The notes under the pieces are model-generated. The model did not search any database. It saw only the letters and a program-made list of their open reading frames with translations, and had not been told where the DNA came from. Both the position numbers and the translations under genes were made by a program. DNA of 64,000 bases, taken from IMG/VR virus record IMGVR_UViG_3300027668_000008, positions 124,001 to 188,000 of that record; one strand, given 5' to 3'. This document shows, piece after piece, positions 1 to 64,000 of the stretch (positions are counted from its first letter, which is position 1; every line of letters starts with the position of its first letter). Origin of the DNA: a virus.

Positions 1-131
1 AAAATGTCAACAGGCACGTCAGGCTTATCGAGCTCAGTAGTGCAAATGTATCGTACTTCGCCTCCGGTTTCGACTCCATAATATTTCTCCACTTGATCAG
101 TATCAGTTAAAGGTTCGTGATTAATCTTCAT
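1..131 (-). CDS. Partial gene of unknown function, 5' end only
   Basis: The first 43 codons are open from an ATG at 131 and run off the window start. The protein begins MKINHEPLTDTDQ and continues with an acidic, beta-rich looking segment (VETGGEVRYIC). The ATG lies inside the last codons of the upstream gene (stop at 121-123), the tight coupling seen throughout this genome, which supports the start. No family is recognised. Confidence 0.6.
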   Translation of the reverse strand, partial: MKINHEPLTDTDQVEKYYGVETGGEVRYICTTELDKPDVPVDI

Positions 132-318
132 TATTCTCTTTATCTATTTTATCCACTGTTTGATGTATTCTGTCATCTGTTATATCAATAACACCAGATT
201 GTTGTAATACGTCTAATGTCGTAGTAACACCGTGTTCTACTCCTGCTTTCCAATTATAATAAGCACAAGCACCTGTAAAGATTATAAACGCACTGCAATG
301 CCAAACTGTTAATACCAT
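121..318 (-). CDS. Small single-pass membrane protein, unknown
   Basis: A 65-residue protein with one hydrophobic stretch at about residues 5-20 and a hydrophilic C-terminal tail rich in Asp, Glu and Lys. A GVEHGVTTTLDVLQQSG segment after the membrane helix resembles small conserved phage proteins, but no function is known to me. It sits between UvsE and the partial gene at the window edge and overlaps the latter by 11 bases. Confidence 0.65.
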   Translation of the reverse strand: MVLTVWHCSAFIIFTGACAYYNWKAGVEHGVTTTLDVLQQSGVIDITDDRIHQTVDKIDKENNED

Positions 319-329
319 AACATTACCTC

Positions 330-1358
330 TTAATTGTTAAAAGATTCAAAGAATTTTATACTTGCTAAATTCTTTGCTTTTGATTCTACCATAATATCTG
401 CAAACTCATTAAATGTGGATGCCCAAGTATTTACCGCATTATTCCACATAAAGTCACTATGTCCACGCATCTTGCCTTTTTTGTAACCTTGTTCTAATAA
501 TAATTCCTTATCAGGTAATGTGTTAACATCGTGGTCTATAAGATAGTCAAGTCTACTTACTGAATAATGCATTGCAGGACGTAAGCCACGCCAACTATCT
601 ATTACGCCTTTAAATCTATCATCGGAGGGTTGTATGTATTCACCACTTTTGACCCAGTGATGGTGTATGTCAAGTACGAGTGCGAGGTGCTTGCCAAGTT
701 CGAGACTGTCTTCGATGCCCCACGAGTTTTCGTCGTTTTCAATGGTAATAACATTTCTCGCCTCTTTAGAAAGTCTTGGGAGGACATTAATGATACCGGT
801 TGGACCTTGTCTACCTGATATATGGACATTGCATTTGAAGTCTTGGAACTCCTTGCCGTAGCCCATGAATTTGATGCAATCAACATGATATTCGAACTCC
901 TCTATACTACGTTCTACAACTTCGGGCCTATCACTTGCTAATACAACAAATTGACCAGGGTGCATACTAAGACGTACATCATGTTGTCTGGCAATGTCGC
1001 CTACTTTAATTAAGTTGTCTTCTAAATATTTTTGTACATATGCTTGTTGCCAAAAGTAACGCCAACTAGGTTCTGTGTATGCTGGTAGCAAGTCACTGCC
1101 TAGTCTAAGCATTCTTAGTTCTGGTTGTAATGTACTTACATAGGTAATAAGATTTTTGTACGATTCAATATTATGAACCATAATATCCCAAAGTCGTTGT
1201 TCAGCAACTTCTTTAGTTTGCCTATTAAGCCATGAGATTGTTGTCGACCTACTGTTGTAAGGACGTTGCAGTTCTTCTAATACTTTTTTATTTTGGGTTT
1301 GATCTGCTACCATGTACTTACAAGCGAAACCAACTCTTTTTATATCTTGATTAAACAT
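330..1358 (-). CDS. uvsE: UV damage endonuclease UvsE/UVDE
   Basis: Metal-dependent endonuclease that nicks DNA 5' of UV photoproducts, starting an alternative excision repair. The 342-residue protein has the family length and its marks: GFACKY near the N-terminus, LRLGSDLLPAYTEP (about 85-97), HPGQFVVL with a metal-ligand His133, IENDE around Glu207, LDIHHHW around 230-235, His264 and a late GHSDFMW (His300). These form the TIM-barrel metal site of the UvsE family. A sigma70-like promoter lies just upstream at 1391-1419. DNA repair genes are common in marine phages exposed to sunlight. Confidence 0.95.
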   Translation of the reverse strand: MFNQDIKRVGFACKYMVADQTQNKKVLEELQRPYNSRSTTISWLNRQTKEVAEQRLWDIMVHNIESYKNLITYVSTLQPELRMLRLGSDLLPAYTEPSWRYFWQQAYVQKYLEDNLIKVGDIARQHDVRLSMHPGQFVVLASDRPEVVERSIEEFEYHVDCIKFMGYGKEFQDFKCNVHISGRQGPTGIINVLPRLSKEARNVITIENDENSWGIEDSLELGKHLALVLDIHHHWVKSGEYIQPSDDRFKGVIDSWRGLRPAMHYSVSRLDYLIDHDVNTLPDKELLLEQGYKKGKMRGHSDFMWNNAVNTWASTFNEFADIMVESKAKNLASIKFFESFNN

Positions 1359-1390
1359 AATATCCTATACATTAAACTAAACATAACACT

Positions 1391-1419
1391 ATGTTAGCAC
1401 AATTATATTATGTTGTCAA
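1391..1419 (-). promoter_or_regulatory. Sigma70-like promoter for uvsE
   Basis: On the minus strand TTGACA (1414-1419) is followed after 17 bases by TAACAT (1391-1396), about 35 bases before the uvsE start. It overlaps the end of the preceding gene. Confidence 0.5.
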
Positions 1420-2037
1420 CAGTTGATTTTCTAAGTTTTCGTAAGTATCGGCATACGCATTTGGGTGATTTAAAAGACTGTCCGGTGTCCAGTCATTAAC
1501 AAATATAAACTTAACATCGTTGAAGTGTTCAATAATGTGTCCTATTTGTTGGACATCATATCCCATGTCACGTTGCTTTGCAGTTTCTTTTGGATTGTTT
1601 TGTGATCCTGAATAGATACAATTAATTGCACCAAAAGGATTTTTCATTGATCGTTCGCCAGAACCAATAAAATCATAACCAATAATAGTTACAATTTCAT
1701 TTTCTAATGCGGCAAGTAGTATTGCATAAGAACCGGATGTCCAATTCTTTTCTTCATCTTTTTCGTGTGTAATAGTGTAAGGTATTTCTGGTAATACTTG
1801 TAAGTATGGATTCTTAACAATGTTGATTAAGTCAGTTGTTGTAAACAAGTAGGACTTTTTTTGTAAATTGTGTTCCACTGCTTCTTGTAAATGATGTAAC
1901 TTATTACAAACTATATTCTCTACAACAAAGTCTCTGTGAATACTGTTACACCCATATGTAATACCTCTGCCAAAAAGTTTTCGTAAATCAAAATCTTTCC
2001 TACTATTAGCATTACCTATTGCGTAACCAACATCCAT
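1408..2037 (-). CDS. Putative Rossmann-like protein, possibly glycan-related (DUF115/sialyltransferase-like)
   Basis: I choose the ATG at 2037, which overlaps the TAA of the upstream fibre gene as TAATG, giving 209 residues; the longer frame from 2088 would overlap the upstream gene by 52 bases. An early MDVGYAIGNANSR, then YGCNSIHRDF, TSGSYAILLAAL and IIGYDFIGSG resemble the nucleotide-sugar binding core of DUF115/MAF-like or sialyltransferase-like proteins found in phages. This is a resemblance by eye only; the substrate is unknown. It follows the fibre-like gene and could belong to tail or surface modification. Confidence 0.7.
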   Translation of the reverse strand: MDVGYAIGNANSRKDFDLRKLFGRGITYGCNSIHRDFVVENIVCNKLHHLQEAVEHNLQKKSYLFTTTDLINIVKNPYLQVLPEIPYTITHEKDEEKNWTSGSYAILLAALENEIVTIIGYDFIGSGERSMKNPFGAINCIYSGSQNNPKETAKQRDMGYDVQQIGHIIEHFNDVKFIFVNDWTPDSLLNHPNAYADTYENLENQLLTT

Positions 2038-2954
2038 TATTGAGCTTGTCCAATAATGGCCCAAACTGTGCCACCTAAACAAATCCAACCAACCGGTTGA
2101 CCAACTGCTGGATTACTATTCCATGCAATGTCGCCTTTTTCTCCGGAATGTCCTGGTGTTTCTGTTACTGAAGAATGTCTTGTGCCTGCAAGTACAGGGT
2201 TAGATATTTTTGTTTCACCGTCTTGTGTTAATACAATGTTGTTGTGTGTCGCTGAGCCAATTTCCATATTGCTTTTGGATCTAATCTCAACTGTATGTTG
2301 TTTGCTCTTACCTATATTAAGATTTGTTTCCTCGTCCCATAAGGTTAATGTGCTTGTTGGTTCGTCTGTATTAATGCCAACTCTTTTTGTACTCGATGCG
2401 TATAATGTGTTACCAAGTAATGTTTCACCTACTACAACCAAGTCTGATAAGTTACCAACCGACTTAAGATTACTGTTAATTATAGTTTTAGGCAAACTAT
2501 CGCCTGCTACAAAATCTTGTAATTCTGATAATCCTTGTATGCTATCAGCAGTTAATAACCCTGTTACTGTTAATTTATCTACTGTAATTTCTTGTGCATT
2601 TAAGTTGTTAGTGTTTAAATTTTCTGATGTAATGTCTGGAGAGTGTAATGCGTGTGTTACTTGCACACCATTTGCGTCAACATCTAACTCTGGAGTTGAA
2701 AGTAATTCAGTACTAAGGTGTTTAAAATCGCCAGTAATCATACCAGCGTTCATTCTAAATCCTTCCCAATTAACTGCACTATTGTTAATAGACCCAGTTG
2801 GGAATTCTAAACTATCGATTGTTTCTTGTACAGATTGTTTAACAAATTCTGCGACAGATTCCTTAAGATTTACTTTATTAAGGTTCTCTCGTATTTGTTT
2901 TTCTACAGTTTCACGTATGAATGACTGTAATGCGTTTTGTAGTTCTTGTGACAT
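2037..2954 (-). CDS. Tail-fibre-like structural protein
   Basis: The 305-residue protein starts with a heptad-rich amphipathic helix (about 1-50), followed by a long stretch of short beta-type repeats typical of fibre shafts (NLNTNNLNAQEITVDKLTVTG, RVGINTDEPTSTLTLW) and ends with a compact region (GEKGDIAWNSNPAVG, WICLGGTVW) like the C-terminal modules of marine phage fibre proteins. The RVGINTDEPTSTL segment is a motif of intramolecular fibre domains. Likely part of a tail or neck fibre. The exact virion location cannot be told from sequence. Confidence 0.75.
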   Translation of the reverse strand: MSQELQNALQSFIRETVEKQIRENLNKVNLKESVAEFVKQSVQETIDSLEFPTGSINNSAVNWEGFRMNAGMITGDFKHLSTELLSTPELDVDANGVQVTHALHSPDITSENLNTNNLNAQEITVDKLTVTGLLTADSIQGLSELQDFVAGDSLPKTIINSNLKSVGNLSDLVVVGETLLGNTLYASSTKRVGINTDEPTSTLTLWDEETNLNIGKSKQHTVEIRSKSNMEIGSATHNNIVLTQDGETKISNPVLAGTRHSSVTETPGHSGEKGDIAWNSNPAVGQPVGWICLGGTVWAIIGQAQ

Positions 2955-2975
2955 TGTTGCCTCTTTGATTTATTA

Positions 2976-3719
2976 TTAAATCTTGGCAACTGCAATATAC
3001 TCGTAACTTCTACTGAATAGGTTTTTGTAAAACAGGCTTTGAGATATTTTAAAATCTGAACAGCCTAAGTCGTGTATATATTTTGCAAGTTGCTTGAAAT
3101 ATAATGTTCTTTTTATTTCAGTTACCTCGGATATTAATTTACCGTTGCTTAACTGATACATTGTTTCGTTGAATTTCTGCTTGTCTGCACGATCCCATGT
3201 TCTATGGCATACAAATACATGACTTGCTTCACCACTATTAATAACCATGGGTGGATCCACTAAACGGTCCACTGACTTCATATTTTTGAAATCTTTAATA
3301 GTAGTTACTAATGCTTTTCTAGTATAACCATGTGCATCAGCAATAATTTGTTTCTGAGTATCCTCAGTTCCGTATCTCGTAAAATAACTATCCAATGCTA
3401 ATGTAACATCAAACTTTTGATCTGTAATTTCATCTTTAGTTAATACTGTAACGTGCTTTAAATCTTCATGGTTACGGATAAATTCCGATTCATGATCATC
3501 TCTACACAATACATGATACTTAAAAGCATCTACGTTGTCTTTGCATAATGCCCAAAGAATAGGATTGAAGCCCAACACCAATGCAGTGCTATATTCGTCA
3601 GTTGTAAAATCGCCCATTGTATCTCTTATGATCTGAGCTTTTAATTCTACTAACTTTAGAAATTTAGTTTTATCCTGCTTATATAGATTGTCAACAGTAT
3701 TGTACCAATACATTTTCAT
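2976..3719 (-). CDS. Unknown protein, possibly SAM-dependent methyltransferase-like
   Basis: A 247-residue soluble protein. A central segment (FDVTLALDSYFTRYGTEDTQKQ) and a C-terminal strand reading YEYIAVAKI are reminiscent of the core strand and final strand of Rossmann methyltransferases, but no clear SAM-binding glycine loop is seen, so function stays open. A late-type promoter box (GATAAATA, 3750-3757) and a purine-rich ribosome site (AAGGAT) precede the start. Confidence 0.65.
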   Translation of the reverse strand: MKMYWYNTVDNLYKQDKTKFLKLVELKAQIIRDTMGDFTTDEYSTALVLGFNPILWALCKDNVDAFKYHVLCRDDHESEFIRNHEDLKHVTVLTKDEITDQKFDVTLALDSYFTRYGTEDTQKQIIADAHGYTRKALVTTIKDFKNMKSVDRLVDPPMVINSGEASHVFVCHRTWDRADKQKFNETMYQLSNGKLISEVTEIKRTLYFKQLAKYIHDLGCSDFKISQSLFYKNLFSRSYEYIAVAKI

Positions 3720-3749
3720 TTTTATCCTTTTGGATTGTTTTATACAATG

Positions 3750-3757
3750 TATTTATC
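3750..3757 (-). promoter_or_regulatory. T4-late-like promoter box
   Basis: GATAAATAC on the minus strand, one mismatch from the TATAAATA late box, about 31 bases upstream of the gene starting at 3719. Confidence 0.4.
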
Positions 3758-3784
3758 AATACTATTGCGTAGCCGTATAAGACT

Positions 3785-3967
3785 CTACTTTTCGTACTTA
3801 CTAGTGTCTTTGGCTAATAGTAAACAGTCTGCTTGGATTGTTTGTATAGCAACATCAATCTCGTCTTTAGACGATTTAATTGGACCGTACTTCATATCTC
3901 GTAACTTATCCGATTGTACCTTAATGCTGTCTATCTTTTCACAGAACTGACTTATTTTATGCAACAT
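3785..3967 (-). CDS. Small helical protein, unknown
   Basis: A 60-residue hydrophilic, mostly helical protein (MLHKISQFCEKIDSIKVQSD...). It directly follows the tRNA-Arg gene on the same strand, with AAGGAG at a good distance before the ATG, which supports translation. No homology recognised. Confidence 0.55.
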   Translation of the reverse strand: MLHKISQFCEKIDSIKVQSDKLRDMKYGPIKSSKDEIDVAIQTIQADCLLLAKDTSKYEK

Positions 3968-3984
3968 AGCATTTCTCCTTAATT

Positions 3985-4061
3985 TGGCGCACCCTACAGG
4001 ACTCGAACCTATTACCTCTGGTTCCGCAAACCAACGCTCTATCCAGATGAGCTAAGGGTGC
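3985..4061 (-). tRNA. tRNA-Arg, anticodon GCG
   Basis: A full cloverleaf: acceptor stem GCACCCT/AGGGTGC, D-arm AGCTC...GAGC, anticodon stem TTGGT/ACCAG with loop TTGCGGA, T-arm GG-TTCGAGT-CC, and an encoded CCA. The anticodon (4025-4027 on the complement) reads GCG, for CGC/CGU. Bacteria normally read these codons with ACG modified to inosine, so GCG is uncommon. Discriminator base is G. Confidence 0.92.
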
Positions 4062-4072
4062 CTTTATAGTTT

Positions 4073-4148
4073 TGGTGGAGGATACAGGGATCGAACCTGC
4101 TACCTCCTGAATGCAAATCAGGCGCTCTCCCAGATGAGCTAATCCCCC
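4073..4148 (-). tRNA. tRNA-Ala, anticodon TGC
   Basis: Seventy-six bases with acceptor stem GGGGGAT/ATCCTCC (one G-T pair), anticodon stem CCTGA/TCAGG around loop TTTGCAT, T-loop TTCGATC and encoded CCA. Anticodon TGC at 4113-4115 reads GCA/GCG/GCU. It follows a sigma70-like promoter and precedes tRNA-Arg in the same transcript. Confidence 0.95.
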
Positions 4149-4181
4149 AAAACTAAATTCTTTTTGTAACATACTAATACT

Positions 4182-4210
4182 ATAATATAACATTCAACGA
4201 GTGTTGTCAA
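4182..4210 (-). promoter_or_regulatory. Sigma70-like promoter for tRNA-Ala and tRNA-Arg
   Basis: TTGACA (4205-4210), 17-base spacer, TATTAT (4182-4187) on the minus strand, about 34 bases upstream of tRNA-Ala. Confidence 0.65.
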
Positions 4211-4222
4211 GAGCCATAAAAG

Positions 4223-4312
4223 TGGCGGAGAGACTGGGATTTGAACCCAGGAAAGAGTTGCCCCTTTGCCGGTTTAGTAAACCGGTGCTTTCAACCGCTC
4301 AGCCATCTCTCC
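4223..4312 (-). tRNA. tRNA-Ser, anticodon ACT (unusual)
   Basis: Ninety bases with a class II long variable arm, acceptor stem GGAGAGA/TCTCTCC, discriminator G and encoded CCA, all typical of tRNA-Ser. The anticodon stem CCGGT/ACCGG encloses loop TTACTAA, so the anticodon is ACT (4276-4278). The usual bacterial isoacceptor for AGU/AGC has GCT in an otherwise identical TTGCTAA loop; here position 34 is A. This would read AGU, or AGU/AGC if A34 were deaminated. Confidence 0.92.
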
Positions 4313-4321
4313 GGAGTATTT

Positions 4322-4525
4322 TTATTTAGGTACGATTTCAAAACACTTAACTAGTGCCTGCATATCAGTCAAACCAGCCGCTTTACATTCTGCGTATAAT
4401 TTCTTTCTAGCGCCGACTACTTCGTCTGGTGCTACTTTTATACTTTGCATCCTATTTGATTTTGCATTAGGATTCATGCCACGATATCTGGTATTATGTT
4501 TATTATTTTTGTTACGATCATTCAC
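4322..4525 (-). CDS. Small basic protein between tRNA genes, unknown
   Basis: A 67-residue protein with a very basic, Asn-rich N-terminal half (NDRNKNNKHNTRYRG) and a helical C-terminal half (GARKKLYAECKAAGLTDMQAL). The composition suits nucleic-acid binding, which is only an inference. It lies between tRNA-Thr and tRNA-Ser and probably shares their transcript. Confidence 0.55.
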   Translation of the reverse strand: MNDRNKNNKHNTRYRGMNPNAKSNRMQSIKVAPDEVVGARKKLYAECKAAGLTDMQALVKCFEIVPK

Positions 4526-4541
4526 GCAATTTATTTTTCTG

Positions 4542-4617
4542 TGGTGCCGCTTCCCGGATTCGAACTGGGCACCTACTGATTACAAATCAGTTGCTCTACC
4601 AAATGAGCTAAAGCGGC
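4542..4617 (-). tRNA. tRNA-Thr, anticodon TGT
   Basis: Seventy-six bases with acceptor stem GCCGCTT/AAGCGGC, D-arm AGCTC...GAGC, anticodon stem ACTGA/TCAGT with loop TTTGTAA, T-loop TTCGAAT and encoded CCA. Anticodon TGT (4582-4584) reads ACA and its wobble partners. Confidence 0.95.
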
Positions 4618-4684
4618 GTTGATATTATTTACCTGTTAAAATTTTCAATGTCTTATTATTGAATACAGTACAAGTATTTGTTTC

Positions 4685-4713
4685 ATTATAACGAACTATT
4701 GCTCGATTGTCAA
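4685..4713 (-). promoter_or_regulatory. Consensus sigma70 promoter upstream of tRNA-Thr
   Basis: TTGACA (4708-4713), 17-base spacer, TATAAT (4685-4690) on the minus strand: both hexamers are exact consensus. It lies in the last codons of the gene 4696-4899 and would drive tRNA-Thr and what follows. Confidence 0.75.
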
Positions 4714-4899
4714 CTCTTTTTCTGCGTCTTGCCAAAAATCTTTTAACGAGTCTAATTTCTCTGTTAAGTCTTGTATTTTAATTCTTGTTTCTGCTTCTTC
4801 TTTTACATCTTCTATTAGTGGAAGATTGTCTTTCATTTCTGCTATACGCCTGGTATATTCAGATATGAGTGTCTTGTATAGTGTCTTTGATTGTTTCAT
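4696..4899 (-). CDS. Small coiled-coil protein, unknown
   Basis: A 67-residue, highly charged, helix-rich protein (EAETRIKIQDLTEKLDSLKDF) with heptad-like spacing. It closely follows the 298-residue gene upstream. Function unknown; its last codons overlap a strong promoter. Confidence 0.55.
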   Translation of the reverse strand: MKQSKTLYKTLISEYTRRIAEMKDNLPLIEDVKEEAETRIKIQDLTEKLDSLKDFWQDAEKELTIEQ

Positions 4900-4920
4900 T
4901 TTGTGATTATTCTTTAAAGG

Positions 4921-5817
4921 TTATGCTAGTTTGAACATTCCGCCAAAGATGTTATCAACAAATGTACTGTGGTCAATCTGCTCGTAACTTGTGCAGTTCT
5001 CGGGTAGAAACCCTCGATGCCACATATAAACAAAACTAGCAACTACACAGGCGTTAGCATAATGCCAACTGTTAAGTGTTCTTCGTCCAGGTATCAGTAA
5101 ATGACTGTGTTTTACTAAATCTTCTGTTTGATACTCTGAACTACTTGTAACCGTAGTATGGAACAATGTTTCTGTGTGCCAATCAACTTTACTAGCATCA
5201 ACGTTGTCGGTATCTGCTATCCAGTTTGTTTGTATGTCGATATTATCATCTCCTAGCCATGAATCAATTTCACTAGCGAAAAAATATTTATTTTGTAACT
5301 TAATAAGTTTAGGTTGCCCTAATACGTTATTCATTACTTCTTGGTAATCTTCTAATGACAATCCAGGTAAAGCATTTTCACCTGTTTCACTAGTTTTAGA
5401 AATTCCTGTAAAATGTTTGATAGACTTTACATTCTCGTTTACATTAACAATACGTTTAATCCACATATCCGTTGCCGCATATTGTAAATTAATATCATCT
5501 AAAATAATGTTATTGTGCGGTGCTACGTCATCTTGTAATGCAAATGTACAAAGTAACGGTATTCCGAATTCTGAACATAAGCCTACTATATTGTCATCTT
5601 CATAGTTTGGGTTTGTACAAACTACAATGTCAGCACCTCTGACAATATCATGCATTGTTAGTGTTGATGTAAATTTTCTAACATATGCTGGGTTCAAATA
5701 ATTATCACCAAAACAAGTAACTTGAATTTCATCATCGAACTGTACTGCATTAATTTCAAGTAATGTTTTTACGGCATATAAATTTTTGCCATCGCCTACT
5801 ATGTGTATATTAATCAT
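4921..5817 (-). CDS. Putative Rossmann-fold protein, unknown
   Basis: A 298-residue protein beginning MINIHIVGDGKNLYAVKTLL, which looks like the first strand-loop-helix of a dinucleotide-binding fold although the loop (GDGKNL) lacks the classic GxGxxG. A later GADIVVCTNPNYEDD fits the fourth strand. The C-terminal half (RRTLNSWHYANACVVASFVYMWHRGF) is helical. An oxidoreductase-like or enzyme-derived role is possible but unproven. Starts overlap the end of the upstream gene by 8 bases. Confidence 0.65.
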   Translation of the reverse strand: MINIHIVGDGKNLYAVKTLLEINAVQFDDEIQVTCFGDNYLNPAYVRKFTSTLTMHDIVRGADIVVCTNPNYEDDNIVGLCSEFGIPLLCTFALQDDVAPHNNIILDDINLQYAATDMWIKRIVNVNENVKSIKHFTGISKTSETGENALPGLSLEDYQEVMNNVLGQPKLIKLQNKYFFASEIDSWLGDDNIDIQTNWIADTDNVDASKVDWHTETLFHTTVTSSSEYQTEDLVKHSHLLIPGRRTLNSWHYANACVVASFVYMWHRGFLPENCTSYEQIDHSTFVDNIFGGMFKLA

Positions 5818-6121
5818 TGAACCTCTCCCTAACGTGTTGATAAAAAGTGTCTAATTCTCCACCAAACTGTCCGGTTAGATGGTCTACTGCTTGTAGGCAA
5901 TATTCTGTATTATTGTTGTTCAATTCAATTACAAAGTCTTCGTGCAACTTTGTCCAGTTTTCTAACTGTGGTAAACTGTCAAGGCTTAGTTTAGCAGTAT
6001 CTACAACTGCATATAGTGTAAGGTCTGTGTTCTTTTCTTTCACAGTAACCGTGTCTAGTTCAAGCACGGTGTACCTGTCTCTTAATGCTTCTGCTTGTTT
6101 TTTACCATATACTATGTGCAT
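5810..6121 (-). CDS. Conserved phage protein, unknown
   Basis: I prefer the ATG at 6121 (MHIVYGKKQAEALRDRYTVLELDT, 103 residues); the frame is open to 6169 but the first 16 residues look non-coding. The N-terminal pattern VYGK-x-A-E-x-L-x-D-R-Y-x-V-L-E-L-D-T is familiar from T4-like marine phages, where it has no assigned function. It is the first gene of the minus unit that diverges from the plus-strand membrane-protein block. Confidence 0.65.
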   Translation of the reverse strand: MHIVYGKKQAEALRDRYTVLELDTVTVKEKNTDLTLYAVVDTAKLSLDSLPQLENWTKLHEDFVIELNNNNTEYCLQAVDHLTGQFGGELDTFYQHVRERFND

Positions 6122-6239
6122 CTTTGCCTCTCTTGAATAACTTATTATACTAGTACTTATCTTCTTCAAAGATAGGTAAATAATAATGTAAGTTAAGTAT
6201 TATAATAACAGAATTATGTTGTTATGTCAAGGAGAATGT

Positions 6240-6518
6240 ATGGATATTTTTAAACTCATAGCAGAACTAGGTTTCCCTATTGCAGGTGCTTTAGCGGCTG
6301 GCTTCTTTGTCTTTACAACAGTAAAATTTATACTTGCAAGTGTAACTAGTAGTATTCAAGGGCTAAAAGGTATTGTAGGCAGTTTAGACAACCGTGTACA
6401 AACAATGAATAACGACTTGGTTAAAATGGATTCATTAATAAGTTATGCATTTGGCGTTAAACCAAATGTAGACAGAATTGCCGCTAATGAAGGCAAAGAA
6501 GACGCAAGGAGAGACTAA
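6240..6518 (+). CDS. Small membrane protein, paralogue of 6815-7135
   Basis: Starting at the ATG at 6240, with AAGGAG five bases upstream (6229-6234), the protein has 92 residues: one transmembrane helix (about residues 9-28, GFPIAGALAAGFFVFTT) and a helical tail. It shares the GFPI-x-A-A-x-G-x-F-V core and a later L-D-N-D/N-N-D coil with the gene at 6815, so the two are probably duplicates. Holin or membrane-anchor roles are possible but not shown. Confidence 0.7.
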   Translation: MDIFKLIAELGFPIAGALAAGFFVFTTVKFILASVTSSIQGLKGIVGSLDNRVQTMNNDLVKMDSLISYAFGVKPNVDRIAANEGKEDARRD

Positions 6519-6802
6519 TGGCAGATATAGATATTAACCAAACAGTGGAAGCACCACCCGTTGATGATGGTTGCATTACTGAATGTTTTGGCGAAGCAGA
6601 CAGAGTTGGTGTAGAGTTCACTGACGCCGGTGTAGTTAAAAATATTACAATAGATGATAGTGTTTCCGGTATAGGTGATGTACAAGCAGGTATAGAATTT
6701 ATCTATAATATGCGAGAACATATGGTAGATATTAGTGTAGCCACAGTATATGCAATAACTGTGTATGCTCTTGTTTTATGGATTAAAAGGAAGTTAAGAT
6801 AG
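6518..6802 (+). CDS. Small C-terminally anchored membrane protein
   Basis: A 94-residue protein whose ATG overlaps the preceding TAA as TAATG, showing translational coupling. The first two-thirds are acidic and beta-like (CITECFGEADRVGVEFTDAG), the last third is a single transmembrane segment (about 73-89, VATVYAITVYALVLWI) followed by a KRKLR positive tail. Topology suggests N-terminus outside the cytoplasm or a tail anchor. Function unknown. Confidence 0.65.
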   Translation: MADIDINQTVEAPPVDDGCITECFGEADRVGVEFTDAGVVKNITIDDSVSGIGDVQAGIEFIYNMREHMVDISVATVYAITVYALVLWIKRKLR

Positions 6803-6814
6803 TGATATTTAAAC

Positions 6815-7135
6815 ATGATAGTAACAGATTTAATTAGCGATTACGGATTTCCTATTGTTGCCGCGGTGGGCATGGGATATTTCGTATATTATATATGGAA
6901 ATGGGTAACTATTGAAGTTAAACCTTTAATTGGCGCAACTAGTGGAACACTTATAGGGTTAATTGACCGTATAAGAATGCTCGATAACGACATGATAAGA
7001 TTAACACAAAAGATTAACATGGTTATAGAGTTCAAAGAAGAATACGAAAAACTAACGGGGAAGAAACTCGCAATGACTGTCGATGACATCGAATCGATTA
7101 AGAAAGAGAACTTAAAGAATGCTAAAAAGAAATAA
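6815..7135 (+). CDS. Small membrane protein with coiled-coil tail
   Basis: A 106-residue protein with one transmembrane helix (about 11-32, GFPIVAAVGMGYFVYYIWKW) and a long charged helical tail (RIRMLDNDMIRLTQKINMVIEF, KKENLKNAKKK end). It resembles the gene at 6240 in order and motifs. Third gene of the plus-strand block; its end overlaps the next small gene by 17 bases. Confidence 0.7.
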   Translation: MIVTDLISDYGFPIVAAVGMGYFVYYIWKWVTIEVKPLIGATSGTLIGLIDRIRMLDNDMIRLTQKINMVIEFKEEYEKLTGKKLAMTVDDIESIKKENLKNAKKK

Positions 7136-7268
7136 CAACTGGCTTAATAGTCAAAATACTGCTACTAAAATATATTTAAAATCACAACCTATATGGCATG
7201 ATAAAGATATGCTTATCGTAATTACTGTTGCTTTATTGTCTGGATTTCTTGTAGGACTTGCAGTTTAA
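7119..7268 (+). CDS. 49-residue membrane peptide
   Basis: A 49-residue frame from ATG 7119 to TAA 7266-7268. The N-terminal half is basic and polar (MLKRNNNWLN), the C-terminal half is one hydrophobic helix (about 31-49, MLIVITVALLSGFLVGLAV). The start overlaps the preceding gene by 17 bases, as expected for coupled genes, and it has the same build as its neighbours. Its 3' end overlaps the convergent minus-strand gene by 47 bases. Confidence 0.55.
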   Translation: MLKRNNNWLNSQNTATKIYLKSQPIWHDKDMLIVITVALLSGFLVGLAV

Positions 7269-8241
7269 CAATTGGTAAGAATTTCCATTGTAATACGTTA
7301 TTATCTTTACAATAGTCTTCAAACCTATGTCTAATTGCAACAACATTATCTGCACCATATTTAATTCTAGTTGGCAAGTATGTAAAGATATTAGAACGCC
7401 ATATGCTAGAACCAGGCTTTATCCAGGAAAAATCTTCTATAATATCCTTATTAAGGAATTCAACTGGAATAGATTCAAACCAATCCCAAAAATCTTCTCT
7501 GTCTATACTATCAGGTAACTGATTTAATACCGTTTCTTTATTGGTATAAATTTCTTTGTAGTACTCGATACTGTGTTTGCTTATATCATAAAACACAACT
7601 GTGTCAGGTATTACGTTATTTTTATAATATTCAGTTAATGTTATAAATGGTTTGTTACCAGCACACAATAAGTAAAGTGTTTTATCATAAGAGTAAAATT
7701 TATCGTATTGTTCTTTGCTACAATCTTTGTACACAGGTTCTGTGTTTTCCACATATAACCTATCTAAGTCTAAATTATAGTTGTGTTCGGTTTCCCAATC
7801 ATCATCAGTTTTGACAAATGTATCCAATCCAACTTCTTTAGAAAACCATTTTATTGTTGTATTAACAGGAACATCTTGTACAAACGTATCAGATCCTGAC
7901 ACAAACCAATCATGATTTAATCGTATAACAAAACAAAAACTATTCATGTTTTTAAATGCAATAATATCCGGTTCATCTTTAATTGCTTCTTTTACAAAAT
8001 CTAACATTAATTCGTTACGCAAATATGTACCTTCTCGAACGATAAGTGCGTAATCTGCCTTGTTTCTGAGGTTAGTAAGAGTACTGTCTAATGTACCAGT
8101 AATTTTAAATATATCAATATGTTCGTTATCTGCTACAGTATTATCATCTCTGATCAATCCCATATCAAATATGTTTGACCAAGTTATGTTGTGTAAGTAC
8201 TCGTCACTTGTACAATTTAATGCTACTGCTACTAAATTCAT
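7222..8241 (-). CDS. Unknown 339-residue protein
   Basis: A soluble protein rich in aromatic and acidic residues, starting MNLVAVALNCTSDEYLHN. The segment ADYALIVREGTYLRNELML near residue 62 resembles the acceptor or nucleotide part of small glycosyltransferases but no DxD motif is clear. It overlaps the 2OG oxygenase gene upstream by 4 bases (ATGA type), so they are likely co-translated. Function not assigned. Confidence 0.65.
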   Translation of the reverse strand: MNLVAVALNCTSDEYLHNITWSNIFDMGLIRDDNTVADNEHIDIFKITGTLDSTLTNLRNKADYALIVREGTYLRNELMLDFVKEAIKDEPDIIAFKNMNSFCFVIRLNHDWFVSGSDTFVQDVPVNTTIKWFSKEVGLDTFVKTDDDWETEHNYNLDLDRLYVENTEPVYKDCSKEQYDKFYSYDKTLYLLCAGNKPFITLTEYYKNNVIPDTVVFYDISKHSIEYYKEIYTNKETVLNQLPDSIDREDFWDWFESIPVEFLNKDIIEDFSWIKPGSSIWRSNIFTYLPTRIKYGADNVVAIRHRFEDYCKDNNVLQWKFLPIVKLQVLQEIQTIKQQ

Positions 8242-8927
8242 ATCAACTTCCTGTAGTTTTCATAAGCCTGTTTCTTAAACTCTGTAGTTTTGCCACCATG
8301 TAAAATAATATGATATCTATGTTCATTGCTATTATTACGAACACTGTGCTTGTTACTTAAATCTAACCATGCACCTTTATTTTGTTTAAATGGTACAACT
8401 CCGACATCCTCCATAACAAATTCACATCCTTCTGGATTGTTAATTGCAATGTTGATAGGACCTAATCTACTTTTATCATAATCTCTATGTGATTCAATAT
8501 AACCACCGGGTGCTACAGACATAATTCTAATTCTATCAAAGTCTATAAAATAATTTTGTTCTAACAACCATTGTTTAAGTGAAGGTATACTGTTACTTGC
8601 GTTAGTCCAATCAAAGACTGCATCTTCTTCTTGTATATCATAAAACATTGGAGCATTAGTGAATTCATCACCTTGCCCGTGCATAACTAATGATGACCAA
8701 CCTTTTGATTGGTCTTCTCTGTGATTATAAAAGTTATCTTGTGCTTGTGATATTTCTTGTAAAATATTTTCTACAGGCATATTGACATCGAACATTAAAT
8801 AAGGTAACTTACTATCTGTTCTTAATTCAATTGGATTTTTACATTCTTTGTTAAAACTTAACATTTGTCGATTGTCTTTTCTTTTATTCTTGTTCGCCGT
8901 TTGCTTTACTTTTTGCGTAGGCGGCAT
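8238..8927 (-). CDS. 2-oxoglutarate/Fe(II) oxygenase, aspartyl/asparaginyl beta-hydroxylase-like
   Basis: Cupin-fold dioxygenase predicted to hydroxylate a peptide or small substrate using 2-oxoglutarate and Fe(II). The 229-residue frame shows PGGYIESHRDYD with ligands His147 and Asp149, NPEGCEFVMED, GAWLDLSNKHSV with the distal His194, and HRYHIILHG with Arg204 for 2-oxoglutarate. This is the aspartyl/asparaginyl hydroxylase pattern. The first 21 residues are basic and overlap the preceding small gene; the ATG at 8864 is a possible shorter start. Oxygenases of this class are frequent in marine myophages; the substrate is unknown. Confidence 0.82.
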   Translation of the reverse strand: MPPTQKVKQTANKNKRKDNRQMLSFNKECKNPIELRTDSKLPYLMFDVNMPVENILQEISQAQDNFYNHREDQSKGWSSLVMHGQGDEFTNAPMFYDIQEEDAVFDWTNASNSIPSLKQWLLEQNYFIDFDRIRIMSVAPGGYIESHRDYDKSRLGPINIAINNPEGCEFVMEDVGVVPFKQNKGAWLDLSNKHSVRNNSNEHRYHIILHGGKTTEFKKQAYENYRKLI

Positions 8928-9063
8928 CTGCTCTCATTTGTGTTGCTATTCGCAGTTGCATATAATCTCTTAAAGGTGGCTTAGTCTTTGGTTTATCTTT
9001 TCGTGCAGAACCCAGACTCAACGAATCTTTTATTTGCTTGTTGCGATGAATACTCCGTCCCAT
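8884..9063 (-). CDS. 59-residue basic protein, unknown
   Basis: ATG at 9063, stop at 8884-8886. The sequence MGRSIHRNKQIKDSLSLGSA is followed by a Lys/Pro-rich part (KDKPKTKPPLRDYMQL) and an Ala-rich helix (RIATQMRADAAYAKSKANG). It overlaps the end of the cyclase gene by 34 bases and the start of the oxygenase frame by 44 bases. The codon pattern looks coding, and no other gene fills this gap. Function unknown. Confidence 0.5.
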   Translation of the reverse strand: MGRSIHRNKQIKDSLSLGSARKDKPKTKPPLRDYMQLRIATQMRADAAYAKSKANGEQE

Positions 9064-11063
9064 TGTTTTGTACCTTTTCTTTTTAGCTCATGGGCCCGTT
9101 CAGACATTACTTCATAGTAATTATGAAGCTCTTCAGGGCATACACTTTGTAATTTGGAAATTTGATTAATCGCTAGATCCCACTTGGAATCTCTATATAA
9201 CTGCAAATATTTATCATGTTCCTTGACGTAATTAACTGCACACTCACTAAACAAAGCAGTATAAATGGTAGCCGGTACTGTCTTGCCCTTAACTGCTATT
9301 TTATCTAGTTCTATGAATGTGTATTCGTCGGATACTGAACTTTCACCAACTAACAATGTTAAACCGTACTCTTTACTTTGCCCCTCTAGTCTTGCCGCTA
9401 AATTAACACAATCACCCAAAACTGAGTAGTCAAAACGTTGATTAGACCCCATATTACCTACCACAGCACTACCTGTGTTAATACCAACACCAATTTTAAT
9501 AGGCATTAATCCTTCGGATTCTAATTCTTTATTAAGTTTTCTTAATGCAACAAACATCTCATCAGCAGTTTTAATTGCTAATTCACGTTGTTTAGGAACA
9601 TCTAAAGGTGCGTTCCAAAATGCCATAAGTGCATCACCAATATACTTGTCTACTGTGCCTTCGTTTTTCATAACAATATCTGTCATAGGTGTCATGTACC
9701 TATTAATTAAAGAAGTTAACCCTTGTGGATTTGTTTTGTATTGTTCACTAATAGGAGTAAATCCTCTAATGTCACTAAACAATAAAGTTAACTCTCTTGT
9801 ATCGCCACCTAACTTTAATAGTTCTGGATTTTGTTGTAATTTCTTAACCATAGCAGGTGCTAGATAGTGCTCAAACTGTTTTTTAATTTGTTGTTTTAAA
9901 CTAAACTCTTTTACAAATCTATTAAACACTGCATGAAAGCCTGTAAGTACAAATACTATTAATGGCATTGTTACATCGAGCAAATACAAATAGTGTTGCC
10001 ATGCATACAATGAACCATATACTAATCCTGCACTAACACTTAATATCGTAAGTCCAACAATATAATATGGTAATCTAACACTTATTAAAATAATAAGGAG
10101 ACCTAACGTAACAGAAGTTAGTAATTCAACTAGCACGGCCCAATACGGGCGTTGTATCTGGTCTCCGTCGATAACTGTTTGTAGTGTTACTGCCGAAGGT
10201 ATATAATTATATTTAGGACCAGTAGGTGTAGCAATTACTCCACCGATGCCTTCTGCTGTCGAACCTATAATAACTGTTTTGCCTGCGAATAAAGAAAAGT
10301 CGTCACTACTTGCACTAATTGTTTCAAACTCTTTATTCCAACGTAACCATATTTGTCCATTGGGATCTGTACTAATAATTGGATATCCCGGAACACGAAT
10401 TTTATCTATTCCGCCTTGGTTTGCTTTAATTTGATAACTTGGTTTACCTGTACTAACTCTAATAACTTCGATTGCTATTGATGGGTATGTGTTAGTGCCT
10501 ACTCTCATAATTAAAGGAACACGTCTTACAACACCATCTATCTCATTAGGTGTATTTAGAACACCAACGCCGTCTGCATTTAAGCCTAGTAACGGAATAG
10601 GTCCTAACATACCGGGCCATTCGAACAAATAAGGTACTGCATCACCTATTGTTGCAACTCCTCTTGTTACCGCATTTTTATTTACTTTTAAACTTCCTAC
10701 TTGTGCAATAACAATCCCATTGCCGGCTATCGATTCAACAAATGCTTGGTCACCGCCTAATCTATCATCTTCACTAAACAGTATAGGTATTACAATTACA
10801 CCTGCTCCTGCTTCACGCAACTTCCAAATAAGTTCTGCTAGAACATCACGTTTCCAGGGCCACTGTCCGTATTTTTCAATAGATGCTTCATCTATTGTTA
10901 CAATACCAATGTCGTTGGATACAACCGGAGTATCGGTTTGTTGTAGTAAATCAAACTGTTTAAGTCTCAATATTTCAACTATACTACTATTGCCGTAATG
11001 GAAGAAGGTTAGAACTGCCAATGTTACAAAGGCAGTTAACCAATGCGTTAAATATTTTTTCAT
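9030..11063 (-). CDS. CHASE2-domain class III adenylate cyclase
   Basis: Membrane sensor that makes a cyclic nucleotide, most likely cAMP. The 677 residues read: N-terminal membrane helix (about 10-30); extracytoplasmic CHASE2 domain (about 35-300, with ASIEKYGQWPWKRDVLAELI and a VIIGSTAEG); three membrane helices (about 307-385); cytoplasmic class III cyclase domain (about 423-600). Catalytic positions are present: Asp431 in FSDIRGF and Asp477 in DKYIGDAL bind metal; Lys473 and Asp551 fit adenine selection; Asn554 and Arg558 in NLAARLE stabilise the transition state. In bacteria CHASE2 cyclases often sit beside FecR-domain genes, as here. A late-type box abuts its ATG, so the transcript may be leaderless. 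Confidence 0.93.
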   Translation of the reverse strand: MKKYLTHWLTAFVTLAVLTFFHYGNSSIVEILRLKQFDLLQQTDTPVVSNDIGIVTIDEASIEKYGQWPWKRDVLAELIWKLREAGAGVIVIPILFSEDDRLGGDQAFVESIAGNGIVIAQVGSLKVNKNAVTRGVATIGDAVPYLFEWPGMLGPIPLLGLNADGVGVLNTPNEIDGVVRRVPLIMRVGTNTYPSIAIEVIRVSTGKPSYQIKANQGGIDKIRVPGYPIISTDPNGQIWLRWNKEFETISASSDDFSLFAGKTVIIGSTAEGIGGVIATPTGPKYNYIPSAVTLQTVIDGDQIQRPYWAVLVELLTSVTLGLLIILISVRLPYYIVGLTILSVSAGLVYGSLYAWQHYLYLLDVTMPLIVFVLTGFHAVFNRFVKEFSLKQQIKKQFEHYLAPAMVKKLQQNPELLKLGGDTRELTLLFSDIRGFTPISEQYKTNPQGLTSLINRYMTPMTDIVMKNEGTVDKYIGDALMAFWNAPLDVPKQRELAIKTADEMFVALRKLNKELESEGLMPIKIGVGINTGSAVVGNMGSNQRFDYSVLGDCVNLAARLEGQSKEYGLTLLVGESSVSDEYTFIELDKIAVKGKTVPATIYTALFSECAVNYVKEHDKYLQLYRDSKWDLAINQISKLQSVCPEELHNYYEVMSERAHELKRKGTKQWDGVFIATSK

Positions 11064-11068
11064 ACTAG

Positions 11069-11076
11069 TATTTATT
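11069..11076 (-). promoter_or_regulatory. T4-late-like promoter abutting the cyclase start
   Basis: AATAAATA followed by CTAGT and then the ATG of the cyclase gene. With T4 spacing the transcript would begin at the A of ATG. No ribosome-binding site fits between box and ATG. Confidence 0.5.
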
Positions 11077-11094
11077 TAAAGGAAATTTGGGGTG

Positions 11095-12549
11095 CTAATC
11101 TGATTGTGTAAAGGTCGTTGTTCCACAACCAGCGGCATTAGTGCAACTTTGTGTTAAACTATATGTCTTATCTGAACTACCATCTTGGTGTAAATCCAAT
11201 GTACTTGAATACCCAGACATATTAATTGTTGCGGCATGGTCGCCTGATCCATCTTGGTCAACTGAAACAGTTTGGTTACTTCCAACTGTAATGTCTTGAA
11301 AGTGTGTTCCTGTTCCGGCTTGGTCTAAATCTAATGTGTTAGAACTTCCGTTAATATCCACAAACATCATTTTATCGCCATCGTCATTTTGTTGTAAATT
11401 TATATTGTTACTATTTCCTGCAATGTCGACATCCATAAAATGACCCAAGTTACCAACGGCTCCGTCTTCTTCTTGAGTGAAAGTTCCTGTATTACTATTA
11501 CCAACTACATTTAATCTTAAATCATGGTCACCATCATCATCGATATTGTCACCTTGTCGTATTGTCATAGTGTTACTATTTCCGTTAATATCTAGCAAAA
11601 CAGTATTGCCATCACTAAATGATCCTGAGTTATTACCCTGTGTAATTGATAGTGTATTATCGTCGCCAGTTATTTCTGCGTTGTCGATACTGCTGGAAGT
11701 TGTTCCTAAACCTGCAACTAAATTATCATTGTCGTATTGTATAATGTCTATGTTTGCATTATTACCACTTTGTGTAATATAAATTCCGTTGCCACTGTGT
11801 GTTATTCCTCTTGTAGTTGATCTTAAATTAGTTTGTGCAGTTGTAGGTTCTGAAGTATATGATGCTGGACTGAATACGCCTTCCTCTTCAAGTGTTTCTC
11901 CTAAAAAGACATACATTCTTGCTGAACGAGTTGTGTTAGCATTATTAAATTGTGCCTGGTCTAAAGTGATAATTAATTTACCACCATTACTACCATAACC
12001 ATATACTGCCCAAGATTTCCAGCCACTAAGGCCTGATGCTGTATTTGACGCTATCGCCGTACCACCCGATTGCATTGAAAAAAGATTTCTTGTTACCCAT
12101 GAATTTGAAACGGTATATTGAGAACCATTAGCGTGAGAAGTATAGTTTGCCTCACCATTGTATATTGAGATAGCACCTACACTTAATTTACTTTCAACAA
12201 GCGATTCAATGCTCAGCGTTCTAGCGCCATCATGGTCACCATTACCAGCAATTAAAACTGTGCCACCTGCACTAATGTAAGTTTCATATGCTGTCTTACA
12301 GGTACCACCACAACTGTTATTACCTGCTATGTTAATGTGTAAATCTTTACCAGTAAAATCACTTAAAGTAACTGAACCACTATTTGTGCCTGTAACTGTA
12401 AACCCATGACCCTCTAACTCACCTTTTACTTTATTGTACATATTGGTATCAGTATAGTTTATATGAGCTGTTTCGGCAAATGCTTGTATAGGTAATACTA
12501 ATAATAAACTAATTAGACTGATTAATAGTGATCTGATTAACACCGGCAT
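11095..12549 (-). CDS. Secreted curlin-repeat protein with extra N-terminal domain
   Basis: Probable fibre subunit exported through the CsgG pore. Residues 1-26 are a signal peptide ending QAFA-E. Residues about 27-220 form a globular domain starting HINYTDTNMYNKVKGELEGHG, with AGGTVLIAGNGDHDG, that resembles a flavodoxin/GATase-like fold by eye. From about 245 to the end there are at least eight curlin-type repeats of GNxNxxxxxQxG spacing (ITQSGNNANIDIIQYDN, GNSNTMTIRQGDN, GNSNNINLQQNDDGD). It ends FTQSD, like the other curlin protein here. Much longer than CsgA/CsgB (about 150), and the N-terminal domain is not part of known curlins. Its start overlaps the FecR gene by 41 bases. Confidence 0.85.
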   Translation of the reverse strand: MPVLIRSLLISLISLLLVLPIQAFAETAHINYTDTNMYNKVKGELEGHGFTVTGTNSGSVTLSDFTGKDLHINIAGNNSCGGTCKTAYETYISAGGTVLIAGNGDHDGARTLSIESLVESKLSVGAISIYNGEANYTSHANGSQYTVSNSWVTRNLFSMQSGGTAIASNTASGLSGWKSWAVYGYGSNGGKLIITLDQAQFNNANTTRSARMYVFLGETLEEEGVFSPASYTSEPTTAQTNLRSTTRGITHSGNGIYITQSGNNANIDIIQYDNDNLVAGLGTTSSSIDNAEITGDDNTLSITQGNNSGSFSDGNTVLLDINGNSNTMTIRQGDNIDDDGDHDLRLNVVGNSNTGTFTQEEDGAVGNLGHFMDVDIAGNSNNINLQQNDDGDKMMFVDINGSSNTLDLDQAGTGTHFQDITVGSNQTVSVDQDGSGDHAATINMSGYSSTLDLHQDGSSDKTYSLTQSCTNAAGCGTTTFTQSD

Positions 12550-13600
12550 CTCCTAACTGTACATTATCTACACCAACAAAATTCTGCTTTAATGTTATGT
12601 TATAACTGTAATCTCTATCTAATCGTAGTTCCATAAAATTACCTGCACTATCTTCTTTAATAATAAGGTAACTAGGATCGTTTGTAAATGTTATTCCTGT
12701 TGTTTCGTCGAATCCAATTTTAAAACCATTCCTAGGATCAAATGCTTGTTTAAGTTTTTTGCTTAATTCTGCATTTAATACGACTAGTAAGTCTTGTAAA
12801 AAATCTTGTAATAAGAAGTCAATGTCTAATTCGTTTGCAAGTTCCTCATTTGATTCTTCTAATAAATCTTCATCTAAATCGTTAAATTCTAAAAAGTCAA
12901 TATCTAATGCACTTGATACATCTGATAGTTGCTCTGCTAGTTCTATTGCTTCTTGTAAATCCTTGGGCTTTTGTACGATTAACAAGTTGTTAATCATATT
13001 AGCATCTAAATCCAGTATAATAGGTTTTAAAGGTTTAGATTCAAATGTTGTAACTACTGTTGTTTGAAATGCTTGATTCATTATAACAAATCCTGCATCT
13101 GTTTCAACTTCAATTTCTCCTACATAACAGTTGCCGTTGCTATCGCAACTCGGTAGTAAAATTATAAGACTGCTTCCAATCTCATCTACTGTCATCGTGA
13201 AGTCAGTGCCTCTTACTCCAATGACTGCCGTAGGTGTTTTGATCTTTACATTTTGTTTAAACTTTTTTCCTATTTGCCCACTTGCATACCTAACTGTGCC
13301 TAAACTGGCTTTGATAGATAGTGATCCAATATCATTTGCAGGGTCATAGACAAATTCATCGATTATTACATTACTGTGTGGCGTAATTTCTAATTTAGTA
13401 TCGTCTATAAATTCTATATTTTGTTTATGCTTAAATGTTTCTATTCGGTCCATAGAGAATATATCAGAATCCACATCACCTTGTTCAGTTGTGTCTTCTC
13501 TATAAATCTTACTTGGTCCGTCCGATTTAGTAATTTTACCTATACTGGCAAATCCACTAGTCGGAAGAAAGCAGATTAGTATAACACAGAGCCACTTCAT
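12509..13600 (-). CDS. Secreted FecR-domain protein with curlin-like C-terminus
   Basis: Periplasmic or surface protein. Residues 1-18 are a signal peptide (MKWLCVILICFLPTSGFA). A FecR domain spans about 45-150, with the diagnostic TPTAVIGVRGTDF near residue 125. The middle is acidic and coiled (SSALDIDFLEFNDLDEDLLEE). The last 30 residues (NITLKQNFVGVDNVQLGDAG, then ITINQSN) look like one curlin repeat, so the protein may bind or seed the fibre. Its ATG overlaps the curlin gene's stop as TAATG. FecR-type proteins beside CHASE2 cyclases are a known bacterial arrangement. Confidence 0.85.
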   Translation of the reverse strand: MKWLCVILICFLPTSGFASIGKITKSDGPSKIYREDTTEQGDVDSDIFSMDRIETFKHKQNIEFIDDTKLEITPHSNVIIDEFVYDPANDIGSLSIKASLGTVRYASGQIGKKFKQNVKIKTPTAVIGVRGTDFTMTVDEIGSSLIILLPSCDSNGNCYVGEIEVETDAGFVIMNQAFQTTVVTTFESKPLKPIILDLDANMINNLLIVQKPKDLQEAIELAEQLSDVSSALDIDFLEFNDLDEDLLEESNEELANELDIDFLLQDFLQDLLVVLNAELSKKLKQAFDPRNGFKIGFDETTGITFTNDPSYLIIKEDSAGNFMELRLDRDYSYNITLKQNFVGVDNVQLGDAGVNQITINQSN

Positions 13601-14292
13601 TAGTCGCTCTGCGTAATGTCTATGTCAGAATTGGTGCCAACTGTTGTTAATTGTATTTTGTTGTCATAAATTCCACTTTGTGTAATGTCCACTGTAGTAC
13701 CTTCACCTGTATGATTATGTGTTAAACTATGTCCTGCACTATCTCCTGCGCCTGACATTATATAGTTCGCCGTGTTATCTACTGAACTGCCTAATGCATC
13801 ATTATCCATATCGATGTCTGCATCTGCGTTCGCGGCATTTACTGTTAGTGTGATAGTATCTTCGTTGCTAGTTGCTAAATCTATTGTTCCTACAAAGTTA
13901 GCCGATGATGCACTGGCTCCAATAGCAACTGTTACTGTTGCGTCATCGCCGACTACATCTATGCTCATACTTACTGTTTCACAATTAGAACTTGCACAAG
14001 TTAAAGCAACTGTGTTAGAGTTACCTGTTAAATCTATATTACCTGTGTAAGTAGTACCGTTAATAACTGTAGACACAACGTTACTGTTACCAACTTGATC
14101 AATATTAAATGTCATGCTGTTACCAGTTAAGGATATCGCTGTACTGCTGTTACCTGCCACGTTGTTCTGTCCGTCCTGTGTTATATCCAAGTTTAAATTA
14201 TTACCACTTTGTGTAATATAGATATCATTAGCATACACCGAACTTATAGAACAAACCAGAAACAAGAGCACATAAACTATTTTATTTGTCAT
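13600..14292 (-). CDS. Curlin-like secreted fibre subunit
   Basis: The 230-residue protein has a signal peptide (1-21, MTNKIVYVLLFLVCSISSVYA) followed by curlin repeats: NDIYITQSGNNLNLDITQDG, LTGNSMTFNIDQVGNSN, LTGNSNTVALTC, and near the end TVDITQSGIYDNK and SDIDITQSD. The Gln/Asn ladder positions match those of CsgA/CsgB amyloid repeats. The middle (about 110-170) is Asp/Ala/Thr-rich and less regular. It follows csgG with an 11-base overlap. Likely a major or nucleating subunit of an extracellular amyloid-type fibre. Confidence 0.85.
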   Translation of the reverse strand: MTNKIVYVLLFLVCSISSVYANDIYITQSGNNLNLDITQDGQNNVAGNSSTAISLTGNSMTFNIDQVGNSNVVSTVINGTTYTGNIDLTGNSNTVALTCASSNCETVSMSIDVVGDDATVTVAIGASASSANFVGTIDLATSNEDTITLTVNAANADADIDMDNDALGSSVDNTANYIMSGAGDSAGHSLTHNHTGEGTTVDITQSGIYDNKIQLTTVGTNSDIDITQSD

Positions 14293-15355
14293 TTATTTTC
14301 TCCGTCTGTTTCTGCCCTTTTAGTTTAGTTAACGTTTCCCATAGATACATATCAGCAGTGTTTTTAAAACAGTTGCCTCCTGCATTGCAAACGTTAAAGT
14401 CATCTCCCGGTGCTCCTTTTAGCATTTCACTTTCGTGCATAGTTGGGATTGAGTTAATGTCCGGTTTAGAAATAGGCACAGATTTTAATTTAGAACTTTG
14501 GAGAGTCGTATTTTTATCATCTGTATTAATTACTTCACCGGACTTATGGATTAACTTCGTAGTTTTTTGTGTCGTTTTCTTAAACTTCCACAAGCCCTTG
14601 ATTTCGCCTTCTTTGACGATCTCGACAATAGCCTGCTCAATAGCAAGTCTAACTGCCTGATTGGTAGGTTCATTAACTGCTGAACCTATCTCAATTTCTA
14701 ATGCTCTTGTACCTAAATCTAAAAATCTAAATACATCTGAGCTATCTTTATAACTTGCAATAGTCTTATCAACTGCAACCGACAGTAGTATTTCACCAGT
14801 TGATACACTAATAATTCTCATTGCCACAGATACTCTATCTGTTCTGTATTCTTTTGATGCTCCAATACCAAAGTATCTTGCACCTACACCGCCACTTTCA
14901 ATGTTGCTATCGTAACCTATAATAGCACCATCTAATAATAGTCCAGCAAATAACATAGGTTGTAATGCTAGTGCATCTTTACCTTCAAAATTTTCTCTTG
15001 TGCTTCTTATTAATTGTCTTTCTTTTACCAACGAGTCTAAACTAACACGTTCTAATACCTTAAACCATTTACCGCCTCCGGCTTGTTGCAATGCACGAAT
15101 CACATGACTCTCTGCACCTTGCGTTACTGCGGTACTTAATTGACTAAAATTTGTTGAAGGTTTACGTTGTCCTGTTTTATCTCCAAAGCCGTATAGTGCT
15201 ATGGTAATAATAGGTCCGTCGATTGGTGGTAAGTTTAGAAGTGCATTAACCCCTATTGGTATCGAAGCAGGTGGGTCGTATCTGACTTGCTTTACAGGGT
15301 TACCTGCACAAGCACCTAGTAACAATATGATGGATAATGCTACAAATATCCTCAT
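14282..15355 (-). CDS. csgG: CsgG-like outer-membrane curli export lipoprotein
   Basis: Forms the outer-membrane pore through which curlin subunits leave the cell. The 357-residue protein begins with a lipoprotein signal (LLLGACAG; lipid-bearing Cys16) and shows the CsgG core: ITIALYGFGDKTGQRK, STAVTQGAESHVIRAL, WFKVLERVSLDSLVKERQLIR, GGVGARYFGIGASKEYRTDRV and ISVSTGEILLSV. E. coli CsgG is 277 residues; here about 90 extra residues form a Lys/Thr-rich C-terminal extension from about residue 260. It lies 3 bases after csgF. The periplasmic partner CsgE is not seen in the window. Confidence 0.95.
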   Translation of the reverse strand: MRIFVALSIILLLGACAGNPVKQVRYDPPASIPIGVNALLNLPPIDGPIITIALYGFGDKTGQRKPSTNFSQLSTAVTQGAESHVIRALQQAGGGKWFKVLERVSLDSLVKERQLIRSTRENFEGKDALALQPMLFAGLLLDGAIIGYDSNIESGGVGARYFGIGASKEYRTDRVSVAMRIISVSTGEILLSVAVDKTIASYKDSSDVFRFLDLGTRALEIEIGSAVNEPTNQAVRLAIEQAIVEIVKEGEIKGLWKFKKTTQKTTKLIHKSGEVINTDDKNTTLQSSKLKSVPISKPDINSIPTMHESEMLKGAPGDDFNVCNAGGNCFKNTADMYLWETLTKLKGQKQTEKINDK

Positions 15356-15358
15356 CCA

Positions 15359-15808
15359 TTAAAACCCGAAGCCACTTAATGGCACCACTAGTTCACTAAA
15401 TGAACCATCGGCTTCAGTTATCTGTACAGTAATTGTACTCGAAGATGTATCTTTAATCCAGTATATAGTTGCACCTTCGACAGTTGCAGTACCACTATTG
15501 GCACCAGTGTCAGAAAACATACTATCAACTAAATTTTTGGATAAGTTTGCGTAAATTCTTGATTCAACGTTTGCTAAGAATTTTGAAAGAGTTTCTTGGG
15601 CGGCATCTCTAACTGCTTGTCTTTCAGCCGCTTCTTTGGCTTTCTTTATTTCAGCCGCACGTTGGAATTGGAGTTGCTCTATACTTAAGACGTGTGTACT
15701 ATAACCTTTTCCACTAAAGGAAGGATTTTTAAATTCATGTGTTAAGTCGCTGGCGTATGCAGGCGTCATAACGAACATAGTCAAGGCTATAGTGATAAAA
15801 AATTTCAT
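15359..15808 (-). CDS. csgF: CsgF-like curli assembly factor
   Basis: Accessory protein that in E. coli sits at the mouth of the CsgG pore and couples export to nucleation. The 149-residue protein has a signal peptide (1-19, ending PAYA-S) and the CsgF N-terminus LTHEFKNPSFSG, the part that inserts into CsgG, followed by an Ala/Lys-rich helix (about 45-85) and a C-terminal beta region (TIYWIKDTSSSTITVQITE). First gene of the export operon; a late promoter box at 15829 and GGAGAT ribosome site precede it. Confidence 0.93.
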   Translation of the reverse strand: MKFFITIALTMFVMTPAYASDLTHEFKNPSFSGKGYSTHVLSIEQLQFQRAAEIKKAKEAAERQAVRDAAQETLSKFLANVESRIYANLSKNLVDSMFSDTGANSGTATVEGATIYWIKDTSSSTITVQITEADGSFSELVVPLSGFGF

Positions 15809-15828
15809 AATAATACGATCTCCATTAG

Positions 15829-15836
15829 TATTTATA
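15829..15836 (-). promoter_or_regulatory. T4-late-type promoter of the curli-like operon
   Basis: Exact TATAAATA followed by CTAATGGAGAT, placing the transcript start about 15 bases upstream of csgF with a Shine-Dalgarno sequence in the leader. It ties the operon to phage late transcription. Confidence 0.65.
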
Positions 15837-15930
15837 ATTTATTCGATTAAATAAACCGACATTATTAAGGAAATCGTAAATATTTTTACACCTACATAAA
15901 TACTAAGGTATAGTAAGACGTTATTATACT

Positions 15931-15962
15931 GGACGGTAGTTTATAGCCCTTTACTACCGTCC
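15931..15962 (-). terminator. Perfect inverted repeat at end of Fis-like gene
   Basis: GGACGGTAGT and ACTACCGTCC pair over ten bases around a 12-base loop. The repeat includes the stop codon of the Fis-like gene. There is no T-run on the minus side (there is TTTTATTT on the plus side), so a factor-dependent stop, RNA stabiliser or operator is also possible. Confidence 0.45.
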
Positions 15963-16205
15963 TTTTATTTCTAAAACTTTCATTCTAGCAATGAGACGTG
16001 TTCTTCCCACACCCAAATATCTACTCGCGGCGGCAACTGACTTGTGCATTGTTAACGCCTCAGTTATCTCACTGGTTTCAATTTGTTTAAGTTTGTCTGG
16101 GAGGGTAGTGTCAAGGGATTCAATAGCAGAGCCTGGTGCTCCCCATATGTCGTCCATCATTTCGAACAGTACTGTCTGTTCATTTGTGAAAACGCCCTTG
16201 TTCAT
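15954..16205 (-). CDS. Fis-family (HTH_8) DNA-binding regulator
   Basis: Small predicted transcription regulator of 83 residues from the ATG at 16205; the frame is open to a TTG at 16232 but the late promoter box lies there. The C-terminal 40 residues (EITEALTMHKSVAAASRYLG, then VGRTRLIARMKVLEIKGR) match the helix-turn-helix of Fis and NtrC-type activators. Its position directly upstream of csgF suggests a role in controlling the export operon, which is inference. The TATAAATACTAGTATG arrangement predicts a leaderless late mRNA. Confidence 0.8.
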   Translation of the reverse strand: MNKGVFTNEQTVLFEMMDDIWGAPGSAIESLDTTLPDKLKQIETSEITEALTMHKSVAAASRYLGVGRTRLIARMKVLEIKGR

Positions 16206-16210
16206 ACTAG

Positions 16211-16218
16211 TATTTATA
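16211..16218 (-). promoter_or_regulatory. T4-late-type promoter abutting the Fis-like gene
   Basis: Exact TATAAATA, then CTAGT, then ATG. The spacing puts +1 at the start codon, the same block found before the cyclase gene. Confidence 0.6.
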
Positions 16219-16253
16219 TACCGCATAAACAAAGGCGTTTCTAAGTGGTTCTG

Positions 16254-16304
16254 TTATCTTTTACCAGATAACCAATCTGATTCTTCTTCTGTGTAGGGCC
16301 ACAT
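16254..16304 (-). CDS. Candidate 16-residue microprotein
   Basis: ATG at 16304 follows the stop of the DUF1127 gene with no gap and encodes MWPYTEEESDWLSGKR. The acidic MWPYTEEE start recalls very short alphaproteobacterial proteins, from memory only. A 17-codon frame can arise by chance, so this is tentative. Confidence 0.3.
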   Translation of the reverse strand: MWPYTEEESDWLSGKR

Positions 16305-16523
16305 TTAGTTATGTTCTCCACGATAAATTTTACCGCCTTTAGAAACATAAGGAATGTCTCCACGACAAATACCTATGTCATGTAATTCTGCATCTGATAA
16401 CCTAGAAAGAGTTCTTAAAGTTGTTGCGTTTGCTCGGCGCTTTTTGTAAGCATCTTGTATTCCTAAAACATACTCTTTAATTGTGTTGCAAATTGCACAA
16501 ACATTTAGTGTTATAGTAGACAT
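16305..16523 (-). CDS. DUF1127 (YjiS-like) small protein
   Basis: The 72-residue protein ends with the DUF1127 signature TLRTLSRLSDAELHDIGICR followed by GDIPYVS. DUF1127 proteins are abundant in alphaproteobacteria; some bind RNA and affect phosphate or stress regulation. An early CAICNTIKEYV gives two cysteines. The start overlaps the upstream gene's stop by one base. Probably acquired from a host. Confidence 0.85.
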   Translation of the reverse strand: MSTITLNVCAICNTIKEYVLGIQDAYKKRRANATTLRTLSRLSDAELHDIGICRGDIPYVSKGGKIYRGEHN

Positions 16524-16705
16524 TATTTTAATTCCTTATTCTTTAGTGCCATCATAAGTGCTTTTGCTTCTTTATGATATCCCATTTGTGATAGTTGTGA
16601 CGCGGCTCTAATAGTACCTGCATTTTCGCCTAGATGTATTATTGCTGATAAAAACTTTCTTACTGCTTCGCAAAACGAACAGTAATATACTGATAATGTA
16701 TTCAT
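16523..16705 (-). CDS. Small DUF1127-like protein
   Basis: From the ATG at 16705, two bases after the preceding stop, 60 residues: MNTLSVYYCSFCEAV, then GTIRAASQLSQMGYHKEAKA. The N-terminus matches the layout of the neighbouring DUF1127 protein (MSTITLNVCAICNTI) and the AASQLxxMGYxxEA part resembles the DUF1127 helix pair, so the two are likely related. The frame extends upstream in an unlikely overlap and was cut. Confidence 0.65.
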   Translation of the reverse strand: MNTLSVYYCSFCEAVRKFLSAIIHLGENAGTIRAASQLSQMGYHKEAKALMMALKNKELK

Positions 16706-16706
16706 G

Positions 16707-16907
16707 TTATTGTGTGATCCCTGTTTCAAATTTATGTTTGTATCTGGGACCATTACCTGTCTGTTGCATAACTTCGTAAGCATATCTCCAGTCGTTTCCG
16801 TATTCTGTCTTTGCCCATAAGAGTAACTGATCGTCTTTCGCACCACGTGTAGGGGTGAATCGGACGTCAAGCCAACTCAAGATGGACGTATATAGCATTT
16901 GTGCCAT
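16707..16907 (-). CDS. 66-residue protein behind a structured leader, unknown
   Basis: Starts at the ATG at 16907 with AGGAG nine bases upstream. Contains a Trp/Tyr-rich helix (LLLWAKTEYGNDWRYAYEVM) and ends TGNGPRYKHKFETGITQ. No family recognised. It is first in a small operon of three or four tiny genes and is preceded by about 200 bases of leader RNA with strong hairpins. Confidence 0.6.
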   Translation of the reverse strand: MAQMLYTSILSWLDVRFTPTRGAKDDQLLLWAKTEYGNDWRYAYEVMQQTGNGPRYKHKFETGITQ

Positions 16908-16945
16908 TTGTCAATCTCCTAAGTATAAAATATATATGATGCTTG

Positions 16946-17038
16946 AGGAAAGCAATACCCCGGAACTTCCCCGGCGGTGCGTGAACCTTTGGTTCCCGTC
17001 AGTCTTTTTAAAGCATAGCCAATGCTCTAGTCTTTCCT
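16946..17038 (-). ncRNA. Candidate structured leader RNA or riboswitch
   Basis: On the minus strand an outer stem AGGAAAG/CTTTCCT (17032-17038 with 16946-16952) closes a 93-base element with inner hairpins GCAT-N5-ATGC, GAACC-AAA-GGTTC and a GC-rich CCGG/CCGG stem, far more GC-rich than the surrounding DNA. It lies between a late promoter box at 17117 and the ribosome site of the gene at 16907. I compared it from memory with common riboswitches (glutamine, c-di-GMP, TPP, cobalamin, SAM, guanidine) and found no match. The orientation is inferred from the downstream gene. Confidence 0.45.
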
Positions 17039-17116
17039 AGTGCCACTCTTTTTTTCTGAGCCGAGGTCGCTCTTGAATAAAAACAAACGAATGTTTGTGA
17101 TTTTTTTATTCAATGT

Positions 17117-17124
17117 TATTTATA
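17117..17124 (-). promoter_or_regulatory. T4-late-type promoter box
   Basis: Exact TATAAATA followed by AC, upstream of the structured leader and the small-gene operon. Confidence 0.45.
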
Positions 17125-17188
17125 CAATAGGTCAGGATTACTGCCCTATTAGGATTGCATACTCGTTATGCATTTTTGTTATAATGGA

Positions 17189-18328
17189 TTACTCGCCTAT
17201 AGTTGAATTTTCATAGACTGTATTTAATTGATTTGCTACTTGAATAAATGTAGCACACTTCGAAAGTCGCTTTAACTTATTTGCTCCAACGTAAGTGCAG
17301 GCACTTCTGATGCCTCCTAGAATGTCTTGAATAGTTATGTCTACATCTCCGCGATAAGGTACTAGTGCAGTACGTCCTTCGCTACTACGGTAGTCTTTTA
17401 AGCCACTAAAGTGTTTTTCGTTGGCTGTTTTAGAACTCATACCGTAGAATTGCACAAACTTCTTTTCTTCTATCTTTCTAGTTGTACCAGTTGACATTTC
17501 ATTAGTCATATATTTTTTAGTAATTACTTCGCCACCGCCTTCATTATGTCCTGCTAACATACCGCCAAGCATAACAAAATCTGCTCCTCCGGCAAAAGCC
17601 TTAGCAACATCACCCGGGCAAGTACAGCCACCATCAGCAATGATATGTCCACCTAATCCGTGGGCCGCATCAGCACATTCCATAACTGCTGAAAGTTGAG
17701 GATATCCAACACCAGTTTTAAGTCTAGTAGTACAAACACTGCCAGGACCAATACCAACTTTAACAATATCGGCTCCATTTAATATCAATTCCTGTGTTTG
17801 GTCTGCCGTAACTACGTTACCGGCAATAATAACAATTTCTGGATAACTTTTCCTAAACGCACTAATAAAGTCTAAAAAGCGTTCACTATACCCGTTTGCT
17901 ACATCAATACAAACATATTTTAATTTGTTACCTGTTTGCTCGTATACATCACGAAACTTTTGTTGGTCGTGGTCTAAAATTCCTATGCTCATTGCTACAT
18001 TATTACTACGTTCGTTACCTTCTACGTCAAAGTAACTTACTAGTTCTGTAACTGTGTAAGTTTTAACTAGACAGGTAAAAATTCTTTGTTTTGCTAACTT
18101 ATCAGCCATAGCAAGTGTGCCAACACCGTCCATGTTTGAAGCCATAAGTGGTATGCCTTTAAAGTCGCCATGCTCTGAACGTCTATTTAATCCTGGTTCG
18201 CTTGGCTTATAATGACGATAAGTAAACCTACGGTGTAAATCTACTTCTTTCCGTGAACCCAATGTACTACGTTTAGGTCTCATTAATACACTAGCATAAT
18301 CTAGTTTGATATCTGATTCTATTCTCAT
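17189..18328 (-). CDS. guaC: GMP reductase
   Basis: Converts GMP to IMP with NADPH, moving guanine nucleotides towards adenine nucleotides. The 379-residue TIM-barrel protein has the IMPDH/GMPR core: LDYASVLMRPKRSTL, MASNMDGVGT, IAGNVVTADQT, the catalytic-Cys loop VGIGPGSVCTTR, GVGYPQLSAVMECADAAHG, IADGGCTCPGDVAKAF and GGADFVMLGGMLAGHNE. There is no CBS domain, and GCTCPGDVAKA with the AGHNE finger favours GuaC over IMP dehydrogenase. Slightly longer than E. coli GuaC (347). It overlaps the epimerase gene by 4 bases. Confidence 0.93.
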   Translation of the reverse strand: MRIESDIKLDYASVLMRPKRSTLGSRKEVDLHRRFTYRHYKPSEPGLNRRSEHGDFKGIPLMASNMDGVGTLAMADKLAKQRIFTCLVKTYTVTELVSYFDVEGNERSNNVAMSIGILDHDQQKFRDVYEQTGNKLKYVCIDVANGYSERFLDFISAFRKSYPEIVIIAGNVVTADQTQELILNGADIVKVGIGPGSVCTTRLKTGVGYPQLSAVMECADAAHGLGGHIIADGGCTCPGDVAKAFAGGADFVMLGGMLAGHNEGGGEVITKKYMTNEMSTGTTRKIEEKKFVQFYGMSSKTANEKHFSGLKDYRSSEGRTALVPYRGDVDITIQDILGGIRSACTYVGANKLKRLSKCATFIQVANQLNTVYENSTIGE

Positions 18329-19041
18329 TTTATTATCTCAATCCTTGGTGATAAATGTTTAGGTTGAAAACCTAATTTCTTCATATATGTAATGTCGGCT
18401 AATGTGTGTTGTCTTTCATGTGGCGTGTGTAATTTAATTGGTAAGTCGGGTGCATAATCTCTAACTTGCACACTATTACCCGATCCAATATCAATACACC
18501 CTATAACATCGGGATTAGTAACTAGTATCCAAATTGCATCTAAACAATCATCCATGTGTATAAAATCTCTAGTATGATTTGTTACATATTCTAATGTTTT
18601 ATTTTTTAACTTATCAAAAAACATTCCTTCTCTTGGTACATCCGAATATACAGTATGAAATCGCATACCAACTGTAAAAGGATAAGATGCTCCTAAGAAT
18701 TCCAAACAATGTTTGGAAGCCGCATACGGATTTAAATGTGGTTCATATTGTGAGCTCGAACTTGCATAAAGAATTCGTTTGCCTTTATACTTGTCAAATA
18801 AGCGTCTACTGGCTTCAATGTTATTCAACCAATAACTTGTTGGGTCTGCTAAACTTTGTCTTACTCCACTTTTACCTGCTAAATGTATAACAATGTCTAC
18901 AGTATGAGGTTCAGGCAGTTCACAATCCAGTAAATCGTTACCATCTTGTTTGTCGATACCTATTACATTATGAAAATCTCCAAGACGTTTTGTTAACTGA
19001 GATCCAATAAAACCTTTGTGTCCTGTTATTAGAATATTCAT
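18325..19041 (-). CDS. NAD-dependent sugar epimerase/dehydratase
   Basis: Extended short-chain dehydrogenase acting on a nucleotide sugar. The 238 residues start MNILITGHKGFIGSQL (GxxGxxG), have HLAGKSGVRQS, the catalytic YAASK motif (Tyr/Lys about 125-129) after a SSSS stretch, and RDFIHMDDC. At 238 residues it is shorter than usual (about 310-330), missing part of the substrate domain. It sits in a run of overlapping genes with guaC and the exonuclease. Likely modifies surface sugars. Confidence 0.88.
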   Translation of the reverse strand: MNILITGHKGFIGSQLTKRLGDFHNVIGIDKQDGNDLLDCELPEPHTVDIVIHLAGKSGVRQSLADPTSYWLNNIEASRRLFDKYKGKRILYASSSSQYEPHLNPYAASKHCLEFLGASYPFTVGMRFHTVYSDVPREGMFFDKLKNKTLEYVTNHTRDFIHMDDCLDAIWILVTNPDVIGCIDIGSGNSVQVRDYAPDLPIKLHTPHERQHTLADITYMKKLGFQPKHLSPRIEIIK

Positions 19042-19574
19042 CGGGTTATTCCAAAATGTTTAAAGGACTGCTGAACACACTTTGCTTGATAATAACAATC
19101 TGCCAAGGCGTTGTGAGCATCTGTTTGTATTGCTTTACGAGGATCTACAGGCATCATACTAAACAATGTTCTACTATCTCGCACTTGCCAGAAGTTCCAT
19201 GGAATAGGTTGTTTCATCTGTCTATATAAATTTTCTAATATAACCATATCGAATGCAGGACCTTGACACCAAATTTGATCACAGCCAATTAACCATTTGT
19301 TAAGTTGTGCTAATGTATCTGCAACACTTGTGCGATTTTCATCACCTAATGCTTCGTCTTGAATTTCTTTCTTTTGTTTGCCCCACCACTCGAGTGTTCC
19401 AGGATCCACACTACGATTCATAGTAGATTGTTCATCTACATCTAAACGTAAATATAAACCTTTTGCAGGTTCTTCATTATTATATGGATTAAATTTTATT
19501 CCACCCAGTGTAAGTACTGTGCAGTCTGGTTGAGTGCCTAGTGTTTCTAGGTCAATCATTGCGTGTGTTGACAT
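19038..19574 (-). CDS. DnaQ-like 3'-5' exonuclease
   Basis: DEDDh-type exonuclease of 178 residues: motif I MIDLETLGT (Asp8, Glu10), motif II CQGPAFDMVILENL and motif III HNALADC (His then Asp). GTLEWWGKQ between them matches the DexA/Rv2179c type of 3'-5' exo(ribo)nuclease. T4 DexA is the phage parallel. Role in DNA or RNA turnover is inferred. Confidence 0.85.
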   Translation of the reverse strand: MSTHAMIDLETLGTQPDCTVLTLGGIKFNPYNNEEPAKGLYLRLDVDEQSTMNRSVDPGTLEWWGKQKKEIQDEALGDENRTSVADTLAQLNKWLIGCDQIWCQGPAFDMVILENLYRQMKQPIPWNFWQVRDSRTLFSMMPVDPRKAIQTDAHNALADCYYQAKCVQQSFKHFGITR

Positions 19575-19582
19575 AGTTGCCC

Positions 19583-19894
19583 CTATTTGTCTTCTTCGAT
19601 TCTCACTTCTAACGGGTATCCGTCGTTTCTAGCCGCTAGTGTAACTTCGATGCCTTTTTGTTCTGCCATTTCATAAGGATAAGTTGCCACTACGGCTGAA
19701 CCATCTTCGTGTATGTCTACAACAATTTTATTGGCTTGTGCATCTGTATATTCAAAGTAATCTGTTAAACAACTAACTACAAATTCCATTGTAGTTACAT
19801 CATCATTTAACATGATAACTTTCCATAAATTAGGTTCTTTTAGCTCTACTTTAGATGCCGGTTTTACTATGGTTGCATTATTTGTATCTGTCAT
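19583..19894 (-). CDS. clpS: ClpS adaptor of the Clp protease
   Basis: N-degron adaptor that delivers proteins with destabilising N-termini to ClpA and competes with ssrA-tagged substrates. The 103-residue protein matches the family: flexible N-terminus (1-20), NDDVTTMEFV, HEDGSAVVATYPYEMAEQK. All E. coli pocket residues are present with a constant offset of four: Asn30, Asp31, Asp32, Thr34, Met36, His62. It has its own sigma70-like promoter. The same genome carries ClpP and a tmRNA. Confidence 0.95.
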   Translation of the reverse strand: MTDTNNATIVKPASKVELKEPNLWKVIMLNDDVTTMEFVVSCLTDYFEYTDAQANKIVVDIHEDGSAVVATYPYEMAEQKGIEVTLAARNDGYPLEVRIEEDK

Positions 19895-19936
19895 AAGCCC
19901 TTACTTCTTTTATGTGTTTTATTCATTTACTGTTAC

Positions 19937-19965
19937 AGTATACAATATCGTGATGTACTTGTCAA
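19937..19965 (-). promoter_or_regulatory. Sigma70-like promoter for clpS
   Basis: TTGACA (19960-19965), 17-base spacer, TATACT (19937-19942) on the minus strand. Confidence 0.65.
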
Positions 19966-20023
19966 CCGCTAAGATAAGGATAGCGACTACAGATTACTGC
20001 AATCGCTATCTACAGAATTGAAA

Positions 20024-20458
20024 TTACTTAATTTCGATTGTTTTTGGCTTCTTAGACTCTGGAATAATCTTTTCCAATGATACTGTAAGTAAACCATCTT
20101 TTAGTTCTGCACCCTGTGTTACCATATCTTCTGCAAGTGTGAACTTTCTAACAAACTGACGTTTTGAAATACCTTTATGTATTACGCCAGGTTCTGGCTC
20201 TTGCCCTTCATCTGATACTACAGATTTGATGATTAGCTCGTTTTCGATAGTTTTGACTTCAATGTCGTCTTTACCGAATCCTGCTAATGCAACTTCAATA
20301 GTATATGTAAGGTCACCTGTTTTAATGATATTGTACGGTGGGTAATTCAACTGGTTACCTGAGCTCATACGTTCGAAAGAATCGAACATCTCGTCAAAGC
20401 CGATTGTCATCGGGCGTAATTGGTTGAAAAATGATAGATTTGTTTTGTATTGTGTCAT
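20024..20458 (-). CDS. Hsp20/IbpA small heat-shock protein
   Basis: ATP-independent holdase chaperone. The 144 residues include an N-terminal arm (LRPMTIGFDEMFDSFERM), the alpha-crystallin domain (about 38-125: VALAGFGKDDIEVKTIENEL, GISKRQFVRKFTLAEDM, LKDGLLTVSLEK) and a short tail with the IPES start of the usual tail region. Hsp20 genes are common in T4-like marine phages, where they may help capsid or tail assembly. Both a sigma70-like promoter and a late box lie upstream. Confidence 0.95.
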   Translation of the reverse strand: MTQYKTNLSFFNQLRPMTIGFDEMFDSFERMSSGNQLNYPPYNIIKTGDLTYTIEVALAGFGKDDIEVKTIENELIIKSVVSDEGQEPEPGVIHKGISKRQFVRKFTLAEDMVTQGAELKDGLLTVSLEKIIPESKKPKTIEIK

Positions 20459-20560
20459 GCTATAACTCCTTTTTTAGTAAGCAAGTTTGTTGTAATGCAA
20501 CCCTATAATTAGGCATTGCGTATAATAATATGCACTAGAACTATTTCTAATACATACTGT

Positions 20561-20590
20561 ATTATATAGTTATTTATATTCAAAAGTCAA
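20561..20590 (-). promoter_or_regulatory. Overlapping sigma70-like and late promoters for hsp20
   Basis: TTGACT (20585-20590), 18-base spacer, TATAAT (20561-20566); an exact TATAAATA box (20571-20578) lies in the spacer. The gene could be expressed early and late. The leader to the ATG is about 100 bases. Confidence 0.55.
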
Positions 20591-20688
20591 GTCCTTTTGG
20601 TAAAAAAACTCTATAATATGGTACTTTAAACGCACACAGACGTCATATAACGGCACTTTACAGTATATATTACTGTTTACCGTATATA

Positions 20689-20979
20689 TTAACTACGTCT
20701 TTCGTTTTCTTTTTGTAGTTTTTTAGCCCGAGCAATGCCTTGTTTCTTCTTTTCTCTTTTAATTTCCGAAGGCTTTTGATAGTATTGTCTATCTCGTTGC
20801 AGTTGTAGTATACCATCATTCATAATTCGCTTTTTGAGTTTTCTCATAGCCTTAGTCAATGCTTCTGGTCCGTCACCTACTACGTGAACCATTAGTCCCT
20901 CGTCTCGTGGTCTGTCTTCCCATTTCTTCTTGTTATTGAAGTTGTTCTTAAAATTACTTTTGTTTCCTTGGTACGCCAA
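20689..20979 (-). CDS. rpsU: Ribosomal protein bS21
   Basis: Phage copy of the small-subunit protein bS21, which contacts the mRNA exit region near the anti-Shine-Dalgarno sequence. The 96-residue protein has an extended N-terminus (MAYQGNKSNFKNNFNN) and the S21 core from about 28: EGLMVHVVGDGPEALTKAMR, KLKKRIMNDG, then a basic helix ending KKLQKENERRS. Phage bS21, including in pelagiphage HTVC008M, is documented; it may steer host ribosomes towards phage mRNA. It follows the next gene by one base. Confidence 0.93.
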   Translation of the reverse strand: MAYQGNKSNFKNNFNNKKKWEDRPRDEGLMVHVVGDGPEALTKAMRKLKKRIMNDGILQLQRDRQYYQKPSEIKREKKKQGIARAKKLQKENERRS

Positions 20980-20980
20980 A

Positions 20981-21355
20981 TTATCCTCCGTTGTTGCTAT
21001 CTAGTTGTTTAACTAATGAAGTAAACACATCGAAACTATAGTTATTGTTTATTGTCCGATGTTCTTCACTATTGTGGTATACGTTAGGGCGTGATAGTAC
21101 CCAACCTAAGTATAACCTGTCAATCTTTGTTTGTTTATCAACAAATACAAAATTGCTTGAATTTATTGTGTTTGCAATCCAAGTAAAGTCTTTGTCGTTT
21201 TCTGTAACACAATGAACACTTACTCTACGTTCATCTTTATCCAGTATTGGTAATATGTCGTTAATTAAAGGAGAATCTCCTACTAAACATATTTTATAAT
21301 CACTATTGTGATCAAAGTCTGGACTTGTTACTATTGTAATTTTATCGTTTATCAT
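20981..21355 (-). CDS. Unknown 124-residue protein
   Basis: Alternating hydrophobic strands (KITIVTSPDFD, YKICLVGDSPLINDILPIL, RRVSVHCV) suggest a small alpha/beta Rossmann-like or receiver-like domain, but catalytic residues are not obvious. Overlaps the 694-residue membrane protein upstream by 4 bases and precedes bS21 by one base, so probably co-expressed with both. Function unknown. Confidence 0.65.
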   Translation of the reverse strand: MINDKITIVTSPDFDHNSDYKICLVGDSPLINDILPILDKDERRVSVHCVTENDKDFTWIANTINSSNFVFVDKQTKIDRLYLGWVLSRPNVYHNSEEHRTINNNYSFDVFTSLVKQLDSNNGG

Positions 21356-23436
21356 TCTTTACCGTTGGATAAAAAGTCTGTCATTGTTCCTTTTTCAGAA
21401 TCTGTTAAATCTTCAAGTTCTATTTCGCCTTGTGCTACTTTCTCGACAAGTGTGCGAACATAATCTTCTGTTAAGTAACCGTCTGTTCCGGACTTATCAA
21501 CTTCGATCCATTTCTTTTCATTCCACTTGTACAATTTGTGTGGGAATAAATCAGTTTTTGTAAACAGTTGTCCATTAACTGCATCTACCGGAAACTTACT
21601 TCCATATGTCGCAGGTGGTACAACGTCTCCATCTTTCATACTAGCCATCATAGTAGCAATATCATTATCTACTTGTGGTTTTAAAATATCAGGTGTCATA
21701 TCTGGAGCACCGTCAACTTCTACTAGTTTATATTTTTCGTTTAATCTAGCAATCGCGGCATCTCTTGCCTTAATTTCTTTTTCCCTTGCTGACAGATTTG
21801 CTTCTACTTCTAATTTTTGTTTTTGTACTTCCAGTTTTTCTAGTAACTGCTTTTCGCTTTCCGATAGTGCCGCTTGTATCTTCGTTTCGTCTTCCACTAG
21901 TTTTTCTACTTCCACCAGTTTCTCTACGACTTCGGGCTCTTTCTCTTCTAAGAACTTTACTGTTGCTTGTAGTTCAGCAAGATTATCATCTTTATTAGAT
22001 ATCTTTTGTTTTAAGCCGTCAGTAACTTTAAGATGTTTTGCATCTGCATCTTCCATTAGTTTCATTAAACGTTGTTCAAGTGCATCTTTGTCTTTGATAG
22101 TTTTATCAATCGCTTTTTGCAGTTTAGTAATGTCTTTATCTTTTGCAGTATTACTAGCCTGCAGAGCATCCATCTTTTCTTCAAGTTGATGGAGGAACTT
22201 CGTATAGTCGTCGATCTTCATTTGTAACTCCTCAATTTTCTGTTGTTTTGCTTCGGGACGATTATGGAATTCTTTTTCCTCACGTCTCCATTTTAATTGC
22301 ATTGTTCCTGCCAACACTAACATGATTGCTAGTGGATCAAACACTATAACAATAATAATGATTACCCAACGCACTGCGTCTTCGAGCATATTTTTGTCTG
22401 CGTCATTGCCGTATATAAACTGTGCAATATATTTAATAGGCCCTACTTCTGCTTCTAGTTTACGATACTCGCCTTCTAGTGCATACTTCTCATCTACAAG
22501 ATTATCAATCTCGTTATTAGCCGTCTTAATTCTTAAATTTTGTGTATCTACTTCTGCATCAATACTTTCTGTTTTATCAGTATCGCCAAGTTGGTTACGC
22601 AACCTATTAATTAATTCATTCGATTGTGTAATTTGTGATTCAACTGTTTTACGCAATCTTTGTATTTCTAAAGCCGCCGCTTTTGCTTGTGTATTGTTAG
22701 AGGCTTGTTCAATTTGAGATAACAAAGATAAACGTTCTTTTTGTTTTAAGTCTTTCCAATCACCAATCTTTTCAGCAGTCTTTTTACCAAACACTCCATC
22801 AGCACTTGCACCGATCATTTGTTGTGCTTTTTTAGTTTCGCCACTATCTATATAACTTTGCAGTGTTGCTAGTGATTGATCTAGTCTAGTAAGTTCTGTT
22901 CTATATAACTCTGCTTGACTATTAATAATTAATTGTTGCTCGTCGATGGAAGGTTGTACCCTAGTATATGCACTATCGATACGTTTTTGTTCCTTGTCGA
23001 TTTGCGATTGTATATTAGCGTCACCGCCAACATTACTTGTTTCTAACTTTTTAATTTTGTTTTCAGCACGGAGAATGATATCCTCTTGCCTAACAATTTC
23101 CCCAGAGATACGTTCAACTTGTGCTACACTTTCTTGTCCAGCACTTGTTTGTTCAATATGTGCTTTACTTAAAAATCCAAAAATTCCCATGCTTGTAATA
23201 AACATAAGAATAATAACTGCTATAACCAAATACCAGCGGGTAAATGCAGGTGCTCTTTTCCAATAAGTGTGTAACCATACTGTAGCAGTAATTTTGCCTA
23301 CTTCCAGTACTATACCCATAAGAATAATAGGAAAAACTGCCGCCGCAAAGATGGCTGTTAATCCTACAATACTGTAGTAAGCCGCTATTGCACTTATACT
23401 TAAAGCGACTAATAATGTTATTAATGCGTAGAACAT
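21352..23436 (-). CDS. Large membrane protein with long coiled coils (DUF4407-like)
   Basis: A 694-residue protein. The N-terminus holds three or four membrane helices (about 1-95), a coiled coil follows to about 340, then another membrane segment (about 352-375, WVIIIIVIVFDPLAIMLVLAG) and a second coiled coil to about 570. MIGASADGVFGKKTAEKIGD near 205 resembles the D-G-x-F-G-x-x-T motif of peptidoglycan-binding repeats. Topology recalls DUF4407 proteins. Role unknown; could act in the envelope during lysis or superinfection control. A TATAAATA box ends five bases before the ATG. Confidence 0.75.
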   Translation of the reverse strand: MFYALITLLVALSISAIAAYYSIVGLTAIFAAAVFPIILMGIVLEVGKITATVWLHTYWKRAPAFTRWYLVIAVIILMFITSMGIFGFLSKAHIEQTSAGQESVAQVERISGEIVRQEDIILRAENKIKKLETSNVGGDANIQSQIDKEQKRIDSAYTRVQPSIDEQQLIINSQAELYRTELTRLDQSLATLQSYIDSGETKKAQQMIGASADGVFGKKTAEKIGDWKDLKQKERLSLLSQIEQASNNTQAKAAALEIQRLRKTVESQITQSNELINRLRNQLGDTDKTESIDAEVDTQNLRIKTANNEIDNLVDEKYALEGEYRKLEAEVGPIKYIAQFIYGNDADKNMLEDAVRWVIIIIVIVFDPLAIMLVLAGTMQLKWRREEKEFHNRPEAKQQKIEELQMKIDDYTKFLHQLEEKMDALQASNTAKDKDITKLQKAIDKTIKDKDALEQRLMKLMEDADAKHLKVTDGLKQKISNKDDNLAELQATVKFLEEKEPEVVEKLVEVEKLVEDETKIQAALSESEKQLLEKLEVQKQKLEVEANLSAREKEIKARDAAIARLNEKYKLVEVDGAPDMTPDILKPQVDNDIATMMASMKDGDVVPPATYGSKFPVDAVNGQLFTKTDLFPHKLYKWNEKKWIEVDKSGTDGYLTEDYVRTLVEKVAQGEIELEDLTDSEKGTMTDFLSNGKE

Positions 23437-23440
23437 ATAG

Positions 23441-23448
23441 TATTTATA
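23441..23448 (-). promoter_or_regulatory. T4-late-type promoter next to start of membrane protein gene
   Basis: Exact TATAAATA, then CTAT, then ATG at 23436. Almost no leader, similar to the cyclase and Fis-like genes. Confidence 0.55.
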
Positions 23449-23455
23449 ACTTCCT

Positions 23456-24085
23456 TTATTTCATAAACGTATGGTTTCCTAGTATACCTAGGTGTTCCAT
23501 TTTGTCTGCCCAGTAAGGATAAACTAAATTATGTGCATAATAATATACTGCACCTATTGTATTATCCGAAATCGTGTACGAACCGTGTCCACTAACTATA
23601 ATTGCAATTTGCACAGATTCTCTCCACGCCCTTGCATTACCTTCGATAGTTTGTCCAGTCGATTCTTTGTTTGCCCAAATCGTATCTGCTTTTCCATCAC
23701 AATACCAACTGAATTGGCATCTATGCTTTTTTGGATAAAATATTGCATCATCTGGATCAGGTGTCTGTTTTGTTTTCCAACTTTCTCTAACCGGACCATC
23801 CATTACAACACCACATAAAGTATTGGGCCATCTTTTATCTGCAACTCTATTTTTAGTTACGTTTGCAACTGCGGCTTTACCACTATAACTTTCAGCTCTT
23901 GCTTCAAAGTAGATATTCTCTGCTAAACACTGTATCGCTGGGTGATAAGCATTTTCTACTTTTTCGTTATTAAGTTCGCCCCACAGAATGTGCTTTGCTT
24001 GTGTTGTCAACGTTGCACCAGTAGTAGCAACTGCTGAATTGGATATTGACATTAAAATACCCGTAATAATTAATAGTTTCCGCAT
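23456..24085 (-). CDS. SleB/CwlJ-type cell-wall hydrolase, probable endolysin
   Basis: Peptidoglycan hydrolase likely used in lysis. The 209 residues start with a secretion signal (1-20, MRKLLIITGILMSISNSAVA), followed by the Hydrolase_2 domain: CLAENIYFEARAES with the catalytic Glu, GKAAVANVTKNRVADKRWP, and CQFSWYCDG. The signal suggests Sec export rather than holin release, as in signal-arrest-release endolysins. A sigma70-like promoter precedes it. Confidence 0.88.
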   Translation of the reverse strand: MRKLLIITGILMSISNSAVATTGATLTTQAKHILWGELNNEKVENAYHPAIQCLAENIYFEARAESYSGKAAVANVTKNRVADKRWPNTLCGVVMDGPVRESWKTKQTPDPDDAIFYPKKHRCQFSWYCDGKADTIWANKESTGQTIEGNARAWRESVQIAIIVSGHGSYTISDNTIGAVYYYAHNLVYPYWADKMEHLGILGNHTFMK

Positions 24086-24120
24086 ACATATCTCCTTATG
24101 TTTGTTTAACTTACTTTATA

Positions 24121-24148
24121 AGTATAACACAAACAGATATATTGTCAA
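24121..24148 (-). promoter_or_regulatory. Sigma70-like promoter for cell-wall hydrolase
   Basis: TTGACA (24143-24148), 16-base spacer, TATACT (24121-24126) on the minus strand. Confidence 0.6.
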
Positions 24149-24155
24149 CCTTTAA

Positions 24156-24989
24156 TTAGGCCCTATCTTGCACACTTTTTAAATACTTTTCTAGCATTTT
24201 TCCCCAAGTATCGTCAAAATTGTCACTTATCTTCAGTTGTGCTTCTCTTATTAGTGTAGAATCGCACCCACAGTAGTTTATATTCGCCCCTATATGTTGT
24301 AAAAACGTACTGTAAAAGTTGTGCCCTATTAAGTAGGATTTGGCTTTTACTTCGTTTTCTGCATAAAATTTGTTGAATAATTCGATATGGTTTTTTATTG
24401 AATGTGCATTGTAATCTTTTATGAAATCAGATGTTAATCCTGCATACAACCAATCGTTAGTATGTAATAATCCGTGTTTTTCATTTTGTACACCTGTAAA
24501 AACGTATGCTTTATTGTTCCATGCACTTTGTACAAAGTCTTGCAAGAAGTTTGTATTTCTAATAGCACAATCCCAACGAGCATGGAGTACAACATCTGAT
24601 TTTGCTATGTTATCTCTGTGTAAAGAAAGTATGTTATTTAACATGAATAATCTACCAAAGTAGTAGTCAAATGTGACATTGTGACCTAGATGCGATTCGT
24701 TTGAATTGTTTAAGTACTGTTTTAAAACAGGCGAGCATAGGTACTCTTTTGTAAGTACTTGTTCCGGAGATGTTGTCATAACACTACCCCAAAGTGCTTT
24801 GCCTTTAGTATAGTTTTTATGTTTGGCGTTATCCGGTAACTTGTGTAGTTTCTTTATATCGTCTGAATAGTAAGTGTTACTATAAAACGTTACATTGTAT
24901 GTTGACTTGTCAACTAGATTTTGCCACCATTCTAAACAGAAGTCCAAATGTCTTGGATCTCCTGTTAGTATAATAGCAATGCTCTTCAT
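24156..24989 (-). CDS. Unknown protein, possibly glycosyltransferase-like
   Basis: A 277-residue protein starting MKSIAIILTGDPRHLDFCLEWW, with a VLHARWDCAIRN segment near 135 and TGVQNEKHGLLHTNDWLYAG near 170. The strand-then-DxR/D pattern and the WDxAI segment recall phage proteins annotated as putative glycosyltransferases, but a firm assignment is not possible. It overlaps the nuclease gene upstream by one base. Confidence 0.6.
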   Translation of the reverse strand: MKSIAIILTGDPRHLDFCLEWWQNLVDKSTYNVTFYSNTYYSDDIKKLHKLPDNAKHKNYTKGKALWGSVMTTSPEQVLTKEYLCSPVLKQYLNNSNESHLGHNVTFDYYFGRLFMLNNILSLHRDNIAKSDVVLHARWDCAIRNTNFLQDFVQSAWNNKAYVFTGVQNEKHGLLHTNDWLYAGLTSDFIKDYNAHSIKNHIELFNKFYAENEVKAKSYLIGHNFYSTFLQHIGANINYCGCDSTLIREAQLKISDNFDDTWGKMLEKYLKSVQDRA

Positions 24990-25420
24990 TAAAGCACAAC
25001 TACGCCTTCTTTAAGTAATCTTTTACGATTCTTTTCATGTTGTTTAGCAACATCTTCTTTAGCACCGCCAAAGTACGCAACTGCGTGTCCTGATTTAATC
25101 ATAATCTCTGTGGCACGTTTATCGTCAATTAGGAAGTCACCTAATATTCTACCAAATTTACCTTTTGCATCTTCACCACTTCTGTCAATTTCAGTTTTAA
25201 GTACTGACGTTGATCCCAGTGGCAACATTTCTTTAAGTTTAGCCTTTGCCGCCAAGCCAAATTTCTTTTCAACTTTGTCTCTTGTTCTAGATTCTGGTGT
25301 ATCAATACCCATCATTCTAACACGTTCTTTTTTAAGCCAGACGCCAAAGCCTAAGTCAATATCTACATCAACTGTGTCGCCGTCTACTACTTTAATAATT
25401 TTGCATTTATATTCGTACAT
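24989..25420 (-). CDS. Staphylococcal-nuclease-like (thermonuclease) protein
   Basis: Ca-dependent phosphodiesterase with an OB fold, 143 residues. Shows VVDGDTVDVDIDLG, ERVRMMGIDTPESR (catalytic Arg and Glu), and GKFGRILGDF with the second catalytic Arg. No signal peptide, so it likely works inside the cell, perhaps in host DNA degradation or repair. Closely follows a 47-residue basic gene. Confidence 0.9.
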   Translation of the reverse strand: MYEYKCKIIKVVDGDTVDVDIDLGFGVWLKKERVRMMGIDTPESRTRDKVEKKFGLAAKAKLKEMLPLGSTSVLKTEIDRSGEDAKGKFGRILGDFLIDDKRATEIMIKSGHAVAYFGGAKEDVAKQHEKNRKRLLKEGVVVL

Positions 25421-25422
25421 TT

Positions 25423-25566
25423 TTATTTTCCTTGTCCTCGGTATTTTTTGTAACTTCGTTTTTTACTTTTGTTCATAGAACTAAACTTTGTTCTAGAGTG
25501 GTTGTTCCCAATACTTGTTTTTTTTGGGCTTGTGACATGACCTTCATGTCCTTTATGTAATTTCAT
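25423..25566 (-). CDS. 47-residue basic protein
   Basis: ATG at 25566, stop at 25423-25425, two bases before the nuclease ATG. The sequence is Lys/Arg/Ser/His-rich (MKLHKGHEGHVTSPKKTSIG, ending SYKKYRGQGK). The KKYRGQGK end is familiar from small T4-like marine phage proteins. Nucleic-acid binding is plausible but untested. Confidence 0.55.
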   Translation of the reverse strand: MKLHKGHEGHVTSPKKTSIGNNHSRTKFSSMNKSKKRSYKKYRGQGK

Positions 25567-25590
25567 AAAACCTTTGGGTTAATGGGTTAA

Positions 25591-26265
25591 TTATATACTA
25601 ATATTTAGTTGTTTAAGTCTAGGGTTGACTACTAGTTCAGCCCAGTCTTTATGTGCTTGTTCGCCTGGGTGATCTGCTATCCATTCATAATTGTAATCAT
25701 CTGTAAACTGCCAAAGTCCGCTTTTTTCTTCATGAAACATCCAATTATTCCAATTTACTTGATTCCATAATTGTTCTATATAATGTTTCTCATCATTTGT
25801 TTTTAGTTTTTCAAAAAATGAATTATCACGTTTATTCATATCCCAATCTGCGTAAACCATATCTCCCATATGGGAGAACAAAACAGGAATATTATTTACT
25901 TTACAAGTATTTTGTATTAATAATATATATTCTAATGTTTTTGCAAATTGATTGAAATCTGTATAAAAGTATTTTAAGTAATTTTCTTTAGGGCCTGTAT
26001 AACTAGCACCTTCTGATTTGTATGCATTATATTCAGGCATATACCAATCATAACGTTCAATAGTACTCCACATAATAACTACTGCTTCAGTACTACTATC
26101 AATGTTGTCTAACACTCTACGAGCAATTAATCTGTTACCTGCTCCACCTATTGCTACATTTTTAGAATTTGGGATAAAGTTGGGCCAGTGTTTATAATCG
26201 ACATCATTATTATTGACGTCTTTGTGTGATCCGATTGTAAAACTACAACCACTACATAATATCAT
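25591..26265 (-). CDS. SGNH/GDSL-type hydrolase-like protein
   Basis: The 224-residue protein starts LCSGCSFTIGSH (putative nucleophile Ser8 in a G-C-S context), continues with VAIGGAGNRLIARR (block II/III Gly and Asn), and has DHPGEQAHKDWA near the C-terminus (Asp and His of the triad). This is the SGNH esterase/acetylhydrolase layout often seen beside phage fibre or glycan genes. Substrate unknown. Confidence 0.7.
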   Translation of the reverse strand: MILCSGCSFTIGSHKDVNNNDVDYKHWPNFIPNSKNVAIGGAGNRLIARRVLDNIDSSTEAVVIMWSTIERYDWYMPEYNAYKSEGASYTGPKENYLKYFYTDFNQFAKTLEYILLIQNTCKVNNIPVLFSHMGDMVYADWDMNKRDNSFFEKLKTNDEKHYIEQLWNQVNWNNWMFHEEKSGLWQFTDDYNYEWIADHPGEQAHKDWAELVVNPRLKQLNISI

Positions 26266-26310
26266 TGAATACCTCTTATTGTAATATACTTATCTTATCT
26301 TATTTTAACC

Positions 26311-26339
26311 AAAAAAAATCCCCAGGCAGAGTGGGGATT
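26311..26339 (-). terminator. Rho-independent terminator after tmRNA
   Basis: On the minus strand AATCCCCA, a short loop, TGGGGATT and then a run of T. A strong stem with U-tract at the 3' end of the tmRNA region. Confidence 0.85.
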
Positions 26340-26748
26340 TAAAATTACTTGGTACTTTTTATATATCTGTATATAGTTCGTCACGTTCACTGAAACGTGT
26401 GCAATTAGAAAGTGTATTTCCATGTTACCAGTGTATGCTTGTAACAATCCTTTGTCACTAATGTTTCTAACTTTGGTATATGCAACGATTTCTGTTGCTA
26501 GGTACGTTGCCAACCCCCACGTGCTTATTTTACTAAGCCGCTAATGCCATTTCTGGCTGATAATTGTTATTTGCAATTATAAAGTTTCTTCGCGATAACG
26601 GTGCTTAGATCCCGAGAACTCCACTAACTCTAGTAATTACCTGTCGATCCTATTCATCCCCATATGAAAAATCTGTTGTATTTGGTGGAGATGCCGGGAT
26701 TCGCACCCGGGTCCAGTTTAACTTTTGAATTGCTTCAACGTTCTAAGT
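26340..26748 (-). ncRNA. ssrA: Circularly permuted two-piece tmRNA
   Basis: Rescues stalled ribosomes and tags the nascent protein for proteolysis. On the minus strand the acceptor piece comes first: GGACCCGGGTGCGAATCCC (T-arm), then CATCTCC-ACCA ending at 26683. After a 21-base spacer the coding piece begins GGGGATG (26655-26661), which pairs with CATCTCC. It holds the tag frame 26533-26574 encoding ANNNYQPEMALAA and then TAG. The ALAA end is the Clp degron. Pieces in this order mark the permuted tmRNA of alphaproteobacteria. Outer boundaries are approximate; the 3' part to the terminator should contain pseudoknots. Drawn from motifs and pairing, not from a model search. Confidence 0.93.
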
Positions 26749-26751
26749 ATA

Positions 26752-26780
26752 TTTATACACTATTCACTTGACTTTGTCAA
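26752..26780 (-). promoter_or_regulatory. Sigma70 promoter of tmRNA, with embedded late box
   Basis: TTGACA (26775-26780), 17-base spacer, TATAAA (26752-26757). The -10 is part of TATAAATA (26750-26757), so both host and phage late polymerase could use it. Confidence 0.75.
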
Positions 26781-26796
26781 CCAAATAATATACAAA
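26768..26796 (+). promoter_or_regulatory. Sigma70-like promoter for the plus-strand block, divergent from tmRNA
   Basis: TTGACT (26768-26773), 17-base spacer, TACAAA (26791-26796). Its -35 forms the palindrome TTGACTTTGTCAA with the -35 of the tmRNA promoter. Confidence 0.45.
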
Positions 26797-26865
26797 TAAA
26801 GTACTAATATTAAAAATAAAAGATAAGTATTCTATAAAAGCAAAATACATCAACTAAAGGTAATT

Positions 26866-27114
26866 ATGAAGAAATTAAGAACTTACACGTTTATTGACGG
26901 AGAAGACACAAAAACAATCGAAGCCCTATCTTATAGGAAAGCAGTAAGATCATTCCAAGGTGGATCAGAAAGCAAAGTTGTTAGAGTAGAATGGGAAGCC
27001 AAAAAAGGCGGTGAATACGAAAAGATCCAAACATTACCCTTAGGTAGAAAAATAAGACAAGCGGCAATAATACAAGCGAAAAAAGATATTGCCAAAGCAA
27101 AGATCGGAAAATAA
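26866..27114 (+). CDS. Small basic protein, unknown
   Basis: An 82-residue protein with beta-type N-terminus (LRTYTFIDGEDTKTIEALSY) and a Lys-rich helical end (QAAIIQAKKDIAKAKIGK). A mixed strand-then-helix structure with 20 or so basic residues suggests RNA or DNA binding, by inference. First gene of a four-gene plus-strand unit ending with speD. Confidence 0.65.
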   Translation: MKKLRTYTFIDGEDTKTIEALSYRKAVRSFQGGSESKVVRVEWEAKKGGEYEKIQTLPLGRKIRQAAIIQAKKDIAKAKIGK

Positions 27115-27116
27115 AC

Positions 27117-27272
27117 GTGAGTGTAAATCATAACCCAATAATGAAACAACTAGTAAAACTAATTGTGAAACTTCGTATGTCCTATGCAGATATCAGAGGA
27201 CACCACGGTAAAAAGTGGAACTATGAACCAAGTAAGAATTACATGGGCATGGCTAAACGAAGAGTCAAGTAA
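27117..27272 (+). CDS. Small basic protein, unknown
   Basis: Open from GTG at 27117 (51 residues) or ATG at 27141 (43 residues) to TAA at 27270-27272. Sequence includes KQLVKLIVKLRMSYADIRGH, then HGKKWNYEPSKNYMGMAKRR. It fills the gap between two plus-strand genes with normal spacing. Start uncertain, no ribosome site is clear. Confidence 0.5.
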   Translation: MSVNHNPIMKQLVKLIVKLRMSYADIRGHHGKKWNYEPSKNYMGMAKRRVK

Positions 27273-27279
27273 GGAATAA

Positions 27280-27474
27280 ATGGCTGGAGTCAAAGCAAGA
27301 GGCATTATCTCTGTTAATAACAAGAGAATGCGAGAAAACGCAAACGGCGAGTTAACTGAAGTAAGACCTGTAAAATATTACGGTGCAGGTTCAAATGGTA
27401 GAATGTGTGGTAGCATCGATGGTGAAATGATCGTAGATGACAATGGAAGACCCATACCTTTAAGCCAGTGTTAG
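27280..27474 (+). CDS. Conserved small phage protein, unknown
   Basis: A 64-residue protein starting MAGVKARGIISVNNKRMREN, with VKYYGAGSNGRMCGSIDGE and VDDNGRPIPLSQC. Gly-rich beta-type pattern. AAGGAA precedes the start. It resembles small conserved proteins of marine phages but no function is known. Confidence 0.65.
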   Translation: MAGVKARGIISVNNKRMRENANGELTEVRPVKYYGAGSNGRMCGSIDGEMIVDDNGRPIPLSQC

Positions 27475-27478
27475 ATTT

Positions 27479-27880
27479 ATGGAACATCTTGTACATAAAC
27501 ATATTATCATCAGAGCTGATGTAATAAATCCACCGTTAGATGCTACAAGTACATCTGACAGTGTAAAAGAATTAATTCAACAAATAGGTATGAAAATACT
27601 TATGGGACCTTACGCAACATATTGCGATATGCCAGGTAACAGAGGTCTTACAGTTGCAACAATAATAGAAACTTCACATATAGTATTACATTCATGGGAC
27701 GAATCAAGTCCTGCTAATCTACAATTAGATGTTTATACTTGCGGTGAGTTTAATCCCCAAATAGTATTCGATTGGTTAAAACAATTTAACCCTGTCAGAG
27801 TAGACTACAAATACTTAGACAGAGAACACGGTTTAACCGAAATAGATATACACCCCTCAACAGTAAATATAGCAGTTTAA
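27479..27880 (+). CDS. speD: S-adenosylmethionine decarboxylase proenzyme
   Basis: Makes decarboxylated SAM, the aminopropyl donor for spermidine. The 133-residue protein matches the bacterial SpeD length. ETSHIVLHSW places the self-cleavage Ser66 (future pyruvoyl group) and His71, and VYTCGE gives Cys88; spacing agrees with SpeD of bacteria (Ser63/His68/Cys83). The residue before Ser is Thr where Glu is usual. speD is a known auxiliary gene of cyanophages. It ends the plus-strand unit and is followed by a bidirectional terminator. Confidence 0.88.
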   Translation: MEHLVHKHIIIRADVINPPLDATSTSDSVKELIQQIGMKILMGPYATYCDMPGNRGLTVATIIETSHIVLHSWDESSPANLQLDVYTCGEFNPQIVFDWLKQFNPVRVDYKYLDREHGLTEIDIHPSTVNIAV

Positions 27881-27893
27881 TTCAGTCATAAAA

Positions 27894-27925
27894 AAAGGCC
27901 CTTTGCTATTATGCATTGGGCCTTT
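27894..27925. terminator. Bidirectional rho-independent terminator
   Basis: AAAGGCCC and GGGCCTTT pair around a 16-base loop, with TTTAAATTT on the plus side and a T7 run on the minus side. It separates convergent speD and the gene ending at 27951. Confidence 0.85.
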
Positions 27926-27950
27926 AAATTTACTTAATTATTTAAAATAA

Positions 27951-28208
27951 TTATGCAGATACTCTACGTCTTGGAATAGAGTAAGTTGCCGCTGGTCTTC
28001 CAACAGATCCTGAATCAGATTTTGTTGCTTTTACGTTAAAGCCTGCATCTCTTAATTCAGTTAGTCTAGCACCCGGAGATGCGATACCTAGGTCTGATCT
28101 TAGGTCATCAGCAGTAAACGTTGAACCGTTACCCCAATAGTTTGCTAGAATTGTTTGATTTTGAGTTCCTTCTTTGAAGAACTTTGTTCCTATTGCTTTA
28201 GTCATCAT
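27951..28208 (-). CDS. Small winged-helix-like protein
   Basis: An 85-residue protein: GTQNQTILANYWGNGSTFTA, DDLRSDLGIASPGARLTELR, DAGFNVKATKSD. The order helix, helix, SPGARLTELRDAGF resembles a recognition helix followed by a wing in small helix-turn-helix proteins. Could be a phage regulator. It has its own promoter and a terminator directly downstream, so it is a single-gene unit and probably strongly expressed. Confidence 0.7.
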   Translation of the reverse strand: MMTKAIGTKFFKEGTQNQTILANYWGNGSTFTADDLRSDLGIASPGARLTELRDAGFNVKATKSDSGSVGRPAATYSIPRRRVSA

Positions 28209-28254
28209 ATGTTTCCTTTTCTATTTATAAATGTTAATGTTAACTAACTTCTAT

Positions 28255-28283
28255 AATATAACAGATTGCGAGGTAAATGTCAA
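28255..28283 (-). promoter_or_regulatory. Sigma70-like promoter for winged-helix-like gene
   Basis: TTGACA (28278-28283), 17-base spacer, TATATT (28255-28260). A late-type TATAAATA also occurs at 28222-28229, nearer to the gene. Confidence 0.6.
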
Positions 28284-28313
28284 CCTTTTATTTTACCTAT
28301 ATAAACTGCGAGT

Positions 28314-28637
28314 TTAAGTGATGATTTTAGGTGCACCTGGGGAAATAATCTTAGATGTTAACTGTTTAACTACAGTATGATATCCGTCAACCATTTCTTT
28401 CTTAGGTTCACCAGTCATTGTGATTGCACTTTTGTATATATTAATAGGTACATTTTCCCAATCAACACTAATAAACATAGGTGCCATTGCAGGGCCAGTT
28501 TTTTGCATAAGAAATGCAAATGGCTTTTCTACTACATAATGAGCGATATGCTCTTCTTTTACTTCAGTAATTACTTCTTCGCCTGTAACTAACTTGAATG
28601 TTAGTACTACGTCTTTTAGCCCTTTTTCTAATAACAT
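28314..28637 (-). CDS. Conserved phage protein, possibly Sm-like fold
   Basis: A 107-residue protein. VVLTFKLVTGEEVITEVKEE and VEKPFAFLMQKTGPAMAP look like the first strands of an Sm/LSm barrel, which bind RNA; this is inferred from pattern only. It follows glutaredoxin by 3 bases and probably ends the nrd operon. Confidence 0.6.
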   Translation of the reverse strand: MLLEKGLKDVVLTFKLVTGEEVITEVKEEHIAHYVVEKPFAFLMQKTGPAMAPMFISVDWENVPINIYKSAITMTGEPKKEMVDGYHTVVKQLTSKIISPGAPKIIT

Positions 28638-28640
28638 ATT

Positions 28641-28898
28641 CTATCCTATTTTTGATCCACCTGTGCCATTATAGCCAGTGTTTTCGATGTATTCTAATAA
28701 TTGGTCGTATCCGCCGATTTTGTCTTTATATACTTTAATCTGCGGAAATGTTCTTGCTCCCGGAAACTCTTCCATTACATCTTCTCTTTGAAAGTCTGTT
28801 CCCAACTGTTTGTATACAAACTCGTATCCACGTTGCTCACATAATGCTTTTGCTTTTGTGCAACTTGGACAAGCAGGTTTGCCCCATATTTCTATCAT
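28641..28898 (-). CDS. nrdC: Glutaredoxin
   Basis: Redox partner for ribonucleotide reductase. The 85 residues show the active site CPSC (Cys10, Cys13) after MIEIWGKPA, the cis-Pro loop ARTFPQIKV and the GGYDQLLEY glutathione site. Overlaps nrdB by 4 bases, matching a nrdA-nrdB-nrdC operon. Ends with an unusual Gly-rich tail. Confidence 0.93.
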   Translation of the reverse strand: MIEIWGKPACPSCTKAKALCEQRGYEFVYKQLGTDFQREDVMEEFPGARTFPQIKVYKDKIGGYDQLLEYIENTGYNGTGGSKIG

Positions 28899-30013
28899 AA
28901 ACTAAATCCCTTAAATGTATCTGTGTCAACGTCTTGTTTAGTACCGCCGGTTACATAAGAACTAATCTCTGTTTCTTGTGGTGCTACTTGTACTTCTGCT
29001 CCACTAATCCAATTTTGTGTCCAAGGTAACGGGTTACTTCCACCTTTATAAGGACTAGTCAATCCAACTGCTAACATACGTTTATGTGCAGTCCATTCAA
29101 CATAGTCTTTTAGTAATTGTGCATTAAGACCAATCATACTGCCATCTTTAAACAAATACTCGGCCCATGCACTTTCTTGTTCAACTGCTTCAACAAACAT
29201 CTTTTCACACTCTTCTTTTGTTTCTTCTGCAATCTTAATAAAGTCTTTATCATCTTTTGGAAGGATCTTTAACAATGCTTGTGTACTTGCCAAGTGTACG
29301 TTTTCATCACGGCAAATAAATTTGATAATTTTTGCATTGCCTTCCATTTTTTTAAGTTCTGCAAATGCCCAACTACAGGCAAAAGAAACATAAAAACGAA
29401 TTCCTTCTAATATGTTAACACTGTTAATTGCTAACCATAATTTTTTCTTTAGTTCATATAAGTCTACTTCAACTTTTTTACCATTAACTGTATGTGTTCC
29501 TTCACCCATTAGTTGGTATGCTAAACTTAACTGAATAAGATCATCATAGTTCTTACTAATGTCATCAGCACAATCTGTAATTTCTGAAATGTCCATCATC
29601 TCGTCAAAGATTTTACTTGGATCGCTATAGATATTACGGATAATATGTGTATAACTACGTGAGTGAATTGTTTCACTAAATGTCCAAGTTTGAACCCATG
29701 CTTCTAATTCAGGGATACTAATTAACGGACCAAATGCTTCAGTAGGTGCTCTACCTTGTACACTGTCTAGCAAGATTTGTCTTTTAAGATTACTTGTAAA
29801 GATGTGTTGTTCATGTGGTGTCAAATCTTTAAAATCTTTACTATCTTTACCAATGTCAACTTCTTCAGGTCTCCAAAAGAATCCTAGTTGTTTATCTGTA
29901 AACTTGTCAAATTGTCTATACTTAACGGCATCATACCTTTGTATATTAACACCGCCGTCTAAGAAGGCTTTGCTTTCAAGGTGATTTCGTTTCTCATTAC
30001 TGAATACTGTCAT
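28895..30013 (-). CDS. nrdB: Class I ribonucleotide reductase, small subunit
   Basis: Holds the di-iron/tyrosyl-radical cofactor. The 372 residues include the ferritin-like core: WVQTWTFSETIHSRSYTHII (Glu and His ligands), SVNILEGIRFYVSFACSWAF, and ICRDENVHLASTQ (Glu, His ligands). The C-terminal tail (DTDTFKGFSL) would dock on NrdA. It lies 24 bases after nrdA and supplies deoxynucleotides together with it. Confidence 0.95.
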   Translation of the reverse strand: MTVFSNEKRNHLESKAFLDGGVNIQRYDAVKYRQFDKFTDKQLGFFWRPEEVDIGKDSKDFKDLTPHEQHIFTSNLKRQILLDSVQGRAPTEAFGPLISIPELEAWVQTWTFSETIHSRSYTHIIRNIYSDPSKIFDEMMDISEITDCADDISKNYDDLIQLSLAYQLMGEGTHTVNGKKVEVDLYELKKKLWLAINSVNILEGIRFYVSFACSWAFAELKKMEGNAKIIKFICRDENVHLASTQALLKILPKDDKDFIKIAEETKEECEKMFVEAVEQESAWAEYLFKDGSMIGLNAQLLKDYVEWTAHKRMLAVGLTSPYKGGSNPLPWTQNWISGAEVQVAPQETEISSYVTGGTKQDVDTDTFKGFSL

Positions 30014-30037
30014 TTTATTTTATCTCTCCGTATCTAT

Positions 30038-32356
30038 CTATATTGTGCAGGCTTCACAATAATCATCATACTCAGCATCGGTTTTAAATTCATCTCTGCC
30101 TAATAATTCTGCCTTATTAATGTTAAACTTATCAACATCAATTTCACCTTGTCCGTCATATGTATTAAAGTAGTAAAGTTGTTTACCACCATACTTATAG
30201 AACATAATTAAATGTTGTAACATCACACTCATTGGAATCTTTTCATCTTCGTAGTGTGTTGGATTATAACTGGTATTAACACTAATACCTTGATCAATAT
30301 ATTTTTGCATCACTGCCATAATCTTCAGATAACCCTCTGGAGATTTTTGATCCCATAACATTTCATACTTATTTTTAAGTCTTCGATATTCTGGTACAAC
30401 TTGCTTTAAAATACCATCTTTGCTTTGTTTAACACTTACAAATGCACGTGGTGGTTCAATTCCGTTGGTACTGTTACTTATCTGTGCTGACGTTTCTGCA
30501 GGCATAAGTGCCATCAAAGTACTGTTTCTGATACCTGTTTTTTGCAGTTGTTTACGCAAACTAGTCCATGCCATACGTTCTTTGTGTGGCACTAACTCGT
30601 CTACATCAGTCTTATATGTCATATTAGGCGTAATACCTGCACCATACTTTGTTTCGTCTATTCCTGGACAAGCACCTTGCTCTACTGCCAAATCCGCACT
30701 TGCTTTAATTAAGTAGTAACTCCATGCTTCTGCATATCTGTCAACTAACTCTAAGTTTGGATTTGTGTAAGTCATGTCATGTTTAGCCATCCAATATGCT
30801 AAATTAATAATACCAATACCTAAAGGACGTCTTTTGTTTGTGCTATTCTCTGCCGCTTTTACAGGATAATGTTGATACGTTAGTAACGCATCTAATCCAC
30901 GCACTGCAAGTCTGCATACACGTTCAAAGTCTGCAATGTCTTTAATGTTTCCCCAGTTGACTGCACTTAATGTACACAATGCAATTTCACCTTCTTCGTC
31001 ATTAAAGTCGTTAAGAGGTTTAGTTGGTAAGTTAATCTCACAACATAAATTACTTTGTTTAATTGGTGCTTTACTGGCAATGAATGAACTGTGGTCGTTT
31101 GCATGGTCTACATTCATTAAATAAATTCTACCTGTGTTTTTACGTTCTTCCATAAACGCACTAAACAAGTCACTAGCACGGATACTTTTCTTTCGAATTT
31201 TTGTATTACGTTCTGCACGTTCATAAAGTTCTTTAAACTTATCTTGATCTTTAAAAAATGATTCGTATAATCCAGGTACATCTTGAGGCGAGAAAAGAGT
31301 TATGTTGTCGTTTGTAAGTAAACGTTCATACATTAATTTGTTAAACTGAACTCCATAATCCATGTGCCTAACTCGATTTTCTTCTGTGCCTTTGTTATTT
31401 TTTAGCACAAGCATATCTTCAATTTCTAAATGCCATAAAGGATAATACAATGTTGCCGCTCCATTACGCACACCTCCTTGTGAACAAGAACGTGTTGCCG
31501 CTTGGAACATTTTATAAAAAGGTATAACACCTGTATGGTATGCGTCACCGTTACGAATAGGACTACCTAATGCACGAATACTTCCTGCACCAATACCAAT
31601 ACCTGCCTTTTGTGAAACATACTTAACAATAGCACTTGTTGTTGCATTAATACTGTCTAAACTATCGCCTGTTTCTACTAGTACACAACTACTAAACTGT
31701 CGTTGTGGAGTTCTAACTCCTGCCATTACTGGCGTAGGTAAACTAATGTCGAAAGTACTTGTAGCATCATAATACTCTTTAACATATTGCATTCTTGTTT
31801 CTTTTGGGTAGTTACTAAACAGTGTTGCCGCAATTAACATATATGCTACTTGTGGTGTTTCATATATTACTTTTGTTACACGATTTTGTACAAGATACTT
31901 ACCACGCCATTGTTCCATAGCCGCATAAGTCATGCTCTCGTCACGGTCGTGTTTTATGTATTTGTCAAAGTCATTAAATTCTTCTTCTGAATAAAGTTCT
32001 AAAATTTCTGCATCATAAAATCCTAGTTCAATATTCTTCTTTACAATATCTAAAATGTGTTTGGGTTTAAACGAATCATAAACCATTTTACGCAAATGGT
32101 AGTTAATAAGTCTACCTGCTACCCATTGATAATTAGGAGTGTCTTCGCTGATTAAATCAGCCGCACTCTTTATCATTGTTTCTTGTATTTCTGTTGAAGT
32201 GATTCCTGTATAAAAGGAAAGGTGGGATTTAATTTCTACTTCACTTGCACTTACACCTGTTATATTCTCACACGCATAAAATACTACTTTATGCATTTTT
32301 TCTAGGTCTAAGTCTTCTTTTGTTCCGTCTCTTTTCGTTACTTGAATTTGTGTCAT
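30038..32356 (-). CDS. nrdA: Class Ia ribonucleotide reductase, large subunit
   Basis: Reduces ribonucleoside diphosphates. The 772-residue protein has an N-terminal ATP-cone (about 1-90, VTKRDGTKEDLDLEKMHKVV), the substrate Cys in QFSSCVLVETGDSLDSI, NLCCEINLPTKPL with catalytic Cys and Glu, ALMPAETSAQISNSTNGIEPP and a C-terminal CEAC redox pair. The ATP-cone suggests allosteric dATP control. Standard length for the family. Confidence 0.97.
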   Translation of the reverse strand: MTQIQVTKRDGTKEDLDLEKMHKVVFYACENITGVSASEVEIKSHLSFYTGITSTEIQETMIKSAADLISEDTPNYQWVAGRLINYHLRKMVYDSFKPKHILDIVKKNIELGFYDAEILELYSEEEFNDFDKYIKHDRDESMTYAAMEQWRGKYLVQNRVTKVIYETPQVAYMLIAATLFSNYPKETRMQYVKEYYDATSTFDISLPTPVMAGVRTPQRQFSSCVLVETGDSLDSINATTSAIVKYVSQKAGIGIGAGSIRALGSPIRNGDAYHTGVIPFYKMFQAATRSCSQGGVRNGAATLYYPLWHLEIEDMLVLKNNKGTEENRVRHMDYGVQFNKLMYERLLTNDNITLFSPQDVPGLYESFFKDQDKFKELYERAERNTKIRKKSIRASDLFSAFMEERKNTGRIYLMNVDHANDHSSFIASKAPIKQSNLCCEINLPTKPLNDFNDEEGEIALCTLSAVNWGNIKDIADFERVCRLAVRGLDALLTYQHYPVKAAENSTNKRRPLGIGIINLAYWMAKHDMTYTNPNLELVDRYAEAWSYYLIKASADLAVEQGACPGIDETKYGAGITPNMTYKTDVDELVPHKERMAWTSLRKQLQKTGIRNSTLMALMPAETSAQISNSTNGIEPPRAFVSVKQSKDGILKQVVPEYRRLKNKYEMLWDQKSPEGYLKIMAVMQKYIDQGISVNTSYNPTHYEDEKIPMSVMLQHLIMFYKYGGKQLYYFNTYDGQGEIDVDKFNINKAELLGRDEFKTDAEYDDYCEACTI

Positions 32357-32375
32357 TTGATGCCTTGCTATTGTA

Positions 32376-32816
32376 TTATAGATACTTCTGTGCCTTTAGA
32401 TCCTCTACTGTGAAGACCTTCTGGATTGATAAATCTTGTGGTATCGATGTTGTATTTACTACTTGTCGATACACTATATTAAGAGCATATTTTGTTATAT
32501 GCACTGCGTTAACGAATTTGTTTTCACTCTTATATATTACTACACTTATAGTACTATTGTCAAGTATTTCCGACAAATAAATTGTATAAAAGATCCCTAG
32601 TGCTATTGCTACGTCACAATAGTGATTGTCGTTAAGTAATGTCCACGGATCTGGCCATTCTTCACAACGTGTCCAATCTAAGTAACCGTTGGTTGTAGGA
32701 GCCTTGCCCCATAAATCAACTACGGCTTGTAGAGCTTCTTCTTCAGGTAAACTCTTTAGGTCGGCACGAAATTGCCTCCAGAAATGTAGCCTGTCTTCGG
32801 GTTTTAAATCAAACAT
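32376..32816 (-). CDS. Conserved phage protein, unknown
   Basis: A 146-residue protein. DRLHFWRQFRADLKSLPEEE, then LDWTRCEEWPDPWTLLNDN and YCDVAIALGIFYTIYLSE. The WPDPWTLL...YCD...ALG-x-x-YT pattern is conserved in T4-like marine phages as a protein of unknown role. It lies 6 bases before the tailspike gene's stop, so is probably co-transcribed with it. Confidence 0.75.
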   Translation of the reverse strand: MFDLKPEDRLHFWRQFRADLKSLPEEEALQAVVDLWGKAPTTNGYLDWTRCEEWPDPWTLLNDNHYCDVAIALGIFYTIYLSEILDNSTISVVIYKSENKFVNAVHITKYALNIVYRQVVNTTSIPQDLSIQKVFTVEDLKAQKYL

Positions 32817-32822
32817 TCTTAA

Positions 32823-34388
32823 TTAAGAAAAATTAGTTATACGATATTTAAGTGTTGCGTCTGCACCTGTTGATGTTGTTGTGTACTGAACAGTACCATC
32901 AGAGGCTAATAGTGTTAATCCTGCACCTACGTCTGCATTTTCAGTGAAGGCTTGTTCAAAAGTATAACCAGCAGTATTACTACCAGCAACTTTCATAACA
33001 CCCATTCGTCTTGCATTACCACGTTCAATAACAAAGTCTATTTCTGCATTAATTAAAACACTTGAATCAAAGTCAATTGCAGTGCTCGTTACTGAAGTAG
33101 TGTTATCAACTAATGTAAAACTTTTTCCTGGCTCTTGAGTATGTAAACCATAAGTTAGTTTATCACCTGCAATTAAACCAAATACTGCTTTACCATTATT
33201 TTGTAGGTTTGGGTGTGTTGCCTGTTGTGATACAGTTCTGTCGAACCCATCACCGAGGCTAATATTGTTGTCTGCATCAAAGTCAATAATTGGACAAGTA
33301 GGTGTTCCACCACTAGCAATGTTTGCCACGCCACAAGTTGTAAATGTATTAAACGAACTCGTAAACTCTTGTACTGTTACAGTTTTGATTGCTTCTTTGT
33401 ATATAAGTTCAAACAAAGAATTTGTTACTTTAACACCACGTGGGCCTGATCCTGATCCAACTGCTGAAAGTAAAATACCTGCAAAGTTATCGTGTATGTA
33501 ACAATTATTTAATATTACATTTGTAGCATCGTTATTACTATATAATCCAACATCTAATTTTGCAAAGTCACAGTTTTCAAATTTAACATTTTTAGTATCT
33601 GTTGAAGCAGTTTGTGTAATAATTACACCTGCTTTACCGTTGCTTAATGATGATGGATTAGTAACGTGTCTTCCTTTAAATCTAACGTTAGTAAACGTTA
33701 CCATGTTTGCTTGGTCAACTAAAAAGTTGTGATCATCTTGTGTATGATAAAATTGTATATTCGAAATGTTTATGTTTTTAGGTTTTAATGCTCCACCTAT
33801 TCCAACATTGGCTCCTACTTGTTGCTTACTATCAGAAGTTTCGCCAACATATCCTGAAACAGATGTTCTTTTAAGTATAGTAGCACCTGGACCGTCACCA
33901 ACAATGTTTGCATTCCTAGGAAACTTAATTGAATCAGATACAAGATACACGCCTGCAGGAAAGTAAACTGTTTTTAATGTTTCTTTGTTTGTTGCTTCAC
34001 GTGAATAAATTTGATTTAACATAAAGTTAATTTTAGCAGTATGATCCGTGACACCGTCTCCTTCAATGCCAAAATCTTTAGCATTAATGAAGTCATCTAA
34101 TTTGTTTTGGAGAGAACGTTGTATACTAGCACCACTTGATGTAGTTTGTGCAGTATATCCTACTTCAGCGCCTTTATATGTATAACTGTTAATACTTCCT
34201 AATATATCACTATATTGTGTTAATATTTCTGTATTACCAATAGCCGGTGCACCCTCTGATGTGGTTCCGTTACCAATGTATAATTTACGTTCGTCAATCA
34301 CCCAGCCAATTTCTGCACTTGACAGTTGTGGCAAGTCAGCGTTCAGACCCCTGCGATGTTGAATTTTTGATATTTGAATTACTGCCAT
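32823..34388 (-). CDS. Tailspike/fibre protein with pectate-lyase-like beta-helix
   Basis: A 521-residue virion protein. N-terminal adaptor (1-65: QISKIQHRRGLNADLPQLSS, AEIGWVIDERKLYIGNG) is the module that attaches to baseplates in many phages. From about residue 90 a right-handed beta-helix begins: AKDFGIEGDGVTDHTAKINF, TVYFPAGVYLVSDSIKFP, NIVGDGPGATILKRT, like pectate-lyase-3 tailspikes. The C-terminal domain (about 390-521) is beta-rich. It may bind or cut surface polysaccharide. A late promoter box plus AGGAG precede it, fitting a structural gene. Confidence 0.88.
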   Translation of the reverse strand: MAVIQISKIQHRRGLNADLPQLSSAEIGWVIDERKLYIGNGTTSEGAPAIGNTEILTQYSDILGSINSYTYKGAEVGYTAQTTSSGASIQRSLQNKLDDFINAKDFGIEGDGVTDHTAKINFMLNQIYSREATNKETLKTVYFPAGVYLVSDSIKFPRNANIVGDGPGATILKRTSVSGYVGETSDSKQQVGANVGIGGALKPKNINISNIQFYHTQDDHNFLVDQANMVTFTNVRFKGRHVTNPSSLSNGKAGVIITQTASTDTKNVKFENCDFAKLDVGLYSNNDATNVILNNCYIHDNFAGILLSAVGSGSGPRGVKVTNSLFELIYKEAIKTVTVQEFTSSFNTFTTCGVANIASGGTPTCPIIDFDADNNISLGDGFDRTVSQQATHPNLQNNGKAVFGLIAGDKLTYGLHTQEPGKSFTLVDNTTSVTSTAIDFDSSVLINAEIDFVIERGNARRMGVMKVAGSNTAGYTFEQAFTENADVGAGLTLLASDGTVQYTTTSTGADATLKYRITNFS

Positions 34389-34405
34389 ATTCGTCTCCTA
34401 TAACG

Positions 34406-34413
34406 TATTTATA
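34406..34413 (-). promoter_or_regulatory. T4-late-type promoter of tailspike gene
   Basis: Exact TATAAATA followed by CGTTATAGGAGACG before the ATG at 34388; leader with a Shine-Dalgarno sequence. Confidence 0.65.
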
Positions 34414-34415
34414 CT

Positions 34416-35099
34416 CTAAAAATGATTTGTATAAAAGTCTTCTACTCTTTTCCACCATTCTTTAACAGTTTTATCCCACTCGTCACCTTCAAGTACCCAA
34501 TACTGGTATTCATAGTCTTTACTACACATTAAAATAGCACCTTGATGTATATCAGTACCGTGTATTTCGTTGTGAGCAGTGGCATAGGCTGTTAACTGTA
34601 AGAAGTAATCACCTACCCATTCGGTCTTTTTAGGTTTATTAGTTTGCTTGAAATCTATAATAGAGGGTTTACCGTCATACAATCCAACACAGTCCGTTGT
34701 ACCAGCATAGATACTTGGGAAATACAACGGAACTTCTGTTCCCCATATTTCGCTTACATGAGACATACCTTTTTCAATAACAATCTCAGCCATTTTATGA
34801 CTTTGTTGGCTGAATGGGTTACTGCCTGGTGCTTTAATTTTATCTTCTATGCAATAGTCTTCTAACCATTTATGCATACGAGTTCCACGTCCAGATGCTT
34901 CAGTTACAATTTCTTGTGCCTTTGCTTCACCTACACGTTTTTTCCAGTTACGAAGTATCTGTTTTTTCTCTTCTGATTTTGTTTTGTCAAGGATTGTTGT
35001 AACACTTGGAACGGCTACACCTGATGGTGTTGTGTATAATCTTTTGCCGTCTACTTGTTTACGTTTGATTGGTGTATAATCGTACCGTTCAGTTATCAT
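34416..35099 (-). CDS. PD-(D/E)XK exonuclease, RecB/MGME1-like
   Basis: A 227-residue nuclease: VPSVTTILDKTKSEEKKQIL, RGTRMHKWLEDYC (motif helix), AGTTDCVGLYDGKPSIIDFK (catalytic Asp and D-x-K) and FLQLTAYATAHNE (Gln motif). This is the Cas4/RecB-type nuclease arrangement seen in MGME1-like phage exonucleases. Likely acts in DNA recombination or processing. It has its own sigma70-like promoter. Confidence 0.85.
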   Translation of the reverse strand: MITERYDYTPIKRKQVDGKRLYTTPSGVAVPSVTTILDKTKSEEKKQILRNWKKRVGEAKAQEIVTEASGRGTRMHKWLEDYCIEDKIKAPGSNPFSQQSHKMAEIVIEKGMSHVSEIWGTEVPLYFPSIYAGTTDCVGLYDGKPSIIDFKQTNKPKKTEWVGDYFLQLTAYATAHNEIHGTDIHQGAILMCSKDYEYQYWVLEGDEWDKTVKEWWKRVEDFYTNHF

Positions 35100-35132
35100 G
35101 AATAATTCTCTTATTGATTATGTATAACTTTA

Positions 35133-35162
35133 ATTATACAGTAGTATTGCCTACAATGTCAA
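35133..35162 (-). promoter_or_regulatory. Sigma70-like promoter for exonuclease gene
   Basis: TTGACA (35157-35162), 18-base spacer, TATAAT (35133-35138). The -10 is exact consensus. Confidence 0.6.
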
Positions 35163-35165
35163 GTA

Positions 35166-35528
35166 TTATTTTCTTTTATTTAAGGCACGTTTAGCCATTT
35201 TGTCAACTTGCGTTGTTGGCTCTAACTCAACATCAGATGCATTTGCAATAGACTGGTCGTCCTGTCCATCTGTGTTTTTAAATATAATAAGATCTTTATT
35301 ATAATCTGTAACTAAATTTTGTATAGATTGATTATTTTGGAATAGCTCACTAAAACTATCGTAAGATAAAGGCACACCTAAACGATTTGCCATAGAAGAA
35401 AATGCTTTCATAGAGATTTGTGTTTTAGCACCCATCTGTTCAGCACGGTTTCTAAGGAACAATAACAAACTTATAAGTTTGTCTATTCCGACTGGTGCTT
35501 TTTCTGTGATGAAATCACTTGCTTTCAT
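35166..35528 (-). CDS. Unknown protein in virion-gene cluster
   Basis: A 120-residue helical protein starting MKASDFITEKAPVGIDKLIS, with TQISMKAFSSMANRLGVPLS and SFSELFQNNQSIQNLVTDYN, ending in a basic KMAKRALNKRK. The MKxxDFITE start is shared with several neighbours (MRISDLFEE, MKLNELND, MRIDEIDF), hinting at a common class of phage proteins made together. Function unknown. Confidence 0.65.
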   Translation of the reverse strand: MKASDFITEKAPVGIDKLISLLLFLRNRAEQMGAKTQISMKAFSSMANRLGVPLSYDSFSELFQNNQSIQNLVTDYNKDLIIFKNTDGQDDQSIANASDVELEPTTQVDKMAKRALNKRK

Positions 35529-36529
35529 TATGAACGTTCTTGTCGATCTAAATCGTCAACGCCTTCTTGTCCAGAAGCGTCTGCGTCTAAGTCTATATCT
35601 AATGTATCATCGACTGCATTTACTTCTGCGTCTGCATCAGCATCTGCTACAGGCTCTTCAAGTTCAAGGTCGTCAGCAGTAGTTAAGTCTGTTCCAGACT
35701 CGTCTGCATTTCCAGTTAAAATACGTGATGCATTATCCATGTCGCCTCTTGCAGTTGTTAACGCATCATATAGTGCATCCAACGAACCTTTAGCGGCATT
35801 TATAAATGCTTCTGCTTTTTCATTACCCATTTCATCACGGATTTGATCCGTTAATGGAAGTAAATCTTCTGCCTGCATATCACTCACATCTTCTAACATA
35901 GATTGAATTCTGTCAACTAGGTCTTTTGATGCTAGTACTAATTCAGCACTCTCAACATCACCTTCGTTAATTTGTTTAGACTCTGCAATGCCTAATTGTT
36001 TTTTAGCACGTTTGTCTACCATTTGTAAGAAACGCACATTTGCTAAATTACTAGACATAATTTCATCAATCATATCTATAATTGGCATAAGTCCTGTCAT
36101 TAAAGTCGGGGGAACTGTTTGACCTTTTTTGTACATTTCTAAAGCACGTTTGGCTTTCATATAATTTTGTGGGCCTACTAGTAGTCTTAAAGCATTTGCT
36201 TTTCTACTTTGTGCCGCTGGAGATTCTTGTTCTGGTTCTACTTTACCATCATTGGGCTCAATCTCACCTTTTTCTTTTGTAGTTGGACCTTCGTTAACAC
36301 CTAAGTTATTTTCAATTTGCCATGCTTCAACTGTTTCTAAAACAACTTTAGACATCATATACTTCTTGCCCTCAGTTTCTTCTGCCATTTCTCTTTTAGC
36401 AGTTTTTATCATTTGGTTGGCGATGTCTTCGTTCATTTTGCTTAAATCAAAACCGAATCCAAAACGAGTAGACAGTAATTTGTTTAACTTACTACTTCTC
36501 GATACTTTGTTTAAATCATTTAATTCCAT
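35528..36529 (-). CDS. Probable virion or assembly protein, unknown
   Basis: A 333-residue protein with helical N-terminal two-thirds (GFGFDLSKMNEDIANQMIKT, ALEMYKKGQTVPPTLMTGLM) and a very acidic, Asp/Ala-rich C-terminal tail from about 270 (DLELEEPVADADADAEVNAV). Resembles conserved structural-region proteins of marine T4-like phages. Acidic tails occur in scaffold-like proteins but that is only a suggestion. Starts one base from the gene downstream. Confidence 0.65.
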   Translation of the reverse strand: MELNDLNKVSRSSKLNKLLSTRFGFGFDLSKMNEDIANQMIKTAKREMAEETEGKKYMMSKVVLETVEAWQIENNLGVNEGPTTKEKGEIEPNDGKVEPEQESPAAQSRKANALRLLVGPQNYMKAKRALEMYKKGQTVPPTLMTGLMPIIDMIDEIMSSNLANVRFLQMVDKRAKKQLGIAESKQINEGDVESAELVLASKDLVDRIQSMLEDVSDMQAEDLLPLTDQIRDEMGNEKAEAFINAAKGSLDALYDALTTARGDMDNASRILTGNADESGTDLTTADDLELEEPVADADADAEVNAVDDTLDIDLDADASGQEGVDDLDRQERS

Positions 36530-36559
36530 GTGAGTTCCCTAATTCTATGTTATTACTAT

Positions 36560-37000
36560 TTAGTTGATTTTAATCTTTTTAATTGTTTCATCTAACTGTC
36601 CTCTAACGTAATTCTTATGGTATTCGCTCTCTTCATACCTAATATACATCAAATCTTTGCGAAATTCGTCATTTGCAGTACGATATCTTTGATGAAATAT
36701 CATCGAATCATTAGCAAACCTACTAAACTTCAAATCCTGTGCTTCAACTAGTTGTGCTTCTGTCTGTTGCCCTTGTAATGAAGCGACAGCCCATGCTAGA
36801 GCACTGTTTCGTAGTGTAAAGGAGTTAACTAACTCTCCGTTATCATATACTTGCCATACACCATTACGTTCTAAGCAATAGTATTTACCCACTTTAACAT
36901 GAGCACCATTTATTGATACAACGGGTAAGTTATCAGATTTTTCTTCTAAGAAGTTTTTAATCTTTGTTATACTTACTTTACTTTTTATTTTCTTTGACAT
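36560..37000 (-). CDS. Unknown protein
   Basis: From the ATG at 37000 (MSKKIKSKVSITKIKNFLEE, 146 residues), which overlaps the upstream gene by 23 bases; the frame is open to 37039. It contains a beta-type middle (VSINGAHVKVGKYYCLERNG, VWQVYDNGEL) and helical C-terminus. The latter, with R-R-T/Y-A-N-D-E-F-R-K-D-L-x-Y-I-R, looks like conserved phage proteins. Function unknown. Confidence 0.65.
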   Translation of the reverse strand: MSKKIKSKVSITKIKNFLEEKSDNLPVVSINGAHVKVGKYYCLERNGVWQVYDNGELVNSFTLRNSALAWAVASLQGQQTEAQLVEAQDLKFSRFANDSMIFHQRYRTANDEFRKDLMYIRYEESEYHKNYVRGQLDETIKKIKIN

Positions 37001-37184
37001 AGTAGAGATCACCATTTTTCTTTTTCCTATTGAGTACACTTTTATTCACTAACATAAATGCCAACTTTAGTTGACCTGGGCTTAACTCAGTCATTATAAT
37101 TGACTGCTTAAATTCTCCTAAAAAGTCTTCTTCTTCCTTTGTCAATGAAACTCTTGCTCCATCGGAAAACTTATAGTATGTCAT
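36978..37184 (-). CDS. Small protein, unknown
   Basis: A 68-residue protein starting MTYYKFSDGARVSLTKEEED, with a helical middle (SPGQLKLAFMLVNKSVLN) and a basic end. It shares a base with the stop of the kinase gene upstream. Function not recognised. Confidence 0.6.
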   Translation of the reverse strand: MTYYKFSDGARVSLTKEEEDFLGEFKQSIIMTELSPGQLKLAFMLVNKSVLNRKKKNGDLYYVKENKK

Positions 37185-37843
37185 TACTTGCCTTGTTGCG
37201 TCTTAATCCATGCTTTTGCAACAGGATTAGTATGCGGTGTTTCTGTGTATGCTTTCATTCTTCTATACATACTCAGTAATACACCCTTTAGGCTTTCATT
37301 ATTTGAATTGTCTACTACGAACATATTTCTACCAAAAAAGTTGTGGAATTTTCCAATGTTTGTTTGTACACTTTTCCACATTTTAGTAACTAGTTCGTTG
37401 GGTAATCTTCTATCTCTTTTAGCATTACGTTCTAATGCCGTATCTAAGTCAGTGTTAACAAACACCATTGCACAATCGTATCCGATTTTACGCAATTCTC
37501 CACTTAGATGTTCTATTTTGTCATAATCTTTACCGGTGCCATCTATAACTACGCCTAGGCGTCCATCTAAAAAAGATTGTTGTTTTATATCAGTTAAGGC
37601 TTTAGCACGTTGTCTTGTCGCTTGTCCGTCAGTACTAGCAAGTGCATCTGGATCTGTTAAATCAATATTGCTCTTTTTTGCTAGATACTCATAAGCATCG
37701 TCGGTGTTTATTATTTTATATCCTAAAGACACAAATGCAACATTCTTAGCAATAAAGCTCTTACCACTACCAGGACCACCTGCTAGGAATACTGCTTTAA
37801 AAATTGCGGGATCGTTTACACCTTCTTCAAGGTCAGTCAGTCT
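37184..37843 (-). CDS. P-loop nucleotide kinase-like protein, in-frame start missing
   Basis: A predicted phosphotransferase. Its frame is open from 37843: RLTDLEEGVNDPAIFKAVFL, then the Walker A GGPGSGKS, IINTDDAYEYLAKKS, VIDGTGKDYDKIE, and the lid ERNAKRDRRLP. No ATG, GTG or TTG occurs between the last in-frame stop and the Walker motif; the first usable start (GTG at 37732) would remove it. The frame joins the 84-residue gene upstream by a -1 shift in an A9 run, giving a fusion of about 300 residues. Either frameshifting, polymerase slippage or a one-base sequence error explains this. Confidence 0.75.
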   Translation of the reverse strand, partial: RLTDLEEGVNDPAIFKAVFLAGGPGSGKSFIAKNVAFVSLGYKIINTDDAYEYLAKKSNIDLTDPDALASTDGQATRQRAKALTDIKQQSFLDGRLGVVIDGTGKDYDKIEHLSGELRKIGYDCAMVFVNTDLDTALERNAKRDRRLPNELVTKMWKSVQTNIGKFHNFFGRNMFVVDNSNNESLKGVLLSMYRRMKAYTETPHTNPVAKAWIKTQQGK

Positions 37844-38091
37844 TTTTTTTTGACCTCGGTAGCAATGGATACTGTTTGTCCGGGTTTAATTTTGGAGCCT
37901 TGTCCTTGGGGTTTAGCGGATTTTGGCTTAATGGTTGGAGCATTAGGATTTGAAGTATCTATATCCATTTTCTTTAGGTCAATTTTAGTCGTAACACCTG
38001 GCTTCTTTGGATCGATAATTTCAACATTATCGCCAGCAACCTTAGTTACTTTACCTTGCATAGGTTCTTCAAATAAATCACTAATTCTCAT
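37837..38091 (-). CDS. 84-residue protein, possible N-terminal part of frameshift fusion
   Basis: Starts MRISDLFEEPMQGKVTKVAG, continues DNVEIIDPKKPGVTTKIDLK (a small beta-barrel-like strand pattern) and a Lys/Pro linker, and ends EVKKKD-stop. The stop follows the A9 run by one codon. Shares the MRISDLFEE start with other genes of this cluster. Alone it would be a small unknown protein; with a -1 shift it continues into the kinase. Confidence 0.7.
   Translation of the reverse strand: MRISDLFEEPMQGKVTKVAGDNVEIIDPKKPGVTTKIDLKKMDIDTSNPNAPTIKPKSAKPQGQGSKIKPGQTVSIATEVKKKD
37843..37851 (-). other. A9 slippery tract, candidate -1 frameshift or transcriptional slippage site
   Basis: The minus strand reads GTC-AAA-AAA-AAA-GAC-TGA in frame of the upstream gene. 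It contains an A-AAA-AAA heptamer and is followed at once by a stop, the layout of programmed -1 sites. A shift of -1 enters the kinase frame (AGA-CTG-ACT). Confidence 0.55.
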
Positions 38092-38092
38092 T

Positions 38093-38410
38093 TTAACTCC
38101 GTTTATTCAATGCTTGAACACGTTTACTTGCTGGGTTGATACGTTTAGTACGTTTTGATTTCAACTTCATTCTGGATCCAAGTTTTGCTTTAGTCATTTT
38201 TAGTTTAATACGTTTTCTTATATCAGGTGCTTTAAAACACGCACCAGGACTACTTACTATTTTACCTTTTAATCTACCAATTGAGCATCTGTACTTTCGT
38301 ACAACTTTGTTACCCGAACGGCCCCAAGCCATTTTGGTTTCATCTAAAGAAGTAGGATGTACTTCTTCGATAGGTGTATTTTCGTCGCTGAATAGTTCTA
38401 ATATAAGCAT
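38093..38410 (-). CDS. Conserved basic phage protein
   Basis: A 105-residue, strongly basic protein: DETKMAWGRSGNKVVRKYRC, SIGRLKGKIVSSPGACFKAP, then Lys/Arg-rich segments (SRMKLKSKRTKRINPASKR). The MAWGRSG...RKYRC...GRxKG...CF.APD pattern is widely conserved in T4-like marine phages with no known function. Two Cys and the charge suggest nucleic-acid contact. Confidence 0.75.
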   Translation of the reverse strand: MLILELFSDENTPIEEVHPTSLDETKMAWGRSGNKVVRKYRCSIGRLKGKIVSSPGACFKAPDIRKRIKLKMTKAKLGSRMKLKSKRTKRINPASKRVQALNKRS

Positions 38411-38459
38411 AACACTACTATTTAGTTAAGTTTAATCGGTTTTAATTTTTTGTGAATTA

Positions 38460-38717
38460 CTATATGAATAAGTTGTAGGATAGTATGCCTACTGCACTGA
38501 TTAAAGAACCAATGATAGTCATACCCCACATGATAAGTTGAGATTGACGTTTTTCTCTATCTTTGACAACAGTGTCTCGGATTTCCCCAAGTACAGTTTC
38601 AATGCCGATAACTCGGCCCTCTAAATTGTCTAATTTTTCTTCCAATCGTGAATACCTCGCCGCACATAATTCTACATGGGCCTCTAGGCTTTCTTTCTCA
38701 ATTTCTCTTGTACTCAT
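38460..38717 (-). CDS. Small membrane protein with coiled coil, XhlA-like
   Basis: An 85-residue protein: N-terminal coiled coil (about 8-55, ARYSRLEEKLDNLEGRVIGI) and one C-terminal transmembrane helix (about 62-83, LIMWGMTIIGSLISAVGILS). This matches the XhlA/holin-accessory layout. A late promoter box 160 bases upstream suits a lysis gene. Function is inferred. Confidence 0.65.
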   Translation of the reverse strand: MSTREIEKESLEAHVELCAARYSRLEEKLDNLEGRVIGIETVLGEIRDTVVKDREKRQSQLIMWGMTIIGSLISAVGILSYNLFI

Positions 38718-38874
38718 TCTCTTTTAGTTCCTGTTACGCCTACCTGGGGCGGGTTGATAATTTCGGAGCCTTAATGAATGCCTTTGATTTGCCTATAAAT
38801 TGTTGCCTGTATGCCTAAGTTTGTTGCCTTAATTTTGCCTATGTAACAAACGTTTATTACGTTTCTTACTAATG
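38718..38874 (-). other. Leader-like gap with AGGC repeats and no clear gene
   Basis: About 160 bases between the late promoter and the gene starting at 38717. On the minus strand AGGC(A) occurs six or seven times at 9-19 base intervals. One frame is open for about 23 codons and reads IGKIKATNLGIQATIYRQIK, then a stop, then SEIINPPQVGVTG in the same frame, without an ATG. It could be a decayed gene fragment or an untranslated leader. Confidence 0.3.
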
Positions 38875-38882
38875 TATTTATA
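38875..38882 (-). promoter_or_regulatory. T4-late-type promoter box
   Basis: Exact TATAAATA followed by CATTAG on the minus strand, upstream of the XhlA-like gene. Confidence 0.55.
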
Positions 38883-38926
38883 AAAGTCAAACAGTAGTAA
38901 AACACAAATATAATGTATAGGGTGTT

Positions 38927-39679
38927 TTACGCCTTTTTAATCTTATATTTCTTATGTACGTTTTGAATGTTCTTATCTCGGATTGCTTTGTATCCTATAA
39001 CTGCACCAACTGCCACACCTGCAATAGTTTTTGCGAATGTGTTACCAGTGTACGGACTTTTAGCATTTTGTGAAACTATACCAGTAACACTTTTGTTATA
39101 CGGTCCTGCTAAATCACTGCCTCTGGCATAATGATTAAGCATAAACCCTAAACGTGTTGCTCCTGCTTTTTGTTCATTTGGTAAAGCACGAGGCCAGTCT
39201 GAAATGATTCGTCTCATTGCAGTTAGTTTTGGATCTCTAATTTGTAGTGAACGTTCAACGGCAAGCATAGTACGTCTGTCTAATTGTGTATCTACTACAC
39301 CATTTTGTACGTTCTTTAAATATCTTTTAATTTGTGCAGTCGGAATACTGTATCCGCCTTTACGTTCCAATCCTGCAATTAAGTTATGCAAGTCTGTTGC
39401 ACCGGTTCTTACTCCGTCGAAGCCGTTGTATGACATAGTTTTCCTAGCATATGTACTTGCTTGTCCAGGATCAGTATAACGCATTGCTTGTACACCCATT
39501 AAGTGTGCATACACGTTCTTTGCAATATCTTCTTTATTTGATGTAGCGAATTGTGTTGGGTTTCTAAACAATCTTGCTTCAACTAGTTCATCGTTCATAA
39601 ATCCAAACATCTTTTGTTTAGGTTCAATTGTATGACCACCGTCCATTGCCGCCCATTCACTTGCAGTATACTTGTCCAT
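38927..39679 (-). CDS. Unknown protein, likely virion-associated
   Basis: A 250-residue protein starting MDKYTASEWAAMDGGHTIEP, helical, with a short hydrophobic segment near the C-terminus (TIAGVAVGAVIGYKA, about 216-231) and a basic tail. The hydrophobic part could be a membrane insert. Lies 4 bases after the next gene. No family recognised. Confidence 0.65.
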   Translation of the reverse strand: MDKYTASEWAAMDGGHTIEPKQKMFGFMNDELVEARLFRNPTQFATSNKEDIAKNVYAHLMGVQAMRYTDPGQASTYARKTMSYNGFDGVRTGATDLHNLIAGLERKGGYSIPTAQIKRYLKNVQNGVVDTQLDRRTMLAVERSLQIRDPKLTAMRRIISDWPRALPNEQKAGATRLGFMLNHYARGSDLAGPYNKSVTGIVSQNAKSPYTGNTFAKTIAGVAVGAVIGYKAIRDKNIQNVHKKYKIKKA

Positions 39680-39683
39680 TAAC

Positions 39684-40940
39684 TTATTTGCTCCAAGTTT
39701 TAGTTGCTGAGAAATTCAATGCATTGAATTCCATTCTATCATTTAGTTTAACTGCTCCACCGTCTATACCAAATGCTACAAATCCTTCATGGTTTGTAAC
39801 TCTGTATCCATTTTCAGTTTTTACAAATGTTCCAATTTTATCTACATTACTTAATTTACTAATTAATAATAGTTTAGCACTAATTATACGACGATACACT
39901 GCTAGTGTCAAGAGCAACGTATTACTATTGTCTGCTAAAAATTTCTTTTGTTGTTCAATTTTTTCAAAACGTTTTTGTGCCGCTGGACTTTCAGCGCCGC
40001 CTTTTAATTTTTCAACTTCTTTATTCATCTTATCATTATAATAATTCATAAAGTCTTGTAGGAACTTTGTCGGTTCACCGACTTGTTCCCCTGCTCTTAC
40101 ATTATTATTAATAAAAGGTTTAATAAACTTTGCAAATTCAGCCTGTAGTACTTGATCCATTTTAGGACCTACTTTTTTAAGTGTAGTACGCCCTGTTGCA
40201 ATAGTACCGTCTATAGCCTTTTCTTCGCTAGGTGTTAGTGTTGCAATACCGGATACATCTTTATAATTTGCGTCATCATACCATACATCTGCTGTAGGTT
40301 GTAAACCTCTAACACTGTAACCAAAATTTGCAGTCATTTCTGGTAGTGTAGCACCTGTATATTCTGTATGAAATACTATTCCGATTTTTGCTTTAGCGAC
40401 ACGTTTGCCAATAGCACTATCCACAGGAACTGCGTATGTAATAGTGTTAGGGGTAAACGTATAACAGTTGTCATCACCAACGTCTTCTGTTTTAACATCA
40501 CCTGGGCCAAAAAGGAAGTCGCCTTGTACAACTGATCCTATGCCTAATTTAGGTAATAGTTTAAACGCCATTAATAATTTTGCTTCTAGTGAAGGTTGCT
40601 CGGAATACCATTCTTTAATTTGTGCTACTGATTTAGCAACTTTAGGTGTCTTTGCATTAAACACTGATTTAGTGCCTACAAAGAATTTACTATCTTCTGG
40701 ATCTATTCCGCAAATAATTGCCGGGGCACCATCCCACTTAACAGTAACTTTACCTTCTGGTTGTCCGCCTTCTAATAAACCTTTAACTGCATCTAGATAA
40801 TTAAATGCTCTTTGGGCACCTGCGTAACCTTCATTAAAGATTAAGTCTTCAATATGTTCTAAGTGTGTGTTTTTACCTTCTGCTTCGTTAAGAATATTCC
40901 AGTAATGTGTTTTAGGTTCAAAAATTTCTTTTATAATCAT
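39684..40940 (-). CDS. Conserved phage protein with ligase-like KWDG motif (DUF6267-like)
   Basis: A 418-residue protein. VTVKWDGAPAIICG near residue 63-76 matches the K-x-D-G motif I of nucleotidyltransferases (DNA/RNA ligases, capping enzymes), and VVQGDFLFGPGDVK (about 138-151) could correspond to motif III; KIGIVFHTEYTG may be motif IV/V. The family is common in T4-like marine phages as an unknown (I recall DUF6267, unverified). RNA or DNA ligation is a guess from these motifs. The C-terminal third is helical. Confidence 0.75.
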   Translation of the reverse strand: MIIKEIFEPKTHYWNILNEAEGKNTHLEHIEDLIFNEGYAGAQRAFNYLDAVKGLLEGGQPEGKVTVKWDGAPAIICGIDPEDSKFFVGTKSVFNAKTPKVAKSVAQIKEWYSEQPSLEAKLLMAFKLLPKLGIGSVVQGDFLFGPGDVKTEDVGDDNCYTFTPNTITYAVPVDSAIGKRVAKAKIGIVFHTEYTGATLPEMTANFGYSVRGLQPTADVWYDDANYKDVSGIATLTPSEEKAIDGTIATGRTTLKKVGPKMDQVLQAEFAKFIKPFINNNVRAGEQVGEPTKFLQDFMNYYNDKMNKEVEKLKGGAESPAAQKRFEKIEQQKKFLADNSNTLLLTLAVYRRIISAKLLLISKLSNVDKIGTFVKTENGYRVTNHEGFVAFGIDGGAVKLNDRMEFNALNFSATKTWSK

Positions 40941-40941
40941 G

Positions 40942-41205
40942 TTATGCCGCTCGCTTACTTCTGGCTAAGATAGCTCTTACTTCGTCGTCTAAGTCTAGTG
41001 ATTTAATAACCATTGCTAGTGCTTCTACATCAACAGTTGCTTGTGTTACTTCTGGTGCTTGTGCTGTAGGCTCTACTGTAGGCTCTACTGTAGGCTTTGC
41101 TTTAGGTATTGCGTTTGCTTTTTGCTGGCGCTTTTTTGCTTGTTGCTTTTTACGTTGTTTACGACTTTTCTTTTCAGTTAAATCGTTTAACTCATTAAGT
41201 TTCAT
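40942..41205 (-). CDS. Small basic protein with Pro/Glu/Thr repeats
   Basis: An 87-residue protein: MKLNELNDLTEKKSRKQRKK followed by a Lys/Gln-rich run, a PTVEPTVEPTAQ repeat linker, and a C-terminal helix (MVIKSLDLDDEVRAILARSK). The linker comes from a 12-base direct repeat. Overlaps its upstream neighbour by one base. Unknown role. Confidence 0.6.
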   Translation of the reverse strand: MKLNELNDLTEKKSRKQRKKQQAKKRQQKANAIPKAKPTVEPTVEPTAQAPEVTQATVDVEALAMVIKSLDLDDEVRAILARSKRAA

Positions 41206-41747
41206 TATGCTTTGCTCCCAGCCTTATTAAGTAGAGCATCTAATTGGGCTTTTTGCTCATCTGTTAAATTTTGTAATGTTTGTGATATATCATCTGGAAG
41301 TTTTTCAGGATTCTTTTGTTCTTCGCCTCTAATAAATCTACCAAACACTTGGTCTGCTATGTTAACTAACTGCGGATCTACTATCTTAACAATTTTCATA
41401 AAAGTGTTAGCACCTTGAAACGGAGTTTTAGGTTTTAAGTAGTAATTCTGTGATGCATATGCAACTACAAGTTTTCCAACTTTTTTAATGTTAGCATCTG
41501 AAAGTTTTAATGCAGGTATATTCAATACCTTTTCAACATCATTTTTAAACATATGTTTAAACCAATTAGCAAAGGCTTGCATTGGTTCTGCGTCAAATTG
41601 CTCAGCATTTTCAATTTCGACATCTGCGAAATTTTGTTGTGCTTTTTCATACATTCCCTTAACTTTTTTACCAAGTTCTTTTAGTTCTTGTATTTTTGCT
41701 TTGCTGTCTGTGACTCGTTTTCCAAAGTCAATTTCATCTATTCTCAT
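41205..41747 (-). CDS. Unknown helical protein
   Basis: A 180-residue all-helical protein: MRIDEIDFGKRVTDSKAKIQ, KKVKGMYEKAQQNFADVEIE, PALKLSDANIKKVGKLVVAY, ending in LTDEQKAQLDALLNKAGSKA. Belongs to the run of proteins beginning M-x-x-(D/E)-x-(I/L) that probably share expression. Function unknown. Confidence 0.65.
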   Translation of the reverse strand: MRIDEIDFGKRVTDSKAKIQELKELGKKVKGMYEKAQQNFADVEIENAEQFDAEPMQAFANWFKHMFKNDVEKVLNIPALKLSDANIKKVGKLVVAYASQNYYLKPKTPFQGANTFMKIVKIVDPQLVNIADQVFGRFIRGEEQKNPEKLPDDISQTLQNLTDEQKAQLDALLNKAGSKA

Positions 41748-41986
41748 TTTTTTAACTTCTTTAATCCGTTATTAAACTTGGCAGGGTCCTGCCTCTTAAT
41801 TGCTAGTAGCAATTTACGTTCCATTTCTTCTACAACTTCATCATCGTAACACTCTCTAATTAAGTTAACTAGGTTTATGGCGCCTGCAATAATATGTTGA
41901 GCCCTTGATTCGATAAGATGTACACGATCTCGAGGAATTGCTATTTTGTCTAGTTCTTCTAGTAGACTACGATGTTTGTGTTGCAT
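41744..41986 (-). CDS. Small helical protein, unknown
   Basis: An 80-residue protein starting MQHKHRSLLEELDKIAIPRD with IESRAQHIIAGAINLVNLIR and YDDEVVEEMERKLLLAIKRQ. The IESRAxHxIxxAINLxxLI pattern is conserved in marine T4-like phages. First gene of its unit; an AAATAAATA late-type box and a GGAG ribosome site lie upstream (around 42000-42018). Confidence 0.65.
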   Translation of the reverse strand: MQHKHRSLLEELDKIAIPRDRVHLIESRAQHIIAGAINLVNLIRECYDDEVVEEMERKLLLAIKRQDPAKFNNGLKKLKK

Positions 41987-42074
41987 TAAAATTATCTCCG
42001 TATTATATGTTATTTATTTAAAAAATTTGGTTAAATACATATTATTAAGTTAACTAAAGAAGGAGTCTGATAAT

Positions 42075-42857
42075 ATGAACTATGATTCACACCATGCAAT
42101 GCTTTCTGCCTGTGCATACACGGATCTAAACCCATCTATTGAAGCAACTTTTAGTAAAATAGGGTATAAAACCATCCATTTTTTGAATACCGATGGGGCT
42201 CAAGCATATTTGTTGAGCAATGATGACCTTATTACGATTGCTTTTAGAGGTACTGAACCTAGTCAACCTAGCGATCTTATTGCTGATGCCAAAAGTTGGA
42301 AAAGTAAGAGTAAAGTTGCAGGTAAAGTACATGATGGATTTTATGATGAAATTGAAAAGATTTGGGATGAAATTGAAGAATTTGCAAATAACAACCCAAA
42401 AAAACAAATGACTATTACCGGTCACAGTTTAGGTGCCGCGATGGCAACACTCTGTGCCGCAAGGTTACAAGATAAGTTTGAGGATTTAGCATTATATACA
42501 TATGGTTCGCCACGTGTTGGTAATAAAGAATTCATAAACAGTTGTAAATTTAAACACTATCGTTGGGTTAATAACAATGATGCGGTAACTAGAGTTCCAC
42601 CTGCGTTTATTGGTTTTAGACATCACGGTCAAATGAAATATTTAAACCATTTTGGCAATATTAGAAACGGGTTAAGTACATGGCAACGTTTCAAAGACAG
42701 GATACGAGGAAGAATTTCTGCTTGGAAAAAGTGGCAATTATTTGATGGTGCATATGATCACAGTATTAGTGATTACCATAGAAAAATTAATAAAGCACAT
42801 TTATCTAAAACAAAAGATGGTAAAGTGATACTAGACCAATTTAAACCTAAAGACTAA
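42075..42857 (+). CDS. Class 3 lipase
   Basis: Alpha/beta-hydrolase predicted to cut acyl esters in lipids. The 260 residues contain ITIAFRGTEPSQP (oxyanion region), the nucleophile elbow TGHSLGAAMA (Ser118), YTYGSPRVGN, NNNDAVTRVP (Asp169) and YDHSISDYH (His229): a full catalytic triad of the Lipase_3 family. No signal peptide is seen, so it would meet the inner membrane from inside. It is the only gene of its strand here, with AAGGAG before the ATG and a 4-base overlap with the helicase gene's 3' end. Confidence 0.9.
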   Translation: MNYDSHHAMLSACAYTDLNPSIEATFSKIGYKTIHFLNTDGAQAYLLSNDDLITIAFRGTEPSQPSDLIADAKSWKSKSKVAGKVHDGFYDEIEKIWDEIEEFANNNPKKQMTITGHSLGAAMATLCAARLQDKFEDLALYTYGSPRVGNKEFINSCKFKHYRWVNNNDAVTRVPPAFIGFRHHGQMKYLNHFGNIRNGLSTWQRFKDRIRGRISAWKKWQLFDGAYDHSISDYHRKINKAHLSKTKDGKVILDQFKPKD

Positions 42858-44251
42858 GTCTTTAAATTTTTAAGCATATCATTCAGTTTATTAGACTGTA
42901 CTTCGGCTCGGACAATCTTTTCTGGTTGTTCGGCTGATTGGTTCCCTACATTAGATTGTGCTTTAATTTTATTCATCACATCTGTACTAATAGTAGAAGA
43001 AGCCGATGCAGAATCACTATCAGATTCATCACAATCTCTAATACGCAAACTATTGTTATCAAATTCTAAGTCTACTTTTTGCCCTACTCCACTACTACTT
43101 CTAGTTTTCATAAATTGTATTTGATATCTTCCACGTTCTCTCATTGCCCTACTAGTAAATATACCAATAACGTTATCAGCAGTATTAATTTTACTAATAC
43201 CACCAGCGATATGAGAATGGTCAAATTCAATTTCTTCAACTGCCGCTCTGTTTAACTGCGAAGCAGTTACCATAATAAAGTCCATTTCTTTTGCCAAGTT
43301 ACGCAATTCTTCACTTACATATTTGTCTTTAATAAACTGATCATTTGGACTAACTTTTGCACTAACAGGCATTAACAAGTCTAAGTAATCAACACAAATA
43401 TAATCTAGTTTTTTACCTATTTTAACTTGTAATTCTTTTATGTATGACCTAATATCGTTAATGTTACTTTGTGCTGGCATATACTTAATACGCAAACTTC
43501 CTGCTTTTTTACCAGCCATGCCAATTTTCATTTCAAGTGTATCTAAATCTTTAAAGACATCTTTAGTTGGAATTTCGGAAACCATACTGTCTAAACGCAT
43601 AGCACACAATCCTTCACTTAACTCTAATGTTAAGTATACACCATTAAGTCCTGCCATTGTCCAGTTAACTGCAAGATTTTGCATAAACAAACTCTTACCA
43701 GATCCACTACCACCTGCAAAGATGTTTAGTTCGCCTCTGTTAAATCCACCAAATAATTTCTTATCTAAGTTTGCCCAGCCAGTACTTACTTGACCATTGC
43801 CGTCTTTAAGAGCCATAAGTCTTGCTCTAGGATCTTCCCAATACTCGATACCTAAGTCTTTTGTTAAACTTATTTGTACTGCATCTTTAATTAGTTTCTC
43901 TACAGGATCATACTCGCCTTTTTCAAGTAAGTCTGCACTTTTTAAAATAGCACGTTCTAATTCGTTACGTCTAGTAAATGCTTCAAACTCAGACATAAAC
44001 CAATCATAATGACCTTCGGTTAATTCTTTTACTGGTTTAAGTTTACTTCCAGTAGCCGCATTAATCTGGTCTGCCGTAGGCATAGTGCTATATTCAGAAG
44101 TATGCTTTTCGATAAACTTTGCCGGTTCTCTTAAACTTTTATCAAAGTTTTCTGCGTTAAAAATATTTTGTACTCTAACGTAAGACTCTGCATCGTTGAG
44201 CATCATCTCTAAGAATAGTCTTTGTAAGTCTATTGTATATTCAGTTGCCAA
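42854..44251 (-). CDS. 41: Replicative DNA helicase, T4 gp41/DnaB type
   Basis: Hexameric 5'-3' helicase at the phage fork. The 465-residue protein has the Walker A GGSGSGKS after NIFAG (about residue 180), VYLTLELSEG, Walker B region KLDYICVDYLDLL, and SQLNRAA with the DnaB sensor. N-terminal helical domain (1-110). Overlaps the primase gene by 11 bases, in the T4 41-61 order. Confidence 0.93.
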   Translation of the reverse strand: MATEYTIDLQRLFLEMMLNDAESYVRVQNIFNAENFDKSLREPAKFIEKHTSEYSTMPTADQINAATGSKLKPVKELTEGHYDWFMSEFEAFTRRNELERAILKSADLLEKGEYDPVEKLIKDAVQISLTKDLGIEYWEDPRARLMALKDGNGQVSTGWANLDKKLFGGFNRGELNIFAGGSGSGKSLFMQNLAVNWTMAGLNGVYLTLELSEGLCAMRLDSMVSEIPTKDVFKDLDTLEMKIGMAGKKAGSLRIKYMPAQSNINDIRSYIKELQVKIGKKLDYICVDYLDLLMPVSAKVSPNDQFIKDKYVSEELRNLAKEMDFIMVTASQLNRAAVEEIEFDHSHIAGGISKINTADNVIGIFTSRAMRERGRYQIQFMKTRSSSGVGQKVDLEFDNNSLRIRDCDESDSDSASASSTISTDVMNKIKAQSNVGNQSAEQPEKIVRAEVQSNKLNDMLKNLKT

Positions 44252-45248
44252 GTTTTTTCCTCATAAGTTCGATTTTAATTTTACTAGTTTGTGCAGTGTT
44301 TATAATGCTCCACAATGTATACAGTTTACCATATGTATCTATTGCATCACTTACATCCTTAACATCTGCGTCCCAGTCTGGAAAGGCTACACTCCAACCA
44401 TATTCGATTGCAGTGTCAATTACTTTACTTCCTGCATTGTCCTGGTCTGGTACTACTATAACATCTTTTCCTAAAGAGTCAAGTAAATCCGCTTGGGTAT
44501 CGTTAATCATATTACTGTTTATTCCAACACCACCAATCTTTAGTGCATCTATTGGGCCTTCCATAACTAATACAATCTTTCTATCTTTTTGTTGTTCATC
44601 AACATTAAACACATACCCTGGTTGCATATAATTCATATACTTAGGTTGTATGTTATTGTTAATCGATCTTCCTGTATGACCAACACATTTATTCTTGTAA
44701 TAAAACGGAATAATTAATCGTTGATTCAAGTTTCCTGCTCTACTAGGTGACCATCTCAATGTGTCAAGTTTAGATTCAAGTCCTCTAGTTATGGCATACT
44801 CTGCCACCGCTGAAATTTGTTCTTCGTGATCGCCTGGATTATGTATCCAATGCATAAGTGTTTGTGATCCATCTGGGAAGTCTTTTTCTTCAAAAGTAAT
44901 TTCTTCTACTACTTCGACTTCACCTATTTCTTCTGCATACTCTTTTAATCGTAATGCTTCAATTTGCAAACCTTTTATTTGCTTATCGTCAGCACCAAAC
45001 CATTGAAATAACTTTCTTACTTTATATGTAAGATGATATCCAGGTTTCCAATGTGCTTTATAGCCACAGTTAAAACAATGGTAACTTAAAACTCCGTCAC
45101 CACCGGCTATACCTGCTCTGCCTCGTTTGTCTTGTGACTCTCCATTGTGAGTACAACACGCACCATTAAAAGATATCCAACCACTTGGGCTAGTCTTCTT
45201 TTTAGAAGGCAGTAAAGCGATAAATGTATTATAGATTATATTTTGCAT
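44241..45248 (-). CDS. 61: DNA primase, T4 gp61 type
   Basis: Makes RNA primers with gp41. The 335 residues carry an N-terminal zinc site (CCTHNGES...YHCFNCG, about 31-59) and a TOPRIM domain: VLVMEGPIDALKIGG (Glu) and VVPDQDNAGSK (Asp pair). N-terminal FNGACCTHNG and GVLSYHCFNCGYKAHW match T4-like primases. Confidence 0.92.
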   Translation of the reverse strand: MQNIIYNTFIALLPSKKKTSPSGWISFNGACCTHNGESQDKRGRAGIAGGDGVLSYHCFNCGYKAHWKPGYHLTYKVRKLFQWFGADDKQIKGLQIEALRLKEYAEEIGEVEVVEEITFEEKDFPDGSQTLMHWIHNPGDHEEQISAVAEYAITRGLESKLDTLRWSPSRAGNLNQRLIIPFYYKNKCVGHTGRSINNNIQPKYMNYMQPGYVFNVDEQQKDRKIVLVMEGPIDALKIGGVGINSNMINDTQADLLDSLGKDVIVVPDQDNAGSKVIDTAIEYGWSVAFPDWDADVKDVSDAIDTYGKLYTLWSIINTAQTSKIKIELMRKKLGN

Positions 45249-45270
45249 ATGCTATTATTATAGCACAGAA

Positions 45271-46053
45271 CTACGAACGATACAAGACTTTTGTTAAGGT
45301 TCCGTAAGTTTTTACGTCTTTAAATCTAACGGCAGTAAAAACTCCATTAAATTCAACGTATTCATTGCCAGTTTTTGATGTATAAGTGTTAGATTTTACA
45401 TCAATCCAGTTAGCAGATAGTAGATTTGTAACATCATCCATAGTCGCTTGGACTGTTATTGTACCGGTGTATCCACTTAGATAGTACTGAGCAGTATGAA
45501 GTGCTTTATTTTGATTTAATTCTGGGTATGAGTTTGTAGAAGAGGTAAATTTGGTTGTTTCGGTTCCTGTACCAACTACGTCACTAATAACTAGTACTGT
45601 TGCACTATCTTTAAATTGGTTATAAACACCGTCAACAATATCGATAGTTCCGCCTGCATCATAGTTATCACCGCTGAATACTACTTTTCTAGTACCATCA
45701 GCAAGTTGTTCGTGTACACTATAAGTGTACATACTAGCGTCTGTATTTCTTAAATCTGAATCAGAAAGTTCAAAGTCTACTTTGCCTAGATTCGCATTCG
45801 TTATGGTCCCGGTTTTAGAAAGGATAACTACATATGTAGAAGGATTTAAAATATTAAAAACAAAAGTTTTGCCAGTAATGACAACGGGTTTTTGGTCTGA
45901 ATCTTTCAGTTGAAGTTGTAGAGTGTTTTTAATTCCTCTATATGCTTTTAAGGGACGTGAGTACACTGTTCTATTCCTATGTTCTACAGATGTATCTGTT
46001 GAATATACAACTGTTTGTTTCTGATCTACTAAATAACCTGTTAATTTCTGCAT
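45271..46053 (-). CDS. Phage structural protein, baseplate-like
   Basis: A 260-residue beta-rich protein: RGIKNTLQLQLKDSDQKPVV, TGKTFVFNILNPSTYVV, GKVDFELSDSDLRNTDASMY, then a discoidin- or galactose-binding-like end (YVEFNGVFTAVRFKDVKTYG). This pairing resembles BppU-type baseplate domains (N-terminal immunoglobulin-like domain, then receptor-side domain). A CATAAATA late-type box lies 27 bases upstream. Probably a virion component. Confidence 0.75.
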   Translation of the reverse strand: MQKLTGYLVDQKQTVVYSTDTSVEHRNRTVYSRPLKAYRGIKNTLQLQLKDSDQKPVVITGKTFVFNILNPSTYVVILSKTGTITNANLGKVDFELSDSDLRNTDASMYTYSVHEQLADGTRKVVFSGDNYDAGGTIDIVDGVYNQFKDSATVLVISDVVGTGTETTKFTSSTNSYPELNQNKALHTAQYYLSGYTGTITVQATMDDVTNLLSANWIDVKSNTYTSKTGNEYVEFNGVFTAVRFKDVKTYGTLTKVLYRS

Positions 46054-46079
46054 TATATTTTATCTTCCACATACAACTA

Positions 46080-46087
46080 TATTTATG
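46080..46087 (-). promoter_or_regulatory. T4-late-like promoter box
   Basis: CATAAATA followed by TAGTTGT on the minus strand, upstream of the structural gene starting at 46053. One base differs from the consensus. Confidence 0.45.
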
Positions 46088-46099
46088 TAAAAAGGCGCC

Positions 46100-46474
46100 A
46101 TGGACGAGTTACTAGAAAAATTACTTAATCAATACCCATTTTTAAGCCATATTAGTTATGGGCAAAAAGAGTATATCGGGATAATTCAAAACCGAGACTC
46201 TCATTGCACTAGTTTTTATGACTACGAAAAAGTTCAAGACATAGAGCTAAAAAGGCACTATCTGTCATTAGCCGAAACTTGGTGGTGGGAATCAAATAGA
46301 ATGATTCCAATCAACATATTCCTTAAACAAGATTGGGTCTGCTTTAGACCTTACCTAACAACTTTTGTTAGTAAGGACTGTAATGTACTTGCAGGACCAC
46401 AAGTTAGTCTTAGTGAATTGTCTAAAAAGCGTACTAAAAGACGCTCTATTCAATTGGTCAAAAAAGTAAACTAA
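46100..46474 (+). CDS. Conserved phage protein, unknown
   Basis: A 124-residue protein on the plus strand: [60 protein letters not shown], with a basic [14 protein letters not shown] tail. This Trp-rich pattern with a basic tail is conserved in T4-like marine phages; function unknown. It runs convergent to the ferredoxin gene with a 4-base overlap. Confidence 0.75.
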
Positions 46475-46830
46475 ACTTCCTCACCAGGATTTTCACTTAA
46501 AAATTCTGTCTTATCACCTATGTCCGGATTCAGTTTTGGATTATTAGCATCTGCATCATCCATTTCATCAATTTTTTCAGTAATGACAGGCCATAGTTCA
46601 GACATTCTAGTATTAATGTCTAACCATTTTTCTCGCTCTTCTGGTTCAAAGTCTGTATCTGCTCTAATAGCACCTGCTGGACATTCCGGTTCACACACTC
46701 CACAATCAATACATTCATCTGGATTAATTGCTATTGAATTCTCTCCTATGTAGAAACAATCTACTGGGCATACTGATACGCAATCTGTATACCTACATTT
46801 AATACATTTATCGTCTACTAGATATGTCAC
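46471..46830 (-). CDS. fdxA: Seven-iron ferredoxin, FdxA/Azotobacter FdI type
   Basis: Small electron carrier with a [3Fe-4S] and a [4Fe-4S] cluster. The 119 residues place cysteines at 9, 12, 17, 21, 25, 40, 43, 46 and 50, matching Azotobacter ferredoxin I with an offset of one. The C-terminal half (about 60-119, [20 protein letters not shown]) also fits FdI. It overlaps the DnaE-like gene by 4 bases. In a phage it might supply electrons to an oxidoreductase; the partner is unknown. Confidence 0.92.
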
Positions 46831-47408
46831 TTATACTCCTCGCATAATAAGTTTATATGAACTGCTACTAAATGAGCATACGCAACTGCGTGAGCTTTTT
46901 TAAAATAGTAAGCACTGCCCTCAGGTTTGTTCCAAACACTTTCCGAAACTTCCTTCCAAGTCTTACCTTGTAAGTTTGCTTTACCGGGTCTTATAATGCT
47001 TAACAACATTGCCATTCTAGGTATGCTATCGGGTTTCATTTTTTTGATTAAATCGTGATAGTTTCCTATATGAATAACTTGCTCACAAAATTCTTTACTT
47101 TTCCAAAGCAATTCCCATAAAGGTTCTTGCTTTATTAATTTATCTAAATGTGCTTCATCTTTTACTTTTTGATACACTGCTACATTAAGTAAATCTAATT
47201 TAAAATATCCTCTATCTTCTGCAATCTTATAATCTAACGTACTCATGTTAGTTGCTGGATCTACAGGTATCTGTGTATAATAAACACCAGTGTTATGTTT
47301 CTTAACAACCCCGTGTTCGTTCATAGAAGCCGCTATAGCAGGCAAGGCACTTAATACTTGTTCTCTGTCTGCAAAGTCTATATCGACGTCTGGTAATCTA
47401 TGACTCAT
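46827..47408 (-). CDS. Miniature DNA polymerase III alpha (DnaE)-like protein
   Basis: A 193-residue protein whose motifs follow the order of the DnaE palm: [15 protein letters not shown] at residues 5-19 (compare PDFDVDF), [13 protein letters not shown] (36-48), [19 protein letters not shown] (67-85, third acidic residue Asp72), and [20 protein letters not shown] near the C-terminus (compare FNKSHSAAYA). A full DnaE has over 1100 residues; the PHP domain, fingers and tail are absent here. Either a specialised mini-polymerase or a non-catalytic relic. Overlaps both neighbours by 4 bases. Confidence 0.7.
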
Positions 47409-48127
47409 AATTTTGCTTCTTTTAATGCATCTTTAACTATTGCAGTTTCTGTATGAAACTTTACAAAGTTCTTACGCCAATAATCAGGATCAATATATTC
47501 ATAAATTATTCCTAATTGTTCTTGGCTTAATTTTCCTAAGAATGCAACGCCTGAATCACAGTTAAATATAATCCACGGACTTAGTCTGCCATTTACAATA
47601 TGGCTACAAATTTTGTTTGGATTTGCCGCAAAGAAATAAGTGTGTAAATGTACACCATGTTCTTTCATATGGGATTCCATTGTTTTTAAACTTCTTGTAA
47701 TAGCATCTTGCCATGTTTCAGTTCTTAAATGTGTTTCTAAATATTCCTGATAATACTTGTCATGTGTCCATTGGTCTAATTTAATATTGTTCTTAACAAC
47801 AAACTTAATAAATGCACTAGTGTTAATACAAGAAATACTAACCATATGCTTACCAAACTTTACAAATGCATTATAATACTGACTGTTAACAAAGTCGCCA
47901 TATGACTTCTTAGCCGCATCGCCTCCTTGAGTCATTTCATAAAAACGTAAGTATGCTTGTAAGCCTAACTGTACACCTTTGTCACCTTCTTGTTGCCATC
48001 TGCGTTTTTGTTCGCATACATGGGTAGTTAAAGTTTTTTCTCTACTAAACCCTCGTTCACAATATTTACATATAAACGCCTTTGTTGGCGGTTTGTAATT
48101 TTCTTTAGTTTGTTTTGCTATAGCCAT
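47405..48127 (-). CDS. Zinc-finger phage protein, unknown
   Basis: I use the ATG at 48127 (MAIAKQTKENYKPPTKAFIC, 240 residues); a GTG at 48139 would overlap the previous gene's stop. The N-terminus contains a zinc-finger-like ICKYCERGFSREKTLTTHVC (C-x2-C...H-x-C). The rest is helical with FVNSQYYNAFVKFGKHMVSI and DPDYWRKNFVKFHTE. Conserved in T4-like marine phages near replication genes; may bind DNA. Function unproven. Confidence 0.7.
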   Translation of the reverse strand: MAIAKQTKENYKPPTKAFICKYCERGFSREKTLTTHVCEQKRRWQQEGDKGVQLGLQAYLRFYEMTQGGDAAKKSYGDFVNSQYYNAFVKFGKHMVSISCINTSAFIKFVVKNNIKLDQWTHDKYYQEYLETHLRTETWQDAITRSLKTMESHMKEHGVHLHTYFFAANPNKICSHIVNGRLSPWIIFNCDSGVAFLGKLSQEQLGIIYEYIDPDYWRKNFVKFHTETAIVKDALKEAKL

Positions 48128-48135
48128 TAAGTTGA

Positions 48136-48660
48136 TCACAATTTCAAATTCTTTTCATGGTATTGAATAATACTTTTATCCCACTCTGGGAATACAGTTC
48201 GGTTAACGTAAATATCATTATAGTCGAATCTTTGTAGATTGTCAATCTTTTTTGCTACTTTATCAACAATCGCATTGTATTCATCTAAATGACGTTGCTT
48301 AACCGTCTTCTTGCCTGCGGAGCCGTATATTTTCTTTAAACGTAAATCCATAACATACTGTAGTGTTTGTAAATCGCTTATTGTTATTGCCCATGCTTGT
48401 TCACATTTAAAATTGTAGTTATCTAAATAAAAGTCACTTGGGTTATGAGCACTTATCATGTTTGCACCTTCGACACTATGTATGTCATTCATTGTGTCAA
48501 TTTGTGCTACACTAGGTAAAGGTGTGCTATCATATAAATTATTATGTATTTCACATGGTACATTTTCAATATCTTTCCAAGTATATAGACTCTGCAGGAA
48601 GTTGCCGCCTGAACCTGGTCGCCAAAGGAGAAATAATTTACAATTTATTGTCGGGGTCAT
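48136..48660 (-). CDS. Sulfotransferase-like phage protein
   Basis: A 174-residue protein with LFLLWRPGSGGNFLQSLYTW near the N-terminus, a P-loop-like GSGGNF that recalls PAPS-binding loops of sulfotransferases, and DYNDIYVN near the end. The gene at 63319 has a related PPGASGNF start, so two distant relatives exist in this window. Activity not established. Confidence 0.6.
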   Translation of the reverse strand: MTPTINCKLFLLWRPGSGGNFLQSLYTWKDIENVPCEIHNNLYDSTPLPSVAQIDTMNDIHSVEGANMISAHNPSDFYLDNYNFKCEQAWAITISDLQTLQYVMDLRLKKIYGSAGKKTVKQRHLDEYNAIVDKVAKKIDNLQRFDYNDIYVNRTVFPEWDKSIIQYHEKNLKL

Positions 48661-49124
48661 AGCATCTCTTTTATTTGTTTGTCATCATATCCTAAATCTA
48701 TCAAATGTGCTTTCACATCTTTCTTTGTATTCAAACTTGCTAGTAATTCTAGCTCATCTTCTTTTGCTGAAGGATATAAAACTTTTAGTGTTTTCAATAT
48801 CTTGTTATTTACTGCATTCTTCTTTTTACCGCCTGCAATCCATTCGTGATATGCAGTACCCAATCCCGGACTTGCAGTTGTCATTAATAACCATTGCAGT
48901 TTAGGATGTTTTGTTAAATCAAAGAAGTTTGTATTAACACGTTTATTAGTTGCAATAAGCCACCACTCTTGTAATGCAGACTCGCCTTTCACACTACTAG
49001 CATATCTGTTCATAAGAAACGGACTAAAAGCCTTCTTTTCCTCGTCGCTTAAGGTATCAAAGAAGCCCTTGTGCTTACGATCCATTGCTCCGAGTACTTT
49101 GTTAAGTGGTAGTTTGTTTGCCAT
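48657..49124 (-). CDS. Putative clamp-loader small subunit (gp62-like)
   Basis: A 155-residue protein: LSDEEKKAFSPFLMNRYASS, VNTNFFDLTKHPKLQWLLMT, and a C-terminal helical part (DELELLASLNTKKDVKAHLI). The PFxMNR...L...LQ arrangement resembles the phage clamp-loader A subunit (T4 gp62). T4 gp62 has 187 residues. No gp44 or gp45 gene is in the window, so this depends on one motif. Alternative: an unrelated replication-cluster protein. Confidence 0.55.
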   Translation of the reverse strand: MANKLPLNKVLGAMDRKHKGFFDTLSDEEKKAFSPFLMNRYASSVKGESALQEWWLIATNKRVNTNFFDLTKHPKLQWLLMTTASPGLGTAYHEWIAGGKKKNAVNNKILKTLKVLYPSAKEDELELLASLNTKKDVKAHLIDLGYDDKQIKEML

Positions 49125-49142
49125 GTTGTTATTATAACACCT

Positions 49143-49415
49143 TTATAAATATTCTGCAAATGTTATTTCAAATAAATTTGCATCATCGATACTTTCAAAT
49201 TTGATGTAGTACCATCTGTTGTTATCTTTGCCCCAATCGATCCGTATAGTTACACCCTTATTTACTAATTGTCTGTCATTAAAAAAGTTTATAACATTCT
49301 CTATTAAAGACCTCTGTACATTGATCCAATACTCTTCGTTTTCTGCGTTAAGTTTTAAATCATATTCGTGCGAGTTTTGTTTAACAATCAACTTACCAAA
49401 CTTGGGAGACATCAA
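49143..49415 (-). CDS. Small protein, unknown
   Basis: A 90-residue protein, MMSPKFGKLIVKQNSHEYDL, then IENVINFFNDRQLVNKGVTI, with alternating beta strands at the end (RWYYIKFESIDDANLFEITF). The reading frame overlaps the upstream gene by 23 bases. Function unknown. Confidence 0.55.
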   Translation of the reverse strand: MMSPKFGKLIVKQNSHEYDLKLNAENEEYWINVQRSLIENVINFFNDRQLVNKGVTIRIDWGKDNNRWYYIKFESIDDANLFEITFAEYL

Positions 49416-49893
49416 CTACTTCCGACGTTCTGCTAATTTCTTCAACAAAGTACACGCAAGGTGGATTCTCGCCCTCACACAAAGGTACTGCTAATAAATG
49501 CCCAGGTTTAAGTTTAGGGAAATACCATTTAACTTCCTGATACACATCTACTATTTCTACTGGATAAAACTCAGGTCTAAAATCACCACGTGGATTAAAC
49601 GTAAATGCATTAAACCCTCTATCGTTTAAACTTGTTAACGGAACAACTTCTAAGTCGCCTACTTCTGCTTCACCAATTAATAGTTGCCAATCACGTGGCA
49701 TTCTAATTGTATACTCTCCGATTCTTAATACTAATGCCGGAGCATTAAAACTTTGTAGGAAAATAAGTGGAATAAAGTAATAATCAGGATCTTTAGGATT
49801 ACTGTTGTCTAAAACGGCAAACCTTAAATCATCTACTTCTTCAGGCAAGTCGTTCATTACAAAAGTTTTATTTTCTAATGTAAGAATTTGCAT
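49393..49893 (-). CDS. Conserved phage protein, unknown
   Basis: A 166-residue protein: FIPLIFLQSFNAPALVLRIG, EYTIRMPRDWQLLIGEAEVG, DLEVVPLTSLNDRGFNAFTF, then PKLKPGHLLAVPLCEGENPP. The MPRDWxLLxGE...D-L-E...LN-D-R-F-x-AFxFNP pattern is conserved in T4-like marine phages. No enzyme motif seen. It starts one base downstream of ClpP. Confidence 0.75.
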   Translation of the reverse strand: MQILTLENKTFVMNDLPEEVDDLRFAVLDNSNPKDPDYYFIPLIFLQSFNAPALVLRIGEYTIRMPRDWQLLIGEAEVGDLEVVPLTSLNDRGFNAFTFNPRGDFRPEFYPVEIVDVYQEVKWYFPKLKPGHLLAVPLCEGENPPCVYFVEEISRTSEVVDVSQVW

Positions 49894-49894
49894 A

Positions 49895-50503
49895 TTAATA
49901 TAACTCCTTAATTTTGTCTGCTATACCAAATTTGACTGCTTCTTTGGCTGATAACCAAATGTCCTGTGGTGGTAACAATACTTCTCTGATTTTCTTTTCA
50001 GATAATCCAGTACATTTTTTATAATGTTGCATCATACGTTCGCTTGATAGTTCAAACTCTCTAACACGGGCAAATAACTCATGTTCTTTACCTGTTGAAC
50101 CCCAACTGTATTGATGTGATAAAATACTTGTATTAGGCGTAATGATACGTTTGCCTTTTGCTCCACTCATAAATGTAAGTATACCACAACTTGCAATAAG
50201 TCCTAGTCCTACGGTTTTGATTGGAATACCACTTGCCTTCATTGTATCAATTAAAGCAAATGCACTATGCACATCACCGCCTGGACTATTAATAATAAGT
50301 GTTAGCTCTTTAGGGCGTTCAGTATCCGGTGCCAAGTTCTTTTCAATAATCCACTGAATTACTGGCTTTGTAGTTTCAGTTGTAAATGGATCTGCAAAGT
50401 AATAAACACCTGCCTCCCACATAAGTATTCCAGGTGGTTTAGGTTGCACTGTAGGTTTTCCTTGTTTAACGTTTTTCATTATTTGATTCTCCATATTATT
50501 CAT
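49895..50503 (-). CDS. clpP: ClpP-like serine protease subunit
   Basis: Proteolytic subunit that forms a barrel with an AAA+ unfoldase. The 202 residues contain INSPGGDVHSAFALIDTM (about 71-88), the catalytic Ser105 in LIASCGILTF, His130 in ILSHQYSWG, and Asp181 in PPQDIWLSAKEAVKFGIAD: a full triad. The start overlaps UvsW by 8 bases; ATG at 50494 or 50479 are possible alternatives, the latter with GGAG upstream. No ClpA/ClpX gene is in the window, so host unfoldase would be needed. See ClpS and tmRNA. Confidence 0.93.
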   Translation of the reverse strand: MNNMENQIMKNVKQGKPTVQPKPPGILMWEAGVYYFADPFTTETTKPVIQWIIEKNLAPDTERPKELTLIINSPGGDVHSAFALIDTMKASGIPIKTVGLGLIASCGILTFMSGAKGKRIITPNTSILSHQYSWGSTGKEHELFARVREFELSSERMMQHYKKCTGLSEKKIREVLLPPQDIWLSAKEAVKFGIADKIKELY

Positions 50504-51959
50504 TCCAATCTGTCTTTTTTACAACAAATGGATAATTTGCTTCTTTATAGAAGTTTTTTCGTTTAGTTAAATGTCGCTTGGCATATTTACAAGTACTTGT
50601 AATATCCCATATTTTAACAAAATCTTTATCACTTGCTTTACGAATACCACGTCCAATACTTTGTATTACTCTTACAAAACTTTTTCCTGGTTCGATTAAT
50701 ACAAGGTTAAATATCCTTGGTATATTAATACCTACTGCCGCAACACCATATGTTGCTACAATAATCTTATTGTCAACGTCTGCAATCTCGTCATAGTGTG
50801 CTTTTCTGTCACTTGTTTTAGTGGCACCACTTACAAATACTGCTTTGTCTCCAAGTCTGCTTACTAGTTCTTTACCCGATTCTACTCTGTCTACTAATAC
50901 AAGAGTATTGCCATCTTGCCCTATTGTACCGAGCAGTTTAGCAAGATAATCCAATCTTTTTGCGTTTGTTAGCAAATACTTTAATTCACTTTGATAGTTT
51001 CCATAATCTCCATGGTCAATTAATTGCAATACATTAACTTCACAGTTAGCAAGTACACCCTGTTCTTGTAATTCACTTGCAGTTTTTCTACCAACTACTT
51101 CTCCTAAACTTACCATAATACTCATAAATTCAAAATCTTCTTTTGGCACTGTTCCTGTTAGTCCCCAACGAATTGGTATTTGACTCATAGGTCCTGTTAA
51201 CAATGTTTTCAATGCATCCGCTTTTGCCATATGCACTTCATCTACCATAACACAAACTACACCTGCAATAAATTCTTGTATAGTAATAGGTGCAACTGCG
51301 TTCTTTGTATTCTTTAAAAGAATGTTTAGACTTTGCCAAGTACAAATAGTATGCTTGTGTCCAAACTCTTTTCGGTCTCCGTAAAACACACCAACGTCTA
51401 GTCCCATGTTGACATAGTCTTCTTCTGTTTGTGTTACTAGCGACTTATTTGGCACTATTACAATGCTTCTACCGTACTGTTCGACTTTACTACTTAATGC
51501 GGCAGTTATTAATGTCTTACCTGCACCAGTGGCAATCTCCTGCATACTTTGTGGATTCTTTAAGAAATTATTAATAATCTCTACTTGGTAATCACGCAAT
51601 ACAATTGGTTCGCCTACAAGTTGATGACCTTTGGGCCACATCACATCATTAAATGCAGTTTCGTCAATTTCATCAAAATCAAATCTTGTTTGATAATCTC
51701 GTTGATCATCTAGTTCAATTTGATATTTCATTTCTTCTAACACAGGAATAATCTTTGGAAGAAGATTAATGTATGTGCTACCACCTAACTGAAAGTATGC
51801 AACTTTTCCGTCCCACCGTCCTAAACGAACTGCTGGAAGATATCGTGCATAAGGAACTTCGTACTTAAACATATTAGACAATCGACGCCTAGCGTCTAGT
51901 TCTAACCCTTTTATAGAAACGTTTACTTCGTCTCTAATCAATAATTTTGCTTGTGGCAT
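50496..51959 (-). CDS. uvsW: DNA helicase UvsW
   Basis: Superfamily 2 helicase that resolves R-loops and branched DNA and helps T4 recombination-dependent replication. The 487 residues contain Walker A EIATGAGKT (motif I), VIVPNKSLVTQTEEDYV (Ia), MVDEVHM (motif II), WGLTGTVPKE (III), TLVLVDRVESGKEL (IV), YGVAAVGINIPRIFNLVLIE (V) and SIGRGIRKA (VI). N-terminal UvsW domain MFKYEVPYARYLPAVRLGRW. Confidence 0.95.
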   Translation of the reverse strand: MPQAKLLIRDEVNVSIKGLELDARRRLSNMFKYEVPYARYLPAVRLGRWDGKVAYFQLGGSTYINLLPKIIPVLEEMKYQIELDDQRDYQTRFDFDEIDETAFNDVMWPKGHQLVGEPIVLRDYQVEIINNFLKNPQSMQEIATGAGKTLITAALSSKVEQYGRSIVIVPNKSLVTQTEEDYVNMGLDVGVFYGDRKEFGHKHTICTWQSLNILLKNTKNAVAPITIQEFIAGVVCVMVDEVHMAKADALKTLLTGPMSQIPIRWGLTGTVPKEDFEFMSIMVSLGEVVGRKTASELQEQGVLANCEVNVLQLIDHGDYGNYQSELKYLLTNAKRLDYLAKLLGTIGQDGNTLVLVDRVESGKELVSRLGDKAVFVSGATKTSDRKAHYDEIADVDNKIIVATYGVAAVGINIPRIFNLVLIEPGKSFVRVIQSIGRGIRKASDKDFVKIWDITSTCKYAKRHLTKRKNFYKEANYPFVVKKTDWNE

Positions 51960-53154
51960 TTATTTTCCCTAGTGTGTAATAACAAATCCACGCATCATTA
52001 ACAAATGTCACTCCGGATTGTCCGTTGATGACATTGAAGCCATATTGTCTAAACTTGCTTATAGAATTCGTACTAATAACAAAGTCAGGCTTCCAGTCAC
52101 TTTTTACTTTAGGATTGGAATACCTTTGTATACTATCTATTATAGCAAATTTTGTGTCCGAAGTCAATGACTTATTAACGTTAAAGTAGTGGTGATTGTT
52201 CTTTAACTGCACTGTACAGACGTCTTTGCCCAACTTAGACACCAAATCTTCCAGGTTATTAGTTAGTTCGGGTGTAAGTGTTCTACCGTCTATAACGAAT
52301 GCAACTCGTTTAAAGCCAAAATCGTTAACTGCTGAATTATAAATTTCTTCTGGTTTTACTTCTGTCCAGTCGAACTTACCGCCTCTATTTTGTAACATTT
52401 CTGTTCCAACTTTAGAAAGTTTTATGTTTGTACTGTTATTAACAATGTCTAAGTTTTGATTAGCCGCAGTAACTATTTGGTTCATACGGTTCTTACTCGA
52501 CATATTAGTTGTCCACCATTCGTTTAAAGTGTCCGGTGCGTTACGCAATAAACAAGTATCGTCTTCGACTACTAATTGTATTGCATACTCGCTTCGATTA
52601 CTAGTAATCGATTTACATTTCTTGTACACGTCTTTTACTGCATCAGAATAGTCAAACTTATATTTGGCTGACCAATTATATAATGCAAGTAAGTTATATT
52701 CATTATATGTTGTTTGGTATTGTTTTGTCTCTTTTTCAAAATATGTTTTATTAGATTTTAACTTCTTTGCTAATGAATTTATTTCCCTAATCATTTCCTT
52801 GTTATAAGGAAACTTCATAATAATCTTGTCGTCTTCGATATCAATATATTTTGTTCTATCTACTTGACGTAATTCGCTTGTCCAAGTCGGAGATTGCACT
52901 AGCTCAGTAACATCGATACCTAATCGTTTATACTGGCGTTCGTATTTGCTTACAAGTTTGATTGTAAGAGCTCGTTGCCTATCGCTTAATCCTTCACCTT
53001 TGTTAATACTACGAACCGCATTATTAACAAAACCAACATCATAATTTGCTAGACTAATAGGCTTATGTATAAACTTCGGAGGTACCGGACTTGCTATCAC
53101 ACCTATTGCTATTTTTAAGCAATACTCTAGGTCTGTGGGTTTATAAAATTGCAT
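51934..53154 (-). CDS. Unknown 406-residue replication-cluster protein
   Basis: Large unknown: EYCLKIAIGVIASPVPPKFI, GEGLSDRQRALTIKLVSKYE, ITSNRSEYAIQLVVEDDTCL and a C-terminal part (SDTKFAIIDSIQRYSNPKVK, DFVISTNSISKFRQ) that resembles helicase-like domain swaps. A repeated alpha/beta layout suggests an accessory DNA-binding protein. It overlaps UvsW by 26 bases. No homology is certain. Confidence 0.65.
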   Translation of the reverse strand: MQFYKPTDLEYCLKIAIGVIASPVPPKFIHKPISLANYDVGFVNNAVRSINKGEGLSDRQRALTIKLVSKYERQYKRLGIDVTELVQSPTWTSELRQVDRTKYIDIEDDKIIMKFPYNKEMIREINSLAKKLKSNKTYFEKETKQYQTTYNEYNLLALYNWSAKYKFDYSDAVKDVYKKCKSITSNRSEYAIQLVVEDDTCLLRNAPDTLNEWWTTNMSSKNRMNQIVTAANQNLDIVNNSTNIKLSKVGTEMLQNRGGKFDWTEVKPEEIYNSAVNDFGFKRVAFVIDGRTLTPELTNNLEDLVSKLGKDVCTVQLKNNHHYFNVNKSLTSDTKFAIIDSIQRYSNPKVKSDWKPDFVISTNSISKFRQYGFNVINGQSGVTFVNDAWICYYTLGKINATSKIID

Positions 53155-53170
53155 TCTTATTCCTTAAAGG

Positions 53171-53193
53171 TAAAAAGCGGTCCGAAGACCGCC
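53171..53193 (-). terminator. Rho-independent terminator
   Basis: GCGGTC-TTCG-GACCGC followed by TTTTTACC on the minus strand. It lies between the AAA+ gene (ends 53205) and the gene that starts at 53154. Confidence 0.85.
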
Positions 53194-53204
53194 TTATTAA
53201 TTTG

Positions 53205-54230
53205 TTATGCTCTTCGCATACACGTTGAAGCCGCCAAGTTCTGCCAATTGCTCGGACTTAACTTTTTAAGGTCCGCAATCTTTAGTGCCATCCTTAACGA
53301 CATTTCCCTTAGGAACTTTCTTTTCTCAAACATGAATTGAAGTATTTCTTTCTCTTCATCATCTGACATCTTAAAGTTTTGAAACAAATCACCTTTTCGA
53401 GCAATTTGTTGAATTCTAAGATACTTGTCTCGTTCAGTATCAAGTGTTAAGTCAATGTAATGACAACGTGACATTAAAGCATCTAAGTGATCTTTAAGTC
53501 TTTTGCTTTTAACATTGTCAAACTTGATGTTTGTAATAAAGCAAACACTTCCTTGGAAGTCGAAACTGTTAGGAATACCTTCTGCTCTCAATTTACTTGA
53601 ATCTGCATTCCAGTAAATCTTACGTCTAGCACCACTATCAAGTGCCGCTTTAAGAATGTTAAGAGCTAAATCATCTAGCAATACACTATCACAGTCATCA
53701 AATACAACTACGTTACCACGAGCACTGTATTCATAAAGTTTAGCATAAAGACCTAGTGCCGTCATTGCACCTTTTACAAATTCAAACTTCCTATTACCAG
53801 CAAGGTCATCGAAACCCGACTGTTCTTCTAGTGTAGTTTCGACACCGTATGATTTACCAACACCTGGAGGTCCAGTAACAATCATTGCCCTAATGTCATT
53901 ATTTTTAAGAGCACCTGTCATTTCATTCAGGATCTCAAACCTATCCTGGATTTCTATGATCCTCTTTTCGTCTTTTGCATTTAACTTGGAACTTTCTTTA
54001 GGTGTATCTGCTTCAACTTGTGAAGCATATTCTGACCTATCAACGAAAGTAATTGCGGTAGGGGTTTTAATCTTTACCCTAATTTTGTCTGATCCAAAGC
54101 CCTCTGTTCCATCTACAGTAACAAACATTCCTGTTTTGCTTTCTGTAATGTTTTTCACTAATGGGAAAACTTTGTTCTTTATTGCTTGGTTTCTGTATGA
54201 ACCACTTTTAACTAAAACGTAACTATTCAT
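53205..54230 (-). CDS. AAA+ ATPase
   Basis: A 341-residue protein: N-terminal beta domain (1-75), then the AAA+ core: IVTGPPGVGKSYGVETTL (Walker A about 118-126), NVVVFDDCDSVLLDD (Walker B about 172-181), GSVCFITNIKFDNV (sensor 1) and ALMSRCHYIDL (Arg finger). Not gp44-like in its lid. Such ATPases are frequent in pelagiphage and T4-like genomes, perhaps as remodellers. A sigma70-like promoter (54276-54303) and a terminator frame it as a single-gene unit. Confidence 0.88.
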   Translation of the reverse strand: MNSYVLVKSGSYRNQAIKNKVFPLVKNITESKTGMFVTVDGTEGFGSDKIRVKIKTPTAITFVDRSEYASQVEADTPKESSKLNAKDEKRIIEIQDRFEILNEMTGALKNNDIRAMIVTGPPGVGKSYGVETTLEEQSGFDDLAGNRKFEFVKGAMTALGLYAKLYEYSARGNVVVFDDCDSVLLDDLALNILKAALDSGARRKIYWNADSSKLRAEGIPNSFDFQGSVCFITNIKFDNVKSKRLKDHLDALMSRCHYIDLTLDTERDKYLRIQQIARKGDLFQNFKMSDDEEKEILQFMFEKRKFLREMSLRMALKIADLKKLSPSNWQNLAASTCMRRA

Positions 54231-54275
54231 GTATGACTCCTATTCGTCGTTTTTTGTTTAAATGTTTATATTACT

Positions 54276-54303
54276 ATAATAACACATCTGTACTATGTGT
54301 CAA
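54276..54303 (-). promoter_or_regulatory. Sigma70-like promoter for AAA+ ATPase
   Basis: TTGACA (54298-54303), 16-base spacer, TATTAT (54276-54281). Confidence 0.6.
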
Positions 54304-54315
54304 CCTTTTATTTCA

Positions 54316-54753
54316 TTATGCGGCAACCTTTTGGTTAGTTGTTTCATAATTTTTGTTCCATGCACCAACGGCAATGTTGATATAATATGCAGTATGGAAA
54401 TAATCTGTTTGGCAGTCTGACTCATCAAACCAACCTTTGCCTTTATGATAACCGTTTCCGTTAATTGGAGCAGTTTTACATATTTCATATATGCTATCAA
54501 ACAATGCTTTATGTATACCATAAAAATTTGTATGATAATGATTAATTTGTGCCGAGCCTGGAAATGGTGTAATTTTCTGTGAATACCTGTCAAAGAAATC
54601 TAAAGATCCATCATAAAAGTCAACATCACCTGAAACCAATGTAACTTGTACACTTGAATGGTGATCTTTTCTTACACTAAACTTAATGTTAGGATATTGT
54701 TTTTTAAGTTCTTGTCTAATTGCTTTAACATCTTCTTTATTAACAAACGCCAT
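54316..54753 (-). CDS. LPD29-like protein, possible anti-host factor
   Basis: A 145-residue protein: VNKEDVKAIRQELKKQYPNI, KFSVRKDHHSSVQVTLVSGD, and YHKGKGWFDESDCQTDYFHT. The start (KAIRxELKKxYPxIKFSVRK) is that of the large polyvalent protein domain 29, found in phage and conjugative-element proteins with anti-defence genes. By family only; a direct role is unknown. Own promoter. Confidence 0.7.
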   Translation of the reverse strand: MAFVNKEDVKAIRQELKKQYPNIKFSVRKDHHSSVQVTLVSGDVDFYDGSLDFFDRYSQKITPFPGSAQINHYHTNFYGIHKALFDSIYEICKTAPINGNGYHKGKGWFDESDCQTDYFHTAYYINIAVGAWNKNYETTNQKVAA

Positions 54754-54789
54754 ATTATGTATCTCCTTATTTGTTTAACTTATATTACT

Positions 54790-54817
54790 AGTATAGCATC
54801 TTACGTCTATCTGTCAA
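54790..54817 (-). promoter_or_regulatory. Sigma70-like promoter for LPD29-like gene
   Basis: TTGACA (54812-54817), 16-base spacer, TATACT (54790-54795). Its -35 overlaps the end of the Smr gene. Confidence 0.6.
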
Positions 54818-55134
54818 CCTTTTAGACCCCATTTCTTTAATAATGGTGCAATATTAACCATTGATTTTACTGGATTTTCTGACTCAATGGAAGTTTTTAA
54901 AACTTTTTTCTTCTTTTTTAAACGTATTTGGTAAGATCCAGGACCTCTCATAGGTGTTAATACTTCGGATATACTAGGTATTGCTTCACACCATTTGTGC
55001 ATTTCGTCATATATCTTGCCCTGTCCTGTAATTACTGTAAACTTTACAACACCATTTAATTCACATAACTCAACGTGTACTTTAAATTTACGCCAAGCAT
55101 CGTGTAATGTGTATCCGTGTAAATCTAACCGCAT
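54814..55134 (-). CDS. Smr-domain protein
   Basis: A 106-residue protein with DLHGYTLHDAWRKFKVHVEL at the N-terminus and KFTVITGQGKIYDEM: the LDLHG...TGQG signature of Smr (MutS2 C-terminal) domains, known to nick DNA or cleave RNA at stalled ribosomes. A Lys-rich tail follows (about 73-106). In view of tmRNA a ribosome-rescue link is tempting but unproven. Confidence 0.85.
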   Translation of the reverse strand: MRLDLHGYTLHDAWRKFKVHVELCELNGVVKFTVITGQGKIYDEMHKWCEAIPSISEVLTPMRGPGSYQIRLKKKKKVLKTSIESENPVKSMVNIAPLLKKWGLKG

Positions 55135-55340
55135 TAATCAAAACTGAATGTTAATTCCATACCACTAAAATTTGCAACATATAAGTTCTTACCCTTATAT
55201 CTATTAAAGTTTAGAGGTACTCCCTCTAACATTACTTTAACTACATCATTATGTGATTGAATAACAGTCCCTTCCCATTTCCTATCGTTATCAGTACAAT
55301 GTACCATAACTTTATCTGGTTCTCCACTATCAAATTGCAT
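55134..55340 (-). CDS. Small protein, unknown
   Basis: A 68-residue beta-type protein: MQFDSGEPDKVMVHCTDNDR, KWEGTVIQSHNDVVKVMLEG. Strand periodicity suggests a small barrel. It shares one base with the Smr gene and overlaps the HD-domain gene by 11 bases. Confidence 0.6.
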   Translation of the reverse strand: MQFDSGEPDKVMVHCTDNDRKWEGTVIQSHNDVVKVMLEGVPLNFNRYKGKNLYVANFSGMELTFSFD

Positions 55341-55839
55341 TGACTACTCCTTGTGCTTGTTTGTATATATCCATTAAATGTATCTTTGTCATTGCTTTTA
55401 ATAACAAGTCCATTTCAGCGATATAAGTTACTGCGAACTTTGGATCGTTAACTTTGATATCCTTACCATTGCTAATCATATCTGCCGCTTTTATTAATTG
55501 TGCCGCCGCTGATGCTTGGCTTAACCGGTCTCTATCAATGCCTTTACGCACTGTACGATTCCCGTCTCCGGGCTTTGAAGTATCAGTTAACCATTTAACC
55601 ATGTCAGCAGTAGAATTGCCAAATAAGACTCGTATTTCATCATTTGTTACGTTAGTGTCTTCTACTACATCATGTAATAAAGCCGCGGCAATCATTTCTT
55701 TACTGCCGTTGTGACTACGAACAATGTCTGCTACTTCTTCTGTGTGAGTAACATAAGGTAAGCCTGTGTATTTGCGAACTTGCCCTGTGTGTGACACACG
55801 GGCAAATTCTTTGGCTTTTTCTATAAACACTTCGTCCAT
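55330..55839 (-). CDS. HD-domain (p)ppGpp hydrolase-like protein (MESH1/SpoT type)
   Basis: Predicted Mn-dependent pyrophosphohydrolase that could remove the alarmone (p)ppGpp. The 169 residues show HTGQVRKYTGLPYVTH (His32 ligand), AALLHDVVEDT (His56-Asp57 and the E-D catalytic pair 60-61), FGNSTADMVKWLTD and LIKAADMISN (Asp120 ligand). This is the hydrolase-only arrangement of MESH1, without the SpoT synthetase. GMP reductase in the same genome also acts on guanine nucleotides. Confidence 0.87.
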   Translation of the reverse strand: MDEVFIEKAKEFARVSHTGQVRKYTGLPYVTHTEEVADIVRSHNGSKEMIAAALLHDVVEDTNVTNDEIRVLFGNSTADMVKWLTDTSKPGDGNRTVRKGIDRDRLSQASAAAQLIKAADMISNGKDIKVNDPKFAVTYIAEMDLLLKAMTKIHLMDIYKQAQGVVNAI

Positions 55840-55840
55840 C

Positions 55841-56209
55841 TTATTGAATCCCTGTCCAACTAATTATATTCATGTTATTGGCATCTTCATAAACGTTACC
55901 ACGTTTAAAGTTCATCGCAGGAGCATTATACCCTGCCGCTTTAAGCATATCGCCTTCTACAAATCCTTTAGTAGGAACCTTAACAATAAAGCCTTGCACA
56001 CTGCCACCTTGCATTGAACTTTTGTGGTCTTTTTTGATTAGTTTAATATACTTTTGACCATCTTTAATTTCAATGTTCCAGTTATCAACAACTTCCTTAC
56101 TGTACTCTGACATTGCTTTTTTGCCGTCTTGTGTAGACCAACGAATATAATCGTTCTTCATTGTTTCAACAACTTGCTCAACTGCTTGTTTAAGTAAAAT
56201 GTTCATCAT
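55841..56209 (-). CDS. Unknown 122-residue protein
   Basis: MMNILLKQAVEQVVETMKND, then VVDNWNIEIKDGQKYIKLIK, with SVQGFIVKVPTKGFVEGDML at about 75-94. A small mixed alpha/beta protein. It is followed one base after by the HD-domain gene, and preceded by its own sigma70-like promoter. Function unknown. Confidence 0.65.
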   Translation of the reverse strand: MMNILLKQAVEQVVETMKNDYIRWSTQDGKKAMSEYSKEVVDNWNIEIKDGQKYIKLIKKDHKSSMQGGSVQGFIVKVPTKGFVEGDMLKAAGYNAPAMNFKRGNVYEDANNMNIISWTGIQ

Positions 56210-56242
56210 ATCAATAACTCCTTTAATTAACTTACTATAACT

Positions 56243-56270
56243 ATAATAACATCTATAGCAGATCTGTCAA
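56243..56270 (-). promoter_or_regulatory. Sigma70-like promoter
   Basis: TTGACA (56265-56270), 16-base spacer, TATTAT (56243-56248), upstream of the gene starting at 56209. It would lead the HD, Smr and neighbouring genes. Confidence 0.6.
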
Positions 56271-56283
56271 CCTTTTCAGTCAT

Positions 56284-56310
56284 AAAAAAAGCCTTGATAA
56301 ACAAGGCTTT
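56284..56310 (-). terminator. Rho-independent terminator
   Basis: AAAGCCTTG, loop TTTAT, CAAGGC and a T7 run on the minus strand, ending the single gene 56327-56533. Confidence 0.85.
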
Positions 56311-56326
56311 AATTATTAATTTTTAT

Positions 56327-56533
56327 TTAACTAAAATATGTTTCTGCTTCTTTGCGTGATTCCTTTGCAGATGCTTGGTTTGTGATGCTCAAAACGTTAA
56401 TATAATCAACTATATCTAAGAACTCGTCTTCTAGTTGCTTTTTAGCATCTTGTTCATCGCCTGCTAACATAATAACTTCTTTACTTCTGGGATCGTCGTC
56501 TGTAACGTATCGTACAATATACTTGTGTGTCAT
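56327..56533 (-). CDS. Small protein, unknown
   Basis: A 68-residue protein: MTHKYIVRYVTDDDPRSKEV, IMLAGDEQDAKKQLEDEFLD, with a mixed beta-alpha pattern like small ferredoxin-like folds. It has its own promoter and terminator, so is a single-gene unit, as typical for early host-takeover proteins. Function unknown. Confidence 0.65.
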   Translation of the reverse strand: MTHKYIVRYVTDDDPRSKEVIMLAGDEQDAKKQLEDEFLDIVDYINVLSITNQASAKESRKEAETYFS

Positions 56534-56567
56534 TTTTGCTAGTCTCCAATTTAATTACTATAGTGTT

Positions 56568-56596
56568 AATATACACTCAGTAATGCGTCTTGTCAA
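56568..56596 (-). promoter_or_regulatory. Sigma70-like promoter for the 68-residue gene
   Basis: TTGACA (56591-56596), 17-base spacer, TATATT (56568-56573). Confidence 0.6.
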
Positions 56597-57421
56597 CTAG
56601 TATTCTAATCTTTTATACATCTTTACATAAGTATCATCAATACCTAACACCGGCTGTAATGCTTTGTTCAAAATTTCGGAGTTTTGCTTACTTCTATGTA
56701 CTGCTATAATATTCACTACACCACTATTTAAGAAGATGTTTGCTCGTTGACCTTTGAAATTTGTTGGATTGTAGTTTTTAACCGGTAACCACCATAAGCC
56801 GTAATCTTTGTTTACTAATGTATTCCACAGAAACTCTACATGGGTCTTGCTATCGTTTACTTCAATAAGCATACTTGGTTTAAACTTTTCAATAGATTTT
56901 ATAGCACCTTGTATTACTTCCTTTTCGTACCCTTCAACATCTATTTTCATAAAGTCAATTTTTACAGGGTCTAGGTCATCAACAGTTACCATTTGTGATG
57001 TATGGAAAGGTCCTGCACGTTTGTTCAATACAGTGCATTCTCCATAATTACCTGGAACGTGTGGACTATACGAACTTATAAAAACCGAACTAACCTTATT
57101 ACCCAAACAGTTGTTGTACACTGTTACATTTTTAATTTGATTGTTGTGTAAATTCTTTTGTAATAATTCTCTACTAAATTCATTTGGTTCAAATGCACTA
57201 ACAAATCCTTGAAATGCGTGTTTGGCAAACCATATAGTATGTACACCAATATTAGCACCTATGTCTAATACATAATCAGTTGGTTTAACCATATGTTGCA
57301 TAATTGTGAACTCTTGTTCACAATACTCGCCATACAGATCCAAACTTTTACCAATAATAACATCATTAGTAAAGTAAGAAAACTTACCATGTTTGCATTG
57401 TGTTGTTTTAATGCTACTCAT
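56597..57421 (-). CDS. FkbM-family methyltransferase
   Basis: SAM-dependent O-methyltransferase, 274 residues. VLDIGANIGVHTIWFAKHAF (about 75-94, glycine loop), SAFEPNEFSRELLQKNL, and DFMKIDVEGYEKEVIQGAIK mark the FkbM family. Likely methylates a glycan. It overlaps the nucleotidyltransferase/cupin gene by 8 bases. Confidence 0.87.
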   Translation of the reverse strand: MSSIKTTQCKHGKFSYFTNDVIIGKSLDLYGEYCEQEFTIMQHMVKPTDYVLDIGANIGVHTIWFAKHAFQGFVSAFEPNEFSRELLQKNLHNNQIKNVTVYNNCLGNKVSSVFISSYSPHVPGNYGECTVLNKRAGPFHTSQMVTVDDLDPVKIDFMKIDVEGYEKEVIQGAIKSIEKFKPSMLIEVNDSKTHVEFLWNTLVNKDYGLWWLPVKNYNPTNFKGQRANIFLNSGVVNIIAVHRSKQNSEILNKALQPVLGIDDTYVKMYKRLEY

Positions 57422-58187
57422 TTTTATGTTCTATGTCTTCCTCTGTACACTTATCGCCGTATTGTATTTCAATTAACTTTACGTCTTCGTTACTAGGATT
57501 ATTTAACTGATGCCATGTGCCTACTGTTATATTTGTGAATTCATGCTTATTAAAAGTTTCTGTTTTAAGTAATCTACGATCCGCCGGATGTTCTGTATTA
57601 TTAGCAAGTACACCTTTTGTTACAAACCATATTTCACTTCTAAGATTATGTCTTTGGTACGACAACGTTTCTCCAGGACGTATAACAATTTCTTTTACTT
57701 TAACGTTATCGTCTCTGTATAATACTTTGTAATGACCCCAGGATTTTTCTGTTTGTTGGTTTACCCAAGATGCTAAAAAGTCACGTGAACCGTATTTCTT
57801 TTCTTCACCTACACCATAAGCAAATGTTAATCTGTCTTTAAGTGCAAAACTTTTGTGTTCGGGTGTTGTCTCGTCTGTTCTGTCTCCACCATTTGCAAAT
57901 ACGATTTCATCTTCTGGATATTTCTCTAAAAGAACTTGTATAGCATCTTTGGCAGTTCCATCTGAATCATCGAAATGAATACATTCCGATACCATGTCTA
58001 AATGTTGTATGATTGTTGTTCGAATTTCCAATGATTGAAATTCTTTACCCTTCTTGCGTCTTAACCATTCGTCACTATTAATGCCGACAATAAGTTTGTC
58101 GCCTAGTTTCTTGGCTTCGACGAAGTAGGAGATATGTCCATCGTGAATGGGATCAAAGCCTCCTGTAACTAATACAAGTTTCTTCAT
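57414..58187 (-). CDS. Fused cytidylyltransferase-like and cupin protein
   Basis: A 257-residue fusion. The N-terminal part (1-135) is a nucleotidyltransferase with GGFDPIHDGHISYFVEAKKL (HxGH), GINSDEWLRRKKG. The C-terminal part (about 145-257) is a cupin like type II mannose-6-phosphate isomerases: SWGHYKVLYRDDNVKVKEIV, RPGETLSYQRHNLRSEIWFV (metal-binding His and Glu), TWHQLNNPS. The pair suggests making of an activated sugar. The fusion looks intact. Confidence 0.85.
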   Translation of the reverse strand: MKKLVLVTGGFDPIHDGHISYFVEAKKLGDKLIVGINSDEWLRRKKGKEFQSLEIRTTIIQHLDMVSECIHFDDSDGTAKDAIQVLLEKYPEDEIVFANGGDRTDETTPEHKSFALKDRLTFAYGVGEEKKYGSRDFLASWVNQQTEKSWGHYKVLYRDDNVKVKEIVIRPGETLSYQRHNLRSEIWFVTKGVLANNTEHPADRRLLKTETFNKHEFTNITVGTWHQLNNPSNEDVKLIEIQYGDKCTEEDIEHKNE

Positions 58188-58218
58188 ATATACTACTTAT
58201 CTGATTTACTGCTATAAT

Positions 58219-58971
58219 TTAGACGTTTGAATAGTCTACTATGGTGCCTGTTAACCATTTTAGGATCAATCCCTTGTTTGTTATATAACCAAACTTTTCA
58301 ATTTGTTGTGTACATACTTCGGGCATAAAGTCCAGTAACTCGTGTATTGACTTTTCGTTATAATCAAACACTTCTGCTGAATCTTTGTATACAAATGCAT
58401 TGATAACATTCGTGTTAGGTTGTTTGTAGATAAAACCATCTCTACTATTGAATCCACTTAATGCCAACATATAAATTAAACTTGGTATAGTAATTTGATG
58501 TTTTGCAGTTTCGTAAATTCTATGATCTGGTTCGCCATAAAATGTGTTTATTGTTGTAGGGAAACTTAAACACATAACTCCACCATCACTAGTGAATTCA
58601 TTCATTCTGTGTAAAAACTTTAAAGGGTTATTTGCTTCTTGTAAAACACTATGAGCCCATACTACATCAAACTTTTTATCAAATGTAATAGTGTCCCAGT
58701 CGGCTTTTACCTTGTTAACATTACTATGTTCAAAGTCTTTATTCCAATTAGGATTATTATCCAATGCAGTAACATTAATGTTTAATGGTAAAGGATTTGT
58801 CTCGTCTCCATCATCACACTCTGCCCACCAATGAGCATCATGTCCATCTCTACTTCCAACATCTAACACACTGTCGATGCTTTCTAGCATTTCAGGATAT
58901 TCGTATATTATCTTTAAAAAATTAAGACTGTGTAGTCTAGAGTTCGCTGGGTTACTTAACAGAAAATCCAT
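58219..58971 (-). CDS. SAM-dependent methyltransferase
   Basis: A class I methyltransferase of 250 residues: SIDSVLDVGSRDGHDAHWWA (about 33-52, glycine loop), NVTALDNNPNWNKDFEHSN, FDVVWAHSVLQEANNPLKFL, GGVMCLSFPTT. Similar to small-molecule or sugar methyltransferases. Neighbours (FkbM, cytidylyltransferase/cupin) point to glycan decoration. Confidence 0.82.
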   Translation of the reverse strand: MDFLLSNPANSRLHSLNFLKIIYEYPEMLESIDSVLDVGSRDGHDAHWWAECDDGDETNPLPLNINVTALDNNPNWNKDFEHSNVNKVKADWDTITFDKKFDVVWAHSVLQEANNPLKFLHRMNEFTSDGGVMCLSFPTTINTFYGEPDHRIYETAKHQITIPSLIYMLALSGFNSRDGFIYKQPNTNVINAFVYKDSAEVFDYNEKSIHELLDFMPEVCTQQIEKFGYITNKGLILKWLTGTIVDYSNV

Positions 58972-59245
58972 CGTTTAACATTCCCTTCATGAACTCTACT
59001 TTAACATCTTCGAGTTTGTTTTTTGTATTAGTTATTTTCTTATTAAATACATCTGCTTTAACTCGATTAAAACTACGATTCAAGTCTTCTGCTAGTTGAT
59101 CTAACAAATATTTATTGCGTTTAAAATCTAAACTAGCCGAACTATCGTCTTTTAACGATGTAAGAAACGTGTTATAATCCTTAGTAAACTTGTTGTATTC
59201 GTACAGTATATCTACTGCACGTTTACTTGTTTTATAATGATACAT
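58952..59245 (-). CDS. Small helical protein, unknown
   Basis: A 97-residue coil-rich protein: TSKRAVDILYEYNKFTKDYN, KRNKYLLDQLAEDLNRSFNR. It overlaps the methyltransferase by 20 bases and UvsY by 14. Possibly a recombination accessory factor, judging only by position. Confidence 0.6.
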   Translation of the reverse strand: MYHYKTSKRAVDILYEYNKFTKDYNTFLTSLKDDSSASLDFKRNKYLLDQLAEDLNRSFNRVKADVFNKKITNTKNKLEDVKVEFMKGMLNDGFSVK

Positions 59246-59687
59246 CTTCCATTCCGGCTGTTCTAAGTTTTACAATATGACCTAGTTGCCATTGTTTAGC
59301 ATCTATGCCTTTAAGTATACCTAACCACTTGTTACGCAATAACGCAACTTCGTTAATTAAGGTTTCAAAGTCTATTACTTCGTCTTCTCCGTCAACATAT
59401 TTTTCTGCATCACGGCTTGTTAAAGCCCTAGCATATGTTTCTAGATATTTTTGAAAATACTTACGTCTAATTTTTCGTAATTGAATGTGTAGGTGATTAA
59501 GCACCGCCTCAACCTCTTGTAACTGGTTAAAACGATGCTCAGTAATACCTGGTAAAGACCTTAAACTTTTTTCAACAATACCATATATACCCACATCTTT
59601 TCGTGCATTTTCTAATTCTGTTTCAAAATGCATTATAAATCCAGGTAAGTTAGATAAGTCATGTGTTACTTTACCGTACCAACTCAT
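59232..59687 (-). CDS. uvsY: Recombination mediator UvsY-like
   Basis: Loads UvsX on gp32-coated DNA. The 151 residues show FETELENARKDVGIYGIVEK, FNQLQEVEAVLNHLHIQLRK, KYLETYARALTSRDAEKYVD, VIDFETLINEVALLRNKWLG and a WQLGHIVKLRTAGMED end, the UvsY pattern of T4-like phages (T4 UvsY 137). It sits two genes downstream of uvsX. Confidence 0.85.
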   Translation of the reverse strand: MSWYGKVTHDLSNLPGFIMHFETELENARKDVGIYGIVEKSLRSLPGITEHRFNQLQEVEAVLNHLHIQLRKIRRKYFQKYLETYARALTSRDAEKYVDGEDEVIDFETLINEVALLRNKWLGILKGIDAKQWQLGHIVKLRTAGMEDVSL

Positions 59688-59918
59688 TTATTCGTCTCCG
59701 TATTCATCTTCGTCATCTACTAATTCATCATCAGGAATAGCGTCTGCTACTGCACTACGGATTTGTGGATCTTCTTTCCCCAAGTCTGTTAGTGTTTCGT
59801 CTGCTACACCTAAGTCAATCAATGACGACACCCAATGATCGGCGGCTGTTTGTCTATCTTTTGCTGGAATATATTCTTTGAGAACATTCCATATTTCTGG
59901 CAAACAATCTTCGTCCAT
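59688..59918 (-). CDS. Small acidic protein, unknown
   Basis: A 76-residue protein: CLPEIWNVLKEYIPAKDRQT, AADHWVSSLIDLGVADETLT, with an acidic tail (DDELVDDEDEYGDE). The AADHW-V-x-x-L-I-D-x-G pattern occurs next to uvsX in related phages. Acidic tail resembles DNA mimicry; not established. Confidence 0.7.
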   Translation of the reverse strand: MDEDCLPEIWNVLKEYIPAKDRQTAADHWVSSLIDLGVADETLTDLGKEDPQIRSAVADAIPDDELVDDEDEYGDE

Positions 59919-59927
59919 AATAACCTC

Positions 59928-60998
59928 TTATTCAGTTTCAACAGTTTCGATTTCTGTTTCTGCTTCTGTTTCTAAATCTAAGCCGACATCGCTAGATTGA
60001 ACATCATTCATAACAACTTGTAGTTTTTCACCAATCCAGTTCTTACGAAATTCTATCATCTCTGTTCCATCTTTAGCCTTATAGGCAAGTCTGTTACCTT
60101 GCTTTTTAAGTAACCCGGCTTTTTCAAATAAATCAACAAGTCCACTATAAGGATCCATTCCTGTTTCATAAGGGATCTTAACTTGTACGCCTTCGAACGG
60201 TTTTGCATAACGAGTTTTCATTACTTTACAACCTGCTCTAATACCACGTACATCACTTACTTTATTACCATCTTGATCTTCTTTAAGTTTCATCTTCTTC
60301 ATTGCAATAACAATACTTGAAGCATAGATAAAGCCTTGTCCGCCCGAAATCTTATCGTCTGGGTCAAACATATCTTGTGATTGGTAAGTGTGGTTTGTTG
60401 CTACTAGCCCTACATTATAACTACCGAACATATTAACACAGTTCATTACTAATGCCTTTAGAGCTTTTGCTTTACGACCCATATCGCCTTTCATGTCACC
60501 TGCATCGAACTGATTAAGTTCTGTCGGTGTCATCATCATGCCTAATGAGTCAATTACGAATAGTACTTTAGGTCTTTCACCCTCAGCCATATCCCTATAA
60601 TCTTTCATAAACGTACTAATAGTTTTAGCAACATCATCTAGCATTGCCATACTTAACTTTAATAGTTTACTTTCGCTTGTGTCTACGCCTAATGCTTTTA
60701 GCCACGTTTCATCTAATGCGTTCTCAGAATCAATTAATACTACAAAGATACCTTGTTCTTGTGCAGACTTAACTACATTACCTGATGCAAAATAACTTTT
60801 ACCTGCACCGGATTCTCCTGCGAATACACTTACTTTTCCTAGTGGAAGTCCTTTATTAAAGTCTCCACTTATTAGATAGTTTAGTGCATAACTGCCTGTG
60901 CTGACCCAATCTGTTGGATCATTAAAGCCTACACTTAAACCACTAATGCTTTTCGTAATATCTTTACGAAATTTACTAACGTCAAATGGTCTTACCAT
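59928..60998 (-). CDS. uvsX: Recombinase UvsX (RecA family)
   Basis: Strand-exchange ATPase. The 356-residue protein has VSVFAGESGAGKSYFASGNV (Walker A), VFVVLIDSENALDE, RPKVLFVIDSLGMMM (Walker B), NVGLVATNHTYQSQ and KISGGQGFIYASSIVIAMKK. C-terminal acidic tail (QSSDVGLDLETEAETEIETV). With uvsY, uvsW and gp32 it makes a complete T4-type recombination set. Confidence 0.96.
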   Translation of the reverse strand: MVRPFDVSKFRKDITKSISGLSVGFNDPTDWVSTGSYALNYLISGDFNKGLPLGKVSVFAGESGAGKSYFASGNVVKSAQEQGIFVVLIDSENALDETWLKALGVDTSESKLLKLSMAMLDDVAKTISTFMKDYRDMAEGERPKVLFVIDSLGMMMTPTELNQFDAGDMKGDMGRKAKALKALVMNCVNMFGSYNVGLVATNHTYQSQDMFDPDDKISGGQGFIYASSIVIAMKKMKLKEDQDGNKVSDVRGIRAGCKVMKTRYAKPFEGVQVKIPYETGMDPYSGLVDLFEKAGLLKKQGNRLAYKAKDGTEMIEFRKNWIGEKLQVVMNDVQSSDVGLDLETEAETEIETVETE

Positions 60999-61021
60999 GT
61001 TTGTTTCTCCATGTTAAAAAT

Positions 61022-61046
61022 GAGAGACGACATAAAGCCGTCTCTC
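61022..61046 (-). terminator. Rho-independent terminator after gp32
   Basis: GAGAGACG and CGTCTCTC pair around GGCTTTATGT-type loop; followed on the minus strand by ATTTTTAAC. It separates gp32 and uvsX mRNAs. Confidence 0.8.
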
Positions 61047-61059
61047 TATTATTTTTAAT

Positions 61060-62085
61060 TTATGCTTGGCGTGAACGAATCATTGCTAAAATGTCTTCTG
61101 CATTTTGAGATGATCCACCAGCAGGTGCACTTGGCTCAGGTGTTGCAACAGGTGTTGCTACTGCCTCAGTTTGTACAGGTGCTGATATTGGTGCCGCCGG
61201 AGTTGGTGTTGGTTCTGCAAACGGTGCCGCAGTAGGTGTTGCCACTGGTGTTGCCACTGGTGTTGCTACTGGTGCCTTGTTAGCCGATTCCGGTAATTGT
61301 ACTCCTGAAGGACGGAAGTATTGCGAATACTTCTCGGAATCATAAGCCTTACCGTCAACACTATCTTCAAACATTTGTTTGATAATGCCTAGTTCTGCTT
61401 CGTTCGGCTTCTTTGGTAAGAAGTCGTTCAAATCATACAGACCATAAGTTTCGATTGCTTTTTGTTCTTCCTCAGTTAGAGCAGTTTCTTTCCTTGCCCA
61501 GTTAGAAGTAGAATAATCTGCATATCCGCCTTTACTAGTTTTTAGTACACGGAAGTCGATACCCTTTGTATAATCAGTAGGTAATTCTTCCATATCAGGA
61601 TCCATTAAACTTGCTTTAATAATATTAAAGAGTTGTGGTCCCATAATAAACCTACGAATTGGATTCTCAGGTGCATCTTCGTCTAATGCCGAATCGCGAA
61701 CAATACCTTGGAAAACATAAGATTTCTTTTTCCAATATTTACGACCCATGTCCTCTAAAGAACTGTCTTTAAACCACGGACGTACTTCCGCTAGTATTGG
61801 ACAAGAACCTACTGGTTCCCACATTTCCATACAAGGTACTTGTACAGTAATTGGCTTACTGTCCATTTGACCTTTAATGCCATTGAACGGTAAACGAATC
61901 ATCGCTCGCTCTGCCCAAAAGAATGTGTTTTGATTGTTGGAGTCTGGAAGGAATCGCAGTGTACTACTTGTTCCTTCTGCTATGTTCCAGTGTGGATAAA
62001 TTGCGTTGTCGCCGCCGCGGTTTCCGCCTTGTGAACGGGTATCCTGTGCTTGTAGTTTTGCACGGATTTCTGCTAATGATGCCAT
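61060..62085 (-). CDS. 32: Single-stranded DNA binding protein gp32
   Basis: Coats single-stranded DNA during replication and recombination. The 341-residue protein begins MASLAEIRAKLQAQDTRSQG, then the OB-fold core: YPHWNIAEGTSSTLRFLPD, FFWAERAMIRLPFNGIKG, VPCMEMWEPVGSCPILAEVR (Cys pair of a zinc site), GRKYWKKKSYVFQGIV. From about 265 a Pro/Ala/Thr linker with PVATP repeats, then a short end DILAMIRSRQA. Strong promoter at 62183. Confidence 0.93.
   Translation of the reverse strand: MASLAEIRAKLQAQDTRSQGGNRGGDNAIYPHWNIAEGTSSTLRFLPDSNNQNTFFWAERAMIRLPFNGIKGQMDSKPITVQVPCMEMWEPVGSCPILAEVRPWFKDSSLEDMGRKYWKKKSYVFQGIVRDSALDEDAPENPIRRFIMGPQLFNIIKASLMDPDMEELPTDYTKGIDFRVLKTSKGGYADYSTSNWARKETALTEEEQKAIETYGLYDLNDFLPKKPNEAELGIIKQMFEDSVDGKAYDSEKYSQYFRPSGVQLPESANKAPVATPVATPVATPTAAPFAEPTPTPAAPISAPVQTEAVATPVATPEPSAPAGGSSQNAEDILAMIRSRQA
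61235..61270. repeat. Three 12-base tandem repeats in gp32 linker
   Basis: Three copies of a 12-base unit (GGTGTTGCCACT, the last with one change) encode the PVAT repeats. A fourth and fifth near-copy lie at about 61138-61165. Confidence 0.8.
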
Positions 62086-62182
62086 GTTATGTGCCTCTCT
62101 GTTGCCTAGTTAATAGCCTAGTTATGTTGTTTTAATATTGCCTTGATAGCAATGTGTACACCTTCCTGATGTACTGCTAACA

Positions 62183-62211
62183 ATTATACTTATCTTTAAA
62201 CCCAAAGTCAA
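62183..62211 (-). promoter_or_regulatory. Sigma70 promoter for gp32
   Basis: TTGACT (62206-62211), 17-base spacer, exact TATAAT (62183-62188). Leader about 90 bases to the gp32 ATG. Confidence 0.75.
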
Positions 62212-62219
62212 CCTTTATT

Positions 62220-62464
62220 TTCTGAATCTAATATAATTGTTACAACTAACTGTTTGGAAGGACTTGCTGTGAACTCACCTCCAACTTTCTAATAGCAGAT
62301 CACATCTAATATTGCAAGGTTTCGACGTGAAATTTACTAGAACCACCGCTTCTTAAACCAACCCACTTGGGCGCCTAAAAAGATTAAGTGTGCGTTACCC
62401 CTCTGCCGAAGAGTTATTCCGCCACAAACACAAAAGAATTATAAGCCCTTTTGTTTTAGTTGTT
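62220..62464 (-). ncRNA. Unidentified structured RNA with own promoter
   Basis: About 245 bases without a good reading frame, between two sigma70-like promoters. On the minus strand it folds by eye: a GUGGCG/CGCAC stem around CUC-UUCGGCA-GAG, a CUUAA/UUAAG stem around CCC-AAGU-GGG, a GGUUC/GAAACC pair, then a long hairpin UUGGAGG/CCUUCCAA. GC content is higher than nearby. It is not a tRNA (no complete cloverleaf) or a tmRNA. The 3' end is probably the AT-rich stretch before the gp32 promoter. Ends approximate. Confidence 0.4.
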
Positions 62465-62470
62465 AAGTAT

Positions 62471-62499
62471 AATATACATTAGAATGTATCCGAAGTCAA
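62471..62499 (-). promoter_or_regulatory. Sigma70-like promoter for structured RNA
   Basis: TTGACT (62494-62499), 17-base spacer, TATATT (62471-62476) on the minus strand, ahead of the candidate RNA. Confidence 0.6.
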
Positions 62500-62517
62500 C
62501 CATTTTTTTAAATTATT

Positions 62518-62889
62518 TTATAAATCGCCGTTTTTTCGCATATTTGCACGGATTTTAGTAGCACTAATGTCGTGTATCTCTTTACCTAAGTCATGTTCTG
62601 TAATAGTATATCCTACTCCACGCCCATAACTAATGTCTACAATATTTGGAACATTGATAATATTGTACTCTTTACGATACTCGAATCCTTCGAAACTTAA
62701 TCCATTAATGATGTTTTTACGGACTGTATCAATATCAAATGGATTATCGTCTACACCCTGTACATTACGAATCATAATGCAAACTTGCCCGGTTTGTGCT
62801 AGTGCTTTTTTAAATAATGCTGTGTGGCCATCATGCCACGGTTGCCAGCGACCCAACATCTGAACTGTTGGCTTCTTACTATCAAACAT
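62518..62889 (-). CDS. HxGH nucleotidyltransferase-like protein
   Basis: A 123-residue cytidylyltransferase/NMN-adenylyltransferase-like protein: MLGRWQPWHDGHTALFKKAL (HxGH, 11-30), CIMIRNVQGVDDNPF, and ISATKIRANMRK (ISxTxIR). The motifs are those of adenylyl-transfer enzymes. It overlaps the kinase-like gene by 8 bases. The substrate is unknown; NAD metabolism or sulfate activation are options. Confidence 0.8.
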   Translation of the reverse strand: MFDSKKPTVQMLGRWQPWHDGHTALFKKALAQTGQVCIMIRNVQGVDDNPFDIDTVRKNIINGLSFEGFEYRKEYNIINVPNIVDISYGRGVGYTITEHDLGKEIHDISATKIRANMRKNGDL

Positions 62890-63307
62890 TGTTTCTGTTC
62901 ATATAGTTTAGTATTACTTCAGATAATTGTGCGTGTGTATCGTCAAACCATTCACGTACATGGTAATTAACCTTGTTAGGCATTTGAAACATTCTGTTAG
63001 TATCCTCGTACTTGCCAATTTTAATTGTATCCATCCAAACTGTATAATCAGCATTAAACTCTTTTCTTGCTGTTTCAGTAGGACAAATAAAATCACAAAC
63101 TGCGATTTTATCAGACATAACTACTCCATCTGCTAAATGTTTCATGCGTTGTGCTTGTCTTATTCTTCCCTCAGGACTAAAATCCCAATCGTCATATTTT
63201 TTGCGTACTACATCGGCATTGATGTGTACTGCACCAATTAAGTTAGCAAATGGTTTTGCTAGTGTTGTTTTACCACTTCCAGGTAACCCAAAGATTAAAA
63301 TTTTCAT
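62882..63307 (-). CDS. Adenylylsulfate-kinase-like P-loop kinase
   Basis: A 141-residue P-loop protein: FGLPGSGKTTLAKPFANLIG (Walker A 7-14), HINADVVRKKYDDWDFSPEG, RIRQAQRMKHLADG, CDFICPTETARKEF. The NADxVR...D.DFS..GR...A.RM pattern resembles APS kinase (CysC), somewhat short (CysC about 200). A link to sulfate activation depends on this likeness; another small-molecule kinase is possible. Confidence 0.75.
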   Translation of the reverse strand: MKILIFGLPGSGKTTLAKPFANLIGAVHINADVVRKKYDDWDFSPEGRIRQAQRMKHLADGVVMSDKIAVCDFICPTETARKEFNADYTVWMDTIKIGKYEDTNRMFQMPNKVNYHVREWFDDTHAQLSEVILNYMNRNNV

Positions 63308-63318
63308 ATTGCACTCCT

Positions 63319-63999
63319 CTAAACCAAACTATCAAGTTTAGGTAAAAAATGTTGTTGTTGCTCTGTGCTTAAATATTCTTTTACAAAGTTTCTAACTAAT
63401 GTTATGTTATCGTGTGTGTATTGTTCTACTACATCTTTAGTTAAGTTATATCTTTTCATTACTTCTTCATCATATTTAAAGAATAAACTTTCATAATCAA
63501 TGATGTATGTTTTGTTTGTTGCAAAACTATTAACTTCGTTAACTCGCTGTTTGTAGTCTGATTCCAATAATTTTAAGTCGTTGTCTTCTAATGCGTTGTT
63601 TACAAACTTATTATATGTATTTGTTGTTCGGTTTTTAAGTAAAGTTAAAAAACTAATGTACCACTGTATTTCGGGCTTTGGCAAAATGTAATGTATCTCA
63701 TTTATATCCAAATATTCTTTTAGATATATTGGCACCCAATGCCACGATAAGTTTTCCTCTTTGCTTTCAACTAACTTGCGTATATTATCTTCGTAAATGT
63801 CTTGTCTTATAGTATGCCCAATTTTTAGATAATGATATGCATGAATTTTGTTAAAGAACATTGGTATCCATTTGACCGGACCTTCGACTTGAAATTCGTT
63901 GTTAGGTTTTTCTGTACCGCTTCCGTAATGGTTAACCATTACAAAATTCCCACTTGCTCCGGGTGGCCATATCCATAGTTCGTTAACTTGTTTTTTCAT
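63319..63999 (-). CDS. Sulfotransferase-like phage protein
   Basis: A 226-residue protein starting NELWIWPPGASGNFVMVNHY, a P-loop-like PPGASGNF similar to the 48136 gene. Later RNFVKEYLSTEQQQHFLPKL and a TYIIDYESLFF strand agree with sulfotransferase-like or related phage proteins. Its stop lies 11 bases before the kinase start. The full frame is inside the window; the ATG is at 63999. Activity not shown. Confidence 0.6.
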   Translation of the reverse strand: MKKQVNELWIWPPGASGNFVMVNHYGSGTEKPNNEFQVEGPVKWIPMFFNKIHAYHYLKIGHTIRQDIYEDNIRKLVESKEENLSWHWVPIYLKEYLDINEIHYILPKPEIQWYISFLTLLKNRTTNTYNKFVNNALEDNDLKLLESDYKQRVNEVNSFATNKTYIIDYESLFFKYDEEVMKRYNLTKDVVEQYTHDNITLVRNFVKEYLSTEQQQHFLPKLDSLV

Positions 64000-64000
64000 A

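Follow-up and report, generated by a model that had tools for sequence, protein, structure and literature searches.

The closest described counterpart of the locus analysed here is the type VIII secretion (T8SS)/curli module of pelagiphages, present in HTVC008M, in pelagimyophages, in HTVC023P-type podophages and in Melnitz. CsgF and CsgG have already been reported in pelagimyophages (Zaragoza-Solas 2020, PMC7029224), as the original prediction correctly noted, and the curli genes of Melnitz were published together with a proposal on the timing of lysis (Buchholz 2022, PMC9004378). Wittmers et al. (2022, PMC9599517) described the order CsgF-CsgG-CsgA/B-FecR-CsgA/B-adenylate cyclase in myo- and podophages, the cyclase being missing from some podophage modules, and the pelagiphage module was found to be expressed in ocean metatranscriptomes (PMC9599517). 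The cassette is thus of an already known kind, published for pelagiphages in these three studies, and the union of cyclase, FecR and fibre genes is not less described, as had been supposed, since Wittmers et al. report the exact order.

The likeness of the present locus to the pelagiphage module encompasses the six genes, their order and the association of FecR with a cyclase, and the annotations of HTVC008M and Melnitz list the six genes in the same order. CsgE is absent there, as published, and also in the phage studied here. The two differ in their carrier, which is here a 306-kb jumbo phage with capsid and terminase of the PA5oct/Phosso type, in the C-terminal extension of CsgG and in the location of two small genes, hA and hB, which here lie past the cyclase and on the other DNA strand. 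The bacterial curli system (csgBAC-csgDEFG) shares with the phage module the CsgG pore, the FxNPxF plug motif of CsgF and putative curlin-repeat substrates; however, CsgE was not found in the phage module, to which FecR, a CHASE2 cyclase and hA/hB are added. None of five sampled alphaproteobacterial CsgF loci has a FecR or CHASE2 neighbour by the profiles used. We found no earlier report of the cassette in a PA5oct/Phosso-type jumbo lineage by inter-phage transfer, of an exported FecR protein ending in a curlin-like repeat, of hA/hB accompanying the cassette, of a conserved late promoter before csgF, or of the loss of the catalytic Asn in a third of the phage cyclases together with the lack of a cNMP-binding protein in most sampled Pelagibacteraceae.

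A curli-type cassette in a jumbo phage

The window, a stretch of 64,000 nucleotides, corresponds to positions 124001-188000 of a virus record of 306,714 bases in total, which represents a T4-like jumbo phage and bears out the predicted phage context. Its large terminase shares 50-53% identity, and its major capsid protein 61-65%, with those of jumbo phages including PA5oct, Phosso, Atu_ph07 and Vibrio phage 2.275.O; both proteins are only ~33% identical to their HTVC008M counterparts. T4-like components of the phage include the late sigma factor gp55, UvsW, gp44, gp46/47 and the polymerase. The cassette is carried by none of the cultured PA5oct/Phosso-type jumbo relatives examined. A permuted alpha-type tmRNA, located at 26442-26799 of the window, hints at an alphaproteobacterial host.

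All six predicted minus-strand ORFs were confirmed between 15808 and 9030, in the order CsgF, CsgG, curlin-type protein, FecR-domain protein, second curlin-type protein and CHASE2 adenylate cyclase (Table 1). Pfam scores are strong for CsgF, CsgG, FecR and the CHASE2 cyclase and borderline for the two curlins, and phage-built PHROG families match the cyclase (1.4e-229), FecR (1.8e-112), CsgG (2.1e-81) and CsgF (6.8e-48). The intergenic distances from csgF to the cyclase, +3, -11, -1, -41 and +31 nt, fit the expectation for a single operon, as had been proposed. The extent first given to the cassette, 9030-15836, holds for these six genes but misses hA and hB at 6216-7135. Similarly, the export cassette had been called complete: its six genes are present, but CsgE was not found anywhere in the phage genome by a search in which the E. 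coli control was positive.

Table 1. Features of the cassette and its neighbourhood (positions in the window).
Feature	Position	Strand	Description and basis
hA	6216..6518	+	small one-TM protein, phrog_18771; likely start ATG 6240; cassette neighbour in relatives
hB	6815..7135	+	hA paralogue; one TM and a cytoplasmic helix; weak holin resemblance
CHASE2 adenylate cyclase	9030..11063	-	677 aa; Pfam CHASE2 9.2e-42, Guanylate_cyc 2.6e-19
Curlin-type protein 2	11095..12549	-	484 aa; signal peptide, head, then curlin repeats
FecR-domain protein, exported (predicted)	12509..13600	-	363 aa; Pfam FecR 1.3e-7; AlphaFold model; PDB match 5ix9
Curlin-like C-terminal repeat of FecR protein	12512..12604	-	sequence comparison
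Curlin-type protein 1	13600..14292	-	230 aa; most conserved fibre candidate
CsgG	14282..15355	-	357 aa; predicted outer-membrane lipoprotein secretion pore; Pfam PF03783 1.3e-49
CsgF	15359..15808	-	149 aa; signal peptide; pore-plug motif FKNPSFSGKGYSTHVL; Pfam PF10614 2.9e-14
T4-type late promoter TATAAATA	15829..15836	-	20 nt before csgF ATG

The putative export apparatus retains the hallmarks of its families. By sequence comparison, the CsgF motif FKNPSFSGKGYSTHVL is kept across phages and the N-terminal pore-binding segment is present; a designed repeat protein that CsgF appeared to match in the PDB was judged a spurious hit. CsgG matches E. coli CsgG in the PDB with an E-value of 1.1e-51, a lipobox is present in 61 of 63 relatives, and the copy in the window carries a C-terminal extension of ~90 aa. 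CsgG thereby qualifies as a predicted outer-membrane lipoprotein pore, and the family matches support the earlier view of a CsgG/CsgF pore with putative curlin substrates.

A T4-type late promoter had been predicted to head the operon. Counting gave no signal for TATAAATA, which is not enriched in the window (10 observed versus 11.7 expected); the count-based approach was rejected, and a comparison across loci was needed instead. Among 60 related loci, 29 have the exact sequence a short way ahead of csgF, against ~1.4 expected by chance (0.024 per 180 nt), and it was not found upstream of csgG, cur1 or fecR in the 60 loci. Among 135 loci, it stands before hA in 34 and before hB in none. Owing to this cross-locus conservation, the promoter before csgF is judged real despite the lack of enrichment, and the comparison lends good support to late transcription of the operon.

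Distribution and transfer of the module

A FecR scan of IMG/VR yielded 65 loci, among which the six-gene order could be sought as the original prediction had advised. CsgF, CsgG, cur1 and FecR follow one another in the same order and strand in 60 of the 61 loci holding all four, and in each of the 49 loci with enough flank the cyclase is next to these genes, downstream in 47 of them and, in two, upstream and encoded on the other strand. This constant adjacency suggests that the cyclase is tied to the module. One related locus, L004, shares with the window the cassette and 4 kb of upstream flank at ~77% DNA identity, its cassette proteins being 74-85% identical to those of the window; chimeric assembly, the concern raised with the original prediction, was rejected because the same flank and cassette recur there. 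Values of dN/dS between the two loci of 0.09-0.20 for CsgF, CsgG, cur1 and FecR indicate that the cassette genes are under purifying selection.

The cassette proteins of the window are 42-56% identical to those of HTVC008M, whereas core phage proteins mostly reach 20-38%, with the exception of ribonucleotide reductase (~51%). The cassette is also found on L046 and L047, and in records of 357 kb and 383 kb, in each case with a capsid protein 74-75% like that of the window phage; a tree of concatenated cassette proteins places L046 and L047 in a different clade from the window. Since the identity of the cassette exceeds that of TerL and capsid, and since L046 and L047 fall in another cassette clade, these comparisons indicate that the cassette reached the jumbo lineage by transfer between phage lineages. 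A bacterial source of the whole cassette found no support: a FecR scan of 84,980 genomes returned the curli-linked form on five contigs only, all from MAGs, one of which holds four CsgF contigs, and these five are probably phage contigs.

hA and hB represent a family of proteins of ~90-110 aa with one TM segment near an acidic N terminus and, judging by charge, an N-out/C-in topology. They lie beside the cassette in 50 of the 65 loci (14 of the other 15 have one flank missing), and the pair is present in 50 of the 51 loci with both flanks, either immediately ahead of csgF or immediately past the cyclase on the opposite strand. An independent scan starting from hA/hB gave at least 594 loci, with cassette genes in 73 of the best 80, the remaining seven being on stretches that are short or cut off. 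Six of 50,697 phage records have hA/hB, and these are the very six with the cassette. No copy was detected in 289 alphaproteobacterial genomes, the phage itself serving as positive control. On this distribution, hA and hB are to be counted as part of the cassette module. A third small protein between them (‘mid', 6518-6802) is present in only five loci and was rejected as a module part. Pfam returned nothing on hA/hB, kinase domain included. A short ‘HK' (histidine kinase) gene has been reported before csgF in podophages (PMC9599517), and by its position it may be the same gene as hA/hB.

The FecR protein, the curlins and the cyclase

The FecR protein comprises a signal peptide, a FecR beta-domain, a helical linker and a C-terminal beta stack. 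In the window its tail reads YNITLKQ, followed 22 residues on, a spacing of one curlin period, by NQITINQ and then by SN-COOH. A terminal curlin-type strand is present in all 61 phage FecR copies counted, 58 of them with the exact pattern N-x-phi-x-phi-x-Q (the count excludes L026, a frameshifted copy), and residues Q339, G350 and Q361 are invariant. Against the end of curlin 2, a profile built from the tail scores higher than 100 column shuffles and nine control segments; its match to curlin 1 is not clearly better than controls, and Pfam Curlin_rpt gives no match on the tail. The AlphaFold model has a mean pLDDT of 65, rising to ~80 or more at residues 300-360, and beta-strands are predicted at residues 290-363. 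The one confident local PDB match obtained with Foldseek is 5ix9 (E 0.022, r.m.s.d. 1.2 Å over 61 columns), a domain that anchors an RTX adhesin to the cell surface; it is also the top sequence-profile match to the FecR domain, with an E-value of 0.25 that is not significant alone, and this likeness is a lead only. In Pfam, PF04773 is the only domain found besides the N-terminal signal peptide, and no cytoplasmic anti-sigma domain followed by a TM helix was found. We read the protein as a putative fibre-linked component, and not as the ferric-citrate/iron regulator named in earlier work.

Both curlin-type proteins match Curlin_rpt at borderline level, just below the curated cut-off (curlin 1, 5.7e-4; curlin 2, 1.8e-3), and in a search of the whole record curlin 1 passes along with its neighbours (25.7 versus 20.7 bits). 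Their repeats are degenerate; curlin 2 displays regular strands in its predicted structure, and curlin 1 has a dN/dS of 0.09 between the window and L004. The N-terminal head of curlin 2 has a predicted class-I GATase/IFT52-like fold (E 0.003) and is replaced by different heads, or by none, in other phages, a pattern that would suit a fibre tip or cargo varying between phages.

The cyclase consists of a CHASE2 region (residues 15-323) and a class III catalytic domain (residues 423-597), and in the window its metal, purine and transition-state residues are all canonical by sequence. The transition-state Asn is changed to Ser in 15 of 40 aligned phage cyclases, a type seen in none of the clearly bacterial FecR partners. 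The same position in the cassette is taken by cyclases of two catalytic types, and the type has been swapped at one locus, L049. The statement that FecR and CHASE2 genes are commonly paired in bacteria holds, with a CHASE2 protein near FecR in 28 of 74 bacterial loci lacking curli: 21 with a cyclase and seven, in Pelagibacteraceae, with a CHASE2 protein devoid of a cyclase domain, the two checked by Pfam having a SpoIIE phosphatase output. These bacterial pairs resemble the phage arrangement in pairing an exported FecR-domain protein with a CHASE2 sensor whose output domain is cytoplasmic; however, the bacterial FecR copies are not beside curli genes and lack a curlin-like tail (0 of 77 FecR-domain relatives). 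In a Burkholderia biofilm operon, LysM-FecR lies beside a CHASE2 histidine kinase (PMC5192318), and deletion of CHASE2 makes the rhizobial cyclase CyaD1 constitutive (PMC5498481).

The original prediction took cAMP as the signal. This is unproven: the window phage encodes no cNMP-binding protein, and none was found in 58 of 60 sampled Pelagibacteraceae genomes, many of them possibly incomplete; class III cyclases were likewise absent from 58 of the 60. This family includes the hosts of the cultured relative HTVC008M, and the host of the window phage may differ.

How the module may work

The best model, to which we give about an even chance, is late-infection export of curlin fibres with the FecR-CHASE2 pair reporting the state of export. 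Gene content and order, the late promoter, the FecR tail and the linkage of hA/hB, all shown by comparison of loci, would describe an eight-gene phage-borne curli-type (type VIII secretion) module made late in infection. From what is known of these families, CsgG as outer-membrane pore and CsgF as plug/adaptor would export the two curlin-type proteins, which would polymerise, as fibre or amyloid, on the surface of the infected cell, curlin 2 bringing its variable globular head. With its curlin-like repeat at the end opposite to the FecR domain, the FecR protein could join or template the fibre through that repeat and keep its FecR domain near the envelope. More speculatively, the CHASE2 sensor of the inner-membrane cyclase might read this periplasmic domain, so that fibre export would set cyclase activity; hA/hB might be dedicated inner-membrane partners, and the phage might benefit if progeny or new hosts were held near the cell or rival phages kept off. 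As podophage modules sometimes lack the cyclase, FecR must also act without it. Melnitz-infected cultures do not clump (PMC9004378), which counts against simple aggregation.

Buchholz et al. (PMC9004378) published a pinholin or gated-secretin idea, in line with which CsgG/CsgF might open the outer membrane for lysis timing, with hA/hB as a holin/antiholin-like inner-membrane pair. The pairing of these one-TM proteins, their N-out/C-in topology by charge and the late promoters before csgF and hA would suit this role, as would a weak match to a holin PHROG (13 of 28 members, best 1.8e-5), but that match spans 18 residues, and hA/hB, being present only in phages with the cassette, are not general holins. 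Moreover, CsgF retains its adaptor motif, and neither two conserved curlins nor a curlin-tailed FecR would be needed for lysis, leaving this explanation unlikely. Another possibility is that the curlins and FecR form a surface coat or plug blocking superinfection, with the cyclase product serving inside the cell as an antiviral or metabolic signal that has nothing to do with the fibre. Superinfection exclusion has been suggested before (PMC9599517), and the two cyclase types at one position, with the L049 swap, indicate that the cyclase is exchangeable independently; its adjacency in every locus with enough flank argues the other way, and we regard this reading as rather improbable. The proposal of PMC7029224 and PMC9599517 that small molecules or iron are taken up or expelled through the pore, FecR being a regulator linked to iron, seems very unlikely given that FecR has a signal peptide but no anti-sigma domain, that its beta-domain is widespread outside iron uptake, and that the conserved curlins and the FecR tail would be left unexplained.

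Fibre export coupled to FecR-CHASE2 sensing may be extended to a wider picture, possible though doubtful, of an export-and-sensing system of eight genes, self-contained and moving horizontally, in which the curlin-tailed FecR would tie the fibre to the cyclase, the module-only hA/hB would act alongside, and the signal would have no known SAR11-like receptor. Since most sampled Pelagibacteraceae have no recognised cNMP-binding protein, the cyclase signal needs a new explanation in hosts of this type. If the podophage ‘HK' is hA/hB, the name histidine kinase needs changing, as hA/hB have no kinase domain. Several guesses compete on what curli genes do in ocean phages, and the results narrow the choice: the FecR protein has the look of a fibre component, not of an iron regulator, the cassette has crossed into jumbo phages, and the two overlooked genes that travel with it, hA and hB, belong in any functional test.

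Genes around the curli cassette

The Fis-type helix-turn-helix (HTH) protein, whose gene region upstream of csgF is also conserved in the close relative L004, could regulate the curli operon. At the opposite end, the aspartyl/asparaginyl beta-hydroxylase-like protein belongs to a family listed among the pelagimyophage core (PMC7029224). Virtually all related phages have the hA/hB pair alongside their curli genes, and the hA C terminus is strongly conserved (GKxDARxD). The phage also encodes a DUF1127 protein, of a small family whose usual setting is bacteria.

Features of the window
Feature	Position	Strand	Remarks
UV-damage endonuclease UvdE	330-1358	-	Pfam 5.1e-40
hA, small membrane protein	6216-6518	+	phrog_18771, paired with hB
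hB, small membrane protein	6815-7135	+	phrog_18771, paired with hA
Beta-hydroxylase-like protein	8238-8927	-	adjoins cassette
CsgG C-terminal extension	14282-14550	-	~90 aa, Cys pair (FNVCNAGGNCF)
Fis-type HTH protein	15954-16232	-	directly upstream of csgF, preceded by its own TATAAATA
DUF1127 protein	16305-16523	-
Permuted tmRNA, alphaproteobacterial type	26442-26799	-	phage-encoded, tag ANNNYQPEMALAA

The extended CsgG exceeds that of most relatives, which ends at 262-294 aa. A tmRNA is also present in Melnitz, a pelagiphage with the same cassette, where it is reported under a glutamine riboswitch (PMC9004378); within the 64-kb window no riboswitch scored above the Rfam threshold.

Cyclase types and CHASE2/FecR in SAR11

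A second type of phage cyclase has the transition-state Asn replaced by Ser (VSTAARIE) with the metal sites intact, and is encoded at the related phage loci L003, L040, L041, L043, L044, L047, L051, L052, L053, L054, L058, L060-L063 and L065; L049 has a canonical cyclase despite its position within this clade. In SAR11-family genomes (bacterial loci L107, L110, L113, L114, L116, L122 and L127), the bacterium's own short FecR gene adjoins a CHASE2 protein devoid of a cyclase domain, and both such proteins tested (n=2) carry a SpoIIE phosphatase. This adjacency indicates that CHASE2/FecR signalling is present in these SAR11-family genomes without a cyclase or known cAMP receptor.

Follow-up and report, generated by a model that had tools for sequence, protein, structure and literature searches.

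A circularly permuted tmRNA gene in a T4-like jumbo phage, and protein genes nested between the tmRNA pieces of its relatives

Two-piece tmRNA genes in marine phages are already known and common. In 2022, 53 two-piece tmRNA structures were reported from the genomes of cultured phages, 50 being of marine or aquatic origin, and the ssrA gene of Methylophilales phage Melnitz was described (PMC9004378). The promoter of the Melnitz ssrA was called early, and an early-only use was proposed (PMC9004378). The tmRNA database of 2025 holds 79 phage sequences of all forms (PMC11915505). The original prediction for the locus studied here took phage copies to be rare, which agrees neither with the 53 structures nor with our scan, in which at least 120 viral contigs match a restrictive pattern of the acceptor-to-coding junction. 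ARAGORN calls a permuted tmRNA in most of the contigs listed. The tags among them include ANDNYQPEMALAA (L019 and L021), ADSQGFALAA and ANDNFASEDFALAA. Unusually long tags were observed in the phage tmRNAs L034, L038, L055, L065, L042, L043 and L047, for example ANDNALSNVTFVDFSAPVTAVNEDFALAA (29 aa) and AKKSTTFASILPVKVERVSLVQEALAASA, which is without the ALAA end.

Identity and anatomy of the gene

The source is a 306,714-bp virus record of a T4-like jumbo phage, and the stretch of 64,000 nucleotides analysed here (G000:C1:124001-188000) is called the window. The phage is a myophage with a gp23 capsid protein (PF07068, E 2.3e-99) and a gp21-type protease (PF03420, E 3.3e-29). A replication set of T4 type is present (UvsX, a UvsW-like helicase, a DnaB-like helicase and an ssDNA-binding protein), together with a class I ribonucleotide reductase (RNR). 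The capsid gene is closest to those of Vibrio phage 2.275.O and of the jumbo phages PA5oct and GAP32, with about 69-72% nucleotide identity.

A complete permuted tmRNA gene is located on the minus strand at 26,780-26,309 of the window. According to ARAGORN, a permuted tmRNA (tmRNA*) lies at 26442-26775 on the minus strand, with the tag ANNNYQPEMALAA followed by two stops. The Rfam model RF04321 (tmRNA_permuted) gives 112.7 bits (cut-off 47; E 3.5e-21), and RF01849 (alpha_tmRNA) gives 107.0 bits (cut-off 50; E 3.2e-28); the full model is covered in both cases. The three detectors thus concur with one another and with the original prediction of a phage-encoded circularly permuted tmRNA. The acceptor piece lies 5' of the coding piece, and this alpha-type permuted order fits both covariance models. 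With a probability of about 0.86, we regard the locus as a functional two-piece (circularly permuted) tmRNA gene of alpha type, belonging to a T4-like jumbo phage.

The features are collected in Table 1. The acceptor piece reads, in order, the long-helix strand AGAAC, the T-arm CCGGG-UGCGAAU-CCCGG, the acceptor strand CAUCUCC and the encoded ACCA. With the 7-bp acceptor stem CATCTCC/GGGGATG, the G3-U70 pair and the T-arm, a tRNA-Ala-like domain is present. The coding piece begins with the acceptor strand GGGGAUG, followed by the D-loop-like AUAGGAUCGAC, the pseudoknot PK1, the tag frame and the 3' pseudoknot region. The codons of the tag frame are GCA AAT AAC AAT TAT CAG CCA GAA ATG GCA TTA GCG GCT TAG TAA; an Ala codon is first, and the hydrophobic ALAA end is followed by a double stop. 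In the genome scan, this exact tag is encoded in no bacterial genome contig. No similar sequence was found in plasmids, and named phages gave only short matches of about 35-40 bases. The pairing of the acceptor stem, the CCA end, the T-arm, the ALAA-ended tag, the sigma70 promoter whose -10 is also a late box, and the terminator had all been proposed from the sequence alone, and all were borne out, as was the span 26340-26780; the strand of the gene is minus.

Sequence homology with the relatives stops near 26479. The 3' stem of the coding piece reads GCAACU/AGUUGC in two relatives. Between the coding piece and the terminator lies a hairpin-bearing trailer of about 140 nt. The trailer hairpin and the downstream GACGARC are common to the window, the related contigs L363 and L350 and, in varied form, L370, in which the stem CACG/CGUG is changed to CACA/UGUG. 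The genes divergent from the tmRNA (26866-27880, plus strand) include an S-adenosylmethionine decarboxylase gene (27479-27880), which is retained beside the tmRNA in relatives.

Table 1. Positions of the features of the tmRNA locus, 5' to 3' on the minus strand of the window, and of the nested gene in three related contigs
Feature	Position	Strand	Basis or remark
Promoter TTGACA-N17-TATAAATA	26750..26780	-	sequence; conserved ahead of phage tmRNAs
sigma70 -35 TTGACA	26780-26775	-	sequence
-10 TATAAA, doubling as T4 late box TATAAATA	26757-26750	-	sequence
Acceptor piece, first in transcript, 5' end predicted	26683..26744	-	RF04321 alignment; compensatory changes
Intervening segment, 21 nt, removal in maturation expected	26662..26682	-	sequence; relatives
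Coding piece, 3' end approximate	26480..26661	-	RF04321 and RF01849 alignments
Pseudoknot PK1, 5' of tag; stems CGG/CCG and GCA/U(C)GC	26592..26614	-	covariation
Tag reading frame GCA...GCT encoding ANNNYQPEMALAA, then TAG TAA	26530..26574	-	ARAGORN and sequence
3' stem of coding piece GCAACG/CGUUGC	26482..26510	-	alignment
Trailer hairpin CACGUU-UCAGUG-AACGUG, then ACGAAC	26382..26399	-	alignment
Intrinsic terminator AAATCCCCACTCTGCCTGGGGATTTTTTTT	26309..26340	-	stem 26340-26316 and T run
Nested membrane-like protein gene	L363:9403-9741; L364:9018-9344; L370:1501-1845		wholly between both tmRNA pieces

The promoter and the late box

The promoter sequence occurs only once in the window, ahead of the tmRNA. 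Its recurrence was counted in 107 distinct genes among the tmRNA-selected viral loci listed; the window's own gene, to which the counting pattern is blind, is included only in the analysis in which similar flanks were removed. In these loci TATAAATA, where found, is in register, mostly 65-69 nt 5' of CTCCACCA. An exact TTGACA at N17 precedes 28 of the 46 boxes located 5' of tmRNAs, against 2 of the 154 TATAAATA located elsewhere in the same loci listed (Fisher p 8e-20, relatedness not corrected). When loci with similar spacer or upstream sequence were removed, the exact -35 was found in 20/27. The six -35 positions carry 1.2-1.5 bits, and most spacer positions carry less than 0.5 and are near random. 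In the promoter-first direction, CTCCACCA lies within 120 nt in 24 of the 117 viral contigs with TTGACA-N17-TATAAATA; about 1.5 would be expected from the CTCCACCA density in those promoter-selected loci. The recurrence, at a fixed distance 5' of tmRNAs, of a sigma70 promoter whose -10 doubles as a T4 late box seems undescribed in the open-access papers searched.

It could be argued that TATAAATA is only a strong sigma70 -10 and has no late role, since five of the six bases of TATAAA fit the sigma70 -10 and the -35 has no mismatch. Against this, all eight bases of TATAAATA are in register in 44 loci when exact matches are required. In addition, a second phage tmRNA group has an early promoter of T4 type, TTTACA...TGTGGTATAAT, whose -10 is TATAAT, and a separate TATAAATA follows 5-13 nt downstream; this points to selection for early as well as late control. 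Thus, we consider a purely sigma70 role rather unlikely, and favour the dual use of the box.

A late box is altogether absent ahead of several other phage tmRNAs. The window contains ten TATAAATA boxes, compared with 11.55 by chance, so that the total is not above chance; nine of the ten are on the gene-rich minus strand, and most are located 12-165 nt before an ORF start. One box lies 120 nt upstream of the gene of an Hsp20-type small heat-shock protein (phrog_432; 20024-20458, minus strand). The gp45 C-terminal domain was not detected in the phage, and the same search detected none in the controls either. No gp55 was identified for this phage, and the late role of the box is a prediction. 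In T4 late promoters, the box is located about 6 nt before the transcription start. By analogy, transcription would start near 26742, where the acceptor piece is predicted to begin.

Conservation and proposed action

The structure of the RNA was assessed in an alignment of 19 related phage genes (A1), using 30 named pairs. Standard pairs are formed in 93.8% of the pair cells, and both-sided (compensatory) changes are present at 14 of the 30 pairs, in 83 cells; the 19 relatives are not independent, so that these counts overstate the number of events, and the slid control retains the relatedness. None of the 500 shuffles reached the real values of pairing and compensation. The covariation score is 0.414, compared with 0.122 for the shuffled and at most 0.060 for the slid versions. 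The slid controls are only 30-44% paired, a comparison in which the tested structure has an advantage, as it was defined on the window sequence. Compensatory changes are present in the acceptor stem, the T-arm, the long helix and both PK1 stems. In PK1, whose two stems both pair ahead of the tag, pair 2 of stem 1 changes between C-G and G-C, and the last pair of stem 2 between U-A, A-U and G-C. The G3-U70 pair is unchanged in 19/19 genes. According to minimum free energy (MFE) folding, the whole transcript is modestly better than shuffles (z -2.57).

These features bear on two other readings of the locus. The RNA might act as a decoy, blocking trans-translation in the host by binding its SmpB, AlaRS or ribosomes. 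This kind of inhibition has a precedent in phage DS6A, for which an inhibitory tmRNA-like RNA without a tag frame was reported (PMC11915505). The tag frame, PK1 and the ALAA end are retained here, and an inhibitor would not need these, so that a decoy is quite improbable. Alternatively, the phage might have acquired a host tmRNA that is now a functionless, decaying passenger. This would agree with the absence of SmpB and with the linker 3' of the acceptor stem, which lacks one base compared with most relatives (as it also does in L123-L127 and L363), but is scarcely credible in view of the compensatory changes across the clade, the open tag frame with its ALAA end and double stop, the conserved phage-type promoter and terminator, and the gene order including the tmRNA, which persists in relatives whose RNR identity is as low as about 52%.

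Returning to a functional tmRNA, we infer the following steps of action from the anatomy and conservation described above and, for the steps after transcription, from tmRNA biology. Host RNA polymerase could initiate from TTGACA-N17-TATAAA, while the overlapping TATAAATA is also suited to the phage late transcription machinery, so that transcription may occur both early and late in infection. The promoter thus predicts early-to-late expression, in contrast to Melnitz, for which a purely early role was proposed. The transcript would begin with the acceptor piece, at its predicted 5' end, and extend to the terminator about 430 nt downstream. Host tRNA-processing enzymes would remove the 21-nt spacer, giving two base-paired pieces, and host AlaRS would charge the acceptor stem, in which G3-U70 is the alanine signal. 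Host SmpB and EF-Tu would deliver the tmRNA to ribosomes stalled on broken mRNA; the stalled product would be tagged with ANNNYQPEMALAA and released, and the ALAA-ended tag would lead to proteolysis. The likely benefit is a supply of free ribosomes through the whole infection, while mRNA is cut and host tmRNA is no longer replaced.

SmpB was not detectable in the phage record (306,714 bp, perhaps incomplete) or in nine further phage records, of which most carry a permuted tmRNA. Therefore host SmpB is assumed, and with no SmpB of its own the phage would not be self-sufficient in trans-translation. Genes for permuted tmRNAs are common in phages, their structure is maintained and their control is of phage type; thus, phages of this group appear to supply the ribosome-rescue RNA themselves and to rely on host SmpB.

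A ClpP-like protein (PF00574; 49895-50503, minus strand) with a plausible Ser-His-Asp triad is encoded beside the UvsW-like helicase. As a gp21-type protease is present near gp23, the ClpP-like protein is not needed as the head protease. Its nearest named relatives are from Sinorhizobium phage Phosso (55.8%) and Synechococcus phage BUCT-ZZ01 (48.5%), and both phages have a permuted tmRNA. A link between ClpP and the tmRNA does not hold as a rule: ClpP occurs without a permuted tmRNA in PA5oct, GAP32 and Vibrio phage 2.275.O, and the tmRNA without ClpP in Melnitz and HTVC008M.

The intervening segment and comparison with known systems

The 21-nt intervening segment of the window is without an ORF, whereas the close relatives L364 and L363 have ORF-bearing segments of 347 and 361 nt. 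In both contigs the gene order around the window's tmRNA is retained, and the RNR of L363 is 88-90% identical to that of the window. L363, L364 and a third IMG/VR relative, L370, have the dual promoter and the tmRNA like the window, and L370 shares the promoter, RNA and trailer. Unlike the window, all three encode a protein of 108-114 aa in a segment of about 350 nt (112 aa in L363 and 108 aa in L364; L370 carries a third version, and the three versions are divergent). In L363 and L364 the nested ORF has its own Shine-Dalgarno-like sequence, starts within about 20 nt of the CCA and ends 4-8 nt before the GGGG. RF04321 spans each nested-gene locus at 102-107 bits. In the case of L363, ARAGORN misreads the tag as GTPTLVLIG, which is the end of the nested protein. 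The pairwise dN/dS values are 0.18, 0.18 and 0.33, and the differences are mostly at third codon positions; these values indicate that the membrane-like protein is under purifying selection. A scan of viral contigs with the nested protein gave four loci, all of them tmRNA-nested versions.

Intervening segments of 142-499 nt, several with ORFs, were observed in other phage permuted tmRNAs: L245:2572-2730 (Melnitz), L244 (minus strand), L219, L186 and L255 (Phosso). Different ORFs, which share a KIPKYLSG.R motif, are located in the segments of Melnitz (142 nt) and L244 (499 nt). The tmRNA of jumbo phage Phosso spans 603 nt (PV764938.1:349596-350198).

We lean towards the view that the permuted tmRNA locus of marine T4-like phages is a module, in which an overlapping early/late promoter drives one transcript with both tmRNA pieces, and the intervening segment, whose excision the tmRNA requires, is a slot for phage protein genes; the window's copy would then represent the empty slot. 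A protein gene nested between tmRNA pieces seems undescribed in the open-access papers searched. It would be a new mode of gene packing, in which the maturation of the tmRNA and the fate of a messenger are linked.

One of the closest described systems is the ssrA of Melnitz (MZ577097), an isolated phage. Like the window gene, it is an alpha-type permuted tmRNA of a T4-like marine myophage (RF04321 113.4 bits, RF01849 106.7 bits), and the same TTGACA-N17-TATAAATA dual promoter precedes it. Unlike the 21-nt segment of the window, the Melnitz segment of 142 nt has an ORF, and the tag is ANDNYVPVDYALAA instead of ANNNYQPEMALAA. Melnitz also has a glutamine riboswitch 3' of the coding piece (RF01739, 52.8 bits), whereas a search of 26200-26900 of the window for RF01739, with E values up to 1 admitted, gave none, and neither a riboswitch nor another Rfam family was found there. 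Pelagibacter phage HTVC008M (KC465899) likewise has a permuted alpha-type tmRNA (RF04321 90.6 bits), at KC465899.1 (L246:1265-1606), where it is not annotated in the record. Unlike the window gene, it closely follows an upstream ORF and is without the dual promoter. Its tag, ANFNEYALAA, differs from ANNNYQPEMALAA, and the earlier suggestion of a SAR11 host is not supported by this SAR11 phage. Compared with the Rfam families RF01849 and RF04321, the window gene matches in full length above the cut-offs, and differs in its phage-type promoter and in having one base fewer after the acceptor stem.
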